Assembly: GCF_014695585.1 (NCBI RefSeq)
Contig: NZ_JACJON010000075.1
Span: 124,001-188,000, forward strand
Direction of reading: 5' to 3'
Origin: Microcoleus sp. FACHB-831
GTDB lineage: Bacteria > Cyanobacteriota > Cyanobacteriia > Cyanobacteriales > FACHB-T130
Length of the DNA: 64,000 bases
The notes beneath the pieces are model-generated. The model did no database searches. It worked only from the letters and a program-made list of their open reading frames with translations, and was not told where the DNA came from. This document shows, piece by piece, positions 1-64,000 of this stretch; the stretch's first letter is position 1, and the number at the start of each line of letters is the position of its first letter. A program made the translations under genes and the position numbers.

Positions 1-1016
1 TCTGGGCTGGGGGAAACCTCAGATTGAGTATTTTTATTAGGAATTGAAGTTAAATCGGCACTTGCCACAATTCCGCCTTGCAGCGTAGTTGCGAACATTG
101 TCCAGAATTCTTGCTGTTGATTTTCGGGAACGATTGCCAGAGGGCGATCTAGCACCTCTTGCGGACTCCAACCGAACATTCGTTCCGCTGCCTGACTCCA
201 CGCCTTGACATTTCCGTTATTATCTAGGCTGATAGTAGCCATCGATCGGGCTTCAATTAGCGTCTCCAGCGCCTGATTTTTTTGTTGCAATTCCTCCAAG
301 GCTTGCAAGTTTTGGGTGAATTCAGCCAGCAGTTGTTCCTCGCGGCTATAACTTTCCTCCCTCACGCGATCGCTATAGTTGCGGAAGAAGTCAGCTAAAC
401 GCGGTTCTTCTACAAACAACATACCAATGCGATCGTAAGCTGGCTTGTCAAGTTGATAGGCAAGTTGTGGGTGTGCTTCTACCCAAAGATGACAGGTTTT
501 TATATAACCCAAGAACGCCATCAAGTTGTTGTAATTCTCAGATCCCAGCATCCGTTTTAGCTGTGAGCCAACAGTAGCAGCGATCGCGCCTCCACCAACA
601 ATGTTGGGGTGCAAAAACATGAAAATAGCACATGAAAATATAGCTTTTTCCCCTTCCCAATCTGCTTCTAGCCAGATTTCCTCTGAAAGCGACGGCACAG
701 CATTCAATTCTTCTTCAATGTTCTTTGCTGTTGGCGTCGGCGTTTCCAGAAGTTCCAATATTGCTTTTGATTGCATCCCCAAGCTGCGAGCTTCACAACT
801 GTGGCAAATGATGCAGTATGCGACGCTACAATAACGTGAAAGGTACGCAAAAAGCTTTTCTTTGAACAATACTGGAAGCGGATTGTTGACATAGCAGATC
901 TGCATCTGCTGCCACAGGTTTTCCAGCACTAAAGGCGTATCACTTGCAGCAATCAAAAAGGCTGGTATAAAGCCCAACTCGGACTCGATTTCTAAACTTT
1001 TTTGTCTACTAATCAC
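1..1016 (-). CDS. AhpD-like/PAS sensor protein, 5' part (runs off left edge)
   Basis: This open frame starts at a GTG at 1014-1016 and stays open to the window edge (338 codons visible), so its 3' end is missing. A GGAG lies 8 nt upstream and an in-frame TAA two codons upstream, which fixes the start. Residues about 25-210 look like an AhpD/carboxymuconolactone decarboxylase-type helical domain, with the motif YCIICHSCEAR around residue 68: Cys68 and His72 match the second Cys and the His of the usual CxxC-x3-H, while the first Cys position is Val. A helical linker (about 220-255) leads into a PAS domain (AWSQAAERMFGWSPQEV). No membrane segment is seen. A histidine kinase C-terminus is likely for this architecture but lies outside the window. 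Confidence 0.75.
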   Translation of the reverse strand, partial: MISRQKSLEIESELGFIPAFLIAASDTPLVLENLWQQMQICYVNNPLPVLFKEKLFAYLSRYCSVAYCIICHSCEARSLGMQSKAILELLETPTPTAKNIEEELNAVPSLSEEIWLEADWEGEKAIFSCAIFMFLHPNIVGGGAIAATVGSQLKRMLGSENYNNLMAFLGYIKTCHLWVEAHPQLAYQLDKPAYDRIGMLFVEEPRLADFFRNYSDRVREESYSREEQLLAEFTQNLQALEELQQKNQALETLIEARSMATISLDNNGNVKAWSQAAERMFGWSPQEVLDRPLAIVPENQQQEFWTMFATTLQGGIVASADLTSIPNKNTQSEVSPSP

Positions 1017-1162
1017 GGATTACACTCCGCAGGTCAAATGCCCGTGCGATTCTTTATTCAGAAAATATTTCATATCAAATTCGGCATTTTTCCCACATTT
1101 TATGTAACCTTGGGAAATTTGGGAAATAGTAGTTGTACCCTTTTACCCTGAAAAGCAACTGT

Positions 1163-1200
1163 AAAAAGCAAAAGAAATTATATTTTTTCTTTTGCTTTTT
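1163..1200. terminator. AT-rich 15-bp hairpin
   Basis: AAAAAGCAAAAGAAA (1163-1177) is perfectly repeated in inverse at 1186-1200, with an 8-nt loop. It could work as a weak intrinsic terminator, but no gene clearly ends next to it. Similar A/T plus GC-core hairpins lie at 53946-53988 and 62153-62204, so it may belong to a repeat family. Confidence 0.35.
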
Positions 1201-1571
1201 ATTTGTGAGTTGTTAGCTGCAACTATCTACTTTATAAATTTTAACATTATATCGGCTAACTCCTGTTAATTTACTGTAAAAGCTGTGGATTATTGTTGAT
1301 ATTACCAATAAGTATTCCTTACCCTAGCGGCTTTTGAGAACCACCTGCAATTATTTTTGTGTTTCTTCTACCGAAAGAGATAGGTTATTTTTAAATAAAT
1401 TTGTATCTTTGTATACAATAAACGCCTCTTGTGGGGTCAACTCTAACTAAAACGAAATTTTGATTAATAGTTAGCCATAACAAATCCCCAGCCGCGATCG
1501 CCAGCTACTCAGATTAATCCATGTGTGCGATCGCTACTACATTCTAATCTCATACCTAGCTCTTATAAACA

Positions 1572-1604
1572 TAGGTTTGGTTTACCATAGTAAAACCAAA
1601 CCTA
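1572..1604. repeat. 12-bp inverted repeat
   Basis: TAGGTTTGGTTT (1572-1583) is perfectly inverted at 1593-1604 with a 9-nt loop. It lies in a gene-free stretch and is probably a short interspersed palindrome. Confidence 0.45.
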
Positions 1605-1745
1605 CAATCACAAGACTTATCCGCCATACTAGACATACAGGAGGAATGCATAGCTATGCGTCCCTACAAATGGCTGCTAAGTTGTCAGTTTTTGTAAAAC
1701 CTAGATTATCCTTAAGCGAATTGATATTTTAATAGATACCTATTC

Positions 1746-2513
1746 TCAATCTGCCGCTTTTTCAGCATCAAGAAAGCAGCGAATAAAATCCCCATAAGCG
1801 TCTTTCATCGGCAGTTCCTCATCCACTTTCAACCGCCGCCGCTTAGTCACAACTGCTTTATTTTCAATTGGGTTAAAACCTTCTTTCTCGTATTCTTCCC
1901 AATACAAACCTACCCCCCGACGCTGCCAAGTAGGTAACTCATTAAAATTGATTCCGTGTTGAAACAGCAATTCATTCTTAAAAGCAGTAGACTGACCCTC
2001 AAGCGCCGCCGTAGCCGCAGCCTCACTTGCACCCGAAGAACGTAGCGTCCAGTAACACCAGCCATTTAAAGCGCAGCGCGTAGCATCAGCCTGACGCCAG
2101 CGAAAGTAATCTACCACCTGCGACTTAGAAGCACCCAGCCAGACGCGGCTATCGAAATTTACTATAGTTCCGCAGGCGTGGGTAAAAGTCGCACTGGCAA
2201 TGCTGGCAGAAATTGACACAACTTTTTCCAAACTGCGGTCAAAAAAATCCCAATTTGGACGAAACAGCAAGGATATTTCATCGCTTTCCGTATACGCATA
2301 GATGCCTTGCAATTGTTCCAGAAGGGATGAGGTTGTTTGCACCATTAGTTCGTGGAATCTTAGGTCAAAAGGCTTATCAAATTTTGACGACGCCGTAAAC
2401 CCCGAAAAAGAGCGACCATCTAGGCGAATTACTACCCAAACACCAGGCAACAAACGCAGCGAGTGGAAGTACTCCAAATCGCGCATTTGTTGTTCAAAGG
2501 TATCGTTATCCAT
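1746..2513 (-). CDS. Thg1-like 3'-5' RNA polymerase (TLP)
   Basis: The 255-residue product belongs to the tRNA-His guanylyltransferase (Thg1) superfamily, enzymes that add nucleotides to RNA 5' ends in the 3'-to-5' direction. The catalytic motifs are visible: IRLDGRSFSGF with Asp32, and TESDEISLLF with Asp78-Glu79, matching the metal-binding carboxylates of the family, followed by a DYFRWRQADATR motif near residue 137. The length fits bacterial Thg1-like proteins, which generally repair truncated tRNA 5' ends rather than add G-1. Its ATG overlaps the end of the upstream kinase gene by 8 nt, so the two should be translationally coupled. The fold assignment is strong; the RNA substrate is unknown. 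Confidence 0.9.
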   Translation of the reverse strand: MDNDTFEQQMRDLEYFHSLRLLPGVWVVIRLDGRSFSGFTASSKFDKPFDLRFHELMVQTTSSLLEQLQGIYAYTESDEISLLFRPNWDFFDRSLEKVVSISASIASATFTHACGTIVNFDSRVWLGASKSQVVDYFRWRQADATRCALNGWCYWTLRSSGASEAAATAALEGQSTAFKNELLFQHGINFNELPTWQRRGVGLYWEEYEKEGFNPIENKAVVTKRRRLKVDEELPMKDAYGDFIRCFLDAEKAAD

Positions 2514-2979
2514 CTATTACCTCATCTTCAATCCAATCAGAAACTTCAAAAGTCGATTTGCTAACAATTCGCACGTAGAACAATTTGTGAAATCCTTCCG
2601 CATAAGAGGGAGGTTCCAGCTTCTTAATTGTGCTGTAAATTGCCACATCAGGTACTCTGGCTTTACCCTGGCGTTGCTGATTGCGATCGCGGCACTGGCT
2701 CACTTGCGATTCAAAGTAGTAACCAACAACAGAGGCATCATACTTACAACCCAACTCAATTATTGACTTTCGCTCCTCTCTTGTTGGGTTGGTGTTATCG
2801 ACTACAACTGAAAGTTGAGCTTGAAATGCTGTTTCCATCAGTTGCGCTTGCCTCCTAGAAGGTTTTTTATTGTTAGGGAATAAGTCTTTGCTGATATGCT
2901 CGTGGTTTGCGGCAAAATGGGTGCTAAAAAAAGTGCTTTTGCCGCTACCTTGCAAGCCTATAAAAATAACTAACTCCAC
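2506..2979 (-). CDS. P-loop (poly)nucleotide kinase-like protein
   Basis: This 157-residue protein starts at GTG and opens with a Walker A motif (GLQGSGKST, residues 8-16). It also has the layout of small polynucleotide-kinase/Zeta-like P-loop phosphotransferases: VVVDNTNPTREERK near residue 60 as the Walker B-like Asp and substrate segment, and an Arg-rich lid around RDRNQQRQGK. Such enzymes transfer a phosphate from ATP, often to the 5'-OH of RNA or DNA. It overlaps the Thg1-like gene by 8 nt and lies 21 nt after the DUF1565 gene stop, so it may be read from that promoter. I infer that it prepares 5' ends for the downstream polymerase. A role on a small molecule cannot be excluded. Confidence 0.8.
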   Translation of the reverse strand: MELVIFIGLQGSGKSTFFSTHFAANHEHISKDLFPNNKKPSRRQAQLMETAFQAQLSVVVDNTNPTREERKSIIELGCKYDASVVGYYFESQVSQCRDRNQQRQGKARVPDVAIYSTIKKLEPPSYAEGFHKLFYVRIVSKSTFEVSDWIEDEVIDG

Positions 2980-3000
2980 AACGATAGTTCATAGTCCATG

Positions 3001-5415
3001 TTAATTTAGCGGCTCGATAGTGGCTTTTAAAGCTTTGCTATTGAGGGTTTGCAGCATTTCTTCAGCGTAAATGCGATCGCTATAAATTCCCACTTGCAGC
3101 ACCCGCCGACCTTGAGAGACAACGTGAAAAGCATTAGGTACGAGGCTGCGTACCTTATTTTCTTCACCTCCATTTTTCGTATCGACCACAACCCGGTAAC
3201 GCATACCTCGCGCCGCTACAGGCGATGCTTTTCTGGTCGCAGCCACGTCGTCTTCAGGTGCGGTTCGGTTAGCCCCAAGAGGGCTAGAAATACGAGCCAT
3301 TCCAACAAAATTCTGGCTGTTTCCAGTGTTTGTAGCTGGGGTATTCTGGCTCAAAGTGGAAGAAGTGGAAATTCCTTGTTGAACGCCGGATTGCGTAGGT
3401 GTTCCCAAGGGTTGCTCGAATACTAACGAACGATTGATGTCGTTTTGGTTTGAGGTAGGTGTTGGTACGGGGATGTCAATTTTCGCTGGTTGCTGGTTGC
3501 TGGATGCGACTGGTGAGGAATTACCCAAGCTAGTTGGAACAGGAAAAGAGGAAGCCGAAACGCGAGATGGGCGGGGTAGCACTGGCGATGTGTTTGGTAT
3601 AGCAATACTGGCGCGATCGCTCGTTTGTGTAGGCTGTGAGGGTAAAGCAGTCGGTTGACTATTGTTGGCTATAGGGCGATCGCCATTTAGGGGATTGACG
3701 CTGCTAACGCTCGTTTGTGTAATCTGTGAGGGTAAGGCAGTAGGTTGACTATTGTTGGCTATAGGGCGATCGCTCGTTTGTGTAGGCGGCGAGGGTAAGG
3801 CAGTAGGTTGACTATTGTTGGCTATAGGGCGATCGCCATTTAGGGGATTGACGCTGCTAACGCTTGCTTGTGTAATCTGTGAGGGTAAGGCAGCACCCCC
3901 AGTATTGTTAGCAATAGGGCGATCGCTATTTTGAGAATTGGGACTGCTAACGCTTGCTTGTGTAGGCGGCGAGGGTAAGGCAGTACCCCCAGTATTGTTA
4001 GCAATAGGGCGATCGCTATTTTGAGAATTGGGACTGCTAACGCTTGCTTGTGTAGGCTGTGAGGGTAAGGCAGTACTTTGACTATTGTTGGCTATAGGGC
4101 GATCGCCTGAAGGATTATTGGTTGTTACGGGGTTTTTCGGGGTAAGCGGTGACGGGCTGGGGCTGCTAACAATTGCTTGTGTAGGCTGTGAGGGTAAGGC
4201 AGCACTTTGAGTATTATTTGCAATAGCGCCTGAAGAATTTCTCGAAGGCTGGTTATTGGCGATCGCCGGGGAGTTAGAGGGCTTTGAAGCAACTGGCTCC
4301 TGCTGTGCTTGTCTTGGGGAATTTTCTCCTCTGCTTGGCGTTGCTGTTACCTGGGCTGGGGTGGCGACAGGAGGGCGATTGGTTGAGACAGTTGGGGTGG
4401 GAATCGGGGAATTTTGACTTCCAGCCAAATCAAGCCGCCCATCTATTCGCTGACTCATCTGATTTCCAAAGGCTGAAAAAATCTGATTAACAGTTTTATT
4501 ACTAATATCGAAGCGACCGTTACCGCGAAAAATGTTGCCCCCAGGCTGACTGGAGATTCCCAAATCGGGACGCGACCAGTCGATCGCTACTAACCCATCT
4601 TCCTGGTTATTTTCAATAATGTTGTTTCGCAACACAGGTTGAGCGTTACCTTCTACCGCAACACCAGCTTTATTGTTGCTAATGCGATTGCCAGTTAACC
4701 GAGGCGCGGCATCCTGGGTAATGTTGAGCGCGTATCCCGTATTGGAAAACACATTATCGCGGACTTCTGGCCGCGATGTCCCAGATATAATAATTCCGTT
4801 GCCGCTATTGTCATAAAAATAGTTGCTGCGGATCAAGGGCGCACTATTTCCATTGACTGAAATAGCACCTTGTTTGCTGCCCGTGAAGGTATTCTCCACC
4901 ACTACAGGGCTGCTGGATTCAATCCAAACAGCATAGCCCCGCTGATTTGGATTGGTGATAGTGAGGCCAGTTATACCAGCGTGGGACGCGCCCACTATCG
5001 TAACGTCAACATCACCAGCAGTACGGCTGGCAAATATACCGCCCCCAGCAATAACAATATACTCACCTCGGGTGCGGGGGTTGCCCTGAATTGTCACGCT
5101 GGGTTTAAGCATCAGAGGGAAAGTTTCGCCGCCTGCTTTACTGTAGGTTCCAGGTGATAGGAGAATTACCGTGTTTTGCCCAGCCACGCGCAGCGCTTGG
5201 CTAATGGTTTTGAAAGGCGATCGCTCCATTCCAGTATTAGCTATGTCATTCCCCGTCGTTGGGTTGACAAATAACTTATTAACTTGCGACGCCACCTTCC
5301 CCTGGCTTACCGTCTGTGCCATCGCTGGCAAAGTGAAATCGAGACTAAAGCAACTAACGACAGGCACAAGAGAAGCCAAAACGCAGCCTGTGAAAATTTT
5401 TCTTAATTTCGCCAT
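3001..5415 (-). CDS. Secreted DUF1565 beta-helix protein with repetitive linker and SPOR-like C-terminus
   Basis: I place the start at the ATG at 5413-5415 (804 residues) because a signal peptide begins there (MAKLRKIFTGCVLASLV, cleavage near AMA-Q); the frame continues upstream but the added segment is not protein-like. After the signal come a DUF1565 domain (LFVNPTTGNDIANTG, SPGTYSKAGGETFPL) and right-handed beta-helix repeats to about residue 320. Next is a long Pro/Ser/Asn/Thr linker of near-identical units (SDRPIANNSQPTALPSQPTQ), and last a C-terminal segment of about 70 residues resembling a SPOR domain (YRVVVDTKNGG ... ILQTLNSKALKATIEPLN-like). It is probably a cell-envelope or surface protein. 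A related DUF1565 domain occurs at 21547-23640. Confidence 0.8.
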   Translation of the reverse strand: MAKLRKIFTGCVLASLVPVVSCFSLDFTLPAMAQTVSQGKVASQVNKLFVNPTTGNDIANTGMERSPFKTISQALRVAGQNTVILLSPGTYSKAGGETFPLMLKPSVTIQGNPRTRGEYIVIAGGGIFASRTAGDVDVTIVGASHAGITGLTITNPNQRGYAVWIESSSPVVVENTFTGSKQGAISVNGNSAPLIRSNYFYDNSGNGIIISGTSRPEVRDNVFSNTGYALNITQDAAPRLTGNRISNNKAGVAVEGNAQPVLRNNIIENNQEDGLVAIDWSRPDLGISSQPGGNIFRGNGRFDISNKTVNQIFSAFGNQMSQRIDGRLDLAGSQNSPIPTPTVSTNRPPVATPAQVTATPSRGENSPRQAQQEPVASKPSNSPAIANNQPSRNSSGAIANNTQSAALPSQPTQAIVSSPSPSPLTPKNPVTTNNPSGDRPIANNSQSTALPSQPTQASVSSPNSQNSDRPIANNTGGTALPSPPTQASVSSPNSQNSDRPIANNTGGAALPSQITQASVSSVNPLNGDRPIANNSQPTALPSPPTQTSDRPIANNSQPTALPSQITQTSVSSVNPLNGDRPIANNSQPTALPSQPTQTSDRASIAIPNTSPVLPRPSRVSASSFPVPTSLGNSSPVASSNQQPAKIDIPVPTPTSNQNDINRSLVFEQPLGTPTQSGVQQGISTSSTLSQNTPATNTGNSQNFVGMARISSPLGANRTAPEDDVAATRKASPVAARGMRYRVVVDTKNGGEENKVRSLVPNAFHVVSQGRRVLQVGIYSDRIYAEEMLQTLNSKALKATIEPLN
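3600..4230 (-). repeat. Tandem repeats inside the DUF1565 gene linker
   Basis: At least seven imperfect DNA units of roughly 60-110 bp, each carrying GGGCGATCGC followed by a TTG.GACTGCTAACGCTTG-like block, encode the SDRPIANN..ALPS..TQ linker. Almost every unit contains a HIP1 octamer. The array should change length easily by recombination or slippage. Confidence 0.8.
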
Positions 5416-5798
5416 TTGGAGTGCGGATAGGGGGGGGAAGGGGCATGGTAGAGATCTTGTCTGCAACGTCTCTAGGGCGATCGCGTTGTACGTGTGGGGG
5501 CGTCTTAAACTCACGGCTCTACTCCTGGGCGGGGGATTATTTAAACTAGGGACTGCAATCAGTCGATCATCTTCTATGCGAGTAAGTCTTGTCCCCAAAG
5601 GGAATCGCTTGATAAAGGTGTTTTTGTACGGTAATCTTTGGGTTCTAGTAGATTCCGCTGAGGGCTGCAACTTTCCAAGTTAGCAATTTTTAGCAATCCT
5701 TACAGCCAAATTTTTTGATTTTTAACTCTTAGCTAATCGCTATTTAAGTTTCGATAGAAGCATTTTGGTAGTATCGAGTAATAAGGGAGTAATTGCTG

Positions 5799-6887
5799 AT
5801 GGGTCAGAAACACAGCCAGGGTAAATTTGCACAACCAGCAGTTTGCCGCATTTTAGACGCCAATTTAGACCGCGCCAGGGAAGGGCTGCGGATAATTGAA
5901 GAATGGTGTCGATTTGGTTTAAACAGCATGCAGCTAGCGGCTGAATGCAAACAAATGCGTCAGGAGTTGGCTAGCTGGCATACTCCTGAGATCCGGGCAT
6001 CGCGGAACACGCCGGGAGATCCGGGCACCAGTCTTACACACCCCCAAGAAGAACAACGCTCTAGCATTCAGCAATTGTTGCAGGCGAACTTTGGTCGCGT
6101 CGAAGAGGCGATGCGGGTAGTGGAAGAATATGGCAAGCTTTACAACCCAGATATGGGCGGCGTATTTAAGCAAATGCGCTATAAAGTTTATACGCTAGAG
6201 AGCAATTTGCTGGCTTATCGTCGCCATCAATTGCTGGCGCGATCGCGTCTCTACCTTGTCACGTCGCCCTCAGACAATTTATTTAGTACTGTTGAAGCCT
6301 CTCTGCAAGGTGGCTTGACCCTCTTACAGTACCGCGACAAAACGGCAGATGATTCCATCCGTCTCAGCCACGCCCACAAACTCCGCCAGATGTGCCATCA
6401 CTACGGCGCTCTGTTTATTATGAACGACCGCGTGGATCTGGCTCTAGCTGTCGATGCTGATGGCGTTCATCTAGGACAGCAAGACATCCCAATTGCCCTA
6501 GCGCGGCAGTTGTTGGGGCCGCAACGCATTATAGGACGCTCCACCACCAACCCCGACGAAATGCAACGAGCCATCCAAGAAGGCGCGGATTACATTGGAG
6601 TTGGCCCTGTCTTTGAAACCCCCACTAAACCGGGCAAACCTGCCGCAGGCTTCGATTATGTCCGCCACGCATCTGAAAATTCCCCTATCCCTTGGTTCGC
6701 TATTGGGGGAATTGATATGAATAACTTGAACGAAGTATTGGCGGTGGGGGCTGAACGAGTCGCAGTTGTCCGCGCTATTACCACTGCTGAACAGCCGACT
6801 CTGGTGACGCAGTATTTGCTATCCCAACTGTCGAGAGTACAAACTCTCCGCAAATTTGAAGCCGACGTTGACCTCTCCTATGCATAG
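5799..6887 (+). CDS. thiE: Thiamine phosphate synthase
   Basis: The protein joins 4-methyl-5-(2-phosphoethyl)thiazole and HMP-pyrophosphate to thiamine phosphate. The ATG at 5799 is preceded by AAGGGAG at a 9-nt spacing; a TTG two codons upstream is less likely. Residues about 15-140 form the extra N-terminal domain usual in cyanobacterial ThiE (LDANLDRAREGLRIIEEWCR). The rest is the TIM barrel with RLYLVTSPSDN, MNDRVDLALAVDADGVHLGQ, GRSTTNPDE and IGVGPVFETPTKPG. The 362-residue length is normal for cyanobacteria. It overlaps thiS by 8 nt. No TPP riboswitch could be recognised upstream. Confidence 0.95.
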   Translation: MGQKHSQGKFAQPAVCRILDANLDRAREGLRIIEEWCRFGLNSMQLAAECKQMRQELASWHTPEIRASRNTPGDPGTSLTHPQEEQRSSIQQLLQANFGRVEEAMRVVEEYGKLYNPDMGGVFKQMRYKVYTLESNLLAYRRHQLLARSRLYLVTSPSDNLFSTVEASLQGGLTLLQYRDKTADDSIRLSHAHKLRQMCHHYGALFIMNDRVDLALAVDADGVHLGQQDIPIALARQLLGPQRIIGRSTTNPDEMQRAIQEGADYIGVGPVFETPTKPGKPAAGFDYVRHASENSPIPWFAIGGIDMNNLNEVLAVGAERVAVVRAITTAEQPTLVTQYLLSQLSRVQTLRKFEADVDLSYA

Positions 6888-7101
6888 CGCCGATGCTAAC
6901 CTGAAGCTCCAGGTGAATGGCGAACCCTGTACTTGTTCGCCGCAAACCAATCTGCCACAACTCCTCGAACAACTGGGGTTAAATCCCCGGTTAGTTGCCG
7001 TAGAATACAACGGCGAGATTCTCCATCGGCAGTTTTGGTCTGAGACACACATGCAAGAGGGCGATCGCCTCGAAATTGTCACCATTGTCGGTGGTGGCTA
7101 A
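6880..7101 (+). CDS. thiS: Sulfur carrier protein ThiS
   Basis: This 73-residue ubiquitin-like protein ends in VGGG, the C-terminal Gly-Gly that is adenylated and thiocarboxylated to deliver sulfur for thiazole synthesis with ThiG. The core LQVNGEPCTC ... LVAVEYNGEILHRQFW ... GDRLEIVTIVGGG is typical. The ATG at 6880 overlaps the thiE stop (ATGCATAG shared), suggesting coupled translation. An upstream in-frame TTG at 6856 would give a longer form but lies inside thiE and is less likely. Confidence 0.92.
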   Translation: MHSADANLKLQVNGEPCTCSPQTNLPQLLEQLGLNPRLVAVEYNGEILHRQFWSETHMQEGDRLEIVTIVGGG

Positions 7102-7106
7102 TGTTA

Positions 7107-7290
7107 TGGAGGCTCTGCCTCCAACCCTCTTTCCCAGGTTGAACCTGGGAACGAGAATTTTTGGGCGGCTGCCTCTAGATTCGTTACTGTGCAAAGACAA
7201 AAGCGAAAAAACCAAAATTATTTAATAGTTTCTTTATTTTGATATTTTTCTCTTTTTTTTGCCCTCGTTCCCAGGCTCCCGCCTGGGAAT
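7107..7290. repeat. Inverted pair of palindromic REP-like elements
   Basis: The thiS-DUF1517 gap holds three palindromes: TGGAGGCTCTGCCTCCA (7107-7123), TTCCCAGGTTGAACCTGGGAA followed by CGAG (7131-7155), and CTCG followed by TTCCCAGGC..GCCTGGGAA (7264-7290). The second and third are the same element in opposite orientation about 110 bp apart, like a REP doublet. An AT-rich spacer with a T-run at 7250-7260 lies between them. Confidence 0.7.
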
Positions 7291-7459
7291 TCTTTCTACT
7301 TTTTACTTCTCAAGGTACGGATATCTACCCCTGCAATCCGCTCTGAGAGCAGACCTAAGCTTGGAGCAGAAGCGATAGATTAAATATAAGGCTGGTTGAA
7401 GGATGCTTAAAGCCGCCATAACCGCTACAGTTTAATGAGTTTGAATAGGCACAGCGTAT

Positions 7460-8446
7460 ATGCGTAACAAACTGCTTTCAGCAATAAAACCAATTTTGAA
7501 ATCTCTTTTCCTCGCTGGTCTTGTCCTCAGCCTAGCTCTAGGCAACGCTGACGGAGCATTGGCTGCTCGCAGTGGCGGGCGGATTGGCGGCGGTTCTTTC
7601 AGAGCGCCCAGCCGCACCTATTCGCCTCCTTCTCGCACCTATGCACCGCCATCTGGGGGATACTACCCAGGCGGTGGTGGATATTATCCAGGCGGTGGAA
7701 TTGGCTTCCCGTTCCTGTTCCCCTTCTTTGGTATTGGGGGTGGATTTGGCGGTCTATTTACTATCTTGCTTTTCCTGGGTCTAGCTAACTTTCTAGTGCA
7801 AACCTTCCGCAACATCGGCACTAGCAATGAAGAAGTAGACTCGCTTGGCTACAGCAATTCTAAAGTTTCCGTCGCTAAAGTACAGGTGGGTTTATTATCT
7901 CAAGCCCGCAGCCTGCAAGGTGAACTAAACGAGCTAGCTAATAGCGCTGATACTGGTACTGCCGAGGGTCGCGCCCAAGTGCTGCAAGAAAGCACGCTAG
8001 CTTTACTACGTCACCCCGAATACTGGGTATATGGCGCGACTGAAGCTCAACAAACAGCTTTAGTAGCCGCAGAAGCTAAATTTAATCAACTTGCTCTGGG
8101 CGAACGCAGCAAATTTAGCGCCGAAACTCTCTCCAATGTAAACAATCAACTGCGTCAAGCGCCTGCAACCGCGTCTTTGCCTGCTGCTGGTGGGGAATTG
8201 GCAGAACAGTTGAAACAATTGTCTGGTGAGTACATTGTTGTGACGATTGTTGTGGGTGCCGAGGGCAATCTGCAACTACCCAAGATCGACAATACAGACG
8301 ATTTGCGTCAAGCGTTGCGTCAGATTGGGGGAATATCGAGCGAGCGCCTGCTAGCTGTCGAAATTCTCTGGACGCCTCAAGCAGAAGGCGACACGCTGAC
8401 TACTGACGATATGCTCGCCGAGTATCCCGACCTGAAGTTAGTGTAA
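7460..8446 (+). CDS. DUF1517 domain-containing membrane protein
   Basis: This 328-residue protein belongs to the DUF1517 family of cyanobacteria and chloroplasts, whose function is unclear. The N-terminus is a signal or anchor segment (SLFLAGLVLSLALGNADGALA). A Gly/Tyr/Pro-rich stretch follows (GGSFRAPSRTYSPP, GGYYPGGGGYYPGGG), then a hydrophobic segment near residues 85-115 (PFLFPFFGIGGGFGGLF). A soluble DUF1517 domain of about 200 residues (KVSVAKVQVGLLSQARSLQ ... AVEILWTPQAEGDTLTTDDM) completes it. It is monocistronic, with a good intrinsic terminator downstream. Confidence 0.88.
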   Translation: MRNKLLSAIKPILKSLFLAGLVLSLALGNADGALAARSGGRIGGGSFRAPSRTYSPPSRTYAPPSGGYYPGGGGYYPGGGIGFPFLFPFFGIGGGFGGLFTILLFLGLANFLVQTFRNIGTSNEEVDSLGYSNSKVSVAKVQVGLLSQARSLQGELNELANSADTGTAEGRAQVLQESTLALLRHPEYWVYGATEAQQTALVAAEAKFNQLALGERSKFSAETLSNVNNQLRQAPATASLPAAGGELAEQLKQLSGEYIVVTIVVGAEGNLQLPKIDNTDDLRQALRQIGGISSERLLAVEILWTPQAEGDTLTTDDMLAEYPDLKLV

Positions 8447-8474
8447 GCAGTCATCCAATAGTTTAGTTAAGTAG

Positions 8475-8498
8475 GGTGGGCAGTGCCCACCTTTTTTT
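8475..8498 (+). terminator. Intrinsic terminator after the DUF1517 gene
   Basis: GGTGGGC (8475-8481) pairs with GCCCACC (8485-8491) over a 3-nt loop and is followed by seven T. The palindrome core recurs at 44069-44085 after aroF, so it may also be an interspersed repeat used as a terminator. Confidence 0.75.
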
Positions 8499-8559
8499 AT
8501 GCTATGTAAGTCCTGCTGCATTAATCAAAATTAGATTATGCTTTGCTACTTTTTACTGC

Positions 8560-9405
8560 TTATTTGATACGTTTTTGTTCGCTTTGATAAGTGATGTATT
8601 GGGCAAGAAATCCTGCTACGCCTGAGATTATCATCAACATAACGCTGAGGGCATTGATATCTGGTTTAACGCCAGTGCGTATGCGGCTAAAAATTTCCAT
8701 TGGTAGAGTACCCGAACCGGTTCCGGAAGTGAAGCTGGCAATCAGAAAATCATCCATGCTGAGAACAAATGCTATCAGACAGCCTGAGATAATACCGGGC
8801 AGCAATTCGGGAAGCAAAACTTTGATGAAAGCTTCTACAGGATTTGCACCTAAATCGAGTGCGGCTTCTTCGAGGTGAGGATCTAAGCCGCTGAGTCTAG
8901 CAGAGACAGCGATCGCTACATAAGCTAGACAAAAAACGACGTGGGCGGCGACGATTGTCCAGATACTAAGGCGAATCCCAATAACTGCTAGAAATATCAA
9001 TGTAGCGACTGCGATCGCAATATCGGGAATAATTAAAGGCAGAAAAGAAATCCCCCGATACAAGCTTTTGCCCGTAAACCGATAACGGGCTAAACCTACA
9101 GCCATAAGAGTACCCAAAACAGCCGCAATCCCCACAGCGCTGAACGCCACTGTGAGACTATTTTGCAATGCTGTAAAAATACGCCCGTCTTTAAGTAAAT
9201 TGCCGTACCATTTCAACGTGAATCCTTCCCAATTTGCGCTGTAAGGAGACTCATTAAAGCTATACAAAGCTAGTACCAGGATCGGCAGGTACATATAAAA
9301 AAACATCACAATGGAGAAAATGGCCTGCCAAGAGAAACCGGGTTTATCCTTAGATTTCACCATATCTACGGGTATTTCCTCCTGTTTAAGCCTCATGTCT
9401 ACCAT
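8560..9405 (-). CDS. potC: Spermidine/putrescine ABC transporter permease PotC
   Basis: This 281-residue inner-membrane permease has six predicted membrane spans and the cytoplasmic EAA loop (EEAALDLGANPVEAFIKVLLPELLPGI) that docks on the ATPase. The start of the mature-like segment (FSIVMFFYMYLPILVLALYSFNESP) is typical of PotC. It forms a heterodimer with PotB. The ATG at 9405 is preferred over a TTG one codon upstream. It is the last gene of the potA-D-B-C set, 36 nt after potB. Confidence 0.93.
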   Translation of the reverse strand: MVDMRLKQEEIPVDMVKSKDKPGFSWQAIFSIVMFFYMYLPILVLALYSFNESPYSANWEGFTLKWYGNLLKDGRIFTALQNSLTVAFSAVGIAAVLGTLMAVGLARYRFTGKSLYRGISFLPLIIPDIAIAVATLIFLAVIGIRLSIWTIVAAHVVFCLAYVAIAVSARLSGLDPHLEEAALDLGANPVEAFIKVLLPELLPGIISGCLIAFVLSMDDFLIASFTSGTGSGTLPMEIFSRIRTGVKPDINALSVMLMIISGVAGFLAQYITYQSEQKRIK

Positions 9406-9441
9406 CAAATATCACCATTAGCTAAGGTGCGATATAACTCT

Positions 9442-10353
9442 TTAAGGTTTGGTTGTATTATCGCCGTATTTAATTAAAAGCGCGATCGCAATACTCACGG
9501 CCATTATTAACACCATACTCAAAGCCGAACCAAAGCCCCAATTTTGAGTTGCCCCCAAAAACTGGTTATAAATCATGCGGGATACTGTCATGCTTTGCGC
9601 TCCGCCCAGTAATTCTGGATCGACAAAATCCCCTAAAGTATTAATAAAAACTAGCAAACACCCAGCAGCAATTCCCGGCAATGTTTGGGGGACAGTTACT
9701 TTCCAGAAACTTTGAATCGGATTAGCACCCAAATCGGCTGATGCCTCAAGTAAACGCTTATCAAGTTTTTCTATAGAGGCGTATAAAATTAACACCATAT
9801 AGGGAAGATAACTGTAGCCCATGCCGATAAAAACGGCTGGCCAGTCGTTGAGTAAATCTAAAGCAGGCAATCCTATACTTGTCAGTAAAGTGTTGAGGAC
9901 GCCAGTTCGCCGCAAAATTGTCACCCAGGCGTAAGAACGCAGGAGGGATGATGTCCACAAAGGCAACACAAACCCCAACAGCAGCAAATTACGCCACTTC
10001 TGGGGTGCCATTTGACCAATCCAGTAAGCGACGGGGAATCCTAGAAGCAGAGAAACCAGCATAGTGCCAAAGGCGAAGAAAAGCGATCGCTTTATCACCT
10101 GTAAATATATTGGCTGGAATACTTGGGCGTAGTTCTCAAATCCACTGGGATTGACGATATCTCCCGGTCGAATATTTGGCACCAAACTCAGCTCAAAAAT
10201 CACCAAGGTCGGTAGCACCAACAACAGTATCAACCAGATACCAGCTGGGCCAAGCAACGCTACAGGTTCCAACAACTTTGACCACGCCAGACGCTTGCTG
10301 GTATCTGGCTGGGAGTTTGGAGAGGGGGGTGAGGATTTGCTAGACAAAACCAC
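9442..10353 (-). CDS. potB: Spermidine/putrescine ABC transporter permease PotB
   Basis: This 303-residue permease is read from a GTG at 10353. It has six hydrophobic spans and the EAA loop (LEASADLGANPIQSFWKVTVPQTLPGI). The first periplasmic region (SLVPNIRPGDIVNPSGFENYAQVF) matches PotB proteins. It is paired with PotC in the membrane channel of a polyamine importer. It is separated from potD by 135 bp of A/T-rich repeat sequence containing GAGTTATTAATT-type inverted repeats. Confidence 0.93.
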   Translation of the reverse strand: MVLSSKSSPPSPNSQPDTSKRLAWSKLLEPVALLGPAGIWLILLLVLPTLVIFELSLVPNIRPGDIVNPSGFENYAQVFQPIYLQVIKRSLFFAFGTMLVSLLLGFPVAYWIGQMAPQKWRNLLLLGFVLPLWTSSLLRSYAWVTILRRTGVLNTLLTSIGLPALDLLNDWPAVFIGMGYSYLPYMVLILYASIEKLDKRLLEASADLGANPIQSFWKVTVPQTLPGIAAGCLLVFINTLGDFVDPELLGGAQSMTVSRMIYNQFLGATQNWGFGSALSMVLIMAVSIAIALLIKYGDNTTKP

Positions 10354-10488
10354 AATTAAAAAATTTTTGAATTTTAAGTTTTTAGCTTTGAGTTATTAGT
10401 TGGGCATCTGAAGAAGAGATTTGAGGTTTGAGTTATTAATTAAAAACTAATTACTAACTCAAAACTCTTTCCCATTCCCAGTTACTAA

Positions 10489-11649
10489 CTACGTTCTCAA
10501 TTGAGTCCAATATCTGTCATAAACTTCAGCAACTTTACCAATTTGGGCAACACTTTCACATTTTTGCAGCACTTCTTCTGGCGGAAACAGGCCGAGATTG
10601 TTGCGTACTGGGGGGGGTAATTCGTTGAAAGCAGCTTGATTTGGGGTCGCAAACTTTAATCGTTCGCATATTTGCGCTGCTACATCTGGCTGCAACAAAA
10701 AATTAATCCAAGCATAAGCACCATCAGGGTTGCGTGCTGTTTTAGGAATTACCAGCGTATCCGTCCACACCGAAGAACCACTGCGGGGAATAACATACTG
10801 TAATTTATTGTTTTCTTGGACAACTTTAATAGCATCTGATGAGTAAGACATGGCGAGCAGTAAATCTCCTGCTACGATTAGAGGTTGCCATGCGTCGGTA
10901 GTAAAATTGGCGATCGCAGGTTTCAGAAGCGATAACTTTTCATAAGCCTGCCTGAGTTGTTGGGGATCGGTGGAGTTGTAAGAATACCCCAAACTTTTTA
11001 ACGTTGCCCCCATCACTTCTCTGACATCATCAAGCAAAGTCATCCGCCCCGATAGTTGCTTCTGATATTCCCAAAGGTAATTCCAATCCTCTGGTGGTGG
11101 TGAGAGCTTTTCGCTGTTGAAAATCAAAACAGTTGTTCCCCAGGCCGTTGGTATGCTGTGGCGCAGATCTGGGTCAGCAGTAGGGTTCTGGAACCGGGGA
11201 AAGAGATTTTTTAGACCGTTAAGGCGAGAATGATCTAATTCAGCCAGCAGATCCAGCTCCACCATTCTGCTCACAGTATAGTCAGAGGGGTAGATGATGC
11301 TGTAGTCCCCGCCTCCAGACGCTTGAATTTTGGCTAGCATCTCGTCATTAGAACCATATACGTCCGCACGCACCTTAATGCCAGTCTCAGCGGTAAACCG
11401 CTTTAGCAAAGCATCATCTGTGTAGCCCGCCCAAGTGTAAATGTCCAAGGACTTTGGATCGCCACTGCCGCTTCGGTTCGGTGTTGCTTTCACTTCGGCA
11501 AGCTTCCAGCCGCAACTAGACAATGCCATGCAAGATAGCGCTGCTGCTGAGGTTTGTAAGAAACTACGCCTACCCTTGGATGTAGGATTTTGGTGGGTGG
11601 GCTTGAACAAAGGGAGATAGGGTGGGTTGGATTTTGGATTAATCGGCAT
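10489..11649 (-). CDS. potD: Polyamine-binding protein PotD, putative Tat-exported lipoprotein
   Basis: This 386-residue extracytoplasmic solute-binding protein should feed PotBC. The N-terminus carries a twin-arginine motif (GRRSFLQTSAAALSCMALSSC) that ends in a lipobox-like LSSC, suggesting Tat export and lipid anchoring. The mature part begins SGSGDPKSLDIYTWAGYTDDALLKRF, typical of PotD/PotF. Polyamine specificity is inferred from the neighbours; binding residues were not checked individually. A 549-bp gap separates it from potA, so a separate promoter is possible. Confidence 0.9.
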   Translation of the reverse strand: MPINPKSNPPYLPLFKPTHQNPTSKGRRSFLQTSAAALSCMALSSCGWKLAEVKATPNRSGSGDPKSLDIYTWAGYTDDALLKRFTAETGIKVRADVYGSNDEMLAKIQASGGGDYSIIYPSDYTVSRMVELDLLAELDHSRLNGLKNLFPRFQNPTADPDLRHSIPTAWGTTVLIFNSEKLSPPPEDWNYLWEYQKQLSGRMTLLDDVREVMGATLKSLGYSYNSTDPQQLRQAYEKLSLLKPAIANFTTDAWQPLIVAGDLLLAMSYSSDAIKVVQENNKLQYVIPRSGSSVWTDTLVIPKTARNPDGAYAWINFLLQPDVAAQICERLKFATPNQAAFNELPPPVRNNLGLFPPEEVLQKCESVAQIGKVAEVYDRYWTQLRT

Positions 11650-12198
11650 TCCTCTAACTTCTAGCCCAAAGCCTGGGGCATTTTGGATTTTTGATGGGTG
11701 GATAGTTGGATTAATAGGTTGCTTGCCAGTTGTAATAGCCTCTGGGTCGCCTGTATAACCAAATCCAAAATCGGCAATCTAAAATCTAAAATTTTCTAGT
11801 CCCTAGTTAACAGTATCGTACTGATTGCTTTAACGGGAGGGGTTCGCCCGTTTCGGCGTGGGTGTTTTGACAGGTAAGCATGTAAGGACGAAGCAGAAGA
11901 GTTTTTTATGGGTAGCCAGGTGATACCATTTTGGATTTTGGATTTTGGATTGGAAACGCCGATGCCTGTAGGAAATTTCAGCTCTTCAAATGTAGCCAGA
12001 TTAAAGCCAAATGGTATGAGTTAATCGATTTGTGGACTACAAGAGGGCAAATCAGGAATAATTCTCTGGATAGCCGTAAGTCACAAGATTGGCGTATTCC
12101 TGTCAACTCAACGCCGGAAATCCTCGCCACGAATTGATATAAAAGTGGCGATCGCTCTTTGAGGGCGAGATTTTAACTGGTGTAAAAACCATAAAAAT
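11650..12198. other. Repeat-rich gap between potD and potA
   Basis: No convincing gene is present; a 68-codon frame at 11931-12137 is built of repeat sequence. The gap has runs of the TTTGGATT unit (about 11684, 11760 and 11931-11955) and an inverted repeat, ATACCATTTTGG (from about 11924) against CCAAATGGTAT (about 12008-12018). Downstream are AGCTCTTCAAA, TTTGTGGACTAC and TACAAGAGGGCAA, all of which recur at 37640-38100. It looks like the remains of an insertion of a short mobile repeat. Confidence 0.5.
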
Positions 12199-13338
12199 CT
12201 ATTCCCGCAAAGCCAGACAATCTATTGCTGCCCAGTGGGCGTATATTGGGGTGTTGAGATCTGGCAAGCTACCAACAGTGTTTGGCTGGCGAACTGTCAA
12301 GCGATCGCCTGTTGCTAACTCCACCACATAATTAACGTGGGTTCCTAAGTACATTACGTGCGCCAAACGCCCTTCAAAAGTGTTAGTCTCGACGGTGGGC
12401 GCATAAAGGCTGAGGTGGATTTTCTCAGGTCGCACGCTTACGACAACCTCCGTGCCTTTCCCACCAAGATCGACACTATCTATTGGCTGCACGAAAAGTT
12501 TTAGCCCGTTGCCCGTGACAATCTGGATACTGGTACTGTCAGACGATTCGATTCGCCCTTGAAATAAATTCGTATCGCCAATGAAATCAGCCACAAATGG
12601 CGTCTTGGGACGTTCGTAAATTTCGGTAGGCGTACCGATTTGCTCGATTTTGCCACCCCGCATTACCGCAATCCGATCGGAAAGGCTCAGGGCTTCTTCT
12701 TGGTCGTGAGTGACCATAACAAAGGTCAAGCCCAAGTCTTGATGCAAATTGGACAGTTCCACTTGCATTTCTTTACGGAGTTTTAAATCCAATGCTCCCA
12801 AGGGTTCATCTAGCAAAACCACAGCGGGACGATTTACCAACGCTCGTGCCAAAGCTACCCTTTGCTGCTGTCCCCCAGACATCTGGTTGGGAAACCTATT
12901 GGCGAAGGATTCCATTTTTACCAGCTTTAGGGCTTCTTTTACCCTAGCTTCAATTTCTGCCCCAGACAGCTTCTTAATCCGCAGGCCAAAGGCGATATTC
13001 TCCCAGACACTTAAGTGCTTAAACAGAGCATAGCTCTGAAAGACGGTGTTCACAGGACGGCGGTAGGGGGGGACGTTGTTCATAGACTGTCCCTGAATCA
13101 GCACCTCGCCAGCCGATGGCATATCAAACCCAGCCATTAAGCGCAGGGTTGTAGTTTTTCCACAGCCAGAAGGCCCAAGTATACTAAAGAATTCTCCACG
13201 ATGGATGTCCAAGTCAACACCACGAACAGCGGTTTCTCCATTGAAAACCTTGAAAACCTTGCGGAGTTCAACATCCAGGTGAGTAGCTGTATCCGGAGAA
13301 GAGAGTTTTTGCACAGAAGTTTGAGACATAGTGACCAT
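12199..13338 (-). CDS. potA: Polyamine ABC transporter ATPase PotA
   Basis: This 379-residue ATPase has Walker A GPSGCGKTT, the signature MSGGQQQRVALARAL, Walker B VVLLDEPLGALD, and a C-terminal TOBE-type regulatory region from about residue 260 (VVSVRPEKIHLSLY). It powers import through PotBC. An alternative ATG three codons on is equally possible. The gene is divergent from the PBP2 gene across 248 bp. Gene order potA-D-B-C on one strand fits a single import system. Confidence 0.95.
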   Translation of the reverse strand: MVTMSQTSVQKLSSPDTATHLDVELRKVFKVFNGETAVRGVDLDIHRGEFFSILGPSGCGKTTTLRLMAGFDMPSAGEVLIQGQSMNNVPPYRRPVNTVFQSYALFKHLSVWENIAFGLRIKKLSGAEIEARVKEALKLVKMESFANRFPNQMSGGQQQRVALARALVNRPAVVLLDEPLGALDLKLRKEMQVELSNLHQDLGLTFVMVTHDQEEALSLSDRIAVMRGGKIEQIGTPTEIYERPKTPFVADFIGDTNLFQGRIESSDSTSIQIVTGNGLKLFVQPIDSVDLGGKGTEVVVSVRPEKIHLSLYAPTVETNTFEGRLAHVMYLGTHVNYVVELATGDRLTVRQPNTVGSLPDLNTPIYAHWAAIDCLALRE

Positions 13339-13586
13339 TCCCGGCGGCGATGCCCCACATAGTTAGATAGTTTTGTAGGTTAGGGGGAACCCCTCCATAC
13401 AGATTTTTTAGTTATGTGAGTGCTAGTTCTAGAGTAGTTTGCTCTCGCGTTATCGTACTTGGGTTTATTTTATCCGGCCTGCAACTCGGGGTCGCGTTGT
13501 GATGACGTGCAAAATACAGGCGGTACACTATTTACAAATCGCTTGTAATTTTTTGTTTCAATCCAAAAAGCTGATTATTTCTTGCT

Positions 13587-15401
13587 ATGACTTTGGTTAA
13601 TTCTTCCTCTAGCGTTCGTCAACCTAATTCTCGCACTGTTGGACGCAGTTACCAGTCGATTCTGATCATGCTGGGCATTACCGTCCTCATGCTGGGTGGT
13701 ATTGGCTCGCGTCTGGCTTATCTGCAACTGGTGCAGGGCGAGAGCAGTATCAAGCTAGCTGATAAAAACCGCATTCGCACAATTCGCAAACTGCCAGTGC
13801 GGGGTAATATTTTCGACCGCAAGGGCAGACTTTTGGCCAGCAGCAAGTTATCCCACTCTGTCTTTTTATGGCCAGTGGCTCGCAAAAAGGAAGATTGGCC
13901 AGCGACGATCCAACAACTTGCGCCAATTTTGAACATGTCGGAAGCTGAGATTAAAGAACGCCTGGAAGAGGCAGGCTATGGCTATCGAGAGCCGTTGCGG
14001 ATTGCGCGTGGTATTACTCCAGAACAGATAACAGCGTTGGCAGAACACAAAACCGAGCTGGAGGGGGTGGAGGTTGATATTGAACCCGTGCGGAACTATC
14101 CTAACGGAGAGATTGGCTCTCACGTTCTAGGGTACACGGGCGAGATGAGCGATCGCGAACTCACTAAGCGCAAAGATGAGAACTATCGCTTAGGCGATGT
14201 GGTTGGCAAGATGGGGGTTGAATCGGCTTTTGAGCAAAACCTGCGGGGAGAATGGGGGGGTCAGCAGTTTGAGGTAGATGGCAAAGGGCAAGTGATACGC
14301 TTTTTGGGTCAAAAAGCAGCGAGGGCGGGGAAGGATGTACATTTAACTTTAGATTTGGAGTTGCAGAAGACGGCTGAAAAGGCGCTTGGCAATCGCAGGG
14401 GCGCGATCGTGGCCATAGACCCCAACAACGGTGCTATCTTAGCCCTTGCCAGCCGTCCCGGCTTCGACCCGAATATCTTCTCTACTCGGATCAAACCACA
14501 GACCTGGAAGGAACTGCAAAAAAAGGATCACCCCTTTGTTAACCGCGCCCTGCGGGTCTTTCCACCTGCGAGTACGTTCAAAATTGTCACAACTACTGCT
14601 GCTCTTGAATCTGGTAAGTTTTCTCCCCATACCGTGTTGCAAACTTATGGTTCGCTAACTATCGGCGGGGTGCGGTTTGGAGAATGGAACCATGCTGGAT
14701 TTGGCCCGTTAGGATTTGTGGGTGGGCTTGCTATGAGTAGCGATACCTTTTTCTATCAAATTGCCAAGGGAATTGGTGGGCCAACCCTGATTGACTGGAC
14801 TAGGCGCTATGGCTTTGGCAAAAAAACGGGTATTGAGTTGACGAGCGAAGAATCCGCTGGTTTGGTCGCCGATGATGCCTGGAAGCGGAAGAGGATGAAG
14901 CAAGAGTGGACGATAGGGGACACGGTAAATATGTCAATTGGTCAGGGATTTCTCCAGACCAGTCCGCTACAAGTGGCGGTGATGTTTGCCGTACCTGCTA
15001 ATGGTGGCTATCTGGTTAAGCCGCACTTGCTCAAGGATGATGAAGACTCTAAAAAATGGCGAGAGTCTTTGAATCTCAAGCCAGAGACTATTCGCATCCT
15101 GCGCCAAGGTTTGCGGACTGTGGTAACTGGCGGTACTGGTAAAGTGATGAGTTCGCCAACTATACCGCCTGCGGCTGGTAAAAGCGGTACGGCTGAGGCT
15201 CCTCCGGGAGAGTCTCACGTTTGGTTTGGTAGCTATGCGCCTCATGATAAACCGGAGATTGTGGTAGTGGCTTTTGGCGAACACTTGGGCGGCGGTGGCG
15301 GTAAGGTGGCGGCACCTATGGTGTTACAGGTAATAGAGACTTATTTTAATAGTAAGAAGTCTGGAAAGCCTGATGCCAAGAAGTCAGTAAAGAGAATTTA
15401 G
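13587..15401 (+). CDS. mrdA: Penicillin-binding protein 2 (elongation-specific transpeptidase)
   Basis: This 604-residue class B PBP has one N-terminal membrane anchor (SILIMLGITVLMLGGIGSRLAYL). A dimerisation domain follows (VRGNIFDRKGRLLA), then the transpeptidase domain with the three active-site motifs: STFK (in PPASTFKIV), SSD in the SxN position (AMSSDTFFYQ), and KSGTAE in the KTG position. It crosslinks peptidoglycan during cell elongation in complex with RodA. The ATG at 13587 lacks a strong ribosome binding site. It shares the upstream region with potA. Confidence 0.93.
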   Translation: MTLVNSSSSVRQPNSRTVGRSYQSILIMLGITVLMLGGIGSRLAYLQLVQGESSIKLADKNRIRTIRKLPVRGNIFDRKGRLLASSKLSHSVFLWPVARKKEDWPATIQQLAPILNMSEAEIKERLEEAGYGYREPLRIARGITPEQITALAEHKTELEGVEVDIEPVRNYPNGEIGSHVLGYTGEMSDRELTKRKDENYRLGDVVGKMGVESAFEQNLRGEWGGQQFEVDGKGQVIRFLGQKAARAGKDVHLTLDLELQKTAEKALGNRRGAIVAIDPNNGAILALASRPGFDPNIFSTRIKPQTWKELQKKDHPFVNRALRVFPPASTFKIVTTTAALESGKFSPHTVLQTYGSLTIGGVRFGEWNHAGFGPLGFVGGLAMSSDTFFYQIAKGIGGPTLIDWTRRYGFGKKTGIELTSEESAGLVADDAWKRKRMKQEWTIGDTVNMSIGQGFLQTSPLQVAVMFAVPANGGYLVKPHLLKDDEDSKKWRESLNLKPETIRILRQGLRTVVTGGTGKVMSSPTIPPAAGKSGTAEAPPGESHVWFGSYAPHDKPEIVVVAFGEHLGGGGGKVAAPMVLQVIETYFNSKKSGKPDAKKSVKRI

Positions 15402-15412
15402 TTAAATTGAGT

Positions 15413-15463
15413 ATTCGTTGTTGGTTGTTCGTGGTTCATCGCCAGCAAAAATCAACAACGAAT
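15413..15463. terminator. 11-bp inverted repeat between converging genes
   Basis: ATTCGTTGTTG (15413-15423) is perfectly inverted at 15453-15463 around a 29-nt loop. It sits between the convergent PBP2 and purU genes and may help terminate one or both. The long loop and lack of a T-run make this tentative. Confidence 0.35.
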
Positions 15464-15560
15464 GCTAACAAGTAGCTAAATATTGGGGGCGATCGCGTTT
15501 GCCTTCTGGCGTTAGTCAGATTTGACTTAGAGGGCGGTTAACTCTCTCAATAGCGATCGC

Positions 15561-16415
15561 TTACTCAAATACTACTGTCCGATTTCCATAAACTAAGACG
15601 CGATTTTGTAAGTGCGATCGCACTGCTCTCGCTAACACTACTCTCTCTAAATCTTTCCCCTTCCTTACCAAATCTTCTACGTCATCCCGGTGACTTACCC
15701 TCACCACATCCTGCTCGATAATTGGCCCTGCATCCAATTCCGCTGTAACATAGTGAGCAGTTGCACCAATAATTTTTACTCCTCTTTCGTAAGCTTTGTG
15801 ATACGGATTTGCCCCCACAAATGCAGGTAAAAATGAATGGTGAATATTTATAACTCGCGAAAATTTTGATACAAAATCATCGCTGACAATTTGCATATAC
15901 TTCGCCAGCACAACTAAATCAATTTTGTACTGTTGCAGCAATTCTAATTGCTTCGCTTCCTGCTCTACTTTATTCTCTTTATTAATAGTAATGTGATGAT
16001 ATTCGATGCCAAATTGAGCGGCGACATCTTTTAAATCTGGATGGTTACTGATAATTAGCGGAATTTCAGCAGCAAATTCTTTTGCTCTGTGTCGCCAAAT
16101 TAGGTCAAACAAACAATGATCTTGTTTGCTCACCCAAATTGCCATTCGGGGTACTGTGTCGGAAAAGTGCAATTCCCACTTAGCTTGCAAAGGTTGAGCG
16201 ATCGCATTAAATGCTGGAGCAATATACTCTCGTGGTAAATTAAAATCTTCTAACTGCCATTCAATGCGCGTGAGAAACAACCCAGCGGCAAAATCCGTGT
16301 GCTGATCGGCATGAATAATATTGCCCCCATTAGAGTAAATAAAGTTGGCAATTTTTGCTACTAATCCCCGCTGATCTGGACAAGAAACTAGCAGCGTTGC
16401 AGTCGGTTTAAGCAT
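15561..16415 (-). CDS. purU: Formyltetrahydrofolate deformylase
   Basis: This 284-residue enzyme hydrolyses 10-formyl-THF to formate and THF, balancing one-carbon pools. It has an N-terminal ACT domain (LLVSCPDQRGLVAKIANFIY) and a C-terminal formyltransferase fold with INIHHSFLP and GATAHYVTAELDAGPII, carrying the catalytic Asn, His and Asp. It starts 2 nt after the DUF4340 stop, so it should be co-transcribed with the Gld-like ABC operon, an unexpected partnership for a one-carbon enzyme. Confidence 0.95.
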   Translation of the reverse strand: MLKPTATLLVSCPDQRGLVAKIANFIYSNGGNIIHADQHTDFAAGLFLTRIEWQLEDFNLPREYIAPAFNAIAQPLQAKWELHFSDTVPRMAIWVSKQDHCLFDLIWRHRAKEFAAEIPLIISNHPDLKDVAAQFGIEYHHITINKENKVEQEAKQLELLQQYKIDLVVLAKYMQIVSDDFVSKFSRVINIHHSFLPAFVGANPYHKAYERGVKIIGATAHYVTAELDAGPIIEQDVVRVSHRDDVEDLVRKGKDLERVVLARAVRSHLQNRVLVYGNRTVVFE

Positions 16416-16417
16416 GG

Positions 16418-17335
16418 TTATGGTGATGGAGTTGGACTAGCTTTATCTAATTTAGACGGCGTAGCTTTATCCGACTTAGCAGGCGATGGAGTCGGGCTAG
16501 CTTTATCTAATTTAGACGGTTTAGCTTTATCCGACTTAATAGGCGATGGAGTGGGACTCGCTTTATCCGACTTAGCAGGCGATGGAGTGGGACTCGCTTT
16601 ATCTAATTTAGATGGCGTAACTTTATCCGACTTAGCAGGCGATGGAATTGGACTCGCCGGGGGTGAATTTCCTGGCGTAGCTTTACCAGACGGAGTGGGT
16701 GATGGCGAAGGACTGGCGGTGGGTGATGGCGAAGTTATTGAGGTATCGGGAACTTCTTCTTTAACTTGTTTCCATTCTGATAAAGGGCGCTTCACAGCAT
16801 TCTCAAAATCTATCGGAACTAAAAGCACGTCTAGTTTTTGAGGCGCGATCGCGGGTGGATTCGTCTGAGCATAATAGAAACTGCGGTTGAAGTTAGGCTT
16901 ACCCAAAACTAGCTTATAATTTTGCTGATTTTTCAGCGATACTTCTACAGTAGCTAGAGGTTTGTCTAGACCATATTCCTGAATTTGATTAGCAGGAACA
17001 GAAAGAGTGCGATCGCTCTTTCCCTTCGCCAGTAAATCCAGCAAATAAGACACTACTGCATCGCTAGCTGGTTCGTCACTTGGCTCCTTCATTTGCCATC
17101 GAGACAGCTTCGACTTATCAGCAGCTTTCCCATCAGCACGCTCAAATCTTAACGTCGTCTCCTCGCTTCTAACTATCAAAGATTGAATCTGATCTTCTTC
17201 AAAAGAAAAGATTTTATTCTGCTTAGCTTGCGCCGCTTCGCGTTGAGCAGCACCCTGAATCTCATAGAAATAAACGAAACCACCCAAACCCAGTGCCAAA
17301 AGTATCAGAATTAGAGTTGTTCGCTGCAATTTCAT
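16418..17335 (-). CDS. DUF4340 protein with repetitive Ser/Pro/Lys tail
   Basis: This 305-residue protein has one N-terminal membrane span (TTLILILLALGLGGFVYFYEI) and a DUF4340 domain (about residues 40-195) containing YGLDKPLATVEVSLKN and YKLVLGKPNFNRSFYYAQ. DUF4340 genes commonly accompany GldG-like ABC systems. From about residue 200 the protein is a low-complexity tail of SPTPSPAKSDKATPSKLDKA units, encoded by tandem DNA repeats at 16420-16740. The tail ends at the stop only 2 nt before purU, so repeat slippage could alter the stop and spacing. Confidence 0.82.
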   Translation of the reverse strand: MKLQRTTLILILLALGLGGFVYFYEIQGAAQREAAQAKQNKIFSFEEDQIQSLIVRSEETTLRFERADGKAADKSKLSRWQMKEPSDEPASDAVVSYLLDLLAKGKSDRTLSVPANQIQEYGLDKPLATVEVSLKNQQNYKLVLGKPNFNRSFYYAQTNPPAIAPQKLDVLLVPIDFENAVKRPLSEWKQVKEEVPDTSITSPSPTASPSPSPTPSGKATPGNSPPASPIPSPAKSDKVTPSKLDKASPTPSPAKSDKASPTPSPIKSDKAKPSKLDKASPTPSPAKSDKATPSKLDKASPTPSP

Positions 17336-17372
17336 AATCGACAGAAGATTTGATTTGAGATTCTAACCAAAA

Positions 17373-19100
17373 TTAACGCCGACGCCACCACGTAACCAAA
17401 GCTGTAATAAAGCCAACCAAGGGCATGATAATCAGAGCAGTCCAAGCGAGGCTTCTTGATTGCTGAACTGACATATTGATGCGGCGATTTTTTACTTCCT
17501 TGGGGCGGATAGAAAGAACCTGCTCATCCCGTTTGCTCAACCAGGAGATGGAGTTAATAAACACATCTCCATTTAGCTGTTTGTCAAATAGATTATCAGT
17601 AGCAAAGTCAGAATTGCCCAAGACTACCAAGCGCGACACGGGTAGTTTCTGGTTAGGATTTGCAAGTGTTGGTGTCGGGGATGGCGTTGGTGCAGCCGTC
17701 GGACTAGCACTAGGCGACGAAGGGGGTAAACTGCTGGGCGTCGGTGTCGGAGAGGGCGATGCTGCTGTTGTAGGCGAGGCGGAAGGGCTGCTTGTTGGCG
17801 ACGGCGTGGGTTCTAAAGACGCAGTTTGGGGGGGATACGTGCGGCTGAGGGCGACACCTATAGCAAGAGGCCCTTGGCGATCGCTTTGTGGATTAAACTC
17901 CAGCGGTGTCTTGTCTGGGTTGCTCTCCCCCCAACTCTGGTCGCTGGTAATCAGCAAAGGTGATTGATCGATACCAGTTATCGGCGTCACATCCACTGGT
18001 CGCGCTAGGGGATAGAAGGAAAATCCCTCAACAAAATCTTTAGTTATTGGATGCTGACCGTAGCGGGTCACTAGGGGAGTCACTGGCCCCAAATCGAAAT
18101 TGCGATCGTTATCAGAAGCGTCAACAATTAGACGATTATCCAGCTTCACGCCCCATTCTTGCAGCAGGGTGTCCAGTCCGGGATTTATATTTGGATCTAC
18201 CATCAGTAGCACGCTACCGCCGCGCTGGAGATAATCCCTAATAGCGGAAACTTCTGCCTCAAATAAAGCCCGTTTAGGCCCAGCGATGACGATAGCTGCT
18301 GCATTTAGGGGAATTTCCAGGCGTTCGTCCAGCTTTAGCGGTTGAACGATGTAATTTTTTTCCTTTAGCGCCGCCAACGCCTGAGATATTCCACCTTGGA
18401 CAGCTTCGAGGGGATGTTCGCCGTGTCCTTGGAGGAAGTATATGTTGTCAGTGCGATCGCTGAGTATTTTTCCTATTTCCAGAGTTAACTTTGCCTCAGA
18501 TATGCGATCGCCTGGGTTCACCACTTGCACTAGCGGTCGCTTCTCGCCAGATTCTAGATAAACTTCACCTGCATTTGACGCGCCAACGCCAAACTTTTGT
18601 GCCAGCGTGGGGTTTGCATCTGGGTCAACAAACTCAAAACTAAATTGGGAATTATATTTGCGGTAATTTTCTAGCAATTCGCGATTGGCTGGGTCTTGGT
18701 TGCGGTCAAATACCAAAACTTTAACGGGCTGCTGTAAAGTCCGCACTAGCTGTTGCGTTTCCGGCGCAAGCGTATACAGTTGATTTTCAGTGAAGTCAAC
18801 GCGGACTGTATAGCGAGTTGCCAGAAAGTTAACTAGAGCCAAAATTACCACAACTGAGAGGCTGGCGATCGCGGCATTAGTCCCCACAGATGTAGACCGC
18901 TTTCCCCAAAATCCATTTGACGAACTGACTACATATACCAGCCACAACCCAATTATTACTAACCCGCTAATCAGCAACCCCAAGGTTATAGCATTCCAAA
19001 TGCCAGAGATAAACCCAGCGGTTAAACCCATTATGGTTAGTATTGGGCCTAGCCAAAACAGATTTGTTAAATATTTCCAATTATTCTTGATTTGTTTCAT
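17373..19100 (-). CDS. GldG-family ABC transporter auxiliary protein
   Basis: This 575-residue protein has three N-terminal hydrophobic segments (residues about 12-110), a large ABC_transp_aux/GldG soluble region (VDFTENQLYTLAPETQQLVRTLQ, IYFLQGHGEHPLEAVQGG, RGGSVLLMVDPNINPGLD), and a final span before WWRRR. Between residues about 430 and 485 is a Ser/Pro/Thr-rich insert (SPTPTPSSLPPSSPSASPT). In gliding bacteroidetes GldF/GldG/GldA form an ABC export complex; cyanobacterial relatives have no settled substrate. It lies 34 nt after the permease gene. Confidence 0.87.
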   Translation of the reverse strand: MKQIKNNWKYLTNLFWLGPILTIMGLTAGFISGIWNAITLGLLISGLVIIGLWLVYVVSSSNGFWGKRSTSVGTNAAIASLSVVVILALVNFLATRYTVRVDFTENQLYTLAPETQQLVRTLQQPVKVLVFDRNQDPANRELLENYRKYNSQFSFEFVDPDANPTLAQKFGVGASNAGEVYLESGEKRPLVQVVNPGDRISEAKLTLEIGKILSDRTDNIYFLQGHGEHPLEAVQGGISQALAALKEKNYIVQPLKLDERLEIPLNAAAIVIAGPKRALFEAEVSAIRDYLQRGGSVLLMVDPNINPGLDTLLQEWGVKLDNRLIVDASDNDRNFDLGPVTPLVTRYGQHPITKDFVEGFSFYPLARPVDVTPITGIDQSPLLITSDQSWGESNPDKTPLEFNPQSDRQGPLAIGVALSRTYPPQTASLEPTPSPTSSPSASPTTAASPSPTPTPSSLPPSSPSASPTAAPTPSPTPTLANPNQKLPVSRLVVLGNSDFATDNLFDKQLNGDVFINSISWLSKRDEQVLSIRPKEVKNRRINMSVQQSRSLAWTALIIMPLVGFITALVTWWRRR

Positions 19101-19134
19101 AGTTCATCTTTTATCGTTCCCCATTCCCCAATAT

Positions 19135-19944
19135 TTAAGAACGCTGAAAGCGCAACGCATCAATTGATTGAGCAGTTAGGAACACGCCTAAAAATATATA
19201 ACTGGCCAATACAATCAGGCTGCTCGTATCCACAACGCCTAGCACCAAGTTATTGTAGTGTTTCAGCAAAGATAGATGCCCTAAAGCATCTCCCAAAAAG
19301 CCGCCTATATTTTTTCCCACTAAATCGATTACCCAGAGAAACAACATTAGCGCGAAGGTGAAAACCGCCGCGATAATCGAACTTTCGGTGAGTGAAGAGA
19401 TAAACATTCCCAGCGATAAAACAGCCGCCGCCAGTAAAATTAAGGCCAGATGACCCAATAAGGGCACTTCCGGGCGGATGGGTGGAGTTGATGCACTAAA
19501 CGCGATCGCTTCATACGCTAGCAACGGCACTATCATTGTGATAAAAAACGTCAGCACTCCCAATAATTTACCCACAGCTACCGCCCAGTTGGTAACTGGC
19601 GATGTCGCTAATAATTCCAAAGTCCCCCGCTTGCGTTCCTCGGAATAAAGCCCCATCGATAAAATTGGCAGCACGAACAAAGCCAGCGTTCCCATTACGC
19701 CTAAAAATATTTGTAGGAACACGTAAGGGACATCAAAAGACTGTGTTTCCCCGCTTGGTTGTCCTTGGACATCGCTGAAAGCTGCTTGCTGAATTAGGCC
19801 ATCCTGTCCTAATAGAATTGCCACAAAAAAGTATCCAGATAAGAGCCAGAAAACTCCAGCCACCACATATGCTAATGGCGAAGCAAAATAACCCTGTAAT
19901 TCCTTGCGGTAAATCGCCACAATGTTACTAATCGCAATTAACAT
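19135..19944 (-). CDS. ABC-2 type permease (GldF-like)
   Basis: This 269-residue membrane protein has six hydrophobic spans and the ABC-2 features IVAIYRKELQGYFASPLAYVV at the N-terminus and EERKRGTLELLATSPVTNW in the first cytoplasmic loop. These are typical of GldF/NosY-type permeases. A 301-bp gap separates it from the ATPase gene upstream; the GldG-like gene follows closely. It is the membrane channel of the export complex. Confidence 0.88.
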   Translation of the reverse strand: MLIAISNIVAIYRKELQGYFASPLAYVVAGVFWLLSGYFFVAILLGQDGLIQQAAFSDVQGQPSGETQSFDVPYVFLQIFLGVMGTLALFVLPILSMGLYSEERKRGTLELLATSPVTNWAVAVGKLLGVLTFFITMIVPLLAYEAIAFSASTPPIRPEVPLLGHLALILLAAAVLSLGMFISSLTESSIIAAVFTFALMLFLWVIDLVGKNIGGFLGDALGHLSLLKHYNNLVLGVVDTSSLIVLASYIFLGVFLTAQSIDALRFQRS

Positions 19945-20245
19945 TTATATTTTTCTCCTAACTTTGATAACGATATAAATCGGTCTATATACAAATTTAC
20001 TAACTGTCAAATGCAACTTATAACAGCTTTCCTTCCTAACTTACAAACTCACTAAAGCGGAGTTTATACAATTTCTTTAACTGCAAAACCCAACTTTTAA
20101 TCAGCTAGACATAAATAAACTAAAAAAATCTAACCCCAAAAAACCTTTCCCTACAAGTGAAGGAGACAAAGTTCTCCCTTTGCCTTGCAGTAGAGGGTTT
20201 GGGGGTGAGATCAATATTTTATGTTTAATTATGTCCATCTAATCA
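19945..20245. other. Gap inside the Gld-like operon with a short palindrome
   Basis: No gene is seen. The gap is AT-rich. Near 20139-20203 it carries a repeat-like stretch (CCCTACAAGTGAAGGAGAC ... TTCTCCCTTTGCC ... GAGGGTTTGGGGGTGAGA), including GGAGA..TTCTCC as a small hairpin. This resembles the degenerate repeats common between cyanobacterial genes. Confidence 0.45.
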
Positions 20246-21289
20246 TCAGCTATCAACTTTTTGTTCGTTATTGTCTGTTGTATCTACGGGAATTTCTGTT
20301 CCCCCAAATCCCTGGCCGGGAAGCGCTAATGGCTCCGGTATCTTTTCTTCGGTTGTCAGTTCTAAAAACACATCCTCAAGGCTAGCCTTAGTGCGTCGCA
20401 TTTCATACAATACCAATCCTGCGCCAACTAATACAGCCGAAATATCGCGTCCCGGTTCCGCACCAGGTTCGGAGATGACGCGGATCTGACATCTATTATT
20501 TTCGGATAAATCTGACGCTTCTCCAATTGGTTCTACCAGTCGCACTCCTGGCAAAATCTTGATCAACTGTTGCACTTGTTCGATGTCTCCCTCTACATCT
20601 ATTTCATAACCCGAACCACCAGCTAACTGCGCCATCAAGTTTTCTATGGTGTTCGTCGCCACAACCTTGCCACGATTGATAATTGCTACGCGGTTACAGG
20701 TCATGCTGACTTCTGGCAAAATATGGGTCGAGAGGATGATGGTGTGAGTACCAGCGAGGCTTTTAATTAAGTTGCGTACTTCTATGATTTGCCTGGGGTC
20801 AAGGCCAATGGTGGGTTCATCTAAAATGATCGCGGGTGGGTCGTGGACTATTGCTTGAGCAATGCCAACTCGCTGTTTATATCCTTTAGACAGCTTGCGG
20901 ATTATTACTTTGCGCTTGTCTGTTATATTGCAGCGCTCCATTGCATCGTTTACCCTAGATTTGCGATCGCGCCCTTTAACTCCCTTGATCTGCGCCACAA
21001 AATCCAAAAATCCCTCAACGGTCATGTCTGGATATAAAGGCGGTATCTCTGGTAAATACCCAATCCGCCGCCTCACTTCCATCGAATTTTCATGCACGTC
21101 ATACCCGGCAATTCTCGCCGTTCCCCTGGTGGCGGGTAAATACCCCGCCAATATCCGCATGGTTGTTGTTTTACCAGCTCCGTTGGGGCCGAGGAATCCC
21201 ACAATTTCCCCTGGCTCTACAGAGAATGTAACATCCTCAATGGCTGGCGTGGAGCCATAAATTTTGCTTAAATTCTCAACTTCAATCAT
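20246..21289 (-). CDS. ABC transporter ATPase (GldA-like)
   Basis: This 347-residue ATPase has Walker A GPNGAGKTT, signature LSKGYKQRVGIAQAI, Walker B AIILDEPTIGLD and the H-loop ILSTHILPE. The C-terminal about 110 residues are typical of ABC-2 export ATPases and end in an acidic tail. With the downstream permease, GldG-like and DUF4340 proteins it makes a complete Gld-like ABC system. Its substrate, possibly a polysaccharide or a surface component, is unknown. Confidence 0.88.
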   Translation of the reverse strand: MIEVENLSKIYGSTPAIEDVTFSVEPGEIVGFLGPNGAGKTTTMRILAGYLPATRGTARIAGYDVHENSMEVRRRIGYLPEIPPLYPDMTVEGFLDFVAQIKGVKGRDRKSRVNDAMERCNITDKRKVIIRKLSKGYKQRVGIAQAIVHDPPAIILDEPTIGLDPRQIIEVRNLIKSLAGTHTIILSTHILPEVSMTCNRVAIINRGKVVATNTIENLMAQLAGGSGYEIDVEGDIEQVQQLIKILPGVRLVEPIGEASDLSENNRCQIRVISEPGAEPGRDISAVLVGAGLVLYEMRRTKASLEDVFLELTTEEKIPEPLALPGQGFGGTEIPVDTTDNNEQKVDS

Positions 21290-21546
21290 AAGAGGCGCTT
21301 GCGCTAGGGGAAGAGAGGAACTAAAAATTAGCGACTAGATAGGGCTATTAATCAGCTTTGCAGCTTGACAGACAATATCAGAATATTAAACTAATAGCCG
21401 TTATCCTGTTCCTTAAGCCTGTTCGTGGTTCATGCCTAATGGGTAATGGGACATGGGCGTGGGGTAGAAAAAAGAATCAAACTGATGATCTCCAATACCC
21501 AATTCCCAATTACTCATTACCTAAGACAATTAGCCCAGAAGCAAAT

Positions 21547-23640
21547 ATGGCTCCATCAACCTTATATGTCAACGCAACAACTGGCAAGGATAGTGGCACA
21601 GGCACTCAATCTGCCCCATTGAAGACGATTGCTAGGGCGCTGCAACTAATTACCTCTGGAACTAGAATTCAACTGGCTGCTGGCACTTACAGCACCGCCA
21701 GCGGTGAGGTGTTTCCCCTGGTTATTCCTGCTGGCGTTGTGGTGGTGGGCAATGAAAGCACTAAAGGCAAGGGGATTGCGATCGCAGGTGGTGGAGCATA
21801 CGCCAGTCCCACTCTTGGCAACCAAAATATCGCTCTGCGGTTAGATGCCAATTCCCAATTGCGCGGGGTCACAGTAACGAATTCTGCCCCACAGGGAACG
21901 GGAGTCTGGATTGAAGCGGGAAACCCTACGCTAGCTAACAATACTTTCACGGGTTGCGGTCTAGGCGGCGTTTTTGCGACGGGAACGGCAAAACCAATTA
22001 TTCTTGATAATCTGTTTGTTCAAAATGACACGCGCGGTTTGTACTTGGGACGCAACGCCAAAGGCGAAGTGCGCCGAAATGTTGTAGAGAGATCCGGCAA
22101 TGGCATGGCGATAAGCGATCGCTCTGCTCCCTTAATTGCTGATAACAAAATTTTTGCCAATACCGCTGGAATCGTTCTCTCTAACGATGCGCGTCCTGTT
22201 TTGCGCCGCAATCTTATAGAAAAAAACTCACAAGCTGGTTTAATTGTCAAGGATAACGCCAGACCAGCTTTGGGCAGCAACCAAGACCCCGCGGGGAACA
22301 TCCTGCGCGATAATGGTTCAGTCGATTTACAAAATGCTACAAACTTTAAGCTAGTTTCCTCTGGAAATCAGCTTAATCCGGCACGAGTGCAAGGCCAGAT
22401 GGAATTTGTTGCAGCTATTGTTCCCCAACGTCCTCTCGGCCCTGCACAATTTAGCGATGTTGCTGGTTATTGGGCGGAGGTGTTTATTCAGGGATTGGTT
22501 ACAAGAGGTCTAATTAGTGGCTTCCCCGATGGCAGCTTTAAGCCAGAAGCTAATATTACTAGAGCTGAGTATGCGGCAATTATTGCCAAAACTTTTAAAT
22601 TGCCCCCACAGGCGGGACGGACTGGGGTTTTCAAGGATGTGCCAACCAATTTTTGGGCGGCGCCAGCAATTCGCTCTTCAGCACAAATGGGGTTTATTTC
22701 TGGGTTTCCCGATGGCACGTTTCGACCGGGGCAAAATCTTACTCGCATCCAGGCGATTGTATCCTTGGTGAGCGGTTTGGGATGGAGTGGAGGAAATACT
22801 AATTTGGTGAGTATATATCGCGATCGCGCCCAAATTCCCAGCTATGCCACAAATGCCGCCGCAACCGCCACGCAAAAACGTCTGATTGTGAACTATCCCC
22901 AAGTTGACCAACTCGAACCGATGCGCGATATTACCCGCGCCTCCGTTGCAGCACTAATCTACCAAGCATTAGTCGCAACGGGACAAGCATCGGCAATTAA
23001 TTCGCCCTACATTGTCAATCCCGACCCATCAGCCCCCAGTTTTACGGATATTCAGCAACACTGGTCAGAACCTTTTGTGCGCGGATTAGCAACCCAAGAC
23101 TTAATCGGAGGATTTGCCGATGGTAGTTTTAAACCAGACGAGCAGTTAAATCGCGCAGCTTATGCCGCTTTGTTGGTAAAAGCCTTTAACCCGCCTCCCA
23201 AACGTCCAGCCATAGAATTCAGCGATGTCCCGCCTGATTTTTGGGCATATAAAGCGATTCAGCAAGCAACAATGGGCGGCTTTATGTCTGGATATCCCGA
23301 CGGAAAATTCCGTCCAACCCAAAATCTGCTAAGACTTCAGTTGATAGTGTCCCTAGCCAATGGTTTGGGACTACCCGCCGGAGACGAAAAAATTTTAACC
23401 CGCTACGATGATTATTTGGCGATTCCCGCCTCTGTCCGCTCCAGTGTCGCTAGTGCAACACAAAAAGGAATAAATATCAACTATTCGGGTATGGAGCAAA
23501 TAAATCCCACCCGCGAAGTCACAAGAGGCGAGGCAGCTGCTATGGTTTATCAGGCGTTAGTCACGGCAGGGCGATTGCCTGCCATTAAATCGCCTTATGT
23601 TGTTATTGAGCGAAGCGTTGCGAATGCGCGATCGCATTAA
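21547..23640 (+). CDS. DUF1565 beta-helix protein with C-terminal SLH domains
   Basis: I choose the ATG at 21547 (697 residues); the frame extends upstream only through intergenic repeat sequence. Residues about 1-300 form a DUF1565/parallel beta-helix domain (LYVNATTGKDSGTGTQSAP, AAGTYSTASGEVFPL) closely resembling that of the gene at 3001-5415. From about residue 300 there are six SLH-like repeats in two triplets (FSDVAGYWAEVFIQGL, FKDVPTNFWAAPAI, FTDIQQHWSEPFVRGL, FSDVPPDFWAYKAI and two degenerate ones). These should bind envelope polysaccharide. No signal peptide is visible from this start, which is odd for an SLH protein. The last residues derive from a HIP1-containing repeat. Confidence 0.82.
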   Translation: MAPSTLYVNATTGKDSGTGTQSAPLKTIARALQLITSGTRIQLAAGTYSTASGEVFPLVIPAGVVVVGNESTKGKGIAIAGGGAYASPTLGNQNIALRLDANSQLRGVTVTNSAPQGTGVWIEAGNPTLANNTFTGCGLGGVFATGTAKPIILDNLFVQNDTRGLYLGRNAKGEVRRNVVERSGNGMAISDRSAPLIADNKIFANTAGIVLSNDARPVLRRNLIEKNSQAGLIVKDNARPALGSNQDPAGNILRDNGSVDLQNATNFKLVSSGNQLNPARVQGQMEFVAAIVPQRPLGPAQFSDVAGYWAEVFIQGLVTRGLISGFPDGSFKPEANITRAEYAAIIAKTFKLPPQAGRTGVFKDVPTNFWAAPAIRSSAQMGFISGFPDGTFRPGQNLTRIQAIVSLVSGLGWSGGNTNLVSIYRDRAQIPSYATNAAATATQKRLIVNYPQVDQLEPMRDITRASVAALIYQALVATGQASAINSPYIVNPDPSAPSFTDIQQHWSEPFVRGLATQDLIGGFADGSFKPDEQLNRAAYAALLVKAFNPPPKRPAIEFSDVPPDFWAYKAIQQATMGGFMSGYPDGKFRPTQNLLRLQLIVSLANGLGLPAGDEKILTRYDDYLAIPASVRSSVASATQKGININYSGMEQINPTREVTRGEAAAMVYQALVTAGRLPAIKSPYVVIERSVANARSH

Positions 23641-23646
23641 TGTTGG

Positions 23647-24435
23647 ATGATAGAGCAACAGTCCCAAGACTCAGCAGCCGCCTACGCAGAGGTATTGCTA
23701 GTTCACTACTCTTTTGAACTGGCAGGGTACAAAGCTGAGGAATTAATTGGCCAGTGGCTGAAAAACTATTCAGCCAGTTGGGTTCGTCTGGCTGTTATTG
23801 AGGCGCTATATCAGGGACGTTACAAATCGATTTCTGTTGAGCAAATCTTAGCCGTCTGGTCTCGACGCGGCAGAGCTTTGTATCACTTTAACCACGAATT
23901 TGAACGTCTAATTTGTCGTAAGTTTCCTCAAAATCTACTAGAAGTTTGGATGGATGATGCCACACTTCCCAAGGCCGAAACAGAAGCACGCTCCATCTCG
24001 CCCGTCCCTGCCAGCGTTCGACCCCCCTCAGAGTCAGAAATTAAAACTCACGATATTCCAGAGGTGAAACCGCAAGAAAAAGTCACCCCTCAAGAATGGC
24101 CAACTCCCACCTATGCCCTAGAAGGCCGGGAAGGGGCAAAACTCAGAACTCAAAATTACCCCCAAGTGGGGGCGGTGTCGGCTGAAACCGCTCAGAACCA
24201 TTTCAAGCCTAAAGAACACCTCCCAGAGCAGCCAACTGATATCGGCAAAGCCACCGGGGCGCTAGTGCGGCAAAGTCCCGCACAAATTGTTTCTTACCAA
24301 GCGGATTGGTCGCGCTGGGATGCCAGCAAGCGCCCGATTGACCAGTTTACCCCCCCGCCAGATGCTTCTGACTTTTACCAGAAGCTTAAGTCTGTTGCCC
24401 AGCACCAAAAAGAAAAAGGGACTGGGAAAAGTTAG
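23647..24435 (+). CDS. Conserved hypothetical protein, cyanobacterial type
   Basis: I do not recognise a characterised family in this 262-residue protein. Residues 1-105 look like a compact helical domain (AAYAEVLLVHYSFELAGYKAEELIGQWL, WVRLAVIEALYQGRYKSISVEQILAVWSRRG, FERLICRKFPQNL). The remainder is Pro/Glu/Lys-rich and probably disordered, ending in a short helix (DFYQKLKSVAQHQKEKG). No membrane segment is seen. The start is 6 nt after the SLH gene stop, so the two may be co-transcribed. The well-formed N-domain argues that it is a real gene. Confidence 0.65.
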   Translation: MIEQQSQDSAAAYAEVLLVHYSFELAGYKAEELIGQWLKNYSASWVRLAVIEALYQGRYKSISVEQILAVWSRRGRALYHFNHEFERLICRKFPQNLLEVWMDDATLPKAETEARSISPVPASVRPPSESEIKTHDIPEVKPQEKVTPQEWPTPTYALEGREGAKLRTQNYPQVGAVSAETAQNHFKPKEHLPEQPTDIGKATGALVRQSPAQIVSYQADWSRWDASKRPIDQFTPPPDASDFYQKLKSVAQHQKEKGTGKS

Positions 24436-24517
24436 AAGTTTTGTCTCGACGCGATGCATCGCGTCTGAGTTTTGAGTTGGGAGTTAAAAAACTCTTCAAC
24501 TGATAGCGCCTAATTTA

Positions 24518-24613
24518 TATAGCGGTTCTCACTCGCATTCATAAAATTTAATCTAGGGGCGCAAAGCTTTGCACCCCTGCAATATTAATCGAGCCGAATT
24601 GAGAACCGCTATA
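24518..24613. mobile_element. 96-bp MITE-like palindromic element
   Basis: TATAGCGGTTCTCA (24518-24531) is perfectly inverted at 24600-24613. The interior holds a second hairpin, GGGGCGCAAAGCTTTGCACCCC-like, near 24554-24576. Termini beginning with TATA and a short non-coding interior fit a small non-autonomous element with TA target preference. It lies between convergent genes. Confidence 0.6.
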
Positions 24614-24632
24614 ACTTTTAACCGTGTTATCT

Positions 24633-25193
24633 TCAAACACTGGCAGCGGCATCGGTTGCCTTTGCGGGTGTCTGAGTGCCGCCCATGCGAATCTCTGAGC
24701 AGAAAGACGCCATGCTAAAGCCGCCAAATCGCTTTAAAATGCTGGTGCGTAGCCGCAGGTTTGGGCTGGCAAACCAAATGCGCTCTTCCGAGTACATGGT
24801 TTCGTAGTCGGTAATCAGGGTCATTGCATCATCGCTGCCCATTATGTACCGACCCGCAACAGAGGCTTTTTCGGCATAGCCAACGTCCCGCAGTAACTTG
24901 CCTTCGTTGGGTTTATCAGCATCTGGGATGGGGACGAGAATGGTGGAACCAGCGTGTTTTTCTTTATCCCATTCCATTGTGCCGTCCCAAGTGACGCGAG
25001 CTGCCCCCCAAGCTAAGGCTGGGTCGATTTCGTATTGCTCGCACAGCTTGATTACTTCTGGATCGTCTTTAGGGAGCATCTCAATCTTGATTTCTGACTT
25101 ACCGCTTTCGGCTTGTCTAAAAGCCAGATGGTGACTGGTGCGTTGTGAAGACCAGTTGCCAGCGCTCTGCTGAAAAAACTCTTGAATATCCAT
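24633..25193 (-). CDS. cpcS: Phycobiliprotein lyase CpcS/CpeS type
   Basis: This 186-residue protein begins [25 protein letters not shown] and continues with [23 protein letters not shown] and [21 protein letters not shown], diagnostic of the lipocalin-like CpcS/CpeS chromophore lyases. These attach phycocyanobilin to the conserved Cys of phycobiliprotein subunits in the cytoplasm. The ATG at 25193 is preferred over an adjacent TTG. It is monocistronic and divergent from the RTX gene. Confidence 0.93.
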
Positions 25194-25346
25194 CAATCAA
25201 ATTATCCTGTGGCTGGGGTGTTTAGATTGCTTTCAATATCTTAAATGACCATTCGCAAGAGAGAGCCTTAGCGATCGCGTGCGATCTATAAAAAAAGAAC
25301 TAATTCCTTTGTTGAGTGTCTTGCTATTTCTAGGTAAAAGTGCATC

Positions 25347-25880
25347 ATGTCAAGAATTCACGGTACTCCCGGCAATGATTGTATAAACGCCACCCCAGGC
25401 GATGATGTTATTCTCGGCTATGCAGGCGATGATAAGCTGATCGGTCGCTGTGGGAATGACCTTATTCACGGCGGTCAAGGCAATGACACCATCGAAGGGG
25501 GAGAAGGCGACGACTCTCTGTTCGGCGAAGCTGGGGAAGATTATTTAGTAGGTGGAGCGGGACGCGATCGCTTATTCGGCGGCAACGGTAATGATATCTT
25601 GGTTGGCGGCGAAGGTAACGATCGCCTCAACGGGGGCGCTGGCAATGACCTATACGTTTACTGTCCCCGTGATGGCTTTGACATAATTGAGGACGAATCC
25701 GGAATTGATGTGCTACACCTACAGGGCATCTTTTCTGATGATGTCGAGGTCAATTTTGTCATCGGTGGTTGGCTGTGTGTATACTATCGCGGCCAGCCCA
25801 TCGTTAAAATGCGGGGTTTGGAGTATATCCAAACTGAAGACGGGCGCTTTTCCGTCGTTCGATGGCTGATGGCTAGCTGA
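25347..25880 (+). CDS. RTX/hemolysin-type calcium-binding repeat protein
   Basis: This 177-residue protein is made largely of GGxGxDxLx nonapeptides (residues about 8-105: GNDTIEGGEGDDSLFGEAG, GGNGNDILVGGEGNDRLNGG), which fold as a calcium-binding parallel beta-roll. A C-terminal tail of about 70 residues includes DGFDIIEDESGIDVLHLQG, the usual cap of cyanobacterial RTX proteins. Such proteins are normally exported by type I secretion. No secretion genes are adjacent. The small size means it has no separate effector domain. Confidence 0.85.
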   Translation: MSRIHGTPGNDCINATPGDDVILGYAGDDKLIGRCGNDLIHGGQGNDTIEGGEGDDSLFGEAGEDYLVGGAGRDRLFGGNGNDILVGGEGNDRLNGGAGNDLYVYCPRDGFDIIEDESGIDVLHLQGIFSDDVEVNFVIGGWLCVYYRGQPIVKMRGLEYIQTEDGRFSVVRWLMAS

Positions 25881-25999
25881 GTTATGAATGCTGAATTTAG
25901 CATTCATTATTCTGGATTGAGGATTGGGCATCTACCATCAGGTATTCCCCATTTACTATTGCCGCTAATCTCCCAGTCCCTTCACGATTGATAAATTCT

Positions 26000-26689
26000 T
26001 TATTGGTTGTTGCTTTCAGACAAGCGCTGGAGCGAGATGGTGGCAGCTTGAGAAACTTGGGTATGAGCGTCTTTTTCCAGATATTTTAGAGCTGAGATGC
26101 TCTTTTCGCTGGGAAGATGACCCAAAGCTTCTGCTAAACGCTGACGTACAAGCCAATCTTCTGACTGAGCAAAGCGAAGAATTTTATCGACAGATTCTAT
26201 AGCTTTGATTTCTCCTAAAGCGGCGATCGCTGCCTGTTGCAACACCACTTCTTCGCAATCTAAAGCTTGAACTAAGACGTCGTAGGCGCGGATATCTTTC
26301 AAGTTGCCCAAGCTAACGGCGGCGCTGAAACGCACGAGCCAGTCTGTATCTTCGTAAAATGCCCGCGCTAGGGGTTCAAATGCTCTCCCATCAGCTAGAT
26401 AACCCAATGCACCAGCAGCATCAGCACGAATGCCGTAATCTGGGTCATTTTCGAGCAATTTCACGAGAATCGCATAGCATTCATCGGTCTGTTTTATCCC
26501 CAGCGCAAAGACTGCCATTGACCGTATTTGCAGGTTTTCGTCATCTAAAACCTTTTTAATCAACGGTACTGCATCTACTGCTGGGAAGTTCCGCAGTCCG
26601 GCAAGCGCCAACATGCGATCGCGCGAGTTGCTGCTGTCTAGCTGAGTGGATATTTGATCTAGGCTCGTATGATTCATGGATTTTCCCAT
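26000..26689 (-). CDS. HEAT-repeat protein, NblB/CpcE-like
   Basis: About 229 residues form five or six HEAT/PBS-lyase repeats (DENLQIRSMAVFALG, DPDYGIRADAAGALGYLAD, DTDWLVRFSAAVSLGNLKD, SEDWLVRQRLAEALGHLPS). The pattern is that of phycobilisome-related HEAT proteins such as NblB and CpcE/F. These bind phycobiliproteins or chromophores during assembly or degradation. The nearby cpcS supports a phycobilisome link, but the exact role is inference. Three starts are possible (TTG 26701, ATG 26689, ATG 26677). Confidence 0.75.
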   Translation of the reverse strand: MGKSMNHTSLDQISTQLDSSNSRDRMLALAGLRNFPAVDAVPLIKKVLDDENLQIRSMAVFALGIKQTDECYAILVKLLENDPDYGIRADAAGALGYLADGRAFEPLARAFYEDTDWLVRFSAAVSLGNLKDIRAYDVLVQALDCEEVVLQQAAIAALGEIKAIESVDKILRFAQSEDWLVRQRLAEALGHLPSEKSISALKYLEKDAHTQVSQAATISLQRLSESNNQ

Positions 26690-26778
26690 TCTTCTTAACA
26701 AATTTTAATATATATTCTCAGGAATCGACCTTTACGGTTAACCGAAAGGCGGTGTAGGGTGAGCTATTTTTAGGCTAG

Positions 26779-27034
26779 ATGAGCCGATGCACGGGGGCGA
26801 TCGCTATAACCGCGACAAAACTCCAAAAACTGACTTTTGAGGAGTTTCTGGCACAGTACCCAGATGGCTGTGGCATCTACGAACTTGTAAATGGGTTTGT
26901 CCAAGTAGAGTTAACCAAAGCGCATAAGAATGTAGCCAGGTTTTTACTGTTTGCCTTTAACGATCGAATCAGCCGCCGAACTAGAGCTAACTGTTGAGAG
27001 AATTGTCCAAAGCAGTCAAATCAGAAAGCTATAA
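26779..27034 (+). pseudogene. Uma2-family (DUF820) remnant with internal deletion
   Basis: The first frame encodes LQKLTFEEFLAQYPDGCGIYELVNG and AHKNVARFLLFAF, the N-terminal part of a Uma2-type putative endonuclease. It then runs out of frame to a TGA at 26995. In the next frame, from about 26966 to the TAA at 27032-27034, is a typical Uma2 C-terminal end (ESAAELELTVERIVQSSQ). The middle, with the catalytic Asp/Glu residues, is missing. The gene is therefore dead through deletion plus frameshift. Confidence 0.7.
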
Positions 27035-27052
27035 CAGGCTGGGATGGCAAAT

Positions 27053-27652
27053 TCACTTGAGGCGAAAACGACCTAAATGCTCCTCACCTGCACGTTGCGG
27101 GATGGAATTAGTTACTGGTTCTAGAGAAAGAATTTCAAAATCTGCCTCAAAGTATTGGCGAATCTCACTAGGGGTGGAGCCAAAAGGAGGGCCACCCGGT
27201 CGATTGTGAGTAAAAAACAAGCCAATTATTTCTCCTTGGGGTTTTAACAACGAGCGGACTAATTGCACGTAAGATGGTCGTTGAGAGGGGAGAATAGCGC
27301 AAAAGCAAGTATGCTCTACCACATAGTCAAAATAAGTAGAAAAATCACTTATTAAATCAAAAATATTGCTTTCGACGAAACGAGCGGTACTACCGGTTTC
27401 TTTAGCCAGAGATTTTGCCTGCGCGATCGCAGAAGGGGAAAAATCAAACCCGATTGCCTCAAATCCATAGCTTGCAAACAGCAAGGCTTCATAACCGCGA
27501 CCGCAACCGAGAACCGCAACGCGACCCGGTAAGGGTGCCAGCGATGACTCTAGCAAGCCGACGATGGGCGGCGCAGCAAAGCCCAAATCCCAGCGCGTTG
27601 TGAGTTCCTGATATTGTTGTTCCCAATAGTTAGAATCATTCACAGATACCAT
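27053..27652 (-). CDS. Thiopurine methyltransferase-like SAM-dependent methyltransferase
   Basis: From the ATG at 27652 the product is 199 residues, with a class I methyltransferase fold: motif I VAVLGCGRGYEA, then IGFDFSPSAIAQAK, and the family signature VVEHTCFCAILPSQRP found in TPMT/methyl-halide transferases. The family methylates small thiols, halides or metalloids; the substrate here is unknown. An upstream extension to 27742 exists but is not protein-like. It is convergent with the Uma2 remnant and divergent from the histidine kinase. Confidence 0.87.
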   Translation of the reverse strand: MVSVNDSNYWEQQYQELTTRWDLGFAAPPIVGLLESSLAPLPGRVAVLGCGRGYEALLFASYGFEAIGFDFSPSAIAQAKSLAKETGSTARFVESNIFDLISDFSTYFDYVVEHTCFCAILPSQRPSYVQLVRSLLKPQGEIIGLFFTHNRPGGPPFGSTPSEIRQYFEADFEILSLEPVTNSIPQRAGEEHLGRFRLK

Positions 27653-27799
27653 AGTTATTACCCTCCCATTGGCAGCTAGTTTATCAAGATTAATTAGCCC
27701 GGTGGGGACATTTGTTACATACATCGACAGGCAATCGAGCAAAGTTTAAATTGATACCATACCCCATCTGGCCTGATTGGGGCATTCAACAGCGCCGCT

Positions 27800-30700
27800 A
27801 TGACACCTGAACAGCTCCAAATCCTGCGTGAATGTTGTCGAGATGATGCAACCTTTGAACAGTTGCAACAATTTTTTTTAGGACTAGAAACAAAATACAA
27901 AGGGGTGAGCGAACAAAGTCGCTTGCAAGCTTCACTCCTAGAGCAAGTTTCTAACGCTGTAATTGCTACCGACACAGAAGGTATTATCTTCTACTGGAAT
28001 CGTTTTGCCCAAAAGCTTTATCAATGGAAAGCTGAAGAAGTTATTGGTAAAAATATATGCGAAGTGATATTTACTAGCGAGCATCGCCAGAAGGCAGAAG
28101 CAACTCTAGCTTTAAGGCTCCAGTCGGAAATATCTTCAGAAGAACTTGTAGTTCAGCGCAAAGACGGCAGCCAGTTTGTTGCCGAAACGACATATTCCCT
28201 CATCCGAGATGCTAATGGCATAACGGGAATTGTTGGCATTTCTGTCGATGCCACCCGTCGCAAGCAAGCAGAAGAGGCATTAAAACAGTCAGAAGCAAAA
28301 TTGAAGGCAATTTTTAACAGCAGCCTACAAAGTGTTTTGTTAATTGACAGGGAGCAGAAGATTCAAGCTTATAATAAAACTGCTAATGCCTGGAGTAAAA
28401 GAATTAGTAACAAGGAGCTTGAAGAAGGAAAGCTGTTTTATGAATTTATTGCTTTAGAAAGTTTAGCTGACTTTAAGGCTAATTTTAATAGAGCTATTCA
28501 AGGTGAATTAATTAGTGCAGAGAATTATATTGAAGCTGTTGATGGTAGTTTGTATTGGTTTGAAATAAGCTATTGTCCAGTATTTGATGATAATGGAGTT
28601 TGGGGAGTTTGTCAAACTTTCGCGAGTATTGATAATAAAAAAGAAAACGATCTTGAATTTTTAAAAATTCAAGATCGTTTTCGCTCGCTTGTACAAAATT
28701 CCTCCGATCTAATCGCAATTTTAGAAGCAGATGGGACTATTAGTTATGTAAGCCCCTCGGCAGAGCGAATTTTGGGTTACAAACCTAAAGAACTTATTGG
28801 CAAAAATGCTTTAGATTACATTCATTCATCTGATATAACGACAGCTTCAAGCAGATTCAGCGACGCACTTAAACAGCCGGGAGTTGTTATTTTAGGTGCG
28901 TTTAGAGTGCGCCATGCGGATGGTTTCTGGATTTATCTAGAAGCGGCTGCTAATAATCTCTTAAACGAGGCGAGTACAAAAGGCGTGGTGGTAAACTCGC
29001 GGGACATCACAGAACGGAAAGCATCGATAGAGGCGCTGCGACAGCAAACAGAACGGGAAAAGTTAATGGCGGCGATCGCTCATCGCATTCGTCAGTCTCT
29101 AAACTTTGAAGAAATTCTCAATACAACTGTGGCGGAAGTGCGGCAATTTCTCAAAGCAGATCGCGTAGTCATCTATCAGTTTCAGCGCGATTGGAGCGGG
29201 GTCATTGTAGTAGAATCTGTCGCTGATGGTTGGTCTTCAGTCGTGGGGATGAAGGTTCGAGATTCTTGGTTTGCAGCCAACTATATCGAGCCTTACCAAA
29301 ACGGAGCTATGCAAGTTGTAGAAGATATCTATAAATCTGGTTTGAGCGAGTGTCACATCGAGTTGTTGGCTCAGTTTCAGATAAGAGCAAATCTGGTAGT
29401 TCCGATTCTGAAAACCGAACAACAAGGAGAATCGAAAACTCAAAATCAATTGTGGGGACTTTTGCTTGCTCATCAGTGTAGCGAACCGCGTCAGTGGCAG
29501 CAGTGGGAAATTGATATGCTTGCGTCACTGGGAACGCAGGTAGGGATGGCGATTCAGCAGAGCCTTCTTTACAGGCAAACTCAACAACAGGCTCAACGGG
29601 AGCAAGCTCTTAACAGGTTCACGGGCACGATCCGCAGCTATTTAGATCTAGATACAATATTTGCTACTGCTGCCAAAGAAATTAGCCAATTATTGCAGGT
29701 AGATAGGGTAAAAATTCAGCAACATTTGTTGAGAAAGCAAGTTTGGCTAACAGTTTCAGAACATCGAAAACAGGGTGGCGTTCCCAGCAAGTTGGATATA
29801 GAAGTTGTCGATGATGATAATGAAATTAGTCGCACGCTAAAGCAGTTAAAAGTAGTGCGAATTAACGATACAAATATTTTAGAGGATGAGGCGAGTAGAG
29901 GGTTAGCTGAAACTTTTGGGGGTGCGTGGTTGATGGTGCCGCTGCATTTTCAAGGGGGTTTATGGGGAAGTTTGTGGCTGATGATAATTGGTCGCTCTTA
30001 TGAGTGGGAAGACTCAGAAGTGGAATTTGTTTGGGCGATCGCGAGCCAACTGGCAATGGCTATTGGACAAGCTCAGTTGTACGAGCAGATTTCCTCACTC
30101 AACGCCGACTTAGAACGCCAAGTACGCGATCGCACCCTAGAACTAGAACAAAAAGTTCAGGAACTGCAACAACTAAATATCCTCAAAGACGAATTTCTCA
30201 GCACCGTATCCCACGAGTTGCGGACGCCCTTGACTAATATGAAAATGGCTATGCAAATGCTAAAAATTGCTCCAGCAGGCGATCGCCGTCAGCGCTATAT
30301 GGAAATTTTGGAAGCTGAGTGTGCCCGCGAAACCGAGCTAATAAATGACTTACTGGATTTGCAGCGGCTAGAAGCCGCTGCATACCCTATCCGCCTCGAA
30401 CCTGTAAACCTGCAAACTTGGTTGCCAGTGCTGGTTGCACCTTTTTACTCTCGCGTTCAGGAACATCAGCAAACCCTCTTAGTAGACCTACCAGAGTCTA
30501 TTCCCGCCCCAATGGCAGACCCCCTAAGTTTGGGACGAATGCTCGCAGAATTGCTTAATAATGCCTGCAAATACACCGCTAGCGGCCACCAGATCGTTCT
30601 CAGGGTCGCTTACGACGAAGCTGTGGCTCCTGCACCAGTAATAAAATTTATTGTTAGCAATCAAGCTGAAATTCCTGCAAACCTTCTGCCGCGCATCTTT

Positions 30701-30904
30701 GAGAAGTTCTACCGGGTTCCCAAAGCAGACCGCTGGAACCAAGGCGGTACTGGCTTGGGGTTGGCTTTAGTCAAGAGGTTTGCCGAGCAACTAGAAGGAA
30801 CAGTTCAGGTGGAAAGCAGCGGGGGATGGACGACTTTCACCATTCAAATCCCCGCTACTCCCGGCGAACAGCTTAAGAGTATTAGCAAAGTTGTCTTAAT
30901 CTGA
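27800..30904 (+). CDS. PAS-PAS-PAS-GAF-GAF sensor histidine kinase with a cyanobacteriochrome-like GAF domain
   Basis: The 1034-residue soluble kinase has three PAS domains (about 40-155, 165-280, 290-410), two GAF domains (about 425-590 and 605-765), a coiled coil, a HisKA domain with His805 (VSHELRTPL) and a HATPase domain ending in GTGLGLALVKRF. The first GAF resembles cyanobacteriochromes: RDSWF (Asp488-Trp490) stands at the DXCF position, SGLSECHIELL places Cys518-His519 at the bilin-attachment site, and QIRANLVVPI and LWGLLLAHQC follow. It may therefore bind a bilin. The receiver partner is not in the window; the next gene is a TetR regulator. Confidence 0.88.
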   Translation: MTPEQLQILRECCRDDATFEQLQQFFLGLETKYKGVSEQSRLQASLLEQVSNAVIATDTEGIIFYWNRFAQKLYQWKAEEVIGKNICEVIFTSEHRQKAEATLALRLQSEISSEELVVQRKDGSQFVAETTYSLIRDANGITGIVGISVDATRRKQAEEALKQSEAKLKAIFNSSLQSVLLIDREQKIQAYNKTANAWSKRISNKELEEGKLFYEFIALESLADFKANFNRAIQGELISAENYIEAVDGSLYWFEISYCPVFDDNGVWGVCQTFASIDNKKENDLEFLKIQDRFRSLVQNSSDLIAILEADGTISYVSPSAERILGYKPKELIGKNALDYIHSSDITTASSRFSDALKQPGVVILGAFRVRHADGFWIYLEAAANNLLNEASTKGVVVNSRDITERKASIEALRQQTEREKLMAAIAHRIRQSLNFEEILNTTVAEVRQFLKADRVVIYQFQRDWSGVIVVESVADGWSSVVGMKVRDSWFAANYIEPYQNGAMQVVEDIYKSGLSECHIELLAQFQIRANLVVPILKTEQQGESKTQNQLWGLLLAHQCSEPRQWQQWEIDMLASLGTQVGMAIQQSLLYRQTQQQAQREQALNRFTGTIRSYLDLDTIFATAAKEISQLLQVDRVKIQQHLLRKQVWLTVSEHRKQGGVPSKLDIEVVDDDNEISRTLKQLKVVRINDTNILEDEASRGLAETFGGAWLMVPLHFQGGLWGSLWLMIIGRSYEWEDSEVEFVWAIASQLAMAIGQAQLYEQISSLNADLERQVRDRTLELEQKVQELQQLNILKDEFLSTVSHELRTPLTNMKMAMQMLKIAPAGDRRQRYMEILEAECARETELINDLLDLQRLEAAAYPIRLEPVNLQTWLPVLVAPFYSRVQEHQQTLLVDLPESIPAPMADPLSLGRMLAELLNNACKYTASGHQIVLRVAYDEAVAPAPVIKFIVSNQAEIPANLLPRIFEKFYRVPKADRWNQGGTGLGLALVKRFAEQLEGTVQVESSGGWTTFTIQIPATPGEQLKSISKVVLI

Positions 30905-31174
30905 AATGGCGTTGGGGAGTAGGGAATGAGTTTTGAGTTTAATCTCCCACTCTCGCGCTATACCACAACAGGCAACTTAAAGGCGTGACAGCTTACTAAG
31001 TCGGCTATGTCTCACATTAACAATGTATGAAGCTTTTGCTTTTTGCTGGCTCAGTCGTTGGAAAATAGCGCTACGGTGTAAGTGAGAGCCATATGTCCTT
31101 GTTTTGGGGATAAATTTGGCAATCTTTATGCAAATCATTCGCCACGAGCGTTATCCATCTATCTGCTAATTACT

Positions 31175-31789
31175 ATGCGACTTTTTAACCGTCCTCCTCA
31201 GTCAGAGGAACAAACGCGCACCCGGATTTTACGATCGGCATTGCGGCTGTTTGCCCGCCAAGGTTATGATGGCACGACGACACGGGATCTGGCTGCCGAT
31301 GCTGGTGTTGCTGAAGGAACATTATTTCGCCACTTTCCCAACAAAAAGGCGATCTTGATAGAAGTGGCAACTCAGGGATGGGTGGAGATTTTGACGGATT
31401 TGCTGACTGAATTGAGCGAAATGGGCAGCTATAAGGCTGTGGCTCAGGTAATGCAACGCCGGATGTTGCATTTGCACAAAAATGCAGATATGCTGCGCGT
31501 TTGTTTTATGGAGGCGCAGTTTCACCCCGATTTGCGCGATCGCATCCAAACTGAAGTTATCGTCAAAATGACTGACGTGGCTGAAGCTTTTTTTCAAACA
31601 GCAATGGACAAAGGCATTTATCGCCGCACGAATCCTAGAGTTGTAGCTCAGGTGTTTTTAGGAATGTTTACTGTTGCAGGGTTTAGCCAAAATACCATTA
31701 TGGAGGAGGGATCATCACCCACAGAAATGCTAGAAATGGCAGAAGGGCTGGCTGATATTTTCCTCAATGGTGTGTTAGCTAAAGACTAA
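31175..31789 (+). CDS. TetR/AcrR family transcriptional regulator
   Basis: I place the start at the ATG at 31175 (204 residues), directly before the DNA-binding domain; upstream sequence in frame is not protein-like. The helix-turn-helix is clear: RILRSALRLFARQGYDGTTT ... AGVAEGTLFRHFPNKKAIL. The C-terminal ligand domain is variable, so effector and targets are unknown. There is no divergent partner. The M24 peptidase follows 114 nt later on the same strand. Confidence 0.88.
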   Translation: MRLFNRPPQSEEQTRTRILRSALRLFARQGYDGTTTRDLAADAGVAEGTLFRHFPNKKAILIEVATQGWVEILTDLLTELSEMGSYKAVAQVMQRRMLHLHKNADMLRVCFMEAQFHPDLRDRIQTEVIVKMTDVAEAFFQTAMDKGIYRRTNPRVVAQVFLGMFTVAGFSQNTIMEEGSSPTEMLEMAEGLADIFLNGVLAKD

Positions 31790-31903
31790 TTTTCAATCAC
31801 CAAGGTCTGAGGAAAACGATAGCTTAGGGATACTGGCGGGCAAAAGGTTTTACCCCCCTCCATCAGCCAAAATAGATTAATCCCCTGATATTAGGCTTCT
31901 GCT

Positions 31904-33766
31904 ATGTACTTCCCGAGCGTTCCTGCAAACCTTGCAAAAACCCTGCGCGATCGCCGCTCAAGACTAGCCGCACTTGTTGATTTCCCTGTTATTCTTTGGT
32001 CTGGACGCAGCACTCCGCGCAATTATCCGGCAAATACTTTTCCCTTTCGGGCTAGCAGTCACTTTCTCTACTTTGCCGGGATACCGCTGGAATATGCTGC
32101 GATTCGGCTAGAAGCAGGTTCGCTAGAACTCTTCATGGATGACGCTTCGCCCGCTAGTGCGCTTTGGCATGGAGAAATGCCAAAACGCTCGGAAATCGCC
32201 CAACTTATTGGCGCTGATGCCGCATTTCCCCTAGCAAAACTGGCGTCACGCGCAGCGCGTGCGGCGACGCTTGCCGTGCAAGATGCTTCTACCTACTTGC
32301 AACAGTGCGAAGTCCTCAACCGCCTGGTGTCCCTAGCTTCTTCACCTCTGGGGATTGATTTGGAATTAGTGCGGGCAATTATATCCCTGCGCCTTACTCA
32401 CGACGCTGATGCTCTAACAGAGGTGCGACAGGCAGCTGCTTGTACTGTTGCAGCGCATAAGGCTGGGATGGCTGCAACCCCCGGCGCTAAGACAGAAGCC
32501 GACATCCGCGCCGCAATGGAGGCAGTAATCATATCGCGCAATATGACTTGTGCCTACCCAAGTATTGTTAGCGTGCATGGGGAAGTTTTACACAACGAGC
32601 AGTATCACCACCAGCTACAGCCTGGAGATTTGTTGCTAGCGGATGTCGGTGCTGAAAGCCATATGGGTTGGGCATCTGACGTGACGCGCACTTGGCCTGT
32701 TTCGGGCACTTTTTCCCCTACGCAGCGAGATATTTATAATGTGGTGCTGGCGGCGCACGATGCTTGCATCGACAAAATCCACGCTGGTGTAGAGTATCGA
32801 GATATTCATTTGCTGGCTTGCAAGGTTATTGCCGAAGGATTGGTGGATTTAGGCATTTTGCGCGGCGATCCAGAATACTTGGTAGAGATAGATGCTCACG
32901 CGCTATTTTTCCCCCACGGAGTTGGCCATCTGTTGGGCTTAGACGTGCATGATATGGAGGATTTGGGGGATTTAGCGGGGTATGAAGAGGGGAGAGCGAG
33001 GAGCGATCGCTTTGGATTAAACTATCTGCGTTTAAATCGAGTTTTGCAACCAGGAATGTTAGTAACTATTGAGCCTGGTTTCTATCAAGTACCAGCAATT
33101 TTGAATAACAGCGATCGCCGTTTAAAATTTCAGGATGTCGTGAATTGGGAGCGCCTTGCTCAATTTGCCGACGTGCGCGGTATTCGCATTGAAGATGATG
33201 TCTTGGTCACGGAAACAGGAAGCGAAATTTTGACAGCAGCTTTGCCGACACAAGCTAATGATATTGAGCAATTAATCCAGGGAGAACGCACCTCAAATGT
33301 AGGTTGGACGGCGGGTAAATTTGGGTTAAAATCCCAGCCTCGTGGGGGATATATGAAGCGCTGTCGGGAAATTTTTGAGAAAATACGTCCGCAACTAATC
33401 GAGGAGCGCTCTGGCTGGTTTGTTGCCATTGAAGGATATAGCGGGGATTATTTTGTTGATGCTGATAAAGCAGTTGCCAAACAAAAGGCGCGTCAGAAAT
33501 ATCCAGAGGGGAGACCTGTTATTTTTCAGCTAAAATCTGTCGAACAAGAAGCTAAAGAAAAGGCTGAATATGAAGTCGGCGACCAGCGCGGTCGAGAAAT
33601 TTTTGAGCAAATACGCGATGAATTAATAAAAACTCACTACAACTGTATTGTGATAGTTGAACCAGAGAGTGGAGATTATTTCATTGGTAGTAAAGAAAGC
33701 GTTGCTCTAAAAAATGCTCGTGAAAAACACCCGCATAGCAGGCTTTACGTTTTTTGTTTGAATTAG
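31904..33766 (+). CDS. M24 (aminopeptidase P-like) metallopeptidase with duplicated C-terminal module
   Basis: This 620-residue protein has an aminopeptidase P N-domain (residues 1-180) and a pita-bread M24 domain (about 180-450). All five metal ligands are visible: Asp in LLADVGAES, Asp in ASDVTRTWP, His in HGVGHLLGLDVHD, Glu in TIEPGF and Glu in IRIEDDVLV. It should cleave X-Pro N-termini. Two copies of a roughly 60-residue module follow (from about residues 484 and 563: REIFEKIRPQL ... GDYFVDADKAVAKQKARQKYP and REIFEQIRDEL ... GDYFIGSKESVALKNAREKHP), resembling small cyanobacterial DUF5678-like proteins. The stretch encoding SRAARAA comes from a palindromic HIP-type repeat. Confidence 0.85.
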   Translation: MYFPSVPANLAKTLRDRRSRLAALVDFPVILWSGRSTPRNYPANTFPFRASSHFLYFAGIPLEYAAIRLEAGSLELFMDDASPASALWHGEMPKRSEIAQLIGADAAFPLAKLASRAARAATLAVQDASTYLQQCEVLNRLVSLASSPLGIDLELVRAIISLRLTHDADALTEVRQAAACTVAAHKAGMAATPGAKTEADIRAAMEAVIISRNMTCAYPSIVSVHGEVLHNEQYHHQLQPGDLLLADVGAESHMGWASDVTRTWPVSGTFSPTQRDIYNVVLAAHDACIDKIHAGVEYRDIHLLACKVIAEGLVDLGILRGDPEYLVEIDAHALFFPHGVGHLLGLDVHDMEDLGDLAGYEEGRARSDRFGLNYLRLNRVLQPGMLVTIEPGFYQVPAILNNSDRRLKFQDVVNWERLAQFADVRGIRIEDDVLVTETGSEILTAALPTQANDIEQLIQGERTSNVGWTAGKFGLKSQPRGGYMKRCREIFEKIRPQLIEERSGWFVAIEGYSGDYFVDADKAVAKQKARQKYPEGRPVIFQLKSVEQEAKEKAEYEVGDQRGREIFEQIRDELIKTHYNCIVIVEPESGDYFIGSKESVALKNAREKHPHSRLYVFCLN

Positions 33767-33874
33767 ACAGGAGCGTTGAGGGGAATGCTATTTTAATAGC
33801 AATCAGAGTTTAAGTAAGATCGCCTCGCTGGGGTAGGGGCGATCGCTTTCTCGCTTGCCTTTACTAAAAAGCTT

Positions 33875-34369
33875 CTATAATTGCACGGAAGTTTCTTTTT
33901 TTCCACTTTGCAAAAGCAGCCAACCAATTACAGCAACGGTTGCACCAAAAATCAAAAATCCGATATCCCAAGCTAACTCGTTCGGGCCTGCTTTAACGTG
34001 ATGAATACCTAAAATTTGGTGGTCTATAATCCCTTCAACCACATCAAATAATCCAGCACCGATGAGTATAGAGCCAACGAATATTTTGGAAGACCAAGCA
34101 ACGGCTTTATTACCACCTGCACGCCACAGTAACGAGATTCCAATTACAGTTATTATCCAATTAGCAGCATGAAATATACCATCGCCTAAAGTATTTATCT
34201 CTATATTAGGCAAATTAACAGCAGGACGAAGACCCGTAAACATATGATGCCATTGGAGGATTTCGTGCAGCAATATACCATCAACGAAACCTGAAAGACC
34301 TGTGCCAATCAAGAAGCCACTAGCAATCAGAATTCCGCTGCGATTAGATTGCTCAGTATTAGATTGCAT
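33875..34369 (-). CDS. DUF2243 membrane protein
   Basis: From the ATG at 34369 this is a 164-residue protein with four hydrophobic spans. His-rich loops LLHEILQWHHMF and IDHQILGIHHVKAG mark the DUF2243 family, whose function is unknown. The paired His motifs close to the membrane hint at metal or heme binding, which is my inference. The frame extends 30 codons further upstream but without membrane-protein character. It is a single gene. Confidence 0.83.
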   Translation of the reverse strand: MQSNTEQSNRSGILIASGFLIGTGLSGFVDGILLHEILQWHHMFTGLRPAVNLPNIEINTLGDGIFHAANWIITVIGISLLWRAGGNKAVAWSSKIFVGSILIGAGLFDVVEGIIDHQILGIHHVKAGPNELAWDIGFLIFGATVAVIGWLLLQSGKKETSVQL

Positions 34370-34508
34370 ATAGGATATTAGGATAGTGTTTGTGTTTAAG
34401 CTTAAGTTCGCACAATCGATAAAGAGCGGCTTCCACCATTGGTTAGAGTTTATGTGCAAGCTGCATTATGTAGGGTTCGGCGATCGCTACAGCAATATGC
34501 TAAATAAA

Positions 34509-35081
34509 TTATGGAAAAACAGAAGCTAAATTCAGAGATAATTCGGGAAAGTTGGGAACTGCGATCGCTGCATTTTGCAAGCTAATGCGCTTTGATATAT
34601 AGCCAAAATTTCCTTGCATATCTTGATAAGGTTCGCTGTAAGCTTCCACCTGATTAGCTACTAAGTTAAATATCCAGTAATCAGAAACACCTGATTCCGC
34701 ATAAAGAGATAATTTCGTAGTTTAGTCATACTTCAGCGTAGAATCAGAAACCTCAATTATTAATAAAATATCAGCAGGATCGGGATGACTAGATAGGTAA
34801 CGATCTGCTCGATTTCGTGCAATGACGACATCAGGTTCAGGTTCGCTGTCAGGAGGTAAAATAATCGGTTCTTGTCCTCGGACGACTGCGTTCTCTCCCA
34901 CCAGCATGACTAACTCCCCAAACACTGCTGAATTGCAAACAGAGTGAAGCGTACTTTTTGCCGCCATTTGCATGATTTCTCCGCGAATTAATTCAACTCG
35001 GTCATCCTCACCGAGGAATCCTAGTTCTCCCAGACGGTTATATTCAGCTATGGTAAAGCGCTTACGAGTAACAACATTCAT
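34509..35081 (-). pseudogene. Uma2-family gene interrupted by one in-frame stop
   Basis: The frame reads as a complete Uma2 protein: KRFTIAEYNRLGELGFLGEDDRVELIRGE, then EPDVVIARNRADRY, IEVSDSTLKYD, a TAA at 34722-34724, and on in the same frame TTKLSLYAESGVSDYWIFNL to a normal C-terminus and stop at 34509. Related genes have a sense codon at that point in KYD-x-TTKL. A single CAA-to-TAA change would explain it. The first 119 residues could still be made but would lack the conserved DYW segment. Confidence 0.8.
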
Positions 35082-35139
35082 AGACAAATCATTAGTATTG
35101 GTAAAAAGGTTTAGCTGTCATTTTATCGCGGAATTCACG

Positions 35140-36366
35140 CTAACCCTCCTCAAAAATTCCCCCCCGCTGCTTCAACTCAACTTTCATCGACTGCGAAAGT
35201 CCTATCCCCGCTCCAAATAGTGCATTTTCTACATTTGCACCGCTGAAATCTGTACGCTTAAGTTCAGCATTTTTCAGATTGGCGCAATGGAGATTAACAC
35301 CGCTCATATCTGCATCATTCAAACCAGCACCGGATAAATCTGCTTTACTAAGATTCGCCTTCGGTAGATAAGCACTCGTCAAATTCGCTCTGCTCAAATT
35401 AGCTCCGCTGAGATCGGCGCGAGGCATTTTAGTCCGCAAATCCGCTCTACTAAAATTAGTTCCCACCAATATTGCATCGCGCAGATTAGCATTAATCAAG
35501 CAGGCTTCTTCTAAGTTTGCGCCACTTAAATTAACCCGGCTCAAATCGGCAAATGTCAAGTCAGCGCCGTCTAGGTTTGCATAAACTAAGTTGGCATTTT
35601 TCAATTCAGCAAAACTGAGATTTGTCCCGCTCAAATCCGCACCGTGCAAATCCGCGCCTCTCAATGCACAGCGGGTAAGATTAACTTGACTCAAATTAGC
35701 TCCAGCTAAATCCTCAAATGGATCTAAACCCACTAGCTGCGCTATGTTTGTAAAGTCATCTGATGACCCTGCTAATAACATTTCTCGCGCTATTAATATC
35801 TGCTGCTGCTGGTAATCTTTTGCTTGTGTCAAATTTCCTAGTGAAGTGTAAGCTAGGCGCAGATTTTTAACAGCCGCGATTCTTAGGCGATTGTCCTGCA
35901 ATTCGAGAGCGATCGCTTGTTGCTGCGTGCAAGCCTCAATTGCTTTGGTATATTCCTCTAAATAATAGTAAGCAGCGCCTAAATTACCCAGCGTTTGCCC
36001 TTCGGCTTGGCGATCGCGCAGTTCCCTGACAATAGCTAAACGTTGTAGATAATATTCAATTGCTTTTGCATCATCACCCAGCGCGTAATAAGCATTTCCC
36101 AAGTTCCCTAACGCATTCGCTTGACCTTTGGTGTCTGGAATTTGCTGTGATATGCTCAAATGCTGCGAGAAGCAAGCGATCGCTTGTGGTAAATCTCCCA
36201 GAAGTTGATATGCTGCTCCCAAATTTCCTAAAGCTGCTCCCTCACCCTGCAAATTTTGTCTTGTTCGATACAGACTAAGAGCCTGTTGCCAAGATTGCAA
36301 CGCCGCCTCCAACTGTCTCGACTGATATTGCTCAAGTCCTTGTTGTAGCAGATCGTCTGGAGTCAT
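35140..36366 (-). CDS. TPR plus pentapeptide-repeat protein
   Basis: This 408-residue protein has about five tetratricopeptide repeats (GAALGNLGAAYQLLGDLPQA, ANALGNLGNAYYALGDDAKA) over residues 1-200. A motif at about 205-225 (FTNIAQLVGLDPFEDLAGANL) is shared with the next gene. Pentapeptide repeats of A(D/N)LSx type follow (about 220-390), forming a right-handed quadrilateral beta-helix. Both parts are protein-interaction modules; no function can be named. Its C-terminal ending (GLSQSMKVELKQRGGIFEE) matches the end of the 36501-37226 protein (GLSKDMKHSLKRRKAIVED), so the two are paralogous. Confidence 0.83.
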   Translation of the reverse strand: MTPDDLLQQGLEQYQSRQLEAALQSWQQALSLYRTRQNLQGEGAALGNLGAAYQLLGDLPQAIACFSQHLSISQQIPDTKGQANALGNLGNAYYALGDDAKAIEYYLQRLAIVRELRDRQAEGQTLGNLGAAYYYLEEYTKAIEACTQQQAIALELQDNRLRIAAVKNLRLAYTSLGNLTQAKDYQQQQILIAREMLLAGSSDDFTNIAQLVGLDPFEDLAGANLSQVNLTRCALRGADLHGADLSGTNLSFAELKNANLVYANLDGADLTFADLSRVNLSGANLEEACLINANLRDAILVGTNFSRADLRTKMPRADLSGANLSRANLTSAYLPKANLSKADLSGAGLNDADMSGVNLHCANLKNAELKRTDFSGANVENALFGAGIGLSQSMKVELKQRGGIFEEG

Positions 36367-36500
36367 ATCGTGGAAACACCTCGGCTAAATTGAGAGAATT
36401 ATCCCCCAAAAAGCCAGCGCGAACAGCTCCTATGGGAATAACTGCGCGATCGCGCTGACTTTTTCTAACCTTACCAAAAGTGATTTAAAATCGGGAATTT

Positions 36501-37226
36501 TTAATCTTCAACTATCGCCTTGCGTCGCTTCAGACTGTGCTTCATATCCTTAGAAAGCCCGGAATTTCCCGCGAACCTAGCCCTTTCGACTTTTACGCTA
36601 CTTAGGTTAGCGTCGCTTAAGTTAGTACCGCGCAAGTCTGTAAAACTTAAGTCTGCACCGTACAGATCCGCACCGCACATATCTGCATTAGTCACGTTAG
36701 CGCGGCGCAGGCTAGCATGACTTAAGTTAGCACCACCCAAGTTAGCACCGCTTAAATTCACATTAAGCATGTTAGCGCGACGGAGGTCTGCACCGCAGAG
36801 GTTGACCTCGCTGAGATCGCCATTTATTAAGGTAGCGCTGTACATATTGGCGCTGATCGAGTTAGCGCAACTCAAACTAATAGCGATCGCGCTGGTATTG
36901 CTCAAGTTAGCACTAATCAGGTTGGCATTATTCAGTTTTGCATTGTTCAGGTTGGCCTCGCTGAGATTGGCAACGCTCAAGTCAGCATAGCTCAGGTCAG
37001 CACTAACTAAAATCGTTCTTATCAAATTGGCACTGCTTAAATCGGCACCGCGCAGGTCAACACCGCTTAAATTAGCACCAGCAAAATCTTTAACAGGGTT
37101 TAACCCAGCAATTTGGGCTAATTCAGAGAAATTCTCTGTATCTGCCTCTACAACGCGACGGATCAGGTCTCTCAGTCTTTGGAGAGATTTCTCCTTACGA
37201 AGATTCAAACTTTGATTGACCTGCAT
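36501..37226 (-). CDS. Pentapeptide-repeat protein
   Basis: These 241 residues are mostly pentapeptide repeats (ADLSYADLSVANLSEANLNN). A short N-terminal segment has the FSELAQIAGLNPVKDFAGANL motif shared with the TPR-pentapeptide protein, and the C-terminus is GLSKDMKHSLKRRKAIVED. The gene overlaps the upstream 87-codon gene by 32 nt, so the two are probably co-translated. No catalytic part is present. Confidence 0.8.
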   Translation of the reverse strand: MQVNQSLNLRKEKSLQRLRDLIRRVVEADTENFSELAQIAGLNPVKDFAGANLSGVDLRGADLSSANLIRTILVSADLSYADLSVANLSEANLNNAKLNNANLISANLSNTSAIAISLSCANSISANMYSATLINGDLSEVNLCGADLRRANMLNVNLSGANLGGANLSHASLRRANVTNADMCGADLYGADLSFTDLRGTNLSDANLSSVKVERARFAGNSGLSKDMKHSLKRRKAIVED

Positions 37227-37458
37227 AGGAATTTAGTTTGCACTCTAATACCCACAGGGCAATAACTCTTTCTATTACTGCCCTCTTGTTACGGTTAATA
37301 TTCTTCCCCCGTAGGTCAGACGCATCCGGATGAAAATCTTTAAATCCATTTTCTTTTTCTAGTTCCCCCAAAACTCCTTCTAACAACAATGGCAGATCCT
37401 CGCCTGATTGGTTATAAAGCTGCTCTAGTTGAAATTTTGTAGAATTACGGGATTGCAT
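37195..37458 (-). CDS. Small hypothetical protein, 87 residues
   Basis: I do not recognise the family. The ATG at 37458 has a good ribosome binding site (CCGGAGAC, spacing about 7), and the frame overlaps the pentapeptide gene start by 32 nt, which supports a real, coupled gene. The product is charged and mostly helical, with LPLLLEGVLGELEKENGF and NKRAVIERVIALWVLEC as the clearest segments. It may be a partner of the pentapeptide protein. Confidence 0.6.
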   Translation of the reverse strand: MQSRNSTKFQLEQLYNQSGEDLPLLLEGVLGELEKENGFKDFHPDASDLRGKNINRNKRAVIERVIALWVLECKLNSYAGQSKFESS

Positions 37459-37769
37459 TTTTAGTCTCCGGGTAATTGCTTAGTTATTTAATACAAAGCT
37501 AGCCCACAAGCCGCGATTTGTGTAGGAAGGGGCGACAAAAATTTAGCTCTATGCGCGGCGAACTTATCCCGCATGACTAATACGATTTAGTATTTTGGAT
37601 TGTTTACCAACTGTTCAGCAACTTTGCGGAATTTTAGCTCTTCAAAGTATATTTTTTAGTAAGTTTTATTTGCTCTAATGAGAAAAATACTGATTTGTTC
37701 TATGTCGCAGACTACACAGCGTATTTACTTAGCAATATTTGTGGACTACTTTTAAGCCCAAACTGGTGC

Positions 37770-37856
37770 TTATATGTGTTCTTCACCTAAGAATCCCAGT
37801 TCACCCAAACGGTGATATCCAGCAATAGTGAAGCGCTTAACAGTGAGAGCAGTCAT
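37770..37856 (-). pseudogene. Uma2 N-terminal fragment
   Basis: Starting at an ATG at 37856, about 28 codons encode MTALTVKRFTIAGYHRLGEL and then GFLGEE before a stop. They match the first 25 residues of the Uma2 pseudogene at 34509-35081 (KRFTIAEYNRLGELGFLGED). Nothing homologous continues, so this is a truncated relic. Confidence 0.7.
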
Positions 37857-37918
37857 AGGTGAGCAACAACTAGAGGAGCGATCGCGTGAGACGGTGAGCA
37901 ATGTCGGGCTACTACTAC

Positions 37919-38090
37919 TATAGAACCCATTTGAGATCTATTCCTGAAACTAAAAGCCTTGCAGCTAGCTGGTTTTATCCCTGTTCTTGCAAAAAACAGT
38001 CGAGTTTAAGCAGGCTCTATCATTGATCGCAAAGTAACGGGTTACTTCAAAGCCAAGCACCCCAGCAAAAGATGTCAAATGGGTTCTATA
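37919..38090 (+). mobile_element. 172-bp MITE, copy 1
   Basis: The element starts TATAGAACCCATTTGA and ends with its exact inverse, TCAAATGGGTTCTATA. It is non-coding and differs at only two positions from copy 2 at 39075-39246, in the same orientation. TA at both ends fits a TA target-site duplication, as in IS630/Tc1-mariner-derived MITEs. No transposase is in the window, so mobilisation would be in trans. Confidence 0.85.
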
Positions 38091-38137
38091 CAAGAGGGCA
38101 ATCGAATTTGGGTGAACTACGAGCTAAGTTACAAATT

Positions 38138-38488
38138 TTATAGATTGATCGTCAGGATTTTTTTCTTGCTTTTTTTGTCGCTCAACACGACTGTATTGTA
38201 GGGTGATGTATCCGTTCCCAGCGGAATTGGCAGACTAAAAATGTGGCTTTTATTATGATCATCGAGTTCGCCTAAATCAATGCTTTTCGTTATATCGCCA
38301 TCTGTTGCCAGATAAGCGGTAAGTTCGCCTTTATAATCTTCAATTAAAAAGTCTCTAAAGAAAAGGGCTTCCCCAGCATCAGGATCTATACCAAGGATGA
38401 CCGTACCGCTGAAAGTTGCGCCTTTTCGTTCTTCATCAACCGTTGCCATTATGATTTCCGAGGGGTCTTGACCGGACATATCTGCCAT
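38138..38488 (-). CDS. DM13-like domain protein
   Basis: This 116-residue protein fits the DM13 pattern: FSGTVIL, ALFFRDFLIEDYKGELTAYLAT, SIDLGELDDHNKSHIFSLP and YNTVVLSD. DM13 domains are small beta-proteins proposed to take part in redox or electron-transfer reactions at the cell surface. There is no signal peptide and no Cys in the domain, so a redox role here is doubtful. It lies between two MITE copies. Start at ATG 38488. Confidence 0.65.
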   Translation of the reverse strand: MADMSGQDPSEIIMATVDEERKGATFSGTVILGIDPDAGEALFFRDFLIEDYKGELTAYLATDGDITKSIDLGELDDHNKSHIFSLPIPLGTDTSPYNTVVLSDKKSKKKILTINL

Positions 38489-38908
38489 AAACTTTTTCCT
38501 GGGCGAATTCTCAACAATTGAAAATGATTTTACAAGAGCGCTATGGGCGATCGCAAAACTCTCAGGACGTATTTCTGCATCGGTCTTGCAAATGTATAGC
38601 CAAGTTACTTCGGGTTTAACGCCTAATTGGAAGATTGAGTAGGGATGAGTAGAGGCTGAAAGCGATCGCGTTAGCGAAGCGAGGCGTTAGCCTAGCGTTG
38701 CTGCTCTTCAGAGCGCATCGCAGAAACCTGATAGAGGGGAGACGTTGAGAAGTTTCCGGATTCTGTTCTAGCAACCTACGAGAGCTACGGGAAGGGGTAG
38801 GCAGACCAAGGTCAAATGCTTGTAGGTCATTTTCAAGGGGTCAGGAAGCGATCGCCTAAACAGCATCCCAGCACAAAAGGGTAGTACAGAGATAAGCTTT
38901 GCCATGCC
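38489..38908. other. Gene-free stretch with HIP-type palindromes
   Basis: No credible gene is seen; a 66-codon frame at 38768-38968 runs into the tandem repeats. The stretch around 38660-38705 (GCGATCGCGTTAGCGAAGCG and GAGGCGTTAGCCTAGCG) is a common cyanobacterial palindromic repeat type. Confidence 0.5.
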
Positions 38909-39060
38909 TATACAAGAGGGTCTAAAGTATTTATGTACAAGAGGACAAGGCAGGGATAAGCTGACCATGCATACACAAGAGGATAATGCAGGGATAGAGA
39001 GGCTTATGCCTATACAAGAGGGTCTAAGGTATCTATGTACAAGAGGATAATGCAGAGATA
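38909..39060. repeat. Tandem repeats of a TACAAGAGG unit
   Basis: TACAAGAGG or TACACAAGAGG occurs five times (about 38911, 38936, 38972, 39013 and 39038). A longer unit, TATACAAGAGGGTCTAA followed by GTAT(T/C)TATGTACAAGAGGA, occurs twice about 102 bp apart. Related single units lie at 38087 and 12037. The array directly precedes the second MITE. Confidence 0.75.
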
Positions 39061-39074
39061 GGGGCTACCATCCC

Positions 39075-39246
39075 TATAGAACCCATTTTAGATCTATTCC
39101 TGAAACTAAAAGCCTTGCAGCTAGCTGGTTTTATCCCTGTTCTTGCAAAAAACAGTCGAGTTTAAGCAGGCTCTATCATTGATCGCAAAGTAACGGCTTA
39201 CTTCAAAGCCAAGCACCCCAGCAAAAGATGTCAAATGGGTTCTATA
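39075..39246 (+). mobile_element. 172-bp MITE, copy 2
   Basis: This copy is identical to copy 1 (37919-38090) except for one change in the left terminal repeat region (TTGAG to TTTAG) and one internal G-to-C. Its right terminal repeat joins the T-tract of the carB terminator. The near identity suggests recent movement or local duplication. Confidence 0.85.
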
Positions 39247-39270
39247 AAAGCCCGCCTTAATGGCGGGCTT
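39246..39270 (-). terminator. Intrinsic terminator of carB
   Basis: Read on the minus strand, AAGCCCGCC and GGCGGGCTT form a 9-bp stem over a 5-nt loop (39248-39270). A short TTTT then runs directly into the MITE end (TATAGAACCC). The terminator lies 40 nt after the carB stop. Confidence 0.8.
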
Positions 39271-39310
39271 GGTTTCTATTGCCCCAGGTTTCACCCTGCG
39301 TACAGCCCTA

Positions 39311-42300
39311 TTATTTGACAGCGATATAATCCTGAAGCGCCTTCACCTCTAAAGGAGTTGACTGCAAAGATCGTATCGCCGCCGCTGTCGCCTTCGCACC
39401 CGCAATCGTCGTGATCATCGGAATCTTATAACCCAAAGCGGTGCGACGAATTAAACGCCCGTCAGCTTGCGCTTCCGACCCTGAAGGGGTAGTAATAATT
39501 AGCTGAATCTGACTGTTTTTAATCGCATCCAAGACATTAGGACGACCCTCGTGCAGTTTCAGCACCAACCCTACATCAAGTCCATTCTCTTTAAGGACTT
39601 TGCGCGTGCCTTCAGTCGCTACCACCTGAAAGCCCATCTGGAGAAAGTCCTTGACAACGGGCACAAGCGGTAATTTATCGCGTTCGTTCATAGAAACGAA
39701 CACCGTCCCCGATAACGGCAATCGCTGATTAGCGCCCAACTCTGCCTTAGCAAAAGCCGTACCGAAATCGGCGTCAATGCCCATCACCTCGCCAGTAGAG
39801 CGCATTTCTGGCCCCAAAATCGTGTCTGTGCCAGCGAATTTCTCAAATGGCAGGACGGCTTCTTTTACCGCAACGTGGCTGGGAATGACCTCCTTAGTGA
39901 AGCCCAAAGATTCCAAAGTTGCACCCGCCATAATCCGCGATGCATACGCAGCTAGAGGAACTCCCGTTGCTTTGGCGACGAAAGGCACAGTCCGCGAGGC
40001 GCGGGGGTTGGCTTCGATGATGTATACCTGGGGTTCGTAGCCGTGCGCCCCGACTACGGCAAACTGGATATTCATTAGCCCCACTACTTTGAGTGCTTTG
40101 GCTAGCTCGAAAGTCCACTTGCGAATTTTATCTACAGTCGGTGGAGTTAAGGAGACATAAGGCAAAGAGCAAGCGGAGTCGCCGGAGTGAATTCCTGCTT
40201 GTTCGATATGCTCCATGATGCCGCCGATTACTACCATGCCAGTATGGTCGGCGATCGCATCCACATCTACTTCAATCGCATTCTCCAAAAACTTATCTAC
40301 TAAGATAGGATGATCTGGCTCCACTTGCACGGCATAAAGCATATACCGTTCTAAGTCAAAATCCGAGTAGACTATCTCCATCGCTCTTCCGCCCAACACA
40401 TAAGAAGGACGCACCACGACTGGGTAGCCAATCTTAGTAGCGACAATCTGAGCATCTTGATAATTCCGAGCCATGCCATTCGCTGGCTGCTTGATGTCCA
40501 GTTGGCGGAGAATTTTCTCAAATCGCTCTCTATCTTCAGCGGTGTCAATCGAATCTGGTGATGTTCCCCAAATTTTTGTTTTTGAGTTGCTTTCGGTTAA
40601 ATATTTCTGCAATGGAACTGCCAACTTCAGCGGCGTTTGTCCGCCAAACTGGACGATAATCCCCTCTGGATTTTCCGCTTCGATGATGTTGAGGACATCT
40701 TCTTTAGTTAGGGGTTCAAAATAGAGGCGATCGCTTGTGTCGTAGTCAGTCGAAACTGTCTCTGGGTTCGAGTTGACCATAATAGTCTCAAACCCTTCTT
40801 TCCGCAGAGCATAAGACGCATGACAACAACAATAATCAAACTCAATTCCCTGCCCGATCCTATTAGGCCCGCCCCCCAAAATCATCACCTTACGCTTATT
40901 AGAAGGCAATACTTCTGATTCTTCCTCGTAAGTCGAATAGTAATAAGGAGTAAACGCCTCAAACTCAGCCGCACAAGTATCTACAAGTTTGTATGCTGGC
41001 ACTATACCCAACTGCTTGCGGTAAGCGCGGACTTCATCTTCCCCTGTTTTAGTAGCATAAGCAATTTGGCGATCGCTAAAACCTTGCCGCTTAATATCCC
41101 AAAGTTCTTCCTTTGTCAGATCGCCCAACTTGCTGCGCTTGAGAAACTTTTCTGTTTCTAGCAATTCCTGCATCTTATCCAAAAACCAAGGATCGATCGC
41201 AGTAAGCTCGTAGATTTCCTCAACCGTCATCCCCATCAACATCGCGTGACGGACTGTAAATATCCGCTCTGGATTAGGCGTTCTCAAACCAGCGCGAATT
41301 TGCTCCAAACTCGGCAATTTCTCTGGCTTGTCGCAACCCCATCCAGCACGTCCAGTTTCTAAACTCCTTAACGCCTTCTGAAAAGACTCATTGAACGTTC
41401 GTCCCATCGCCATCGCTTCACCGACGGACTTCATCGCTGTAGTTAGTCTTGGTTCAGAGCCGGGAAACTTTTCAAACGCAAACCGAGGAATTTTTGTTAC
41501 TACATAGTCAATTGTCGGCTCAAAACTCGCTGGCGTTTTCTTTGTGATGTCGTTAGAAATTTCATTTAGCGTATAACCTACAGCCAATTTAGCCGCAAAT
41601 TTAGCAATCGGGAACCCAGTCGCCTTGGAAGCTAAAGCAGAACTGCGAGAAACGCGGGGGTTCATCTCAATGACAATAAAATCACCCGTGACAGGATTAA
41701 CCGCAAACTGGATATTAGAACCGCCAGTTTCTACACCAATCTCGCGAATAATCTTAATCGAGGCATCGCGCAAACGCTGATATTCTTTATCAGTCAGCGT
41801 TTGTGCTGGAGCGACTGTAATGGAGTCGCCCGTGTGAATGCCCATTGGGTCGATGTTTTCAATCGAGCAGATAATAACTACGTTATCTGCCAAATCTCTC
41901 ATTACCTCTAACTCATATTCTTTCCAGCCGAGTAGCGACTGCTCAACCAGGATTTGCGATACTGGGCTAGCCTCAATACCCACTTGAGCCATTTCTTCAT
42001 ATTCTTCCTGGTTGTAGGCAATGCCTCCTCCCGTACCGCCGAGGGTAAAAGCAGGACGAATAATCAGGGGATAAGAGCCAATTTTTTGGCCAACGGCTTT
42101 TGCCTCATCCAGGGTCGAAGCAATACCCGAAGGGCAAACCGCAACGCCAATTTTTTCCATCGCTTCTTTGAACAGTTGCCTGTCTTCCGCCTTTTCAATT
42201 GCCGGAAGCTTCGCCCCAATTAACTCAACGCCGTACTTTTCTAGCACCCCATTTTTAGCCAAGGCGACGGCTAAATTTAGGGCAGTTTGTCCCCCCATTG

Positions 42301-42565
42301 TTGGTAGCAGGGCATCAGGACGCTCCTTGGCAATTACCTTTTCTACCAATTCGGGCGTCAGTGGCTCAATATAAGTTCGGTCGGCTGTTTCTGGGTCGGT
42401 CATAATGGTAGCTGGGTTTGAGTTCACCAGCACCACTTCGTAGCCTTCTTCTTTAAGTGCTTTACAAGCTTGTGTGCCGGAATAATCGAACTCACAGCCT
42501 TGTCCAATCACAATGGCACCAGAACCGAGTAGCAGGATTTTGCGGAGGTCGTTGCGTCGCGGCAT
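39311..42565 (-). CDS. carB: Carbamoyl-phosphate synthase large subunit
   Basis: This 1084-residue enzyme makes carbamoyl phosphate from glutamine-derived ammonia, bicarbonate and two ATP for arginine and pyrimidine synthesis, together with CarA (not in the window). Two ATP-grasp halves are seen (first [21 protein letters not shown] and the ATP-binding region to about 400; second from [20 protein letters not shown] near 560). The C-terminal MGS-like allosteric domain starts at about 940 ([20 protein letters not shown]). The length is normal. It is divergent from the aroF leader region, with about 285 bp between carB and the first leader ORF. Confidence 0.97.
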
Positions 42566-42849
42566 AGTTGTTCGTAGCTTTACACTATCTGAATCCAGAC
42601 CATTTTAAGGGTATTCATCCCAATAACAACCCCATAGGCTGCCAAGTTTGACAAGATTCGATGACTTTGAGGATTTGGTGGCTACAGTTCTCCAAGCGCC
42701 ATGCACCAGCCAGACGCGATCGCCATTCTGGGTAGAAGGCTGCATTGTCCAAAGTAGTAAGCCCACAGGTATTGACGCGAGCCAGCTCCTTTTGCTACGG
42801 TTTGTTGTTATAGGTAAATAATCAATTGTCAAACTATACAAGCGAACAA

Positions 42850-42906
42850 ATGTTCACTAGCAGCTATTACTTTTATTTTTGGTTCCCCGCGGTTCACAGG
42901 CAGTGA
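42850..42906 (+). CDS. Aromatic-rich leader peptide 1 of aroF
   Basis: An 18-codon ORF encodes MFTSSYYFYFWFPAVHRQ. Eight of 18 residues are Phe, Tyr or Trp, with seven consecutive aromatic codons at 42865-42885. Its last codons (GCG GTT CAC, 42889-42897) form the 5' arm of the antiterminator. There is no clear ribosome binding site, which is common in cyanobacteria. The composition, position and overlap with the regulatory pairing support a true attenuator peptide. Confidence 0.85.
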   Translation: MFTSSYYFYFWFPAVHRQ

Positions 42907-42942
42907 ATCCAGTGTAAGCATTGGAACCGCCAAGTGAACCGC
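42889..42942 (+). promoter_or_regulatory. Antiterminator pairing, attenuator 1
   Basis: GCGGTTCAC (42889-42897) is a perfect complement of GTGAACCGC (42934-42942), which includes most of the 5' arm of terminator 1, so the two structures exclude each other. TTTTTGG (42876-42882) can also pair with CCAAAAA (42946-42952), extending the antiterminator across an internal loop. A third option, GGTTCAC with GTGAATCC (42891-42909), would be the early pause hairpin around the leader stop codon. Confidence 0.8.
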
Positions 42943-42966
42943 AGACCAAAAATCTGCGGTTTTTTG
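42937..42966 (+). terminator. Attenuator terminator 1 upstream of aroF
   Basis: AACCGCAGA (42937-42945) pairs with TCTGCGGTT (42953-42961) over a 7-nt loop, followed by T6 (42960-42965), G and T6. It stands 31 nt after the stop of leader 1 and 24 nt before leader 2, with no gene ending here. That marks it as an attenuator. Confidence 0.9.
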
Positions 42967-42989
42967 TTTTTTACAAGTAGTTGAATTTT

Positions 42990-43058
42990 ATGGCGATCGC
43001 TCATCTTCTTAGCTGGTTTTATGGCTTTTACTTTTGGCACGGCGCAAGTTCCGGGTAA
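42990..43058 (+). CDS. Aromatic-rich leader peptide 2 of aroF
   Basis: A 22-codon ORF starts MAIAHLLS (over a HIP1 site) and continues WFYGFYFWHG, ending ASSG. Seven of its residues are Phe, Tyr or Trp, at 43014-43022 and 43026-43037. Its final codons AGT TCC GGG (43047-43055) form the 5' arm of the second antiterminator, exactly as in leader 1. No strong ribosome binding site is visible. Confidence 0.85.
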   Translation: MAIAHLLSWFYGFYFWHGASSG

Positions 43059-43092
43059 GTAGAGTCATGCAGCTTATTCTCAGCCCGGAACT
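43047..43092 (+). promoter_or_regulatory. Antiterminator pairing, attenuator 2
   Basis: AGTTCCGGG (43047-43055), the last three sense codons of leader 2, is a perfect complement of CCCGGAACT (43084-43092), the 5' arm of terminator 2. A ribosome at the leader 2 stop codon would cover the first arm and let the terminator fold. One stalled at the aromatic codons would leave it free. Confidence 0.8.
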
Positions 43093-43115
43093 GCCAGACA
43101 GTTCCGGGCTTTTTG
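43082..43115 (+). terminator. Attenuator terminator 2 upstream of aroF
   Basis: AGCCCGGAACTG (43082-43093) and CAGTTCCGGGCT (43099-43110) form a perfect 12-bp stem with a 5-nt loop, followed by TTTTTG. It lies 71 nt upstream of the aroF start codon on the same strand. A further 10-codon ORF (43141-43173, MFQFTQSALI) ends on the aroF ribosome binding site. Confidence 0.92.
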
Positions 43116-43185
43116 TTTGTCTATCTGTTTTCAAGACCGCATGTTCCAATTCACTCAGTCCGCACTTATTTAAGGAGAAACTCTC

Positions 43186-44058
43186 ATGTTCAACACCAAA
43201 CTAGCAACCCAATCTCATCCAAACCACCAAACTATTGTCAAACTCTCCAATCGTGTCGCCATTGGTGGCAAAGATCTTGTTATCATCGGCGGACCTTGTA
43301 CCGTAGAAAGCGCCGAACAGATGGAAATAGTCGCCAGCCAGCTTGCATATGCTCCCATCCAAGCTTTGCGCGGCGGTGTCTACAAACCCCGCACTTCTCC
43401 CTACGCTTTCCAGGGAATGGGACTAGAAGGACTGGATATTTTGGCTTCAGTGCGATCGCGCTATGGATTGCCTATCGTCACAGAGGTAATGTCCATCGGG
43501 CAAATTGAAGATCTTGCAGCAAGCGCTGATATGCTTCAGGTTGGCAGCCGCAATATGCAAAATTTCGATCTTCTTAAAGCTTTGGGTAGTGCTGGCAAGC
43601 CCATCCTCCTCAAGCGCGGGTTAGCCGCAACTATAGAGGAGTTTATCAATGCGGCAGAATATATCTTAAGTCACGGCAATCCTGACGTGGTGCTGTGCGA
43701 ACGCGGTATCCGCAGCTTCGATACTTATACGCGCAATGTATTAGATTTAGCAGCAGTTGCGGCGCTGAAGCAGCTAACTCACTTGCCAGTTATTGTTGAC
43801 CCATCACATGCGGTAGGCAAGCGAGAACTGGTAGCACCGTTGGCTAAAGCAGCGATCGCCTGTGGGGCAGATGGATTGATAATTGAGTGTCACCCAGAAC
43901 CAGAAAAATCAGTTTCCGATGCGCGTCAGGCGCTTTCTTTAGAAGATATGGTGAAATTGGTTGACGAATTAAGACCTGTAGCCACAGCAGTGGGACGTAA
44001 TATAAGAGCGATCGCGCCAGAAAAGCCCGCGATCGCTCTTATTTCTTGTTCAGCCTAA
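43186..44058 (+). CDS. aroF: 3-deoxy-7-phosphoheptulonate (DAHP) synthase, AroF/AroA-I-beta type
   Basis: The enzyme condenses phosphoenolpyruvate and erythrose 4-phosphate, the first step of the shikimate pathway to Phe, Tyr and Trp. The 290-residue protein shows GPCTVESAEQ, RGGVYKPRTSPYAFQG, QVGSRNMQNFDLLK, KRGLAATIEEF and VDPSHAVGKRE, the I-beta/KDO8PS-like active site. Only about 20 residues precede the barrel, so it has no N-terminal ACT or ferredoxin-like regulatory domain. The ATG at 43186 has a strong AAGGAG 8 nt upstream. Control is probably by the two upstream attenuators. Confidence 0.95.
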   Translation: MFNTKLATQSHPNHQTIVKLSNRVAIGGKDLVIIGGPCTVESAEQMEIVASQLAYAPIQALRGGVYKPRTSPYAFQGMGLEGLDILASVRSRYGLPIVTEVMSIGQIEDLAASADMLQVGSRNMQNFDLLKALGSAGKPILLKRGLAATIEEFINAAEYILSHGNPDVVLCERGIRSFDTYTRNVLDLAAVAALKQLTHLPVIVDPSHAVGKRELVAPLAKAAIACGADGLIIECHPEPEKSVSDARQALSLEDMVKLVDELRPVATAVGRNIRAIAPEKPAIALISCSA

Positions 44059-44085
44059 TTTCGTCTTAGGGTGGGCGATGCCCAC
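44002..44085 (+). terminator. HIP1 hairpin in the aroF 3' end and following palindrome
   Basis: ATAAGAGCGATCGCG (44002-44016) is perfectly inverted at 44028-44042, a 15-bp stem built from two HIP1 sites that lies within the last codons of aroF. Just after the stop, GGTGGGC/GCCCACC (44069-44085) repeats the palindrome seen at 8475-8491. Either may end transcription; neither has a long T-run. Confidence 0.5.
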
Positions 44086-44101
44086 CTTATTCCAAGCAAT
44101 C

Positions 44102-44656
44102 CTAGTTAGCCCCAGCCTTCATAAATCCCAGAGTCAGGCTGTCCTGAGCGAGGAAGTGAGATAGATGATATGCTCGCTCCTCGGTTTTTAGCAAGATTTG
44201 TTCGTAGAGATAGCGGGTGGCGCGATCGCCCAAACTTTCCGCTTGCGCCGCCTGACGCCGGATTAGCTGGATGATAGCTTGCTCTGCTGCCAAGTCGTGT
44301 TCTACCATTTGGCGGCAAGAAAATACACCTTCTTCTTCTGGAGTAAAGCAGCAAAGTTCCGCTAACTTAGCAAAGCCCGCTACTGGCACGCCTCCTAGCC
44401 CATCCAAGCGCTCGCCAATGTCGTGGACGTGCCCTTGCACTTCTTCGTAGCTTTCCGAGAAGAACTGGTGCAGCATATAAAATTCCGCACCTTCAACCAC
44501 AAAATGATGCTTTTGGTATTGCAGGTATAGCGCCTGAAAACTTGCCAGTGCTATGTTAAAACCCTCGCAGATGGGCGCTGTAACATTGCGATCCAGCAAG
44601 ATCGGATTGTCATAAACCTGACCGAAGGAGCGTAATACGCTTTGAGTTTCTGACAT
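44102..44656 (-). CDS. dps: Dps-family ferritin-like protein
   Basis: This 184-residue four-helix protein matches cyanobacterial Dps/DpsA. Residues about 45-95 contain [33 protein letters not shown], the ferroxidase-centre helix pair of the family (shown here only as a landmark; His, Asp and Glu ligands present). It stores iron, detoxifies peroxide and may bind DNA. Start at ATG 44656. It converges on aroF. Confidence 0.88.
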
Positions 44657-45024
44657 GGTTCTCCTCTCTGTGGCAATTTTGGTTGCCTGAGTGTATCAAA
44701 TTATTACAATTTTAGTCTCGTCAAGCCTTACTGAGACCTTGATAAACGTGTCTTCCCTCTATGGGGGGAATTTTTTTTGCTTTTTAACGCTGCCTACAAC
44801 TAACCAAATCTTGAGGCAGAGCTAAAGCGATCGCCTGTATATAACGCTTTAGCTTATACCTCTCCCTATATACAGCGCCGAATTGAGTATTAGTACTTAG
44901 ACATAAGTAAGAATCATTTGCACTTGTTAGAGCTATATAAAAAGGATCGCTTTTCCGGAAAAGTTGAGAAATTACGGGAAGTAGTAGTAGAATAATTGAG
45001 AATTGATTGCAGTAGTGGGAGAAA
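44657..45024. other. Divergent promoter region of dps with inverted repeat
   Basis: No gene is seen. GCTAAAGCG (44821-44829) is perfectly inverted at 44845-44853 around a 15-nt AT-containing spacer, about 165 bp upstream of dps and 170 bp upstream of the small gene. It may be an operator. Otherwise the region is AT-rich with a run of eight T near 44771. Confidence 0.45.
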
Positions 45025-45267
45025 ATGAATCCATTAAATCTAGACGCAGCAGTCCAGGAGGCTGTGGAGGTGAACCGAGCCGACAGGTGGCAAGTTTATC
45101 TACGCTTGCAAGATTTAGGTATCCCTTGTGAGTGTCCGAGCGACCAACCGTTGAGAGTTCAGATACAAAGTGCTACCGCAGCAATGCAACTCTGGAGCGT
45201 GGTAAAGCAATTGACAGCTTCTCGGCAAGATTTAGTGGAATGGCTTGAACGCTGCTTCGATAGATAG
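45025..45267 (+). CDS. Small hypothetical protein, 80 residues
   Basis: I do not recognise a named family. The ATG at 45025 is preceded by GGGAG at good spacing. The product is a compact, probably alpha/beta protein (AVQEAVEVNRADRWQVYLRLQ, LRVQIQSATAAMQLWSVVKQL, LVEWLERCFDR) with no signal or membrane segment. The 2Fe-2S protein gene follows after 131 nt on the same strand. Confidence 0.65.
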   Translation: MNPLNLDAAVQEAVEVNRADRWQVYLRLQDLGIPCECPSDQPLRVQIQSATAAMQLWSVVKQLTASRQDLVEWLERCFDR

Positions 45268-45398
45268 TTTTAAGTTTTGAAGTGTGAGTTTTGAGTTAAA
45301 GCGAATTATTAATTGTTTCGCTTGACTGCCTGCTCAGAACTCATTTTGACCGCTGACTGCTTGGAGTAAAATTTCTCGATTTCCAAATTAGGAGCAAA

Positions 45399-46043
45399 AT
45401 GAGTAAGCACAGTCAAGTTGAAGAATTTACTATCGAGGGACGCTTGTTAGGGTTTGTAGTAGAAGATGGCTACCAACTCAAATACTTGCGACTGGGTACT
45501 GGGACGGGCGAGTTTTGGTTCAAGCTCTCTAAAGAGTTACGTGCGTCTCTTGATAGTGGCTTAGTTGCAGGCGAGTGGATTCACGTTAGCGGTGAGAAAA
45601 AGCTCGACCTGAAAAAAGGCAAAATCAAACTGAAAGCTTATTCTTTAACGCGGGTTGCTCCTCATTCTGGGAAACAAGAGGATGCTTTGCCAGTTAACAG
45701 CGAAAATGCCTCTGCCAAAAGTCCTAAAACTACAAAACCAAAAGCAGCTATCTTAGTATGTCAGAAGTCTGATTGCTGCAAGCTAGGAGCCAAAGCGGTT
45801 AGTCAGGCTATACAAGAAGAGTTGCGCGATCGCGGTCTAGAAGACCAAATTACTATTAAGGGCACTGGTTGCATGAAGCGTTGTAAAGCAGGGCCAAATA
45901 TAGTTATGCCAGATAAAACTCGCTACACTCGGATTGACTCGTCCGAAGTATCTGAAATTATAGATAAACATTTTCCCGCCGAGACTATAGCGGAACCGTT
46001 AACTGCACAATGCTTGGCGTGTGAAGCTGTAAGCATTCATTAA
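45399..46043 (+). CDS. Thioredoxin-like [2Fe-2S] ferredoxin domain protein
   Basis: This 214-residue protein has an N-terminal domain of about 90 residues (VEEFTIEGRLLGFVVEDGYQ ... KLDLKKGKIKLKAYSLTRV). After a linker comes a thioredoxin-fold [2Fe-2S] domain with ligand Cys in LVCQKSDCCKLGA and GTGCMKRCKAGPNIVM, as in NuoE-type and Shethna ferredoxins. It is probably a cytoplasmic electron carrier; partners are unknown. The C-terminal LTAQCLACEAVSIH adds two more Cys. A hairpin terminator follows at 46100-46131. Confidence 0.82.
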   Translation: MSKHSQVEEFTIEGRLLGFVVEDGYQLKYLRLGTGTGEFWFKLSKELRASLDSGLVAGEWIHVSGEKKLDLKKGKIKLKAYSLTRVAPHSGKQEDALPVNSENASAKSPKTTKPKAAILVCQKSDCCKLGAKAVSQAIQEELRDRGLEDQITIKGTGCMKRCKAGPNIVMPDKTRYTRIDSSEVSEIIDKHFPAETIAEPLTAQCLACEAVSIH

Positions 46044-46099
46044 TAAATATAAATTCCCCAATCCCTACATTCCCTAGCGGAAAAAGGGGGGTTTGAGCG

Positions 46100-46131
46100 A
46101 AGCTTTCCAGTGTTTTGGCACTGGGAAGCTT
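46100..46131 (+). terminator. Hairpin after the 2Fe-2S gene
   Basis: AAGCTTTCCAGTG (46100-46112) pairs with CACTGGGAAGCTT (46119-46131) with one T-G wobble and a 6-nt loop, followed by TGTTGTTG. It is the likely transcription end of the upstream gene. Confidence 0.7.
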
Positions 46132-46433
46132 TGTTGTTGAAGGAGACAAGCGATCGCGCTGCATTATTTAAAATAAAATAACCAAACAATAGCTTTTATT
46201 TCCCTGGAAGTTTGGCGACGCGATCGCATATTAGCCAATAAGATTAGTAGCTAACGCAACTGGTTTATACACGCCGTCTCGCAGCGCGATCGCTGGGTAA
46301 AAACCAGCAGCGTGTATCGTTAAAAACTAGATAATTTAACATAAAGCCATTCGCTTGGTACACGAGCGAGCTTTGCTGGCTAAGTAAGCTGATCGATAAT
46401 ACGTTTTATAGGACAAAGGCGATCGCTGCTTTG
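46132..46433. other. Leader of the esterase gene with nested inverted repeats
   Basis: No gene is seen. ATACACGC (46267-46274) and GCGTGTAT (46310-46317) can pair. Inside this, GCTGG (46292-46296) pairs with CCAGC (46304-46308), and a HIP1 site is in the 5' part. This might be a structured leader or a repeat; its role is unknown. Confidence 0.4.
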
Positions 46434-47234
46434 ATGAGACGGCGGCATATACTCCGCGTTGGGATAGCAGGCACCGCTGGGGCAATGGCGGCAGCGTGCG
46501 CCACTTTTGGCAGGCCAAGGAGAGACTCTATGACAACAGATAAACAAAATCAGTACGGTAGACACGCTGCCGAAAATGGACGCCTGCGGGCGCGACCGGG
46601 TCAGCCAGAACAAAATGCACCAGTTGGCCTGCAACCGTTGGGGCTAGATGGCAGACGTGACGGTTTCCTATATGTACCCAAAACCTACCAGGCTTCTCGA
46701 CCCGCACCCTTAGTGATGATGCTGCACGGCGCGGGTGGCAACGCACGCGACAGCCTAGCGCCGTTAATGCATGGGGCTGATGCGGCTGGACTGCTTTTGT
46801 TGGCGATTGACTCGCGCCGCCAGACGTGGGATTGGGATATGCTCGTTGGCGGGTATGGTTCCGATATCACCTTTATCGATGGGGCGCTAGGGCAAACTTT
46901 CAGCCGCTACGCTGTAGACCCCACTCGGTTGGCAGTGGCGGGTTTTTCTGATGGTGCGTCGTATGCGCTGAGTGTCGGCATTACCAACGGCGACCTGTTC
47001 ACTCATGTCATCGCATTTTCGCCAGGGTTTATGAAGCCAGCAGCGCAAATTGGTTTGCCCCGCTTGTTTATTTCGCACGGCACGCGAGATGAGGTTTTAC
47101 CAATCGATGTTTGCAGCCGTCGGCTCGTGCCGCAGCTAAAGCGTGCTGGCTACGATTTGCTATATCGGGAGTTTGATGGCCCCCATATAATCCCCCCAGA
47201 AATTGTTCGCGAGGGACTGGCTTGGTTTGGTTAG
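46434..47234 (+). CDS. Alpha/beta-hydrolase, esterase/phospholipase type
   Basis: This 266-residue protein starts at ATG 46434 with a twin-arginine signal (MRRRHILRVGIAGTAGAMAA), suggesting Tat export. The catalytic triad is visible: Ser in the nucleophile elbow GFSDGAS, Asp in SHGTRDEVLP and His in FDGPHIIP, with the oxyanion region MMLHGAGGNARD. It resembles carboxylesterases and PHB-depolymerase-like enzymes; the substrate is unknown. The gene looks clearly more GC-rich than its neighbours, a possible sign of transfer. Confidence 0.85.
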   Translation: MRRRHILRVGIAGTAGAMAAACATFGRPRRDSMTTDKQNQYGRHAAENGRLRARPGQPEQNAPVGLQPLGLDGRRDGFLYVPKTYQASRPAPLVMMLHGAGGNARDSLAPLMHGADAAGLLLLAIDSRRQTWDWDMLVGGYGSDITFIDGALGQTFSRYAVDPTRLAVAGFSDGASYALSVGITNGDLFTHVIAFSPGFMKPAAQIGLPRLFISHGTRDEVLPIDVCSRRLVPQLKRAGYDLLYREFDGPHIIPPEIVREGLAWFG

Positions 47235-47354
47235 AGAATTGATTGGATGACGCAAGCAGAGTTTTGATTTTTAACTCTTTTTGCTGCGATCGCTCTTAAC
47301 ATCTAATTTCCAGGCTGACAATTATTCTGATGGCTAGAGATGGGCAATAGCGGG

Positions 47355-48203
47355 CTACATTGCTTCTAGCTTTTGGCGCAGCTTACTACTCAAAGCATCG
47401 ATCGCAGTCACAACTACCAACAACACCAGCATCATCGTAGTTGCCTTAGTATACTCAAAGCCACGAATGTAATTAACTAACTCAAAGCCAATACCACCCG
47501 CACCTACAACACCCAACACAGAGGCGGCGCGAATATTGTACTCAAACATCCACAAGGTATAACCCAATCCCAAGGGCAATACTTGTGGCAAAATTCCATA
47601 TTGGGCAATTTGGAACGGCGATGCTCCCGATACTTGCAAAGATTCTATAGAACGCGGATCGACTGCTTCTATTGCTTGTTGATAAAATTTTCCTAAATAT
47701 CCAATCGTGTATATTCCTAATGCCAAAGTACCCGCTGGTGCGCCTAACCCTGTTGCGGCTACAAATAACAGACCTAATACAATAGAAGGAACAGACCGCA
47801 CGGCATTTTGTAGCAAGTTAGCCAACCATTGCAGCCAAACTGGTGATAAATTGCGGGAACTAAGCATCGCAATTGGTAGAGAAACAATAGCGCCGATTGT
47901 AGTTCCCCAAACCGACATTTGTATTGTCTCAATCAGCTTTTCTACAGCAATATGTAATACTTTTAAATCGGGTGGCCACAACCGCGATATAAAATCAATT
48001 ACATATGGCCAACTGTTTTTAAGTAGTTCTAAATCTACCTTAAGACCGCGCAACGCCCAACCGTAAACAAGTATGACGCTGCCTAAGATGAGCAGGCGAT
48101 TAATCCAGGGATAGCGCCTCCAAAACTCAGCAATATTTTTCACTAAGATGAGCAGGCGATTAATCCAGGGATAGCGTCTCCAAAACTCAGCAGTATTTTT
48201 CAT
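47355..48203 (-). CDS. phnE: Phosphonate/phosphite-type ABC transporter permease PhnE
   Basis: The 282-residue permease has five or six membrane spans and the binding-protein-dependent transport loop (VDPRSIESLQVSGASPFQIAQYGILPQVLP). Its N-terminus contains a direct duplication: EFWRRYPWINRLLIL occurs twice in the first 40 residues, encoded by a 60-bp tandem repeat at 48085-48203. The normal protein would start at one copy. It is the last gene of phnD-C-E, 12 nt after phnC. Confidence 0.92.
   Translation of the reverse strand: MKNTAEFWRRYPWINRLLILVKNIAEFWRRYPWINRLLILGSVILVYGWALRGLKVDLELLKNSWPYVIDFISRLWPPDLKVLHIAVEKLIETIQMSVWGTTIGAIVSLPIAMLSSRNLSPVWLQWLANLLQNAVRSVPSIVLGLLFVAATGLGAPAGTLALGIYTIGYLGKFYQQAIEAVDPRSIESLQVSGASPFQIAQYGILPQVLPLGLGYTLWMFEYNIRAASVLGVVGAGGIGFELVNYIRGFEYTKATTMMLVLLVVVTAIDALSSKLRQKLEAM
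48085..48203. repeat. 60-bp in-frame tandem duplication at the phnE start
   Basis: The unit starting AAGATGAGCAGGCGATTAAT occurs at 48085-48144 and again at 48145-48203, differing at only a few positions. The duplication keeps the frame and adds 20 residues to the N-terminus of PhnE, including a second potential start. Confidence 0.9.
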
Positions 48204-48215
48204 GTTTAGATAGTT

Positions 48216-48959
48216 TTATAACCCTGATTTAGATCGTGCGGGGAGTTGAGCAAATTGCGATTCTAAATTGGTACATTCGCCATTGTAAACAACACGACCA
48301 GCATCAAGAACGATCGCTCGTTGCGCGTAATTTGCGGCTATGCTTAAATCGTGCAATACCACCACAATAGTCATTGCGCGATCGCGGTGCAATTCTGCTA
48401 GTATGTCCATCACTTGTTTAGCTGCCATTACATCTAAACCAGCAATGGGTTCATCTGCTAAAAGAATTTTTGGGGATTGAATTAAAGCACGCGCGATCGC
48501 TACTCTTTGTTGCTGTCCGCCGCTGAGTTGTCCAGTTTTTTGATAAGCGCGATCCTTTAACCCTAACTGATGCAGCAAATCCAGAGCATGACGCCTATCA
48601 TGTTTGCTAAATCCCCACAGGGTTTTCCAAGTTGACAATTCACCCAAACGCCCGCAAAGTACATTTTCTAGAGCAGAAAGCTGACGAATCAACCCTCCCC
48701 CCTGAAAAATTAACCCAACATCGCGCCTAATTTGAGGCAAATTGCGGGGTGTTATTGCCACATTATTAATGCGAATTTCTCCCCGCTGTATGGGAACTAA
48801 ACCAACAAGCGATCGCAATAGTGTAGACTTACCCGCACCATTCAACCCCAACAAAGCGACAAACTCACCCTGCCGAATTTCGCAGTCTATCCCATTAAGA
48901 ATGGGACGATTTAGAGATGGGGCATAGGGAGTTTGTACCTGTTGACACTCAATGGTCAT
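48216..48959 (-). CDS. phnC: Phosphonate/phosphite-type ABC transporter ATPase PhnC
   Basis: This 247-residue ATPase has Walker A GLNGAGKST, signature LSGGQQQRVAIARAL, Walker B ILLADEPIAGLD and H-loop VVLHDLS. It powers uptake through PhnE. No C-P lyase genes are in the window, so import of phosphonate, phosphite or phosphate cannot be told apart. It is preceded by 146 bp of short repeats. Confidence 0.93.
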   Translation of the reverse strand: MTIECQQVQTPYAPSLNRPILNGIDCEIRQGEFVALLGLNGAGKSTLLRSLVGLVPIQRGEIRINNVAITPRNLPQIRRDVGLIFQGGGLIRQLSALENVLCGRLGELSTWKTLWGFSKHDRRHALDLLHQLGLKDRAYQKTGQLSGGQQQRVAIARALIQSPKILLADEPIAGLDVMAAKQVMDILAELHRDRAMTIVVVLHDLSIAANYAQRAIVLDAGRVVYNGECTNLESQFAQLPARSKSGL

Positions 48960-49105
48960 AGTTCATTGTTCATTGTTCATTGTTCATCGCTCATGGTTCA
49001 TGCCAATCCACAATGAACCATCAGCATTGTTCATCGTTCATTGCTGATAGTTCATGCCAATCCACAAGGAACCATCAGCAATGAACCATCAGCAAATATC
49101 TATGG
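48960..49105. repeat. GTTCATT/ATGAACC repeats between phnD and phnC
   Basis: The gap is built from copies of GTTCATTGTTCATC, CATGCCAATCCACAA and GAACCATCAGCA in direct and inverted arrangement. Examples are TTCATGCCAATCCACAA at about 48997 and again at about 49051. The parts can pair with each other, so a stem-loop between the two coding regions is likely. Confidence 0.75.
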
Positions 49106-50083
49106 TTAAAACCCAGCGCGTTTTAGCGCATCGCGCATTGGTTGCAAGTGACTGTTGTGTTCGACCTTAACCAATTCATTTGAGTTATACAAACTCTTTA
49201 GCAATTGATTGTTGGCTGGCTGATTTAACTTCAGCATCGCATTGATAATTCTTTGCCGCGTTGCAGCCGGAACGTCATCATCAATAGCAATTCCGTGCGC
49301 TGGTACGCCTGAAATTGCATGAAGAATCCGCAACTTACTAGCTTCCTCCGCCGTAATGTACGGGGGATACATCGCGTATTCTGATACAGCGGCAACATCT
49401 GCCTGACCTCTCAGAACAGCTTGCAAAGCTCCACTGTAGTTATTACCGTAAGCGACTTGTCCGAAGAAACCATTTAAGCGATCGCGGTTTGGTACTAATC
49501 CTGACTTCACCAACTCTCCAACTGGGAAAATAAACCCAGATCCAGAAGTAGGAGAAGTAAAGGCCATTTTCTTGCCGCGCAATTGTTCTAGCGTCTGCTT
49601 CGCGGAAGATTTGCCTTGCAGCGGACTATTTTTGGGTACTACAAAAATCGAGCGATAGGTGTGTTTTCCAGAATAATTTGGACGCACTTCAGCCAGATAC
49701 AACCGTGCGTTTGCCAACTCCTGTGCTTTCAGCGCCGGACGGCTGCTCAAGAACGCAACATCAGCGCGATTAGCTCTCAAAGCTTCTACCGTTGCTGTCT
49801 CATCGGCTACTACAGCATTAACTGGCATTCCCAGTTCTTTAGACAAAAACTGTGCAACACCATTTGCCTTGGTTTGTAAATCTGTCGAGTCAGCGCGACC
49901 GGGGAAAGCAATTGTCAGAGGTGTGCCAGGAGCCTGAGCGAGTAAACGCGATCCCTGATGAGCGGAAGTTTGTTGCGCGATCGCTGGTGGGGTTTTCTCC
50001 GCTGCGCCTATACTCAAACCAGTCACCGCTACCAGCGCAGCACCGACACCCAATAAAATCTTTTTTCTCACGACTCTTATCAA
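49106..50083 (-). CDS. phnD: Phosphonate/phosphite-type ABC transporter substrate-binding protein PhnD
   Basis: This 325-residue periplasmic binding protein has a signal peptide (KKILLGVGAALVAVTGLSIG, cleavage near AIA-Q). The PhnD/PtxB-type fold follows, with TIAFPGRADSTDLQTKANG, FLSSRPALKAQE and FTSPTSGSGFIFPVGELVK. It should deliver ligand to PhnE. A perfect 25-bp palindrome lies about 83 bp upstream of its start. Genes phnD-C-E share one strand and look like one operon despite the repeat-filled 146-bp gap. Confidence 0.92.
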   Translation of the reverse strand: MIRVVRKKILLGVGAALVAVTGLSIGAAEKTPPAIAQQTSAHQGSRLLAQAPGTPLTIAFPGRADSTDLQTKANGVAQFLSKELGMPVNAVVADETATVEALRANRADVAFLSSRPALKAQELANARLYLAEVRPNYSGKHTYRSIFVVPKNSPLQGKSSAKQTLEQLRGKKMAFTSPTSGSGFIFPVGELVKSGLVPNRDRLNGFFGQVAYGNNYSGALQAVLRGQADVAAVSEYAMYPPYITAEEASKLRILHAISGVPAHGIAIDDDVPAATRQRIINAMLKLNQPANNQLLKSLYNSNELVKVEHNSHLQPMRDALKRAGF

Positions 50084-50165
50084 CTCTCCATCAAAGACAA
50101 TATCTTTGCCAATCTTTATAGAGAAATACTGGCAATAAGCACTTAATCAAGTCTTAAACGTTTGC

Positions 50166-50190
50166 TCGCAAAAGTCAATGACTTTTGCGA
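50166..50190. promoter_or_regulatory. 25-bp palindrome upstream of phnD (candidate operator)
   Basis: TCGCAAAAGTCA (50166-50177) and TGACTTTTGCGA (50179-50190) are perfect inverses around a single A. The centre spacing and symmetry suit a dimeric repressor or activator. No classic cyanobacterial Pho box was recognised. Confidence 0.5.
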
Positions 50191-50252
50191 AATAAAGTCA
50201 ATAAGAATTGAAAGCAGCGCGAGGCGCTAGAACCATCAGCAAAACTGTAGCT

Positions 50253-51554
50253 TTAAATCACCGCAATACAATCAATTTCTACAAGCACATCTTTAGGCAG
50301 ACGAGAAACCTGAACGCAAGCACGAGCGGGAGCTGTGGCCTCATCAAAATATTTGGCATAAACCGCATTCACTGCGGCGAAATCGTTCATATCTGCCAGA
50401 AAGACTGTTGTTTTTACAACATCTTGAAAAGTAGCGCCAGCAGCAGTCAGGATTGCTTGCAGATGAGCCATTACTTGTTCTGTCTGTTTGGCTACATCGT
50501 CTCTGTAGAGAATATCTCCGAGTCTGGGGTCGATGGCAATTTGACCAGCAACAAAGATTGTTTGACCGGAGGCGACAATGGCTTGATTATATGGCCCCAC
50601 TGGTGCGGGTGCTTGTTCGGTACGAATTACTTTACGAGTCATGGGGATTACTTTTTCTAACGATGCTTGAGGTTTGCGGGTTTCTGTATCAGAGTCTGCC
50701 GACCTGTAGAATTCTCCATCAGGCATTATCGCATCAGTTAAGTCTGCATCCTCAAAACTCGCTCGATAGATGTTTGCGCCAGTCAAGTCTGCTCTGTTCA
50801 GGTTTGCTTTATCCAGATTTGCCCCGATCAAATTTGCCCAGCGCAGATTTGCTCTTTCTAGATTTACCCCTCGAAGACAGGATTTTCTAAGGTTTGCACT
50901 TTGAAGGCGTGCTGCTTTTAAATCTGCATCAGCTAAATTCATGCCTGACAGATCAACTTGATAGAAATTAGTTTTCTGGAGTTTAGCTTGCTGAAGCTTT
51001 GCATCTTTAATGGTTCCCTCAGCCAAGGTTGCCAAACTTAAATCTGCTCCAATCAAGTATGCTTCGCTCAAATTTGCCTTATTCAGGTTGGCTCTACTTA
51101 GGTCTGCTTCAGCCAAAGAAGCTACGCTTAGGTCTGCACTGCTCAGGTTTGTACCACTCAGTTTTGTTTTGTCTAAGTTGGCATAGACCAAGTTGGCGCT
51201 AGTTAGGTTTGCCCCTGTCAAATCCGCCTTTTCTAGGTTGGCATAATTCAAGTTAGCACTACTCAGGTTTGACCAACTCAAGTCAGCATTACTTAGATTT
51301 GCCCAACTTAAATTTGCTGAAGAACCCTGCACCCCGCTCAAATTTGCTCCTAGCAGGGATGCCTTATAGAGGTTTGCACTGTTGAGGATTGCCCCACTCA
51401 AGTTTGCCTTACTTAAGTCGGCTCCGCTCAAATTTGCACTAGATAGGTCTATCCCGCTCAGGTCTAGACCTGTGAGGTTTTCCTCACTCAAATTTGCCCC
51501 ATGAAATTTCCGTTGCCCTGCTTCGTATTTTTCTATAAATTCTTTAGCATCCAT
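50253..51554 (-). CDS. Pentapeptide-repeat protein fused to a RidA domain
   Basis: I choose the ATG at 51554 (433 residues; MDAKEFIEKYEAGQRKFHG is a standard pentapeptide-protein start). Residues about 20-275 are pentapeptide repeats of A(N/D)LSx type. After a short linker, residues 305-433 are a full-length RidA/YjgF domain (RKVIRTEQAPAPVGPYNQAI) with the conserved Arg (PARACVQV) and Glu (VEIDCIAV). RidA removes reactive enamine/imine intermediates such as 2-aminoacrylate. The RidA part begins at a Met (codon at 50640-50642), so it might also be made alone. The join is in frame with no stop between. Confidence 0.85.
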   Translation of the reverse strand: MDAKEFIEKYEAGQRKFHGANLSEENLTGLDLSGIDLSSANLSGADLSKANLSGAILNSANLYKASLLGANLSGVQGSSANLSWANLSNADLSWSNLSSANLNYANLEKADLTGANLTSANLVYANLDKTKLSGTNLSSADLSVASLAEADLSRANLNKANLSEAYLIGADLSLATLAEGTIKDAKLQQAKLQKTNFYQVDLSGMNLADADLKAARLQSANLRKSCLRGVNLERANLRWANLIGANLDKANLNRADLTGANIYRASFEDADLTDAIMPDGEFYRSADSDTETRKPQASLEKVIPMTRKVIRTEQAPAPVGPYNQAIVASGQTIFVAGQIAIDPRLGDILYRDDVAKQTEQVMAHLQAILTAAGATFQDVVKTTVFLADMNDFAAVNAVYAKYFDEATAPARACVQVSRLPKDVLVEIDCIAVI

Positions 51555-51600
51555 AGTCAGCCACCGCGATCGCCCCTGCATCAGTTTAGCGCCGGGATAC

Positions 51601-51716
51601 CCTGGCGATTGGAAATCGCGGCTACACAAACAAAACCCGCCTGCGCGGGTTTCAAATTATTAGTCCGCGAAGGCGGACTTCGTTCGTATAGCCCCAGACT
51701 TCCAGTCTGAGGGCAA
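51601..51716. repeat. Composite palindromic cyanobacterial repeat
   Basis: The stretch holds AACCCGCCTGCGCGGGTT (51644-51661 region), GTCCGCGAAGGCGGAC just after it, GATTGGAAATCGC and a CAGACTTCCAGTCTG palindrome near 51700. They lie around a GGCTACACAAACAAA-type core. This is a common interspersed repeat type in cyanobacteria, here between the RidA-fusion and Nudix genes. Confidence 0.65.
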
Positions 51717-51726
51717 TATGCGCTCC

Positions 51727-52164
51727 CTACACCGACAAACTCGGTCTTACCCCATAATGCCGATAACGCCAATAATCCCGCAAAATGCGATCGTGGTCAA
51801 AACACAAATTACCCGGAACCCGCCAAGACTCAAAAACCCCCAACCCCTTCGCATCATCCCCCGCCTTCGGTTCCCCCGTCGCCGTTGCAATAAACACAAC
51901 GCTCATAGTGTGCTGGCGCGGATCGCGGTTCGGGTCAGAATAAACATGGAACTGCTCTATCAACTCCACATTTAAACCAGTTTCTTCCTCTGCTTCCCGC
52001 CGCGCCGCCGTTTCCACCGTTTCTCCATAATCAACAAAACCGCCCGGAAGCGCCCAGCCTAGCGGTGCATTGTGGCGCTCAATTAGCACTATTGGTCGAT
52101 GCGGTCGGTCAAGCAGCTCGATAATTATATCGACTGTAGGTGTGGGATTTCTGTAAGTAGTCAT
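51727..52164 (-). CDS. Nudix hydrolase
   Basis: This 145-residue protein has the Nudix box [24 protein letters not shown] (read here as the family landmark, with the REAEEE core present) and a preceding GWALP typical of ADP-ribose or nucleotide-sugar pyrophosphatase-like members. It cleaves nucleoside diphosphate-linked substrates with a divalent metal; the substrate is unknown. Start at ATG 52164, since the TTG two codons upstream is less likely. Confidence 0.88.
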
Positions 52165-52326
52165 AATCAATATTTTCCCTTAAATATGATTCATCGCTGC
52201 GGAAATAACCCTAACCCTGCGGGCGTCTTGCAACTGCCGATCCCATACCCTCATGTGCGATCGCCATTTTGCTTGTACCATCCGTGATAAATTCGTCAAA
52301 TCGATTGCTCATCGTTCAGGTAAAGT

Positions 52327-53865
52327 ATGCCTTTTCCCAGATCCAGCGGCATTTTGCTGCATCCCACTTCTTTCCCCAGTCGGTTTGGTATTGGGGACTT
52401 GGGGTTAGAAGCATATAAATTTATCGATTTTTTGGCCGAAAGTTCTCAATCTTACTGGCAAGTATTGCCCTTGGGGCCTACTGGGTTTGGCAATTCTCCG
52501 TATGCATCTTATAGCGCGATCGCGGGCAATCCTCTACTAATTAGCCCCGAACTGCTACGAGATGCCGGGTTGCTCTATGAAGAAGAATTGGCTAATTTTC
52601 CAGATTGTCCCGCTGAAACCGTAGATTTTGACCGCCTTATTCCACGGAAGATGGAATTGCTTTGGGCTGCTTACGAGCGTTTCACATCTCAACCAGAACA
52701 TAAACAAGAAGAATTTGAAAAATTCTGCGGGGAAAAAGCTGGCTGGCTAGATGATTATGCCTTATTTATGGCGATCAAAAAAGTCAATCGGGGAAGAGCT
52801 TGGAATGCTTGGGAACCGGAAGTCGCCAAACGCAACCCCGAAACATTAAAAGCCTGTCAGCAATGTTTGAGAACTGAAATTCAGTTTCACAAATATCTTC
52901 AATTCGAGTTTTTCCGTCAGTGGTCGCAGTTAAAGCGCTATGCAAACGAGCGTTATGGGAGCGATCGCAATGGCAACAAACAGGGTATAGAAATAATTGG
53001 CGATATCCCCATCTATGTCGCTCACGATAGCGCCGATGTTTGGTCAAATCCCGAAATCTTTTGCCTAGATGACGAAACAGGCGAACCATCTCTAATGGCT
53101 GGCGTTCCCCCCGACTACTTTAGCGCAACGGGACAACTCTGGGGCAACCCCGTCTATCACTGGGAACGATTGCAAAAAGATAACTTTAAATGGTGGATCG
53201 GGCGCTTTGAGGCTCTGCTAGATTATGTAGACATCATTCGCATCGACCACTTCCGAGGCTTCGAGGCTTACTGGGCGGTGAAGCAGGGAGAACCAACAGC
53301 TCTCAATGGCCAGTGGCTTAAGGCTCCGGGCGATGAATTCTTTCAGGTACTTAACCAGAAGTTAGGCAAACTGCCCATCTTAGCTGAAGATTTGGGAGTA
53401 ATTACCCCAGATGTTGAAGCGCTGCGCGACAAATTTGCATTCCCTGGCATGAAGATTTTGCAGTTTGCATTTGGTTCAGACCCAGGTAATGGCTTTTTGC
53501 CCTTCAACTATGTTCGCAACAGTGTTGTTTACACGGGCACTCACGACAACGATACAACAGTAGGCTGGTTTAACAGTCTGTCAGATGGCGAAAAGCAACA
53601 CGTAATGCTTTATTTGGGTTGTATCAGTTCTGAAGGCATCAACTGGGATTTAATCCGCCTAGCTTTGAGTTCGATAAGCAACCAAGCGATTATTCCAGTC
53701 CAAGATTTATTGGGTTTGGATACTGAAGCGAGGATGAACTTTCCCAGTAAAGCTGAAGGGAACTGGGGGTGGCGCTATCGTTCTGATGCTTTAACTGACG
53801 AAATTAAGGAGCGGCTTAAGACTCTAACGCACGTCTTTGGCCGCGATCCGATTAGACAGACATAG
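52327..53865 (+). CDS. malQ: 4-alpha-glucanotransferase
   Basis: This 512-residue GH77 amylomaltase (disproportionating enzyme) transfers glucan segments during glycogen turnover. It starts PRSSGILLHPTSFPSRFGIGDLG, the family signature. Catalytic Asp in IRIDHFRGFEAYW, Glu in ILAEDLGVITP and Asp in THDNDTTVGW are visible. The length is standard. It stands alone, with a hairpin terminator at 53946-53990 shared with the converging rodZ-like gene. Confidence 0.96.
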   Translation: MPFPRSSGILLHPTSFPSRFGIGDLGLEAYKFIDFLAESSQSYWQVLPLGPTGFGNSPYASYSAIAGNPLLISPELLRDAGLLYEEELANFPDCPAETVDFDRLIPRKMELLWAAYERFTSQPEHKQEEFEKFCGEKAGWLDDYALFMAIKKVNRGRAWNAWEPEVAKRNPETLKACQQCLRTEIQFHKYLQFEFFRQWSQLKRYANERYGSDRNGNKQGIEIIGDIPIYVAHDSADVWSNPEIFCLDDETGEPSLMAGVPPDYFSATGQLWGNPVYHWERLQKDNFKWWIGRFEALLDYVDIIRIDHFRGFEAYWAVKQGEPTALNGQWLKAPGDEFFQVLNQKLGKLPILAEDLGVITPDVEALRDKFAFPGMKILQFAFGSDPGNGFLPFNYVRNSVVYTGTHDNDTTVGWFNSLSDGEKQHVMLYLGCISSEGINWDLIRLALSSISNQAIIPVQDLLGLDTEARMNFPSKAEGNWGWRYRSDALTDEIKERLKTLTHVFGRDPIRQT

Positions 53866-53945
53866 AGTGGGGATTGGGAAGCAATACGGTTGAGTTAAGA
53901 ACAATTTGTACTAAGTGAACCGTCTTGGAGGGGCAAGAGGAAGGC

Positions 53946-53990
53946 AAAAGGCAAAAGGAGGAATATTCTCTTTTTACTTTTGCCTTTTTA
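53946..53990. terminator. Bidirectional terminator between malQ and the RodZ-like gene
   Basis: AAAAGGCAAAAG (53946-53957) pairs with CTTTTGCCTTTT (53977-53988), with A/T-rich flanks on both sides. It lies between convergent genes and could serve both. Confidence 0.65.
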
Positions 53991-54009
53991 CTTTTTACTT
54001 AAGCTGGGC

Positions 54010-54810
54010 TTAAGACCTTGATTTTGCCCCAAAGGTAACTTCCTTCACTTTACCGGGAGCGCCCATTTTTTCGGCTTTTCCATCATTAACAGCAACCAAG
54101 ACATTACCAGCATCGCCTGCTCTTACAGTTAATTGCTCGTCAGCACCCCAACTCAGTTGAGCGCCTTTGGGCAAATCGCCCTCAAACAACGTCTTGCCAT
54201 CAGCCACAACGCGCAGCCACGATGGAGCTTTGAGCGTAACGCCAACACGTACTGGCTTGCCATTTGAAGCAAGCTTGGTTGTTGTATCTGGTAGGACTGG
54301 GCCTAATTTTTCTAGCGACGTTATCTGTATTTCTTTGGCTTTTACAGCTGATTGTTGGGGCGATCGCTGTTGATATCCTTGTATATTATTAGCCTGCACG
54401 ACAGAACGGTTGAGCAGGTAAGATAGCCCATTCACCGAGCAGAAAATTATAAACACGTACAACAAATAAAGATGAACTGGTCGCAGTTGAGTGCCTGAGA
54501 AATGCTGCCAGTAAGGCCGTATAGACGGCAACACATACCTGGGAGTGGGAAAGTCTTTAGAAAACTCTTTGCCATTTAAGCCAAGCGCAGAAGCATATTG
54601 CTTGATAAATCCCTGAATGTAAATTGGCTCCGGCAATTCTTCCATTCTGGCTTCTTCAATTGCTTTGAGCAGTCGTGCTTGTATCCGAGTTTTGGCAGCT
54701 ACGTCATCTAAGGAAACAGACTGTTGTTCGCGAAGCTGCCGGAGATGAACCCCCAAATCTTTCAGCTTCTCGAACTGTTGCTGCTGAATATAGAGTTGAT
54801 TCTCCTTCAT
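54010..54810 (-). CDS. RodZ-like helix-turn-helix membrane protein
   Basis: The 266-residue protein has an N-terminal HTH_25 domain ([25 protein letters not shown] ... [15 protein letters not shown]). One membrane span follows near residue 115 ([20 protein letters not shown]), then a periplasmic DUF4115-like beta domain ([28 protein letters not shown]). RodZ links MreB to the envelope and shapes the cell. It overlaps rluB by 4 nt (ATGA), so the two are coupled. Confidence 0.85.
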
Positions 54811-55598
54811 ACACGGCGCTCCTTCAGGTCTGCTGATACCTTTACTGATGTTAGGTTGAGTTGGTCTTGGAGAAAAGCAATTTCAAAATCTTCGAGAGGA
54901 CGATATTGGCCTCGGGGCAAACTAGGCTTTCCCGGTTGTTTTAATTGAATAGGGCCAATCGCTGTTCTGTGGAGATGCACCACTGGATAGCCCAATAACT
55001 CTGCAACGCGACGAATCTGCCGATTTCTCCCCTCAGTTAAAATAACTTCTAGGAGTGTTTCGGAACCACGTCGCTCTAGCACCCTGACTTGAGCGGGTAA
55101 AGTTTTTCTACCCGACAGAACAATACCACTTCTCCACGCTTGCACGGCCAAGTCGGGTATATTCCCCTCTAGGCAAACGTGATATGTTTTGGGAACGCAA
55201 TGGCGGGGATGGGTTAGGTGAAACGTCAGTTCCCCGTCATTGGTTAGTAGCAATGCGCCCGTAGATTCAGCATCTAAACGTCCCACAGGATGGATGCCCT
55301 GACTTTCTCGAAGTTCGGGGGGCAGTAAATCGAGAACCGTGCGGCGGTTTCTAGGATCGTGACATGTTGAAACCACTCCGGCTGGCTTGTGTAGTAAAAG
55401 GTATATCGGTTTGGGACGCGAAGCTGTTTTGACAGGGATGCCATCGATTTCAATTTGGTCTTGTTCTGGATTAGCTTTTTGTCCCAGATGCACGACGGTG
55501 CCATTAAGTCGCACTCGTCCTGAGAGGATCATTTTCTCAGCTTCTCGCCGAGAGGCAATTCCCCATTGGGATAGAATTTTTTGTAGCCTTTCGGCCAT
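54807..55598 (-). CDS. rluB: Pseudouridine synthase, RluB/RsuA family
   Basis: This 263-residue enzyme has an S4 RNA-binding domain ([22 protein letters not shown]) and an RsuA-type catalytic domain. Its Asp motif is [20 protein letters not shown], and [17 protein letters not shown] comes near the end. It converts uridine to pseudouridine in rRNA, most likely 23S. The exact position is not deducible here. The downstream rodZ-like gene starts within its stop codon. Confidence 0.9.
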
Positions 55599-55704
55599 AG
55601 TTGAGATTTGCAGTTTTAGACTTTCTAGTGGGCTAAGGTCAAACCAAATCCAAGTACGGATCTGGCTACCCTATGTACAAATATTACAGTAAGAAGGAAA
55701 ATCA

Positions 55705-56418
55705 TTGACGACCCAGCAGAGCCGGATTATTAGCAAAGTGTTGTCGCCTGCGGTGCGACTGTGGTTGCGATCGCAGCTTGAGCAAGTAGAAGACCTGAAT
55801 GTAAAAATTGAAGGGCGCTCCGGCCAAATCTTCACGGGCTATGTTCCCAGCGTGTCTGTTGCGGCTCGCAAGGCTGTCTATCAAGGACTGCACTTAAGCC
55901 AAATTCAGCTAGGCGGGGAAAACATTCGCATCAACTTGGGTGGGGTTCTTAAGGGTCAGCCCCTGCGCCTCCTGGAACCCGTTCCTGTCAGCGGCTCTCT
56001 GCTTCTAGAAGAAGCCGACCTCAAGGCTTCCCTCCATTCTCCCTTATTATCCACTGCCTTGACGGAATTGTTCGCTACGCTTGTCCCCAAGCATATCCTA
56101 ACTAACTCAGGAATTGACTTAAAAAACTGCAAAATTACTTGGGAAAAGGTTGCTATTGACAGCAACTCTTTGACTCTGGGGGGTACTTTAGCAACGGCTA
56201 CGGGAAATCAAACGCCTTTTGTCCTTTCTGCTGGTTTGCAGCTTGCTTCTAGTCATCAACTACGACTCGCTCCCCTGCAAATACAATTACTCCCAAGCTT
56301 GTCACAAAGCAATTTAGAGGCGTTTGAGGTCGATTTGGGTGAGGAAGTTGATATCGAGGAATTAACCCTTATTAGCGGGCAAATTGTTTGTCGCGGTAGC
56401 CTTCGAGTGATTCCGTAA
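55705..56418 (+). CDS. DUF2993 (LmeA-like) protein
   Basis: This 237-residue protein belongs to the DUF2993 family widespread in cyanobacteria and actinobacteria, related to LmeA. The core is VLSPAVRLWLRSQLEQVEDLNVKIEGRSGQIFTG ... GLHLSQIQL (landmark only). The start is TTG at 55705; a good AAGAAGGA sits 6 nt upstream and no ATG is suitably placed. There is no signal peptide. The family is thought to act on or bind lipids, but no function is established here. Confidence 0.85.
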   Translation: MTTQQSRIISKVLSPAVRLWLRSQLEQVEDLNVKIEGRSGQIFTGYVPSVSVAARKAVYQGLHLSQIQLGGENIRINLGGVLKGQPLRLLEPVPVSGSLLLEEADLKASLHSPLLSTALTELFATLVPKHILTNSGIDLKNCKITWEKVAIDSNSLTLGGTLATATGNQTPFVLSAGLQLASSHQLRLAPLQIQLLPSLSQSNLEAFEVDLGEEVDIEELTLISGQIVCRGSLRVIP

Positions 56419-56754
56419 AACTGTAATAAATCTTTAATTCTAATTTTTTTATTAAGCTTTGTGTTTTTGTTACATATGCTACGGAATGGCTATGATGTAA
56501 TGAAAGTAGCAACACAGAACTGGCGAAGAGTTTGGTAGTTGGATAGATTCCAATTAAGTAAATAAAGCTCGATAAAACAACTGCCACGCGATCGCGATCG
56601 TTTGCTAATTAACCCTTAAGACTCCGGCTGCGGAATGTTTATAATCTCCAGCCAAAGTCTAAAATTCTTGCATCTAAATTCTAAAGTCTGTACGAGCATA
56701 TTGCTATGCATTCGTACAAAGTTTAAGCAGTCTCAATTGTGGAGAATCTGTGAG
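56419..56754. other. Upstream region of gdhA with a hairpin near the start
   Basis: No gene is seen in these 336 bases, which are AT-rich. GTACGAGCAT (56690-56699) can pair with ATGC-AT-TCGTAC (56706-56717, two-base bulge), forming a hairpin or operator-like symmetry 38 nt before the gdhA ATG. No NtcA consensus (GTAN8TAC) was found by eye. Confidence 0.5.
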
Positions 56755-58050
56755 ATGTCTGATTCACTATTTGCTGATGCCAGTAAGAGACTAGAAGAAG
56801 CAATGAAATATGTTGCTATTTCTGACGATGCTCTCGAACATTTAAAATATCCCAAATCAAGTTTAGCTGTTTCTATACCAGTCCGAATGGACGATGGCTC
56901 TTTGAAAATTTTTCAGGGATATCGCGTGCGGTACGACGATACCAGAGGGCCGACAAAAGGAGGAGTGCGATATCATCCAAATGTTTGCATGGATGAAGTG
57001 CAATCGTTAGCATTTTGGATGACCTTTAAATGTGCGGTATTAAACCTGCCATTTGGGGGTGCAAAAGGTGGGATAACATTGAATCCCAAAGAACTTTCTA
57101 AGATGGAATTAGAGAGATTGAGCCGGGGATATGTGGATGCGATCGCAGACTTCATCGGCCCCGACATAGACATTCCCGCACCCGACGTTTATACCAACCC
57201 CATGATCATGGGTTGGATGATGGATCAATACAATATTATCCGGCGGCAGATCACCCCAGCCGTTGTCACAGGAAAACCGATTTCAATGGGGGGTAGCTTA
57301 GGGCGAGATACCGCAACAGCAACAGGGGCTTTCTATGCGATTCAAATAATCATGCCCAAATTTGATAAGCTGCCCGAAGACACAACAGTAGCCATTCAAG
57401 GATTTGGCAATGCTGGTGCGTGGCTGGCAGAATTACTATTCACAGCAGGTTATAAAGTCGTCGCAGTCAGCGATTCCCAAGGAGGAATTTATGCTAAAAA
57501 CGGGTTAGATATTCCCAGAATTCGGCAATACAAAACATCCAGTAAAGGCATCAAAGCGCTGTACTGCCAAGATACAGTTTGCGACATTGCTGACAATCAA
57601 AGTATTACTAACGAAGAACTCTTAGCTTTAGATGTAGACATTCTAATTCCAGCGGCTCTGGAAAATCAAATTACTCAAGAGAATGTCAACGATGTAAAAG
57701 CTAAGTTTATCTTTGAAGTAGCCAACGGCCCGGTCGCATCTGGCGCTGACAAAATATTGGAAGAAAGAGGAATTTATGTCTTTCCTGATATTTTAGTTAA
57801 TGCAGGGGGAGTCACAGTTAGCTATTTTGAATGGGTGCAAAATCGCAGCGGTCTTTACTGGACGCTAGAGGAAGTCAACCAACGCTTAAGACAGAAAATG
57901 GTAGAAGAAACCGAGCATATTTGGAAGATTTCCCAGGAACTAGCCATATCCATGCGAACAGCCGCTTATGTCCATGCCCTACATCGACTTGGCGAAGCCA
58001 TTAATGCCAAGGGTACGAGAGACTACTACATCAACGGTGGCATGTCATAG
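56755..58050 (+). CDS. gdhA: Glutamate/leucine-family dehydrogenase (probably GdhA)
   Basis: This 431-residue enzyme should interconvert glutamate and 2-oxoglutarate plus ammonia. I place the start at the ATG at 56755 (MSDSLFADASKRLEEAMKY). Catalytic PFGGAKGGI, substrate segment KGGVRYHPNV and nucleotide-binding IQGFGNAGAWLA are visible, and the size matches the hexameric bacterial family. Specificity for Glu over Leu or Phe rests on overall resemblance. A hairpin follows at 58061-58087. Confidence 0.9.
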   Translation: MSDSLFADASKRLEEAMKYVAISDDALEHLKYPKSSLAVSIPVRMDDGSLKIFQGYRVRYDDTRGPTKGGVRYHPNVCMDEVQSLAFWMTFKCAVLNLPFGGAKGGITLNPKELSKMELERLSRGYVDAIADFIGPDIDIPAPDVYTNPMIMGWMMDQYNIIRRQITPAVVTGKPISMGGSLGRDTATATGAFYAIQIIMPKFDKLPEDTTVAIQGFGNAGAWLAELLFTAGYKVVAVSDSQGGIYAKNGLDIPRIRQYKTSSKGIKALYCQDTVCDIADNQSITNEELLALDVDILIPAALENQITQENVNDVKAKFIFEVANGPVASGADKILEERGIYVFPDILVNAGGVTVSYFEWVQNRSGLYWTLEEVNQRLRQKMVEETEHIWKISQELAISMRTAAYVHALHRLGEAINAKGTRDYYINGGMS

Positions 58051-58060
58051 GCATCAGCAG

Positions 58061-58087
58061 CCTCGGCATAGACTAGCTATGCCGGGG
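58061..58087 (+). terminator. Hairpin after gdhA
   Basis: CCTCGGCATA (58061-58070) pairs with TATGCCGGGG (58078-58087), 10 bp with one wobble and a 7-nt loop, 11 nt after the gdhA stop. The lack of a T-run makes it a weak terminator or an RNA 3'-end stabiliser. Confidence 0.5.
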
Positions 58088-58174
58088 TGTAAGGCAACTA
58101 ATAATTTTAGATTTTTTGGTCTCCGTACTTAAGAGCTACTGTTAAGATGCAGTGAGTTCCGCCACTTCATCTTC

Positions 58175-58798
58175 ATGAGTAAAACACTCTTCAATCTTGG
58201 CAACGTTCTAGCTCAACCCTCGGTGAAGAGCAAGTTGATTGCCTCCAGCCTGCTAATATCACTTCTAGGCGTAACGGGTACAACAGTCAGTGCCCAACAA
58301 CAAACGACGCCGCCTGCTACTCAACCTCAACCAGCTGGAGTAACCAAGGCTACTGCCCAGCAACTGATGGGACAATGGCAAACAAAAGATGCCATTTCTG
58401 GCGATAAAGTCATGTTTGTTTTTACGCCAGAAGGCCAATTATTCATGGTGTTCCCGCCGCCGCCTCGGTCTAATATTAAATCTCCTGTTGCCATCAAAAT
58501 GGCTTACAAGATCGATACGACGACCAAACCCATGCAAATCGATGTGATTACTGGGGCTGACAAGGCTGCCACGATATTCGATCTCACGACTGATGGCAAA
58601 CTCCGTATGGAGTTAGACGGCATCCGCCCCGGACAAGCCAGACCTGCGGGTTTTGGTCCCAATGCGTTGTCATTTGAGAAAGTTTCCTCAGCAACAACGT
58701 TGCCTGAGAACGTTCAAGTGTTTGACCCTGAAAATCCACCAAAAGAGACGCCACAAGCGCCTCAGACGCCCCAGAAGCCAAATGGAGCAGCAAAGTAA
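58175..58798 (+). CDS. Secreted hypothetical protein
   Basis: This 207-residue protein has a signal peptide (KLIASSLLISLLGVTGTTVSA-Q). Next come a Pro/Gln-rich segment, a globular domain of about 110 residues (TAQQLMGQWQTKDAISGDKVMFVFTPEGQLFMVFP ... IFDLTTDGKLRMELDG as landmarks) and a Pro-rich tail (PKETPQAPQTPQKP). The domain resembles the small beta-barrel 'lipocalin-like' stress proteins common in cyanobacteria, but I cannot name a family. It is a single gene. Confidence 0.7.
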   Translation: MSKTLFNLGNVLAQPSVKSKLIASSLLISLLGVTGTTVSAQQQTTPPATQPQPAGVTKATAQQLMGQWQTKDAISGDKVMFVFTPEGQLFMVFPPPPRSNIKSPVAIKMAYKIDTTTKPMQIDVITGADKAATIFDLTTDGKLRMELDGIRPGQARPAGFGPNALSFEKVSSATTLPENVQVFDPENPPKETPQAPQTPQKPNGAAK

Positions 58799-58902
58799 TT
58801 AAGTATTAGGCAATGGGGTATGAGTTTTGAGTTGTCCCAGACGCGATTCCCAGTCGTCTAAGTTTTGAGTTTAATCTCCCTCATCCCCAACCCTTCTCCC
58901 AG

Positions 58903-58934
58903 ACTCCGGACTCCGGACTCCGGACTCCGGACTC
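58903..58934. repeat. 7-bp tandem repeat (ACTCCGG)n
   Basis: Four perfect copies of ACTCCGG plus ACTC lie in the gap before the ABC ATPase gene, next to degenerate intergenic repeat text (TTTTGAGTTT). The array is expected to vary in copy number. Confidence 0.9.
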
Positions 58935-59031
58935 ACTCGATTTCGCGTTTCTGGATACAGAAATATCCATATTGCTGCCATGAAGATGGGATCGATTGTT
59001 AAGATCCAGTTAATTTCCGTATTGGACTGCA

Positions 59032-60990
59032 ATGAGTTACACAGTTTTAAACGTCCGCAACCTGCAAGTTGAGTTTCAGACTGATGAGAAGCGAGTTTTG
59101 GCCGTTGACGATATATCGTTTGAGCTGAAGCGATCGCAGACTCTGGGTATTGTAGGCGAGTCAGGTTCGGGTAAATCTGTCACCTCCCTTGCATTAATGG
59201 GTTTGGTTCCTAGTCCTGGCAAAATTGCTGCTGGCGAGATTTGGTTTCGTTCCTACGAGGATAATTTAGCACCTGTCAATCTACGGGATCTGAGTGCTGA
59301 CCAAATGCGGCAATACCGGGGCGGTAAAATTTCCATGATTTTCCAGGAACCGATGAGTTCCCTCAACCCGGTCTTTACCTGTGGGTTTCAACTAACAGAA
59401 GCAATTCGGCTGCAACAAAATGTAACGCCCGCCGAAGCACGGCGTCAGGCTTGCGCCCGCCTCCAAGAAGTGAAGCTGTTACCCAGCGATGAAGAATTGA
59501 AGCAATCTTATTTAAAAGAAGGATTTGAGAAATTTAGTGAAAGGGAAATTAATCGCCTGATCAACGAGCAAAAACTGGCGATGCTGGACAGATATCCCCA
59601 CGAATTGTCTGGCGGTCAGTTGCAGCGAATGATGATTGCGATGGCGATATCTTGTAACCCAGATATATTAATTGCTGACGAACCTACTACTGCTCTAGAT
59701 GTAACAGTCCAAGCGACTATCCTAGATTTGCTGCGCGAGTTGCGCGACCAGCGGGGTATGTCGATGCTGTTTATCACCCACGACTTAGGCATCATCGCCG
59801 AGATTGCTGATGTTGTGGCGGTGATGTATCAGGGCAAAATTGTTGAATACGGGCCTGTAGAGCAAATTTTTTCCAACCCGCAACACCCTTACACTAAGGG
59901 ATTGTTGACGTGTCGCCCCCGTTTAGATAAGCGGTTGCGCCGTTTACCTACTGTGTCTGACTTCATGGAAGTGGTGACTGCGCCTAACGGCGAAGTAGAG
60001 ATTCGAGAAAAGAAAATAGAAACCAACGGTGCCGGGAAAAGGGGAGCAAATGATGAAGAAGCAGATCCCTGGGAGTCAGATATCAATCTCGCGCCTTTCT
60101 CTGAAGAAGTATCGCCAGCGCAGATGAACGAACGGTTGGCGGAATTACAGCAGAATACGCCTATTTTGTCGGTCAATAATTTGCAGGTTGGCTTTCCAGT
60201 GCGCGGCGTATTGGGTGAAACTAAACGCTATTTTATGGCGGTAGATAATGTTTCATTTGATGTCTATCCTGGCGAAACATTGGGATTAGTGGGAGAGTCT
60301 GGCTGCGGAAAAAGTACGCTAGCCCGCACGATACTGCGATTGATTAAACCGATGAGCGGTCAGATCAAATTTAACGGTAGAGATGTTACCTACTTAAATA
60401 ACAACCAGTTGCGAATATTGCGGCGGGAGATGCAAATAATTTTCCAAAATCCGTTTAGTTCGCTCGATCCGCGCATGAAGATTGGGCCAGCGGTGATGGA
60501 ACCGCTGTTAATTCATGGAATTGCTTATAAAAGCCGCCGGGAGAAAAGCGATCGCGTGGCTTATTTGTTAGACCGCGTGGGCTTAAATCCTAATTGGATA
60601 AACCGCTATCCTCACGAACTTTCTGGCGGTCAACGCCAAAGGGTGTCCATTGCAAGGGCTTTGGCGCTGAATCCTAAATTTGTTATTTGCGATGAATCTG
60701 TTTCCGCGCTGGATGTTTCCGTCCAAGCGCAGGTGTTGAATTTGTTAAAAGAATTGCAGGGTGAGTTTAAGTTAACTTACATTTTTATTTCCCACGACTT
60801 GAGCGTGGTGAAATTTATGAGCGATCGCATCCTTGTGATGAACAAAGGCAAAATAGAAGAAATTGGCCCTTCCGAGCGCATCTACCGCGAACCGCAACAG
60901 GAGTACACTCGCAAGCTAATCGCCTCTATTCCCACTGGTACGCTAGAACGAATACACGAACGCCAAGCCCAGCGGACAGCGGTTAGATAA
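59032..60990 (+). CDS. Fused dipeptide/oligopeptide-type ABC ATPase (DppD-DppF)
   Basis: This 652-residue protein carries two complete ABC ATPase halves. The first (1-300) has GESGSGKS, LSGGQLQRMMIAMAI and ILIADEPTTALD; the second (about 375-640) has GESGCGKST, LSGGQRQRVSIARAL and FVICDESVSALD. Each has the oligopeptide C-terminal extension (NPQHPYTKGLL; EPQQEYTRKLI). It resembles GsiA/YejF. No permease or binding protein is adjacent, so substrate and partners lie elsewhere. Confidence 0.93.
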   Translation: MSYTVLNVRNLQVEFQTDEKRVLAVDDISFELKRSQTLGIVGESGSGKSVTSLALMGLVPSPGKIAAGEIWFRSYEDNLAPVNLRDLSADQMRQYRGGKISMIFQEPMSSLNPVFTCGFQLTEAIRLQQNVTPAEARRQACARLQEVKLLPSDEELKQSYLKEGFEKFSEREINRLINEQKLAMLDRYPHELSGGQLQRMMIAMAISCNPDILIADEPTTALDVTVQATILDLLRELRDQRGMSMLFITHDLGIIAEIADVVAVMYQGKIVEYGPVEQIFSNPQHPYTKGLLTCRPRLDKRLRRLPTVSDFMEVVTAPNGEVEIREKKIETNGAGKRGANDEEADPWESDINLAPFSEEVSPAQMNERLAELQQNTPILSVNNLQVGFPVRGVLGETKRYFMAVDNVSFDVYPGETLGLVGESGCGKSTLARTILRLIKPMSGQIKFNGRDVTYLNNNQLRILRREMQIIFQNPFSSLDPRMKIGPAVMEPLLIHGIAYKSRREKSDRVAYLLDRVGLNPNWINRYPHELSGGQRQRVSIARALALNPKFVICDESVSALDVSVQAQVLNLLKELQGEFKLTYIFISHDLSVVKFMSDRILVMNKGKIEEIGPSERIYREPQQEYTRKLIASIPTGTLERIHERQAQRTAVR

Positions 60991-61450
60991 GCTTTATTTG
61001 CATATTTAGTAGAGCAAGCAATATGCCTGTTCTACACAAAATACCATACAAAAAATTAAATACGCTCCCCTCCCGTTCGGCAAAATAGCGGATTAAAACC
61101 ACTTCCTACGAACGGGTGAATCTTTCAGGTGCTTTTTTGTTCATGCAAGTGGATGACCTGAATGTAGGAAGCGATCGCCCAACACAAAGATTTAACTTAG
61201 AGCTTATAAAGCAATAGCGCGGGCAAGCTTACGTGTTGTCCACCCTGCGATCGCAGTACCAAGAATTACGTCAGTCTAATTTTTGATATCTTTCACAGTT
61301 CCCTGTGATGTCAGTTACTTTGCGGCTAGCAAACGAACAAAATATTGCACCTGTAAAGCTAAGGCAAAAAAGGTAAATACAACATTTTGTATTATTCCTC
61401 ATGCCTAAGTTTGTAACCGCTTGTAATTCCTTACCCTCTACCTGAATCTT
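60991..61450. other. Gene-free region with a highly self-complementary stretch
   Basis: No gene is supported. The part 61072-61171 has three exact complementarities: CCCGTTCG (61072-61079) with CGAACGGG (61109-61116), CTTCCTAC (61102-61109) with GTAGGAAG (61164-61171), and TTCAGGT (61124-61130) with ACCTGAA (61156-61162). A T6 run lies at 61133-61138 in between. The first two share a base and could compete. A structured RNA is possible. A smaller CACAG/CTGTG hairpin lies near 61302. Confidence 0.45.
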
Positions 61451-62146
61451 ATGACCGCTTTAACTGTTTTGAAAAAATTCTCAATGGTTATTACTGGAGC
61501 CACAGTTGTTGCTCTGGGAACAGGGACATCAGCACGCGCAGCATTACTCACAAGTCCTACAGATTCAGAATTATTAGGTAGTAAAGTTATTGACTTTGAA
61601 ACTGCTCCACTGGGAAGTTTTAGTTCGCTAACACTTGGGGACGTGACTTTTTCAACCACTTCCGGGCGTTTAGCTTACATCAGCGATTGGTATTCCGGCG
61701 AGTGGAACGCACAGGGTAAGTCTTTGCAGAGTTCTTATGAGGATAATGTCACCTTTACAGCTCTAAAAATAGATTTTGCCAACCCAGTAACTGCATTTGG
61801 CTTTAACTGGGGAGCAGCTGATGAGTTTTGGAGTTTGACTGCATTTGACTCGGCTGGTAATGTGCTTGATTCTCAATATCTACCCACTCATCAGGGAGGT
61901 AATGACGACCAATTTTTTGGAATTAAAAATGCGACAGCACCTATCAGCTATGCAACCTTAGTACAAAAAAGTTACCCCCAGGCAGAGGTGGACTATGTGC
62001 TATTGGACAACTTTAAATATAGTTCGTTGCCTCAACCCATACCATCTAAACCTGTCCCGGAAGCTACTTCTACTTTAGGTGTGTTAGCTATCGGTGCTTT
62101 TGGTGCTGGTTCGTTGCTGAAGCGCAAGCAGGAACTAAAAATTTAA
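61451..62146 (+). CDS. PEP-CTERM sorting-domain secreted protein
   Basis: This 231-residue protein has a signal peptide (VLKKFSMVITGATVVALGTGTSARA) and a C-terminal PEP-CTERM sorting signal, PVPEATSTLGVLAIGAFGAG followed by SLLKRKQ, recognised by cyanoexosortase. The middle is a beta-rich domain (VIDFETAPLGSFSSLTLGDV ... AFGFNWGAADEFWSLTAFDS) typical of exosortase substrates placed on the outer surface or in the sheath. The motif is VPE rather than the usual PEP. A T-rich hairpin follows. Confidence 0.88.
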   Translation: MTALTVLKKFSMVITGATVVALGTGTSARAALLTSPTDSELLGSKVIDFETAPLGSFSSLTLGDVTFSTTSGRLAYISDWYSGEWNAQGKSLQSSYEDNVTFTALKIDFANPVTAFGFNWGAADEFWSLTAFDSAGNVLDSQYLPTHQGGNDDQFFGIKNATAPISYATLVQKSYPQAEVDYVLLDNFKYSSLPQPIPSKPVPEATSTLGVLAIGAFGAGSLLKRKQELKI

Positions 62147-62152
62147 AAGTAA

Positions 62153-62204
62153 AAAAGCAAAAGCAAGATGGAAGATTATCCACATCATCTGCTTTTTGCT
62201 TTTG
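62153..62204 (+). terminator. Hairpin terminator of the PEP-CTERM gene
   Basis: AAAAGCAAAAGCA (from 62153) pairs with TGCTTTTTGCTTTT (about 62190-62203) with one bulged base, extended by GATG/CATC. The T-rich 3' arm fits an intrinsic terminator in the forward direction. Confidence 0.65.
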
Positions 62205-62286
62205 ACTCGTTACTATTATCAACCCCGCGATTTAGGAGCGGGGTTATCTATTCTTTTGCCTTTTTACTTTATTAGCCGTTTGCTCT

Positions 62287-63024
62287 TTATTTCACGAGGG
62301 CGCGTAAGGCAAATTGGGGCAAAGCCATCATCCGTCGCCACCGCCAAGGTTCTTGATACAGCCGATAAAGCCATTCCAGGTGATTGTCAGCCATCCACGC
62401 AGGTGCGCGTGTTTTGACGCCAGCCCAGATATCTAAACTTCCGCCTACGCCAATCCAAACCGCATTGGGTACTAGATGGCGGTTTTGGGCAATCCACAAT
62501 TCCTGACGGGGTACGCCTAAACCGACGAAAATTAAGCGGGGTTGTAAGTCTTTGAGGGTTTGTTGCAATTGTGGTTGTGCATCTGGCTCAACATAGCCGT
62601 GCTGGATACCTGCGATCGCTAACCCCTCTAATCGCTGTTGCCAAACATCTGCCGCAGTCTGCGCGACTCCCGGTGCGCCTCCATAGAAAAAAACTGGGCA
62701 TGACTTACCTAATTGCCCAGCTTGTCGCAATAAAGCTTCTGCCAATTCTATTCCCGGACAACGCCGCAGGCGTCTGCCTTGGAGCCGCAAGTAAAGTACA
62801 ACACCCGCACCATCGGGAATTACAAGCTCTGCCTGCTGAATGATATTAGCCAGAGTGGGATTCTGCTCTGCCTGCATAACCATTTCTGCATTCAGCGTCA
62901 CCACATGACTTCCGATATTTTGGTGCAGGCGCGATAACAGCCAGCCCGAATAGTCATCAAACACGTGAACTGGTAAACCCAGGACCGGAAATTGTTCCAA
63001 AAATTGTGCGATCGCCTCAGACAT
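62287..63024 (-). CDS. WecG/TagA/CpsF-family glycosyltransferase
   Basis: This 245-residue enzyme of GT26 type adds N-acetylmannosamine-like sugars to lipid-linked intermediates in surface polysaccharide or wall teichoic acid pathways. It has the family motifs VVTLNAEMVMQAEQNP, IPDGAGVVLYLR, FVGLGVPRQELWIAQN and GVGGSLDIWAGVKTRAPAW. It is monocistronic here; the acceptor polysaccharide is unknown. Start at ATG 63024. Confidence 0.9.
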   Translation of the reverse strand: MSEAIAQFLEQFPVLGLPVHVFDDYSGWLLSRLHQNIGSHVVTLNAEMVMQAEQNPTLANIIQQAELVIPDGAGVVLYLRLQGRRLRRCPGIELAEALLRQAGQLGKSCPVFFYGGAPGVAQTAADVWQQRLEGLAIAGIQHGYVEPDAQPQLQQTLKDLQPRLIFVGLGVPRQELWIAQNRHLVPNAVWIGVGGSLDIWAGVKTRAPAWMADNHLEWLYRLYQEPWRWRRMMALPQFALRALVK

Positions 63025-63133
63025 AATCCAGTTTTTACACAGCCTCTGAACACACTACCATGAAAAGTTATCGCCTCCGGATGCTTTAAGTTATTAGGCT
63101 GTTTTACCCCTGCTTTACTGCCTCCTCTAGAGT

Positions 63134-63265
63134 TTAGCTAGCACGCTTTACAGAGCCATCAGCATATAGCTCTAGGGGTACTAACTCAACTTTACCGTTG
63201 ATTTTTACTTTAGAGTAGACAATTCTGACTAATGGTGAATAATTTTGGTTGTAACGATGAGACAT
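63134..63265 (-). CDS. Small protein, 43 residues
   Basis: A short ORF, MSHRYNQNYSPLVRIVYSKV continuing KINGKVELVPLELYADGSVKRAS, is preceded by a strong Shine-Dalgarno (GTAGGAGG, about 8 nt before ATG). The product is basic, with alternating hydrophobic residues like a small beta-hairpin. I do not recognise it. The strong ribosome binding site in a gene-poor stretch is the main support. It stands 109 bp upstream of the glycosyltransferase, on the same strand. Confidence 0.6.
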   Translation of the reverse strand: MSHRYNQNYSPLVRIVYSKVKINGKVELVPLELYADGSVKRAS

Positions 63266-63824
63266 ATAACTTGCCTCCTACCCTTTCAAGGCGAACATAC
63301 GCTTTTTTATCTATTTATGTAATACAACTAATTAGTTAAAATTTTAACAAAAAAGATATTCTTTCTTGTAAAGATTTAAACAAGTTTTTTGTTCCGTGTA
63401 ATTACGGGTTGCAGCATAATTTGGCGTTACATCAAAACAGCCTTTTAAACACCGAAATTACTGACTAATGCTTGCTGTTAGCGTAAGCTTGGGCTTAGTA
63501 ACCCTATTCCTGATGCTAGATTGGCGCTCCTGTGGGTACGCCTCTCCCCTTATCAAATATGTATTAGTCGCATTTTTCTTAACAATCCAGAAGGCTTATG
63601 CGATCGCAGTTTTAAAGTATAGCTTAATAGTTCTTAACCATCCTTGACTGAAGCAGAACGAGCCAGCTGGCATGAAATTTTCCAAACGTTGAAGTATTGC
63701 ATAAATTTCGTACAATTAATCGCCTTCCCTGTGTTGCAAGTTGAATGGGGGATCTATAAATACTGAACAAGCAGCTTCATAACTTATAAATAGACCCCTA
63801 CTTTATTACACTGCGGCAATATAT
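63266..63824. other. Gene-free AT-rich region
   Basis: The 559 bases between the small ORF and the right-edge gene show no convincing coding frame. There are A/T-rich runs with weak dyads (for example around 63345-63390, TCTTTCTTGTAAAG and AAACAAGTTTTTTG). Promoters of the small ORF are probably here, but no clear -10/-35 pair could be chosen. Confidence 0.45.
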
Positions 63825-64000
63825 CTATTGCACCAGACCTGGTAAACCATCGCCCTTTTGACCCACAAATTTAACCTTACGATCTGCGCCAACATCATAC
63901 TGCCAACTGTGTTTATAAACATTATCTTTACCCCAAGTAGATGCAAAAATAACGCTGTAACCCCCTCTCGGCTTACGGGAATTAACTATTAACGTCAGCG
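63825..64000 (-). CDS. 3' end of a gene running off the right edge
   Basis: An open frame enters from the window edge and ends at TAG 63825-63827. The visible 57 residues include LTLIVNSRKPRGGYSVIFAS, TWGKDNVYKHSWQYD and GQKGDGLPGLVQ. I do not recognise the family. Codon use and residue balance look like real protein, but the start is outside the window. Confidence 0.5.
   Translation of the reverse strand, partial: LTLIVNSRKPRGGYSVIFASTWGKDNVYKHSWQYDVGADRKVKFVGQKGDGLPGLVQ

What the first reader, a model, noticed from the sequence alone, without database searches (positions are those of the whole stretch)
1746..2979. Overlapping kinase and Thg1-like reverse polymerase: candidate RNA 5'-end repair operon
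Seen: a small P-loop kinase and a Thg1-superfamily protein with intact metal-binding residues (Asp32, Asp78, Glu79) overlap by 8 nt. Known: Thg1-like proteins extend RNA 5' ends in the 3'-5' direction, and polynucleotide kinases phosphorylate 5'-OH ends. Inference: the kinase makes a 5'-phosphate on cleaved RNA and the polymerase rebuilds missing 5' nucleotides, perhaps after tRNA damage by nucleases or toxins. No RNA ligase is next to them, so if sealing is needed it comes from elsewhere.
Basis: partly seen in the sequence, partly recalled or inferred. Interest (0 to 1): 0.8.

Follow-up and report, generated by a model that had tools for sequence, protein, structure and literature searches.

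The report
Cyanobacterial kinase–reverse polymerase RNA repair pair
Two overlapping cyanobacterial genes encode an enzyme that puts a phosphate on cut RNA 5' ends and an unusual backwards RNA polymerase that can rebuild missing 5' letters; the pairing is real and widespread, but it was predicted in 2010 and I found no published test of the pair.

Summary
On the minus strand of a cyanobacterial contig, a 157-aa polynucleotide-kinase-type P-loop kinase (2506-2979) overlaps by 8 nt a 255-aa Thg1-like protein (TLP, 1746-2513). Catalytic residues are intact in both.

The pair is not strain-specific. The kinase lies directly upstream in 33 of the 44 genomes of the order that hold a TLP, and in 58 of 83 related loci from about nine phyla. 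Relatives sit inside recognised RNA-repair cassettes: Hen1-kinase-TLP-Pnkp, RlaP-x-kinase-TLP-RNA ligase, RlaP-TLP-RlaP, and kinase-TLP near Hen1-RlaP-RlaP.

tRNA-His G-1 is encoded in this genome, and nearly all of about 80 tRNA predictions have a fully paired acceptor stem, so neither G-1 addition nor mitochondrial-style 5' editing is needed. The genome also holds its own Pnkp, several RNA ligases and three RtcBs.

One refinement: the kinase often outlives the TLP (25 kinase-only genomes of 61, ten with TLP debris), so it must also work without it. No biochemical or induction evidence was available here.

The parts
2506..2979 (-). [quoted passage not shown] P-loop GLQGSGKST (K14), Asp32 at the position of the PNKP kinase Asp, DNTNP motif at 61-65, R99/R103 lid arginines
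   Evidence: PDB profile: mammalian PNKP 7.7e-19, Clostridium thermocellum Pnkp 2.5e-14, T4 Pnk weaker; AlphaFold model pLDDT 91 whose best 17 PDB matches are mammalian PNKP, C. thermocellum Pnk and two fungal kinases only; residues invariant in 79 relatives
1746..2513 (-). Thg1-like protein (TLP), 255 aa: palm domain (Thg1, residues 8-119) plus C-terminal domain (Thg1C, 132-224); D32, D78, E79, S77, R30, K97 intact; no HINNLYN motif
   Evidence: (best PDB match 5axk, Thg1-like protein, E=4e-34)
2506..2513 (-). 8-nt overlap of kinase stop and TLP start (ATGGATAA), implying co-transcription and translational coupling
   Evidence: the same 8-nt overlap in several cyanobacterial relatives and 4-26 nt overlaps in other phyla
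3001..5670 (-). Upstream neighbour on the same strand, 21 nt away: DUF1565 / right-handed beta-helix protein. Syntenic (thiE-DUF1565-kinase-TLP) in one cyanobacterial clade but absent elsewhere, so probably not a functional partner

Best explanation
A two-gene RNA 5'-end healing module. Shown: two overlapping intact genes, a PNK-type kinase followed by a TLP, conserved as a unit across many phyla. Inferred: RNAs (most likely tRNAs) cut on the 5' side by metal-independent RNases leave a 3' fragment with a 5'-OH. The kinase converts it to a 5'-phosphate. The TLP activates that phosphate with ATP or GTP and adds nucleotides 3'-to-5', using the intact 3' acceptor strand as template, until the stem is whole. 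When the missing part is within the acceptor stem, no ligase is needed because the lost 5' piece is resynthesised. When sealing is needed, the genome's own Pnkp, T4-Rnl-type ligases or RtcB could supply it. The kinase probably also prepares 5' ends for those 5'-phosphate-using ligases, which would explain its retention without the TLP.
For: Family and residue evidence for both enzymes. Kinase directly upstream in 33 of 44 TLP genomes of the order. Co-occurrence of kinase ortholog and TLP 36/8/25/224, Fisher p=4e-22, not corrected for phylogeny. Adjacent in 58 of 83 loci across Cyanobacteria, Chloroflexi, Myxococcota, Planctomycetes, Actinomycetes, Armatimonadetes, Acidobacteria, Deinococcus and a Lachnospiraceae MAG. 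Relatives inside RNA-repair cassettes: Hen1-KIN-TLP-Pnkp (L037, L039), RlaP-x-KIN-TLP-RNA ligase (L062), RlaP-TLP-RlaP (L050, L063), RlaP-KIN-RlaP (L152), KIN with two RlaPs (L160), KIN-TLP near Hen1-RlaP-RlaP (L173), TLP-RlaP (L175). Characterised bacterial/archaeal TLPs prefer 5'-truncated tRNAs (PMC6471195; PMC3701042). tRNA-His G-1 is encoded. The genome has 5'-phosphate-using ligases and a Pnkp.
Against: No activity, substrate or induction data. 25 of 61 kinase-positive genomes in the order sample lack a detectable TLP and 8 of 44 TLP genomes lack the kinase ortholog, so neither strictly needs the other. In the window itself no other RNA-repair gene is adjacent. Most relatives outside cyanobacteria are bare bicistrons with no recognised repair gene nearby.
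Confidence: 0.72

Rival explanations
1. The TLP is a tRNA-His guanylyltransferase or a tRNA 5' editor that completes tRNAs whose genes lack correct 5' nucleotides; the kinase is incidental.
For: Family annotation; characterised bacterial TLPs can add G-1 to tRNA-His in vitro (PMC6471195).
Against: The single tRNA-His gene found encodes G at -1 opposite C73. All but a few tRNA predictions have a fully paired 7-bp acceptor stem by automatic pairing, so no general 5' editing substrate is visible. Most cyanobacteria of the order lack a TLP (249 of 293). The eukaryotic HINNLYN motif is absent (alignment).
Confidence: 0.06
2. The TLP mainly adenylylates or guanylylates RNA 5' ends (NppRNA), supplying an activated end to an RNA ligase rather than polymerising.
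For: The TLP activation step makes such an intermediate; the alternative is raised in PMC2904730. An RNA ligase is adjacent in L062 and a ligase-like gene in L194.
Against: Residues tied to nucleotidyl transfer (R30, K97) are as invariant as those for activation in 79 relatives. RNA ligases make their own AppRNA. Most loci have no adjacent ligase.
Confidence: 0.08
3. The kinase is the main functional unit, a general 5'-OH RNA (or DNA) end kinase for Pnkp/Rnl-type sealing, and the TLP is an accessory being lost in many lineages.
For: 25 kinase-only genomes, at least ten with TLP pseudogenes or fragments right after an intact kinase, including six genomes of one genus sharing a gutted TLP. Solo kinases next to RlaP genes (L152, L160).
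Against: Tight overlap and co-inheritance of the pair across phyla, Mantel r=0.88; TLP active site invariant wherever both are kept. Compatible with the best explanation rather than exclusive.
Confidence: 0.1
4. The kinase acts on a small molecule or another nucleotide and the pairing reflects an unrelated pathway.
For: P-loop kinases of this fold include gluconate kinase and PFKFB, which appear lower in the structure search.
Against: All closest matches by curated models, PDB profile and fold are polynucleotide kinases, then L-seryl-tRNA kinase; neighbours in relatives are RNA-repair genes.
Confidence: 0.04

Closest known systems
Thg1-polynucleotide kinase gene neighbourhoods (Anantharaman, Iyer and Aravind 2010, PMC2904730)
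   Same: Same two genes side by side in bacteria; same proposed division of labour (kinase makes the 5'-phosphate that Thg1 uses); same suggestion of RNA repair.
   Different: No MACRO-domain gene was recognised next to the window pair and no RNA ligase is adjacent; the co-location of relatives with Hen1/Pnkp and RlaP, and the repeated loss of the TLP, were not in the passages read.
Bacterial and archaeal Thg1-like proteins (B. thuringiensis TLP 4kgk; M. acetivorans TLP 5axk; M. xanthus TLP)
   Same: Same domains and catalytic residues; a Myxococcus xanthus strain carries a 59% identical TLP with the kinase overlapping upstream (L204).
   Different: Activity not measured for this protein; the Thg1-like protein of 4kgk (B. 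thuringiensis, PMC3701042) is much more distant (about 77 bits).
Kinase domain of mammalian PNKP and C. thermocellum Pnkp
   Same: Fold, P-loop, catalytic Asp and lid arginines.
   Different: Stand-alone 157-aa kinase with no phosphatase or ligase domain.
Pnkp/Hen1 and Pnkp1-Rnl-Hen1 RNA repair systems (PMC4411300, abstract seen)
   Same: A kinase heals 5' ends of cleaved RNA; some relatives of this pair lie within a Hen1-Pnkp cassette (L037, L039).
   Different: The window pair has no ligase, phosphatase or methyltransferase; it would rebuild a lost end rather than seal two fragments.

Membership tests
Thg1-like protein (TLP) | Thg1 palm and Thg1C domains | tested here: met
   Pfam PF04446 110 bits and PF14413 59 bits, both over cut-off
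Thg1-like protein (TLP) | Three metal-binding carboxylates | tested here: met
   D32, D78, E79; invariant in 79 paired relatives
Thg1-like protein (TLP) | TLP rather than eukaryotic Thg1: no HINNLYN motif; [quoted passage not shown]
   ATRCALN aligned with CHINNLYN of human THG1; tRNA-His gene has g at -1 and C73
Thg1-like protein (TLP) | Templated 3'-5' addition to 5'-truncated tRNA | not testable with these tools
   Needs purified protein
5'-OH polynucleotide kinase (PNKP/Pnkp kinase domain) | P-loop, catalytic Asp, lid Arg and PNK fold | tested here: met
   K14, D32, R99, R103 invariant; PNKP best by profile and fold
5'-OH polynucleotide kinase (PNKP/Pnkp kinase domain) | Phosphorylates 5'-OH RNA or DNA | not testable with these tools
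   Needs assay
Thg1-PNK operon of Anantharaman et al. 2010 | PNK-family kinase adjacent to Thg1 in a predicted operon | tested here: met
   8-nt overlap, same strand
Thg1-PNK operon of Anantharaman et al. 2010 | MACRO or RNA ligase gene in the operon (only a subset in the paper) | tested here: not met
   The window's upstream neighbour is DUF1565 and no repair gene was recognised beside the pair; ligase neighbours only in relatives. No MACRO model was run on every neighbour. Not a required feature.
Pnkp/Hen1 RNA repair system | Kinase-phosphatase-ligase Pnkp plus Hen1 at the locus | tested here: not met
   Window kinase is 157 aa with the kinase domain only; the genome's Pnkp is on another contig
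Known anti-phage defence system (PADLOC) | Match to a defence model | tested here: not met
   No match for the TLP; only weak P-loop matches for the kinase, E>=0.0025

The most novel reading that the evidence does not exclude
The pair is a ligase-free RNA repair pathway: after a cut near the tRNA 5' end the small 5' fragment is discarded, the kinase phosphorylates the remaining RNA and the reverse polymerase resynthesises the lost 5' strand from the 3' acceptor strand, in some lineages plugged into Hen1/Pnkp or RlaP cassettes as their 5'-end arm.
Probability: 0.4. Interest if true: 0.6.

Novelty: new member of a known kind. Interest (0 to 1): 0.35.

Why it matters
What bacterial Thg1-like proteins do in cells is still open (stated in the 2019 review PMC6471195). 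A conserved overlapping kinase gives them a source of 5'-phosphate ends and a concrete, testable pathway. Relatives that sit inside Hen1/Pnkp and RlaP cassettes tie reverse polymerisation to known RNA-damage responses. The operon and the idea have been in print since 2010, so the value here is extra context and a tractable cyanobacterial (or Myxococcus) test case, not a discovery.

Tried and rejected
Considered the TLP as tRNA-His maturase or 5' editor: rejected on encoded G-1 and paired acceptor stems. Considered a kinase-Thg1C fusion in one genus, where tblastn showed only the C-terminal TLP part after the kinase: reading frames show an internally deleted, stop-broken TLP pseudogene, not a fusion. 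Considered kinase-TLP fusions in high-GC genomes: no ORF carries both domains. Considered DUF1565/thiE neighbours as partners: they are simple synteny in one clade. Looked for defence-system membership: none. Looked for a kinase in one phage TLP locus: none annotated within 2.5 kb. A promoter/terminator scan around the genes gave counts within about 1.3 sd of shuffles, so nothing is claimed from it. The 2016 survey of RNA repair systems that I recall (doi 10.1093/nar/gkw722) is not held, so earlier notice of the Hen1/RlaP associations cannot be excluded.

Full report
What is there. On the minus strand, ORF 2506-2979 (157 aa, GTG) and ORF 1746-2513 (255 aa, ATG) overlap by 8 nt. The first is a P-loop kinase: AAA_33 E=2.5e-16, best curated families PNK-3'Pase and bacterial Pnkp. 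A profile of 14 relatives finds mammalian PNKP (7.7e-19), C. thermocellum Pnkp (2.5e-14), L-seryl-tRNA kinase and T4 Pnk in the PDB. An AlphaFold model (pLDDT 91) matches mammalian PNKP first, then C. thermocellum Pnk and two fungal kinases, with PFKFB and gluconate kinase lower. The second is a Thg1-like protein with both Thg1 domains; the best solved relative is the Thg1-like protein 5axk. All 79 paired relatives keep the TLP carboxylates D32/D78/E79 and S77, R30, K97, and the kinase residues K14, D32, D61, R99, R103.

Is the pair kept together? In the order, 44 of 293 sampled genomes hold a Thg1 match. The kinase lies directly upstream in 33 of these; in one it is 2.7 kb away, in two the genes lie on different contigs (one of these at contig edges), and eight have no kinase ortholog (adjacency counted by hand). 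In two of the 33 the TLP itself is broken (one stop, or a 57-aa remnant). Co-occurrence is 36 both, 8 TLP only, 25 kinase only, 224 neither (Fisher p=4e-22, not corrected for relatedness; kinase orthologs taken as at least 90 bits). In public genomes and plasmids, 58 of 83 closest loci have the kinase within 300 bp upstream, usually overlapping by 4-26 nt, in Cyanobacteria, Chloroflexi, Myxococcota, Planctomycetes, Actinomycetes, Armatimonadetes, Acidobacteria, Deinococcus and a Lachnospiraceae MAG. This sample favours close relatives and partly repeats the first. Kinase and TLP distances correlate strongly (Mantel r=0.88, no permutation of 2000 reached it), though shared descent of the genomes contributes.

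What keeps it company? In the window's clade the pair sits at a fixed chromosomal place next to thiE and a DUF1565 gene, which looks like old vertical synteny. Elsewhere relatives sit with RNA-repair genes: Hen1-kinase-TLP-Pnkp (L037 by Pfam, L039 by similarity), RlaP-x-kinase-TLP-RNA ligase (L062), RlaP-TLP-RlaP (L050, L063), RlaP-kinase-RlaP (L152), kinase next to two RlaPs (L160), kinase-TLP with Hen1-RlaP-RlaP about 1 kb downstream on a Deinococcus plasmid (L173), TLP overlapping an RlaP-like gene on a Thiodictyon plasmid (L175), a ligase-like gene next to the kinase in Limnoglobus (L194, similarity only) and RtcA upstream of a TLP (L200). RlaP is predicted to restore nucleotides lost before ligation (PMC7824862). 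These contexts are independent of the window and point to RNA repair.

What does the host need it for? The one tRNA-His gene found encodes G-1 opposite C73. All but a few of the 80 tRNA predictions have a fully paired acceptor stem under a simple automatic pairing (a couple of array entries are doubtful predictions). So neither G-1 addition nor 5' editing is required. The genome has a full Pnkp on another contig, four RNA ligases over the family cut-off and one weak match below it, an RNA ligase-HD/kinase-RlaP run, and three RtcBs, so sealing activity is available if needed.

How it most likely works. Characterised TLPs prefer 5'-truncated tRNAs and use the 3' acceptor strand as template (PMC6471195; PMC3701042). 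They start from a 5'-phosphate (PMC2904730), while metal-independent RNases leave 5'-OH ends (established knowledge). The kinase bridges that gap. Because templating needs the opposite strand, repair should be limited mainly to the acceptor stem, and there it needs no ligase. This mechanism is inference; nothing here measures it.

A refinement. The kinase outlasts the TLP. Of the 25 kinase-only genomes, six from one genus share a gutted, stop-broken TLP directly after an intact kinase, one has a frame-broken TLP and three keep only 20-40 N-terminal residues. Two kinase-only loci of the window's own family still sit in the thiE-DUF1565 place without a TLP (L138, L139). Conversely, G055 keeps the TLP in that place without the kinase (L033). 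So the kinase must have a use without the TLP, probably feeding 5'-phosphate-using ligases.

Compared with what is known. Anantharaman, Iyer and Aravind (2010) reported that the most persistent bacterial neighbour of Thg1 is a PNK-family kinase, with MACRO and RNA ligase genes in subsets, and proposed that the kinase makes the 5'-phosphate for Thg1 in tRNA repair (PMC2904730). I found no paper in the held library testing the pair, but most subscription papers and the 2016 RNA-repair survey are not held.

Verdict. Observation confirmed; interpretation supported by context but already published as a prediction; interest moderate to low for novelty, with a clean experimental test available.

Noticed in passing
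own genome contig C29:1360-8805 (locus L118): A dense array of 38 tRNA genes in about 7.5 kb, covering most amino acids, alongside a dispersed normal set; a few members have odd acceptor ends.
   Followed up: partly
own genome contig C37:68680-71922 (locus L165:7681-10923): RNA ligase, HD-domain/AAA_33 kinase and RlaP genes in a row: a separate RNA-repair operon in the same genome.
   Followed up: partly
own genome contig C60 (locus L164:5580-8255, minus strand): Full-length bacterial Pnkp (kinase-phosphatase-ligase, 891 aa).
   Followed up: partly
L144, L145, L146, L147, L149, L150 (one genus): Intact kinase followed by a shared, internally deleted TLP pseudogene that has lost the polymerase palm.
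   Followed up: yes
L070:7431-8216 (minus strand): A full-length TLP relative that has lost the first catalytic Asp (RLKVKN where others read RLDGRN) and has no kinase neighbour; possibly inactive or repurposed.
   Followed up: no
L207:4545-6005, L208:4533-6005, L221:4545-6005 (Actinomadura): The kinase ORF carries an N-terminal extension of about 330 aa with no Pfam match; it could be a fused domain or an over-long ORF in a high-GC genome.
   Followed up: partly
L062:6364-7350: A 328-aa protein without a Pfam match between RlaP and the kinase in a RlaP-x-kinase-TLP-RNA ligase cassette.
   Followed up: partly
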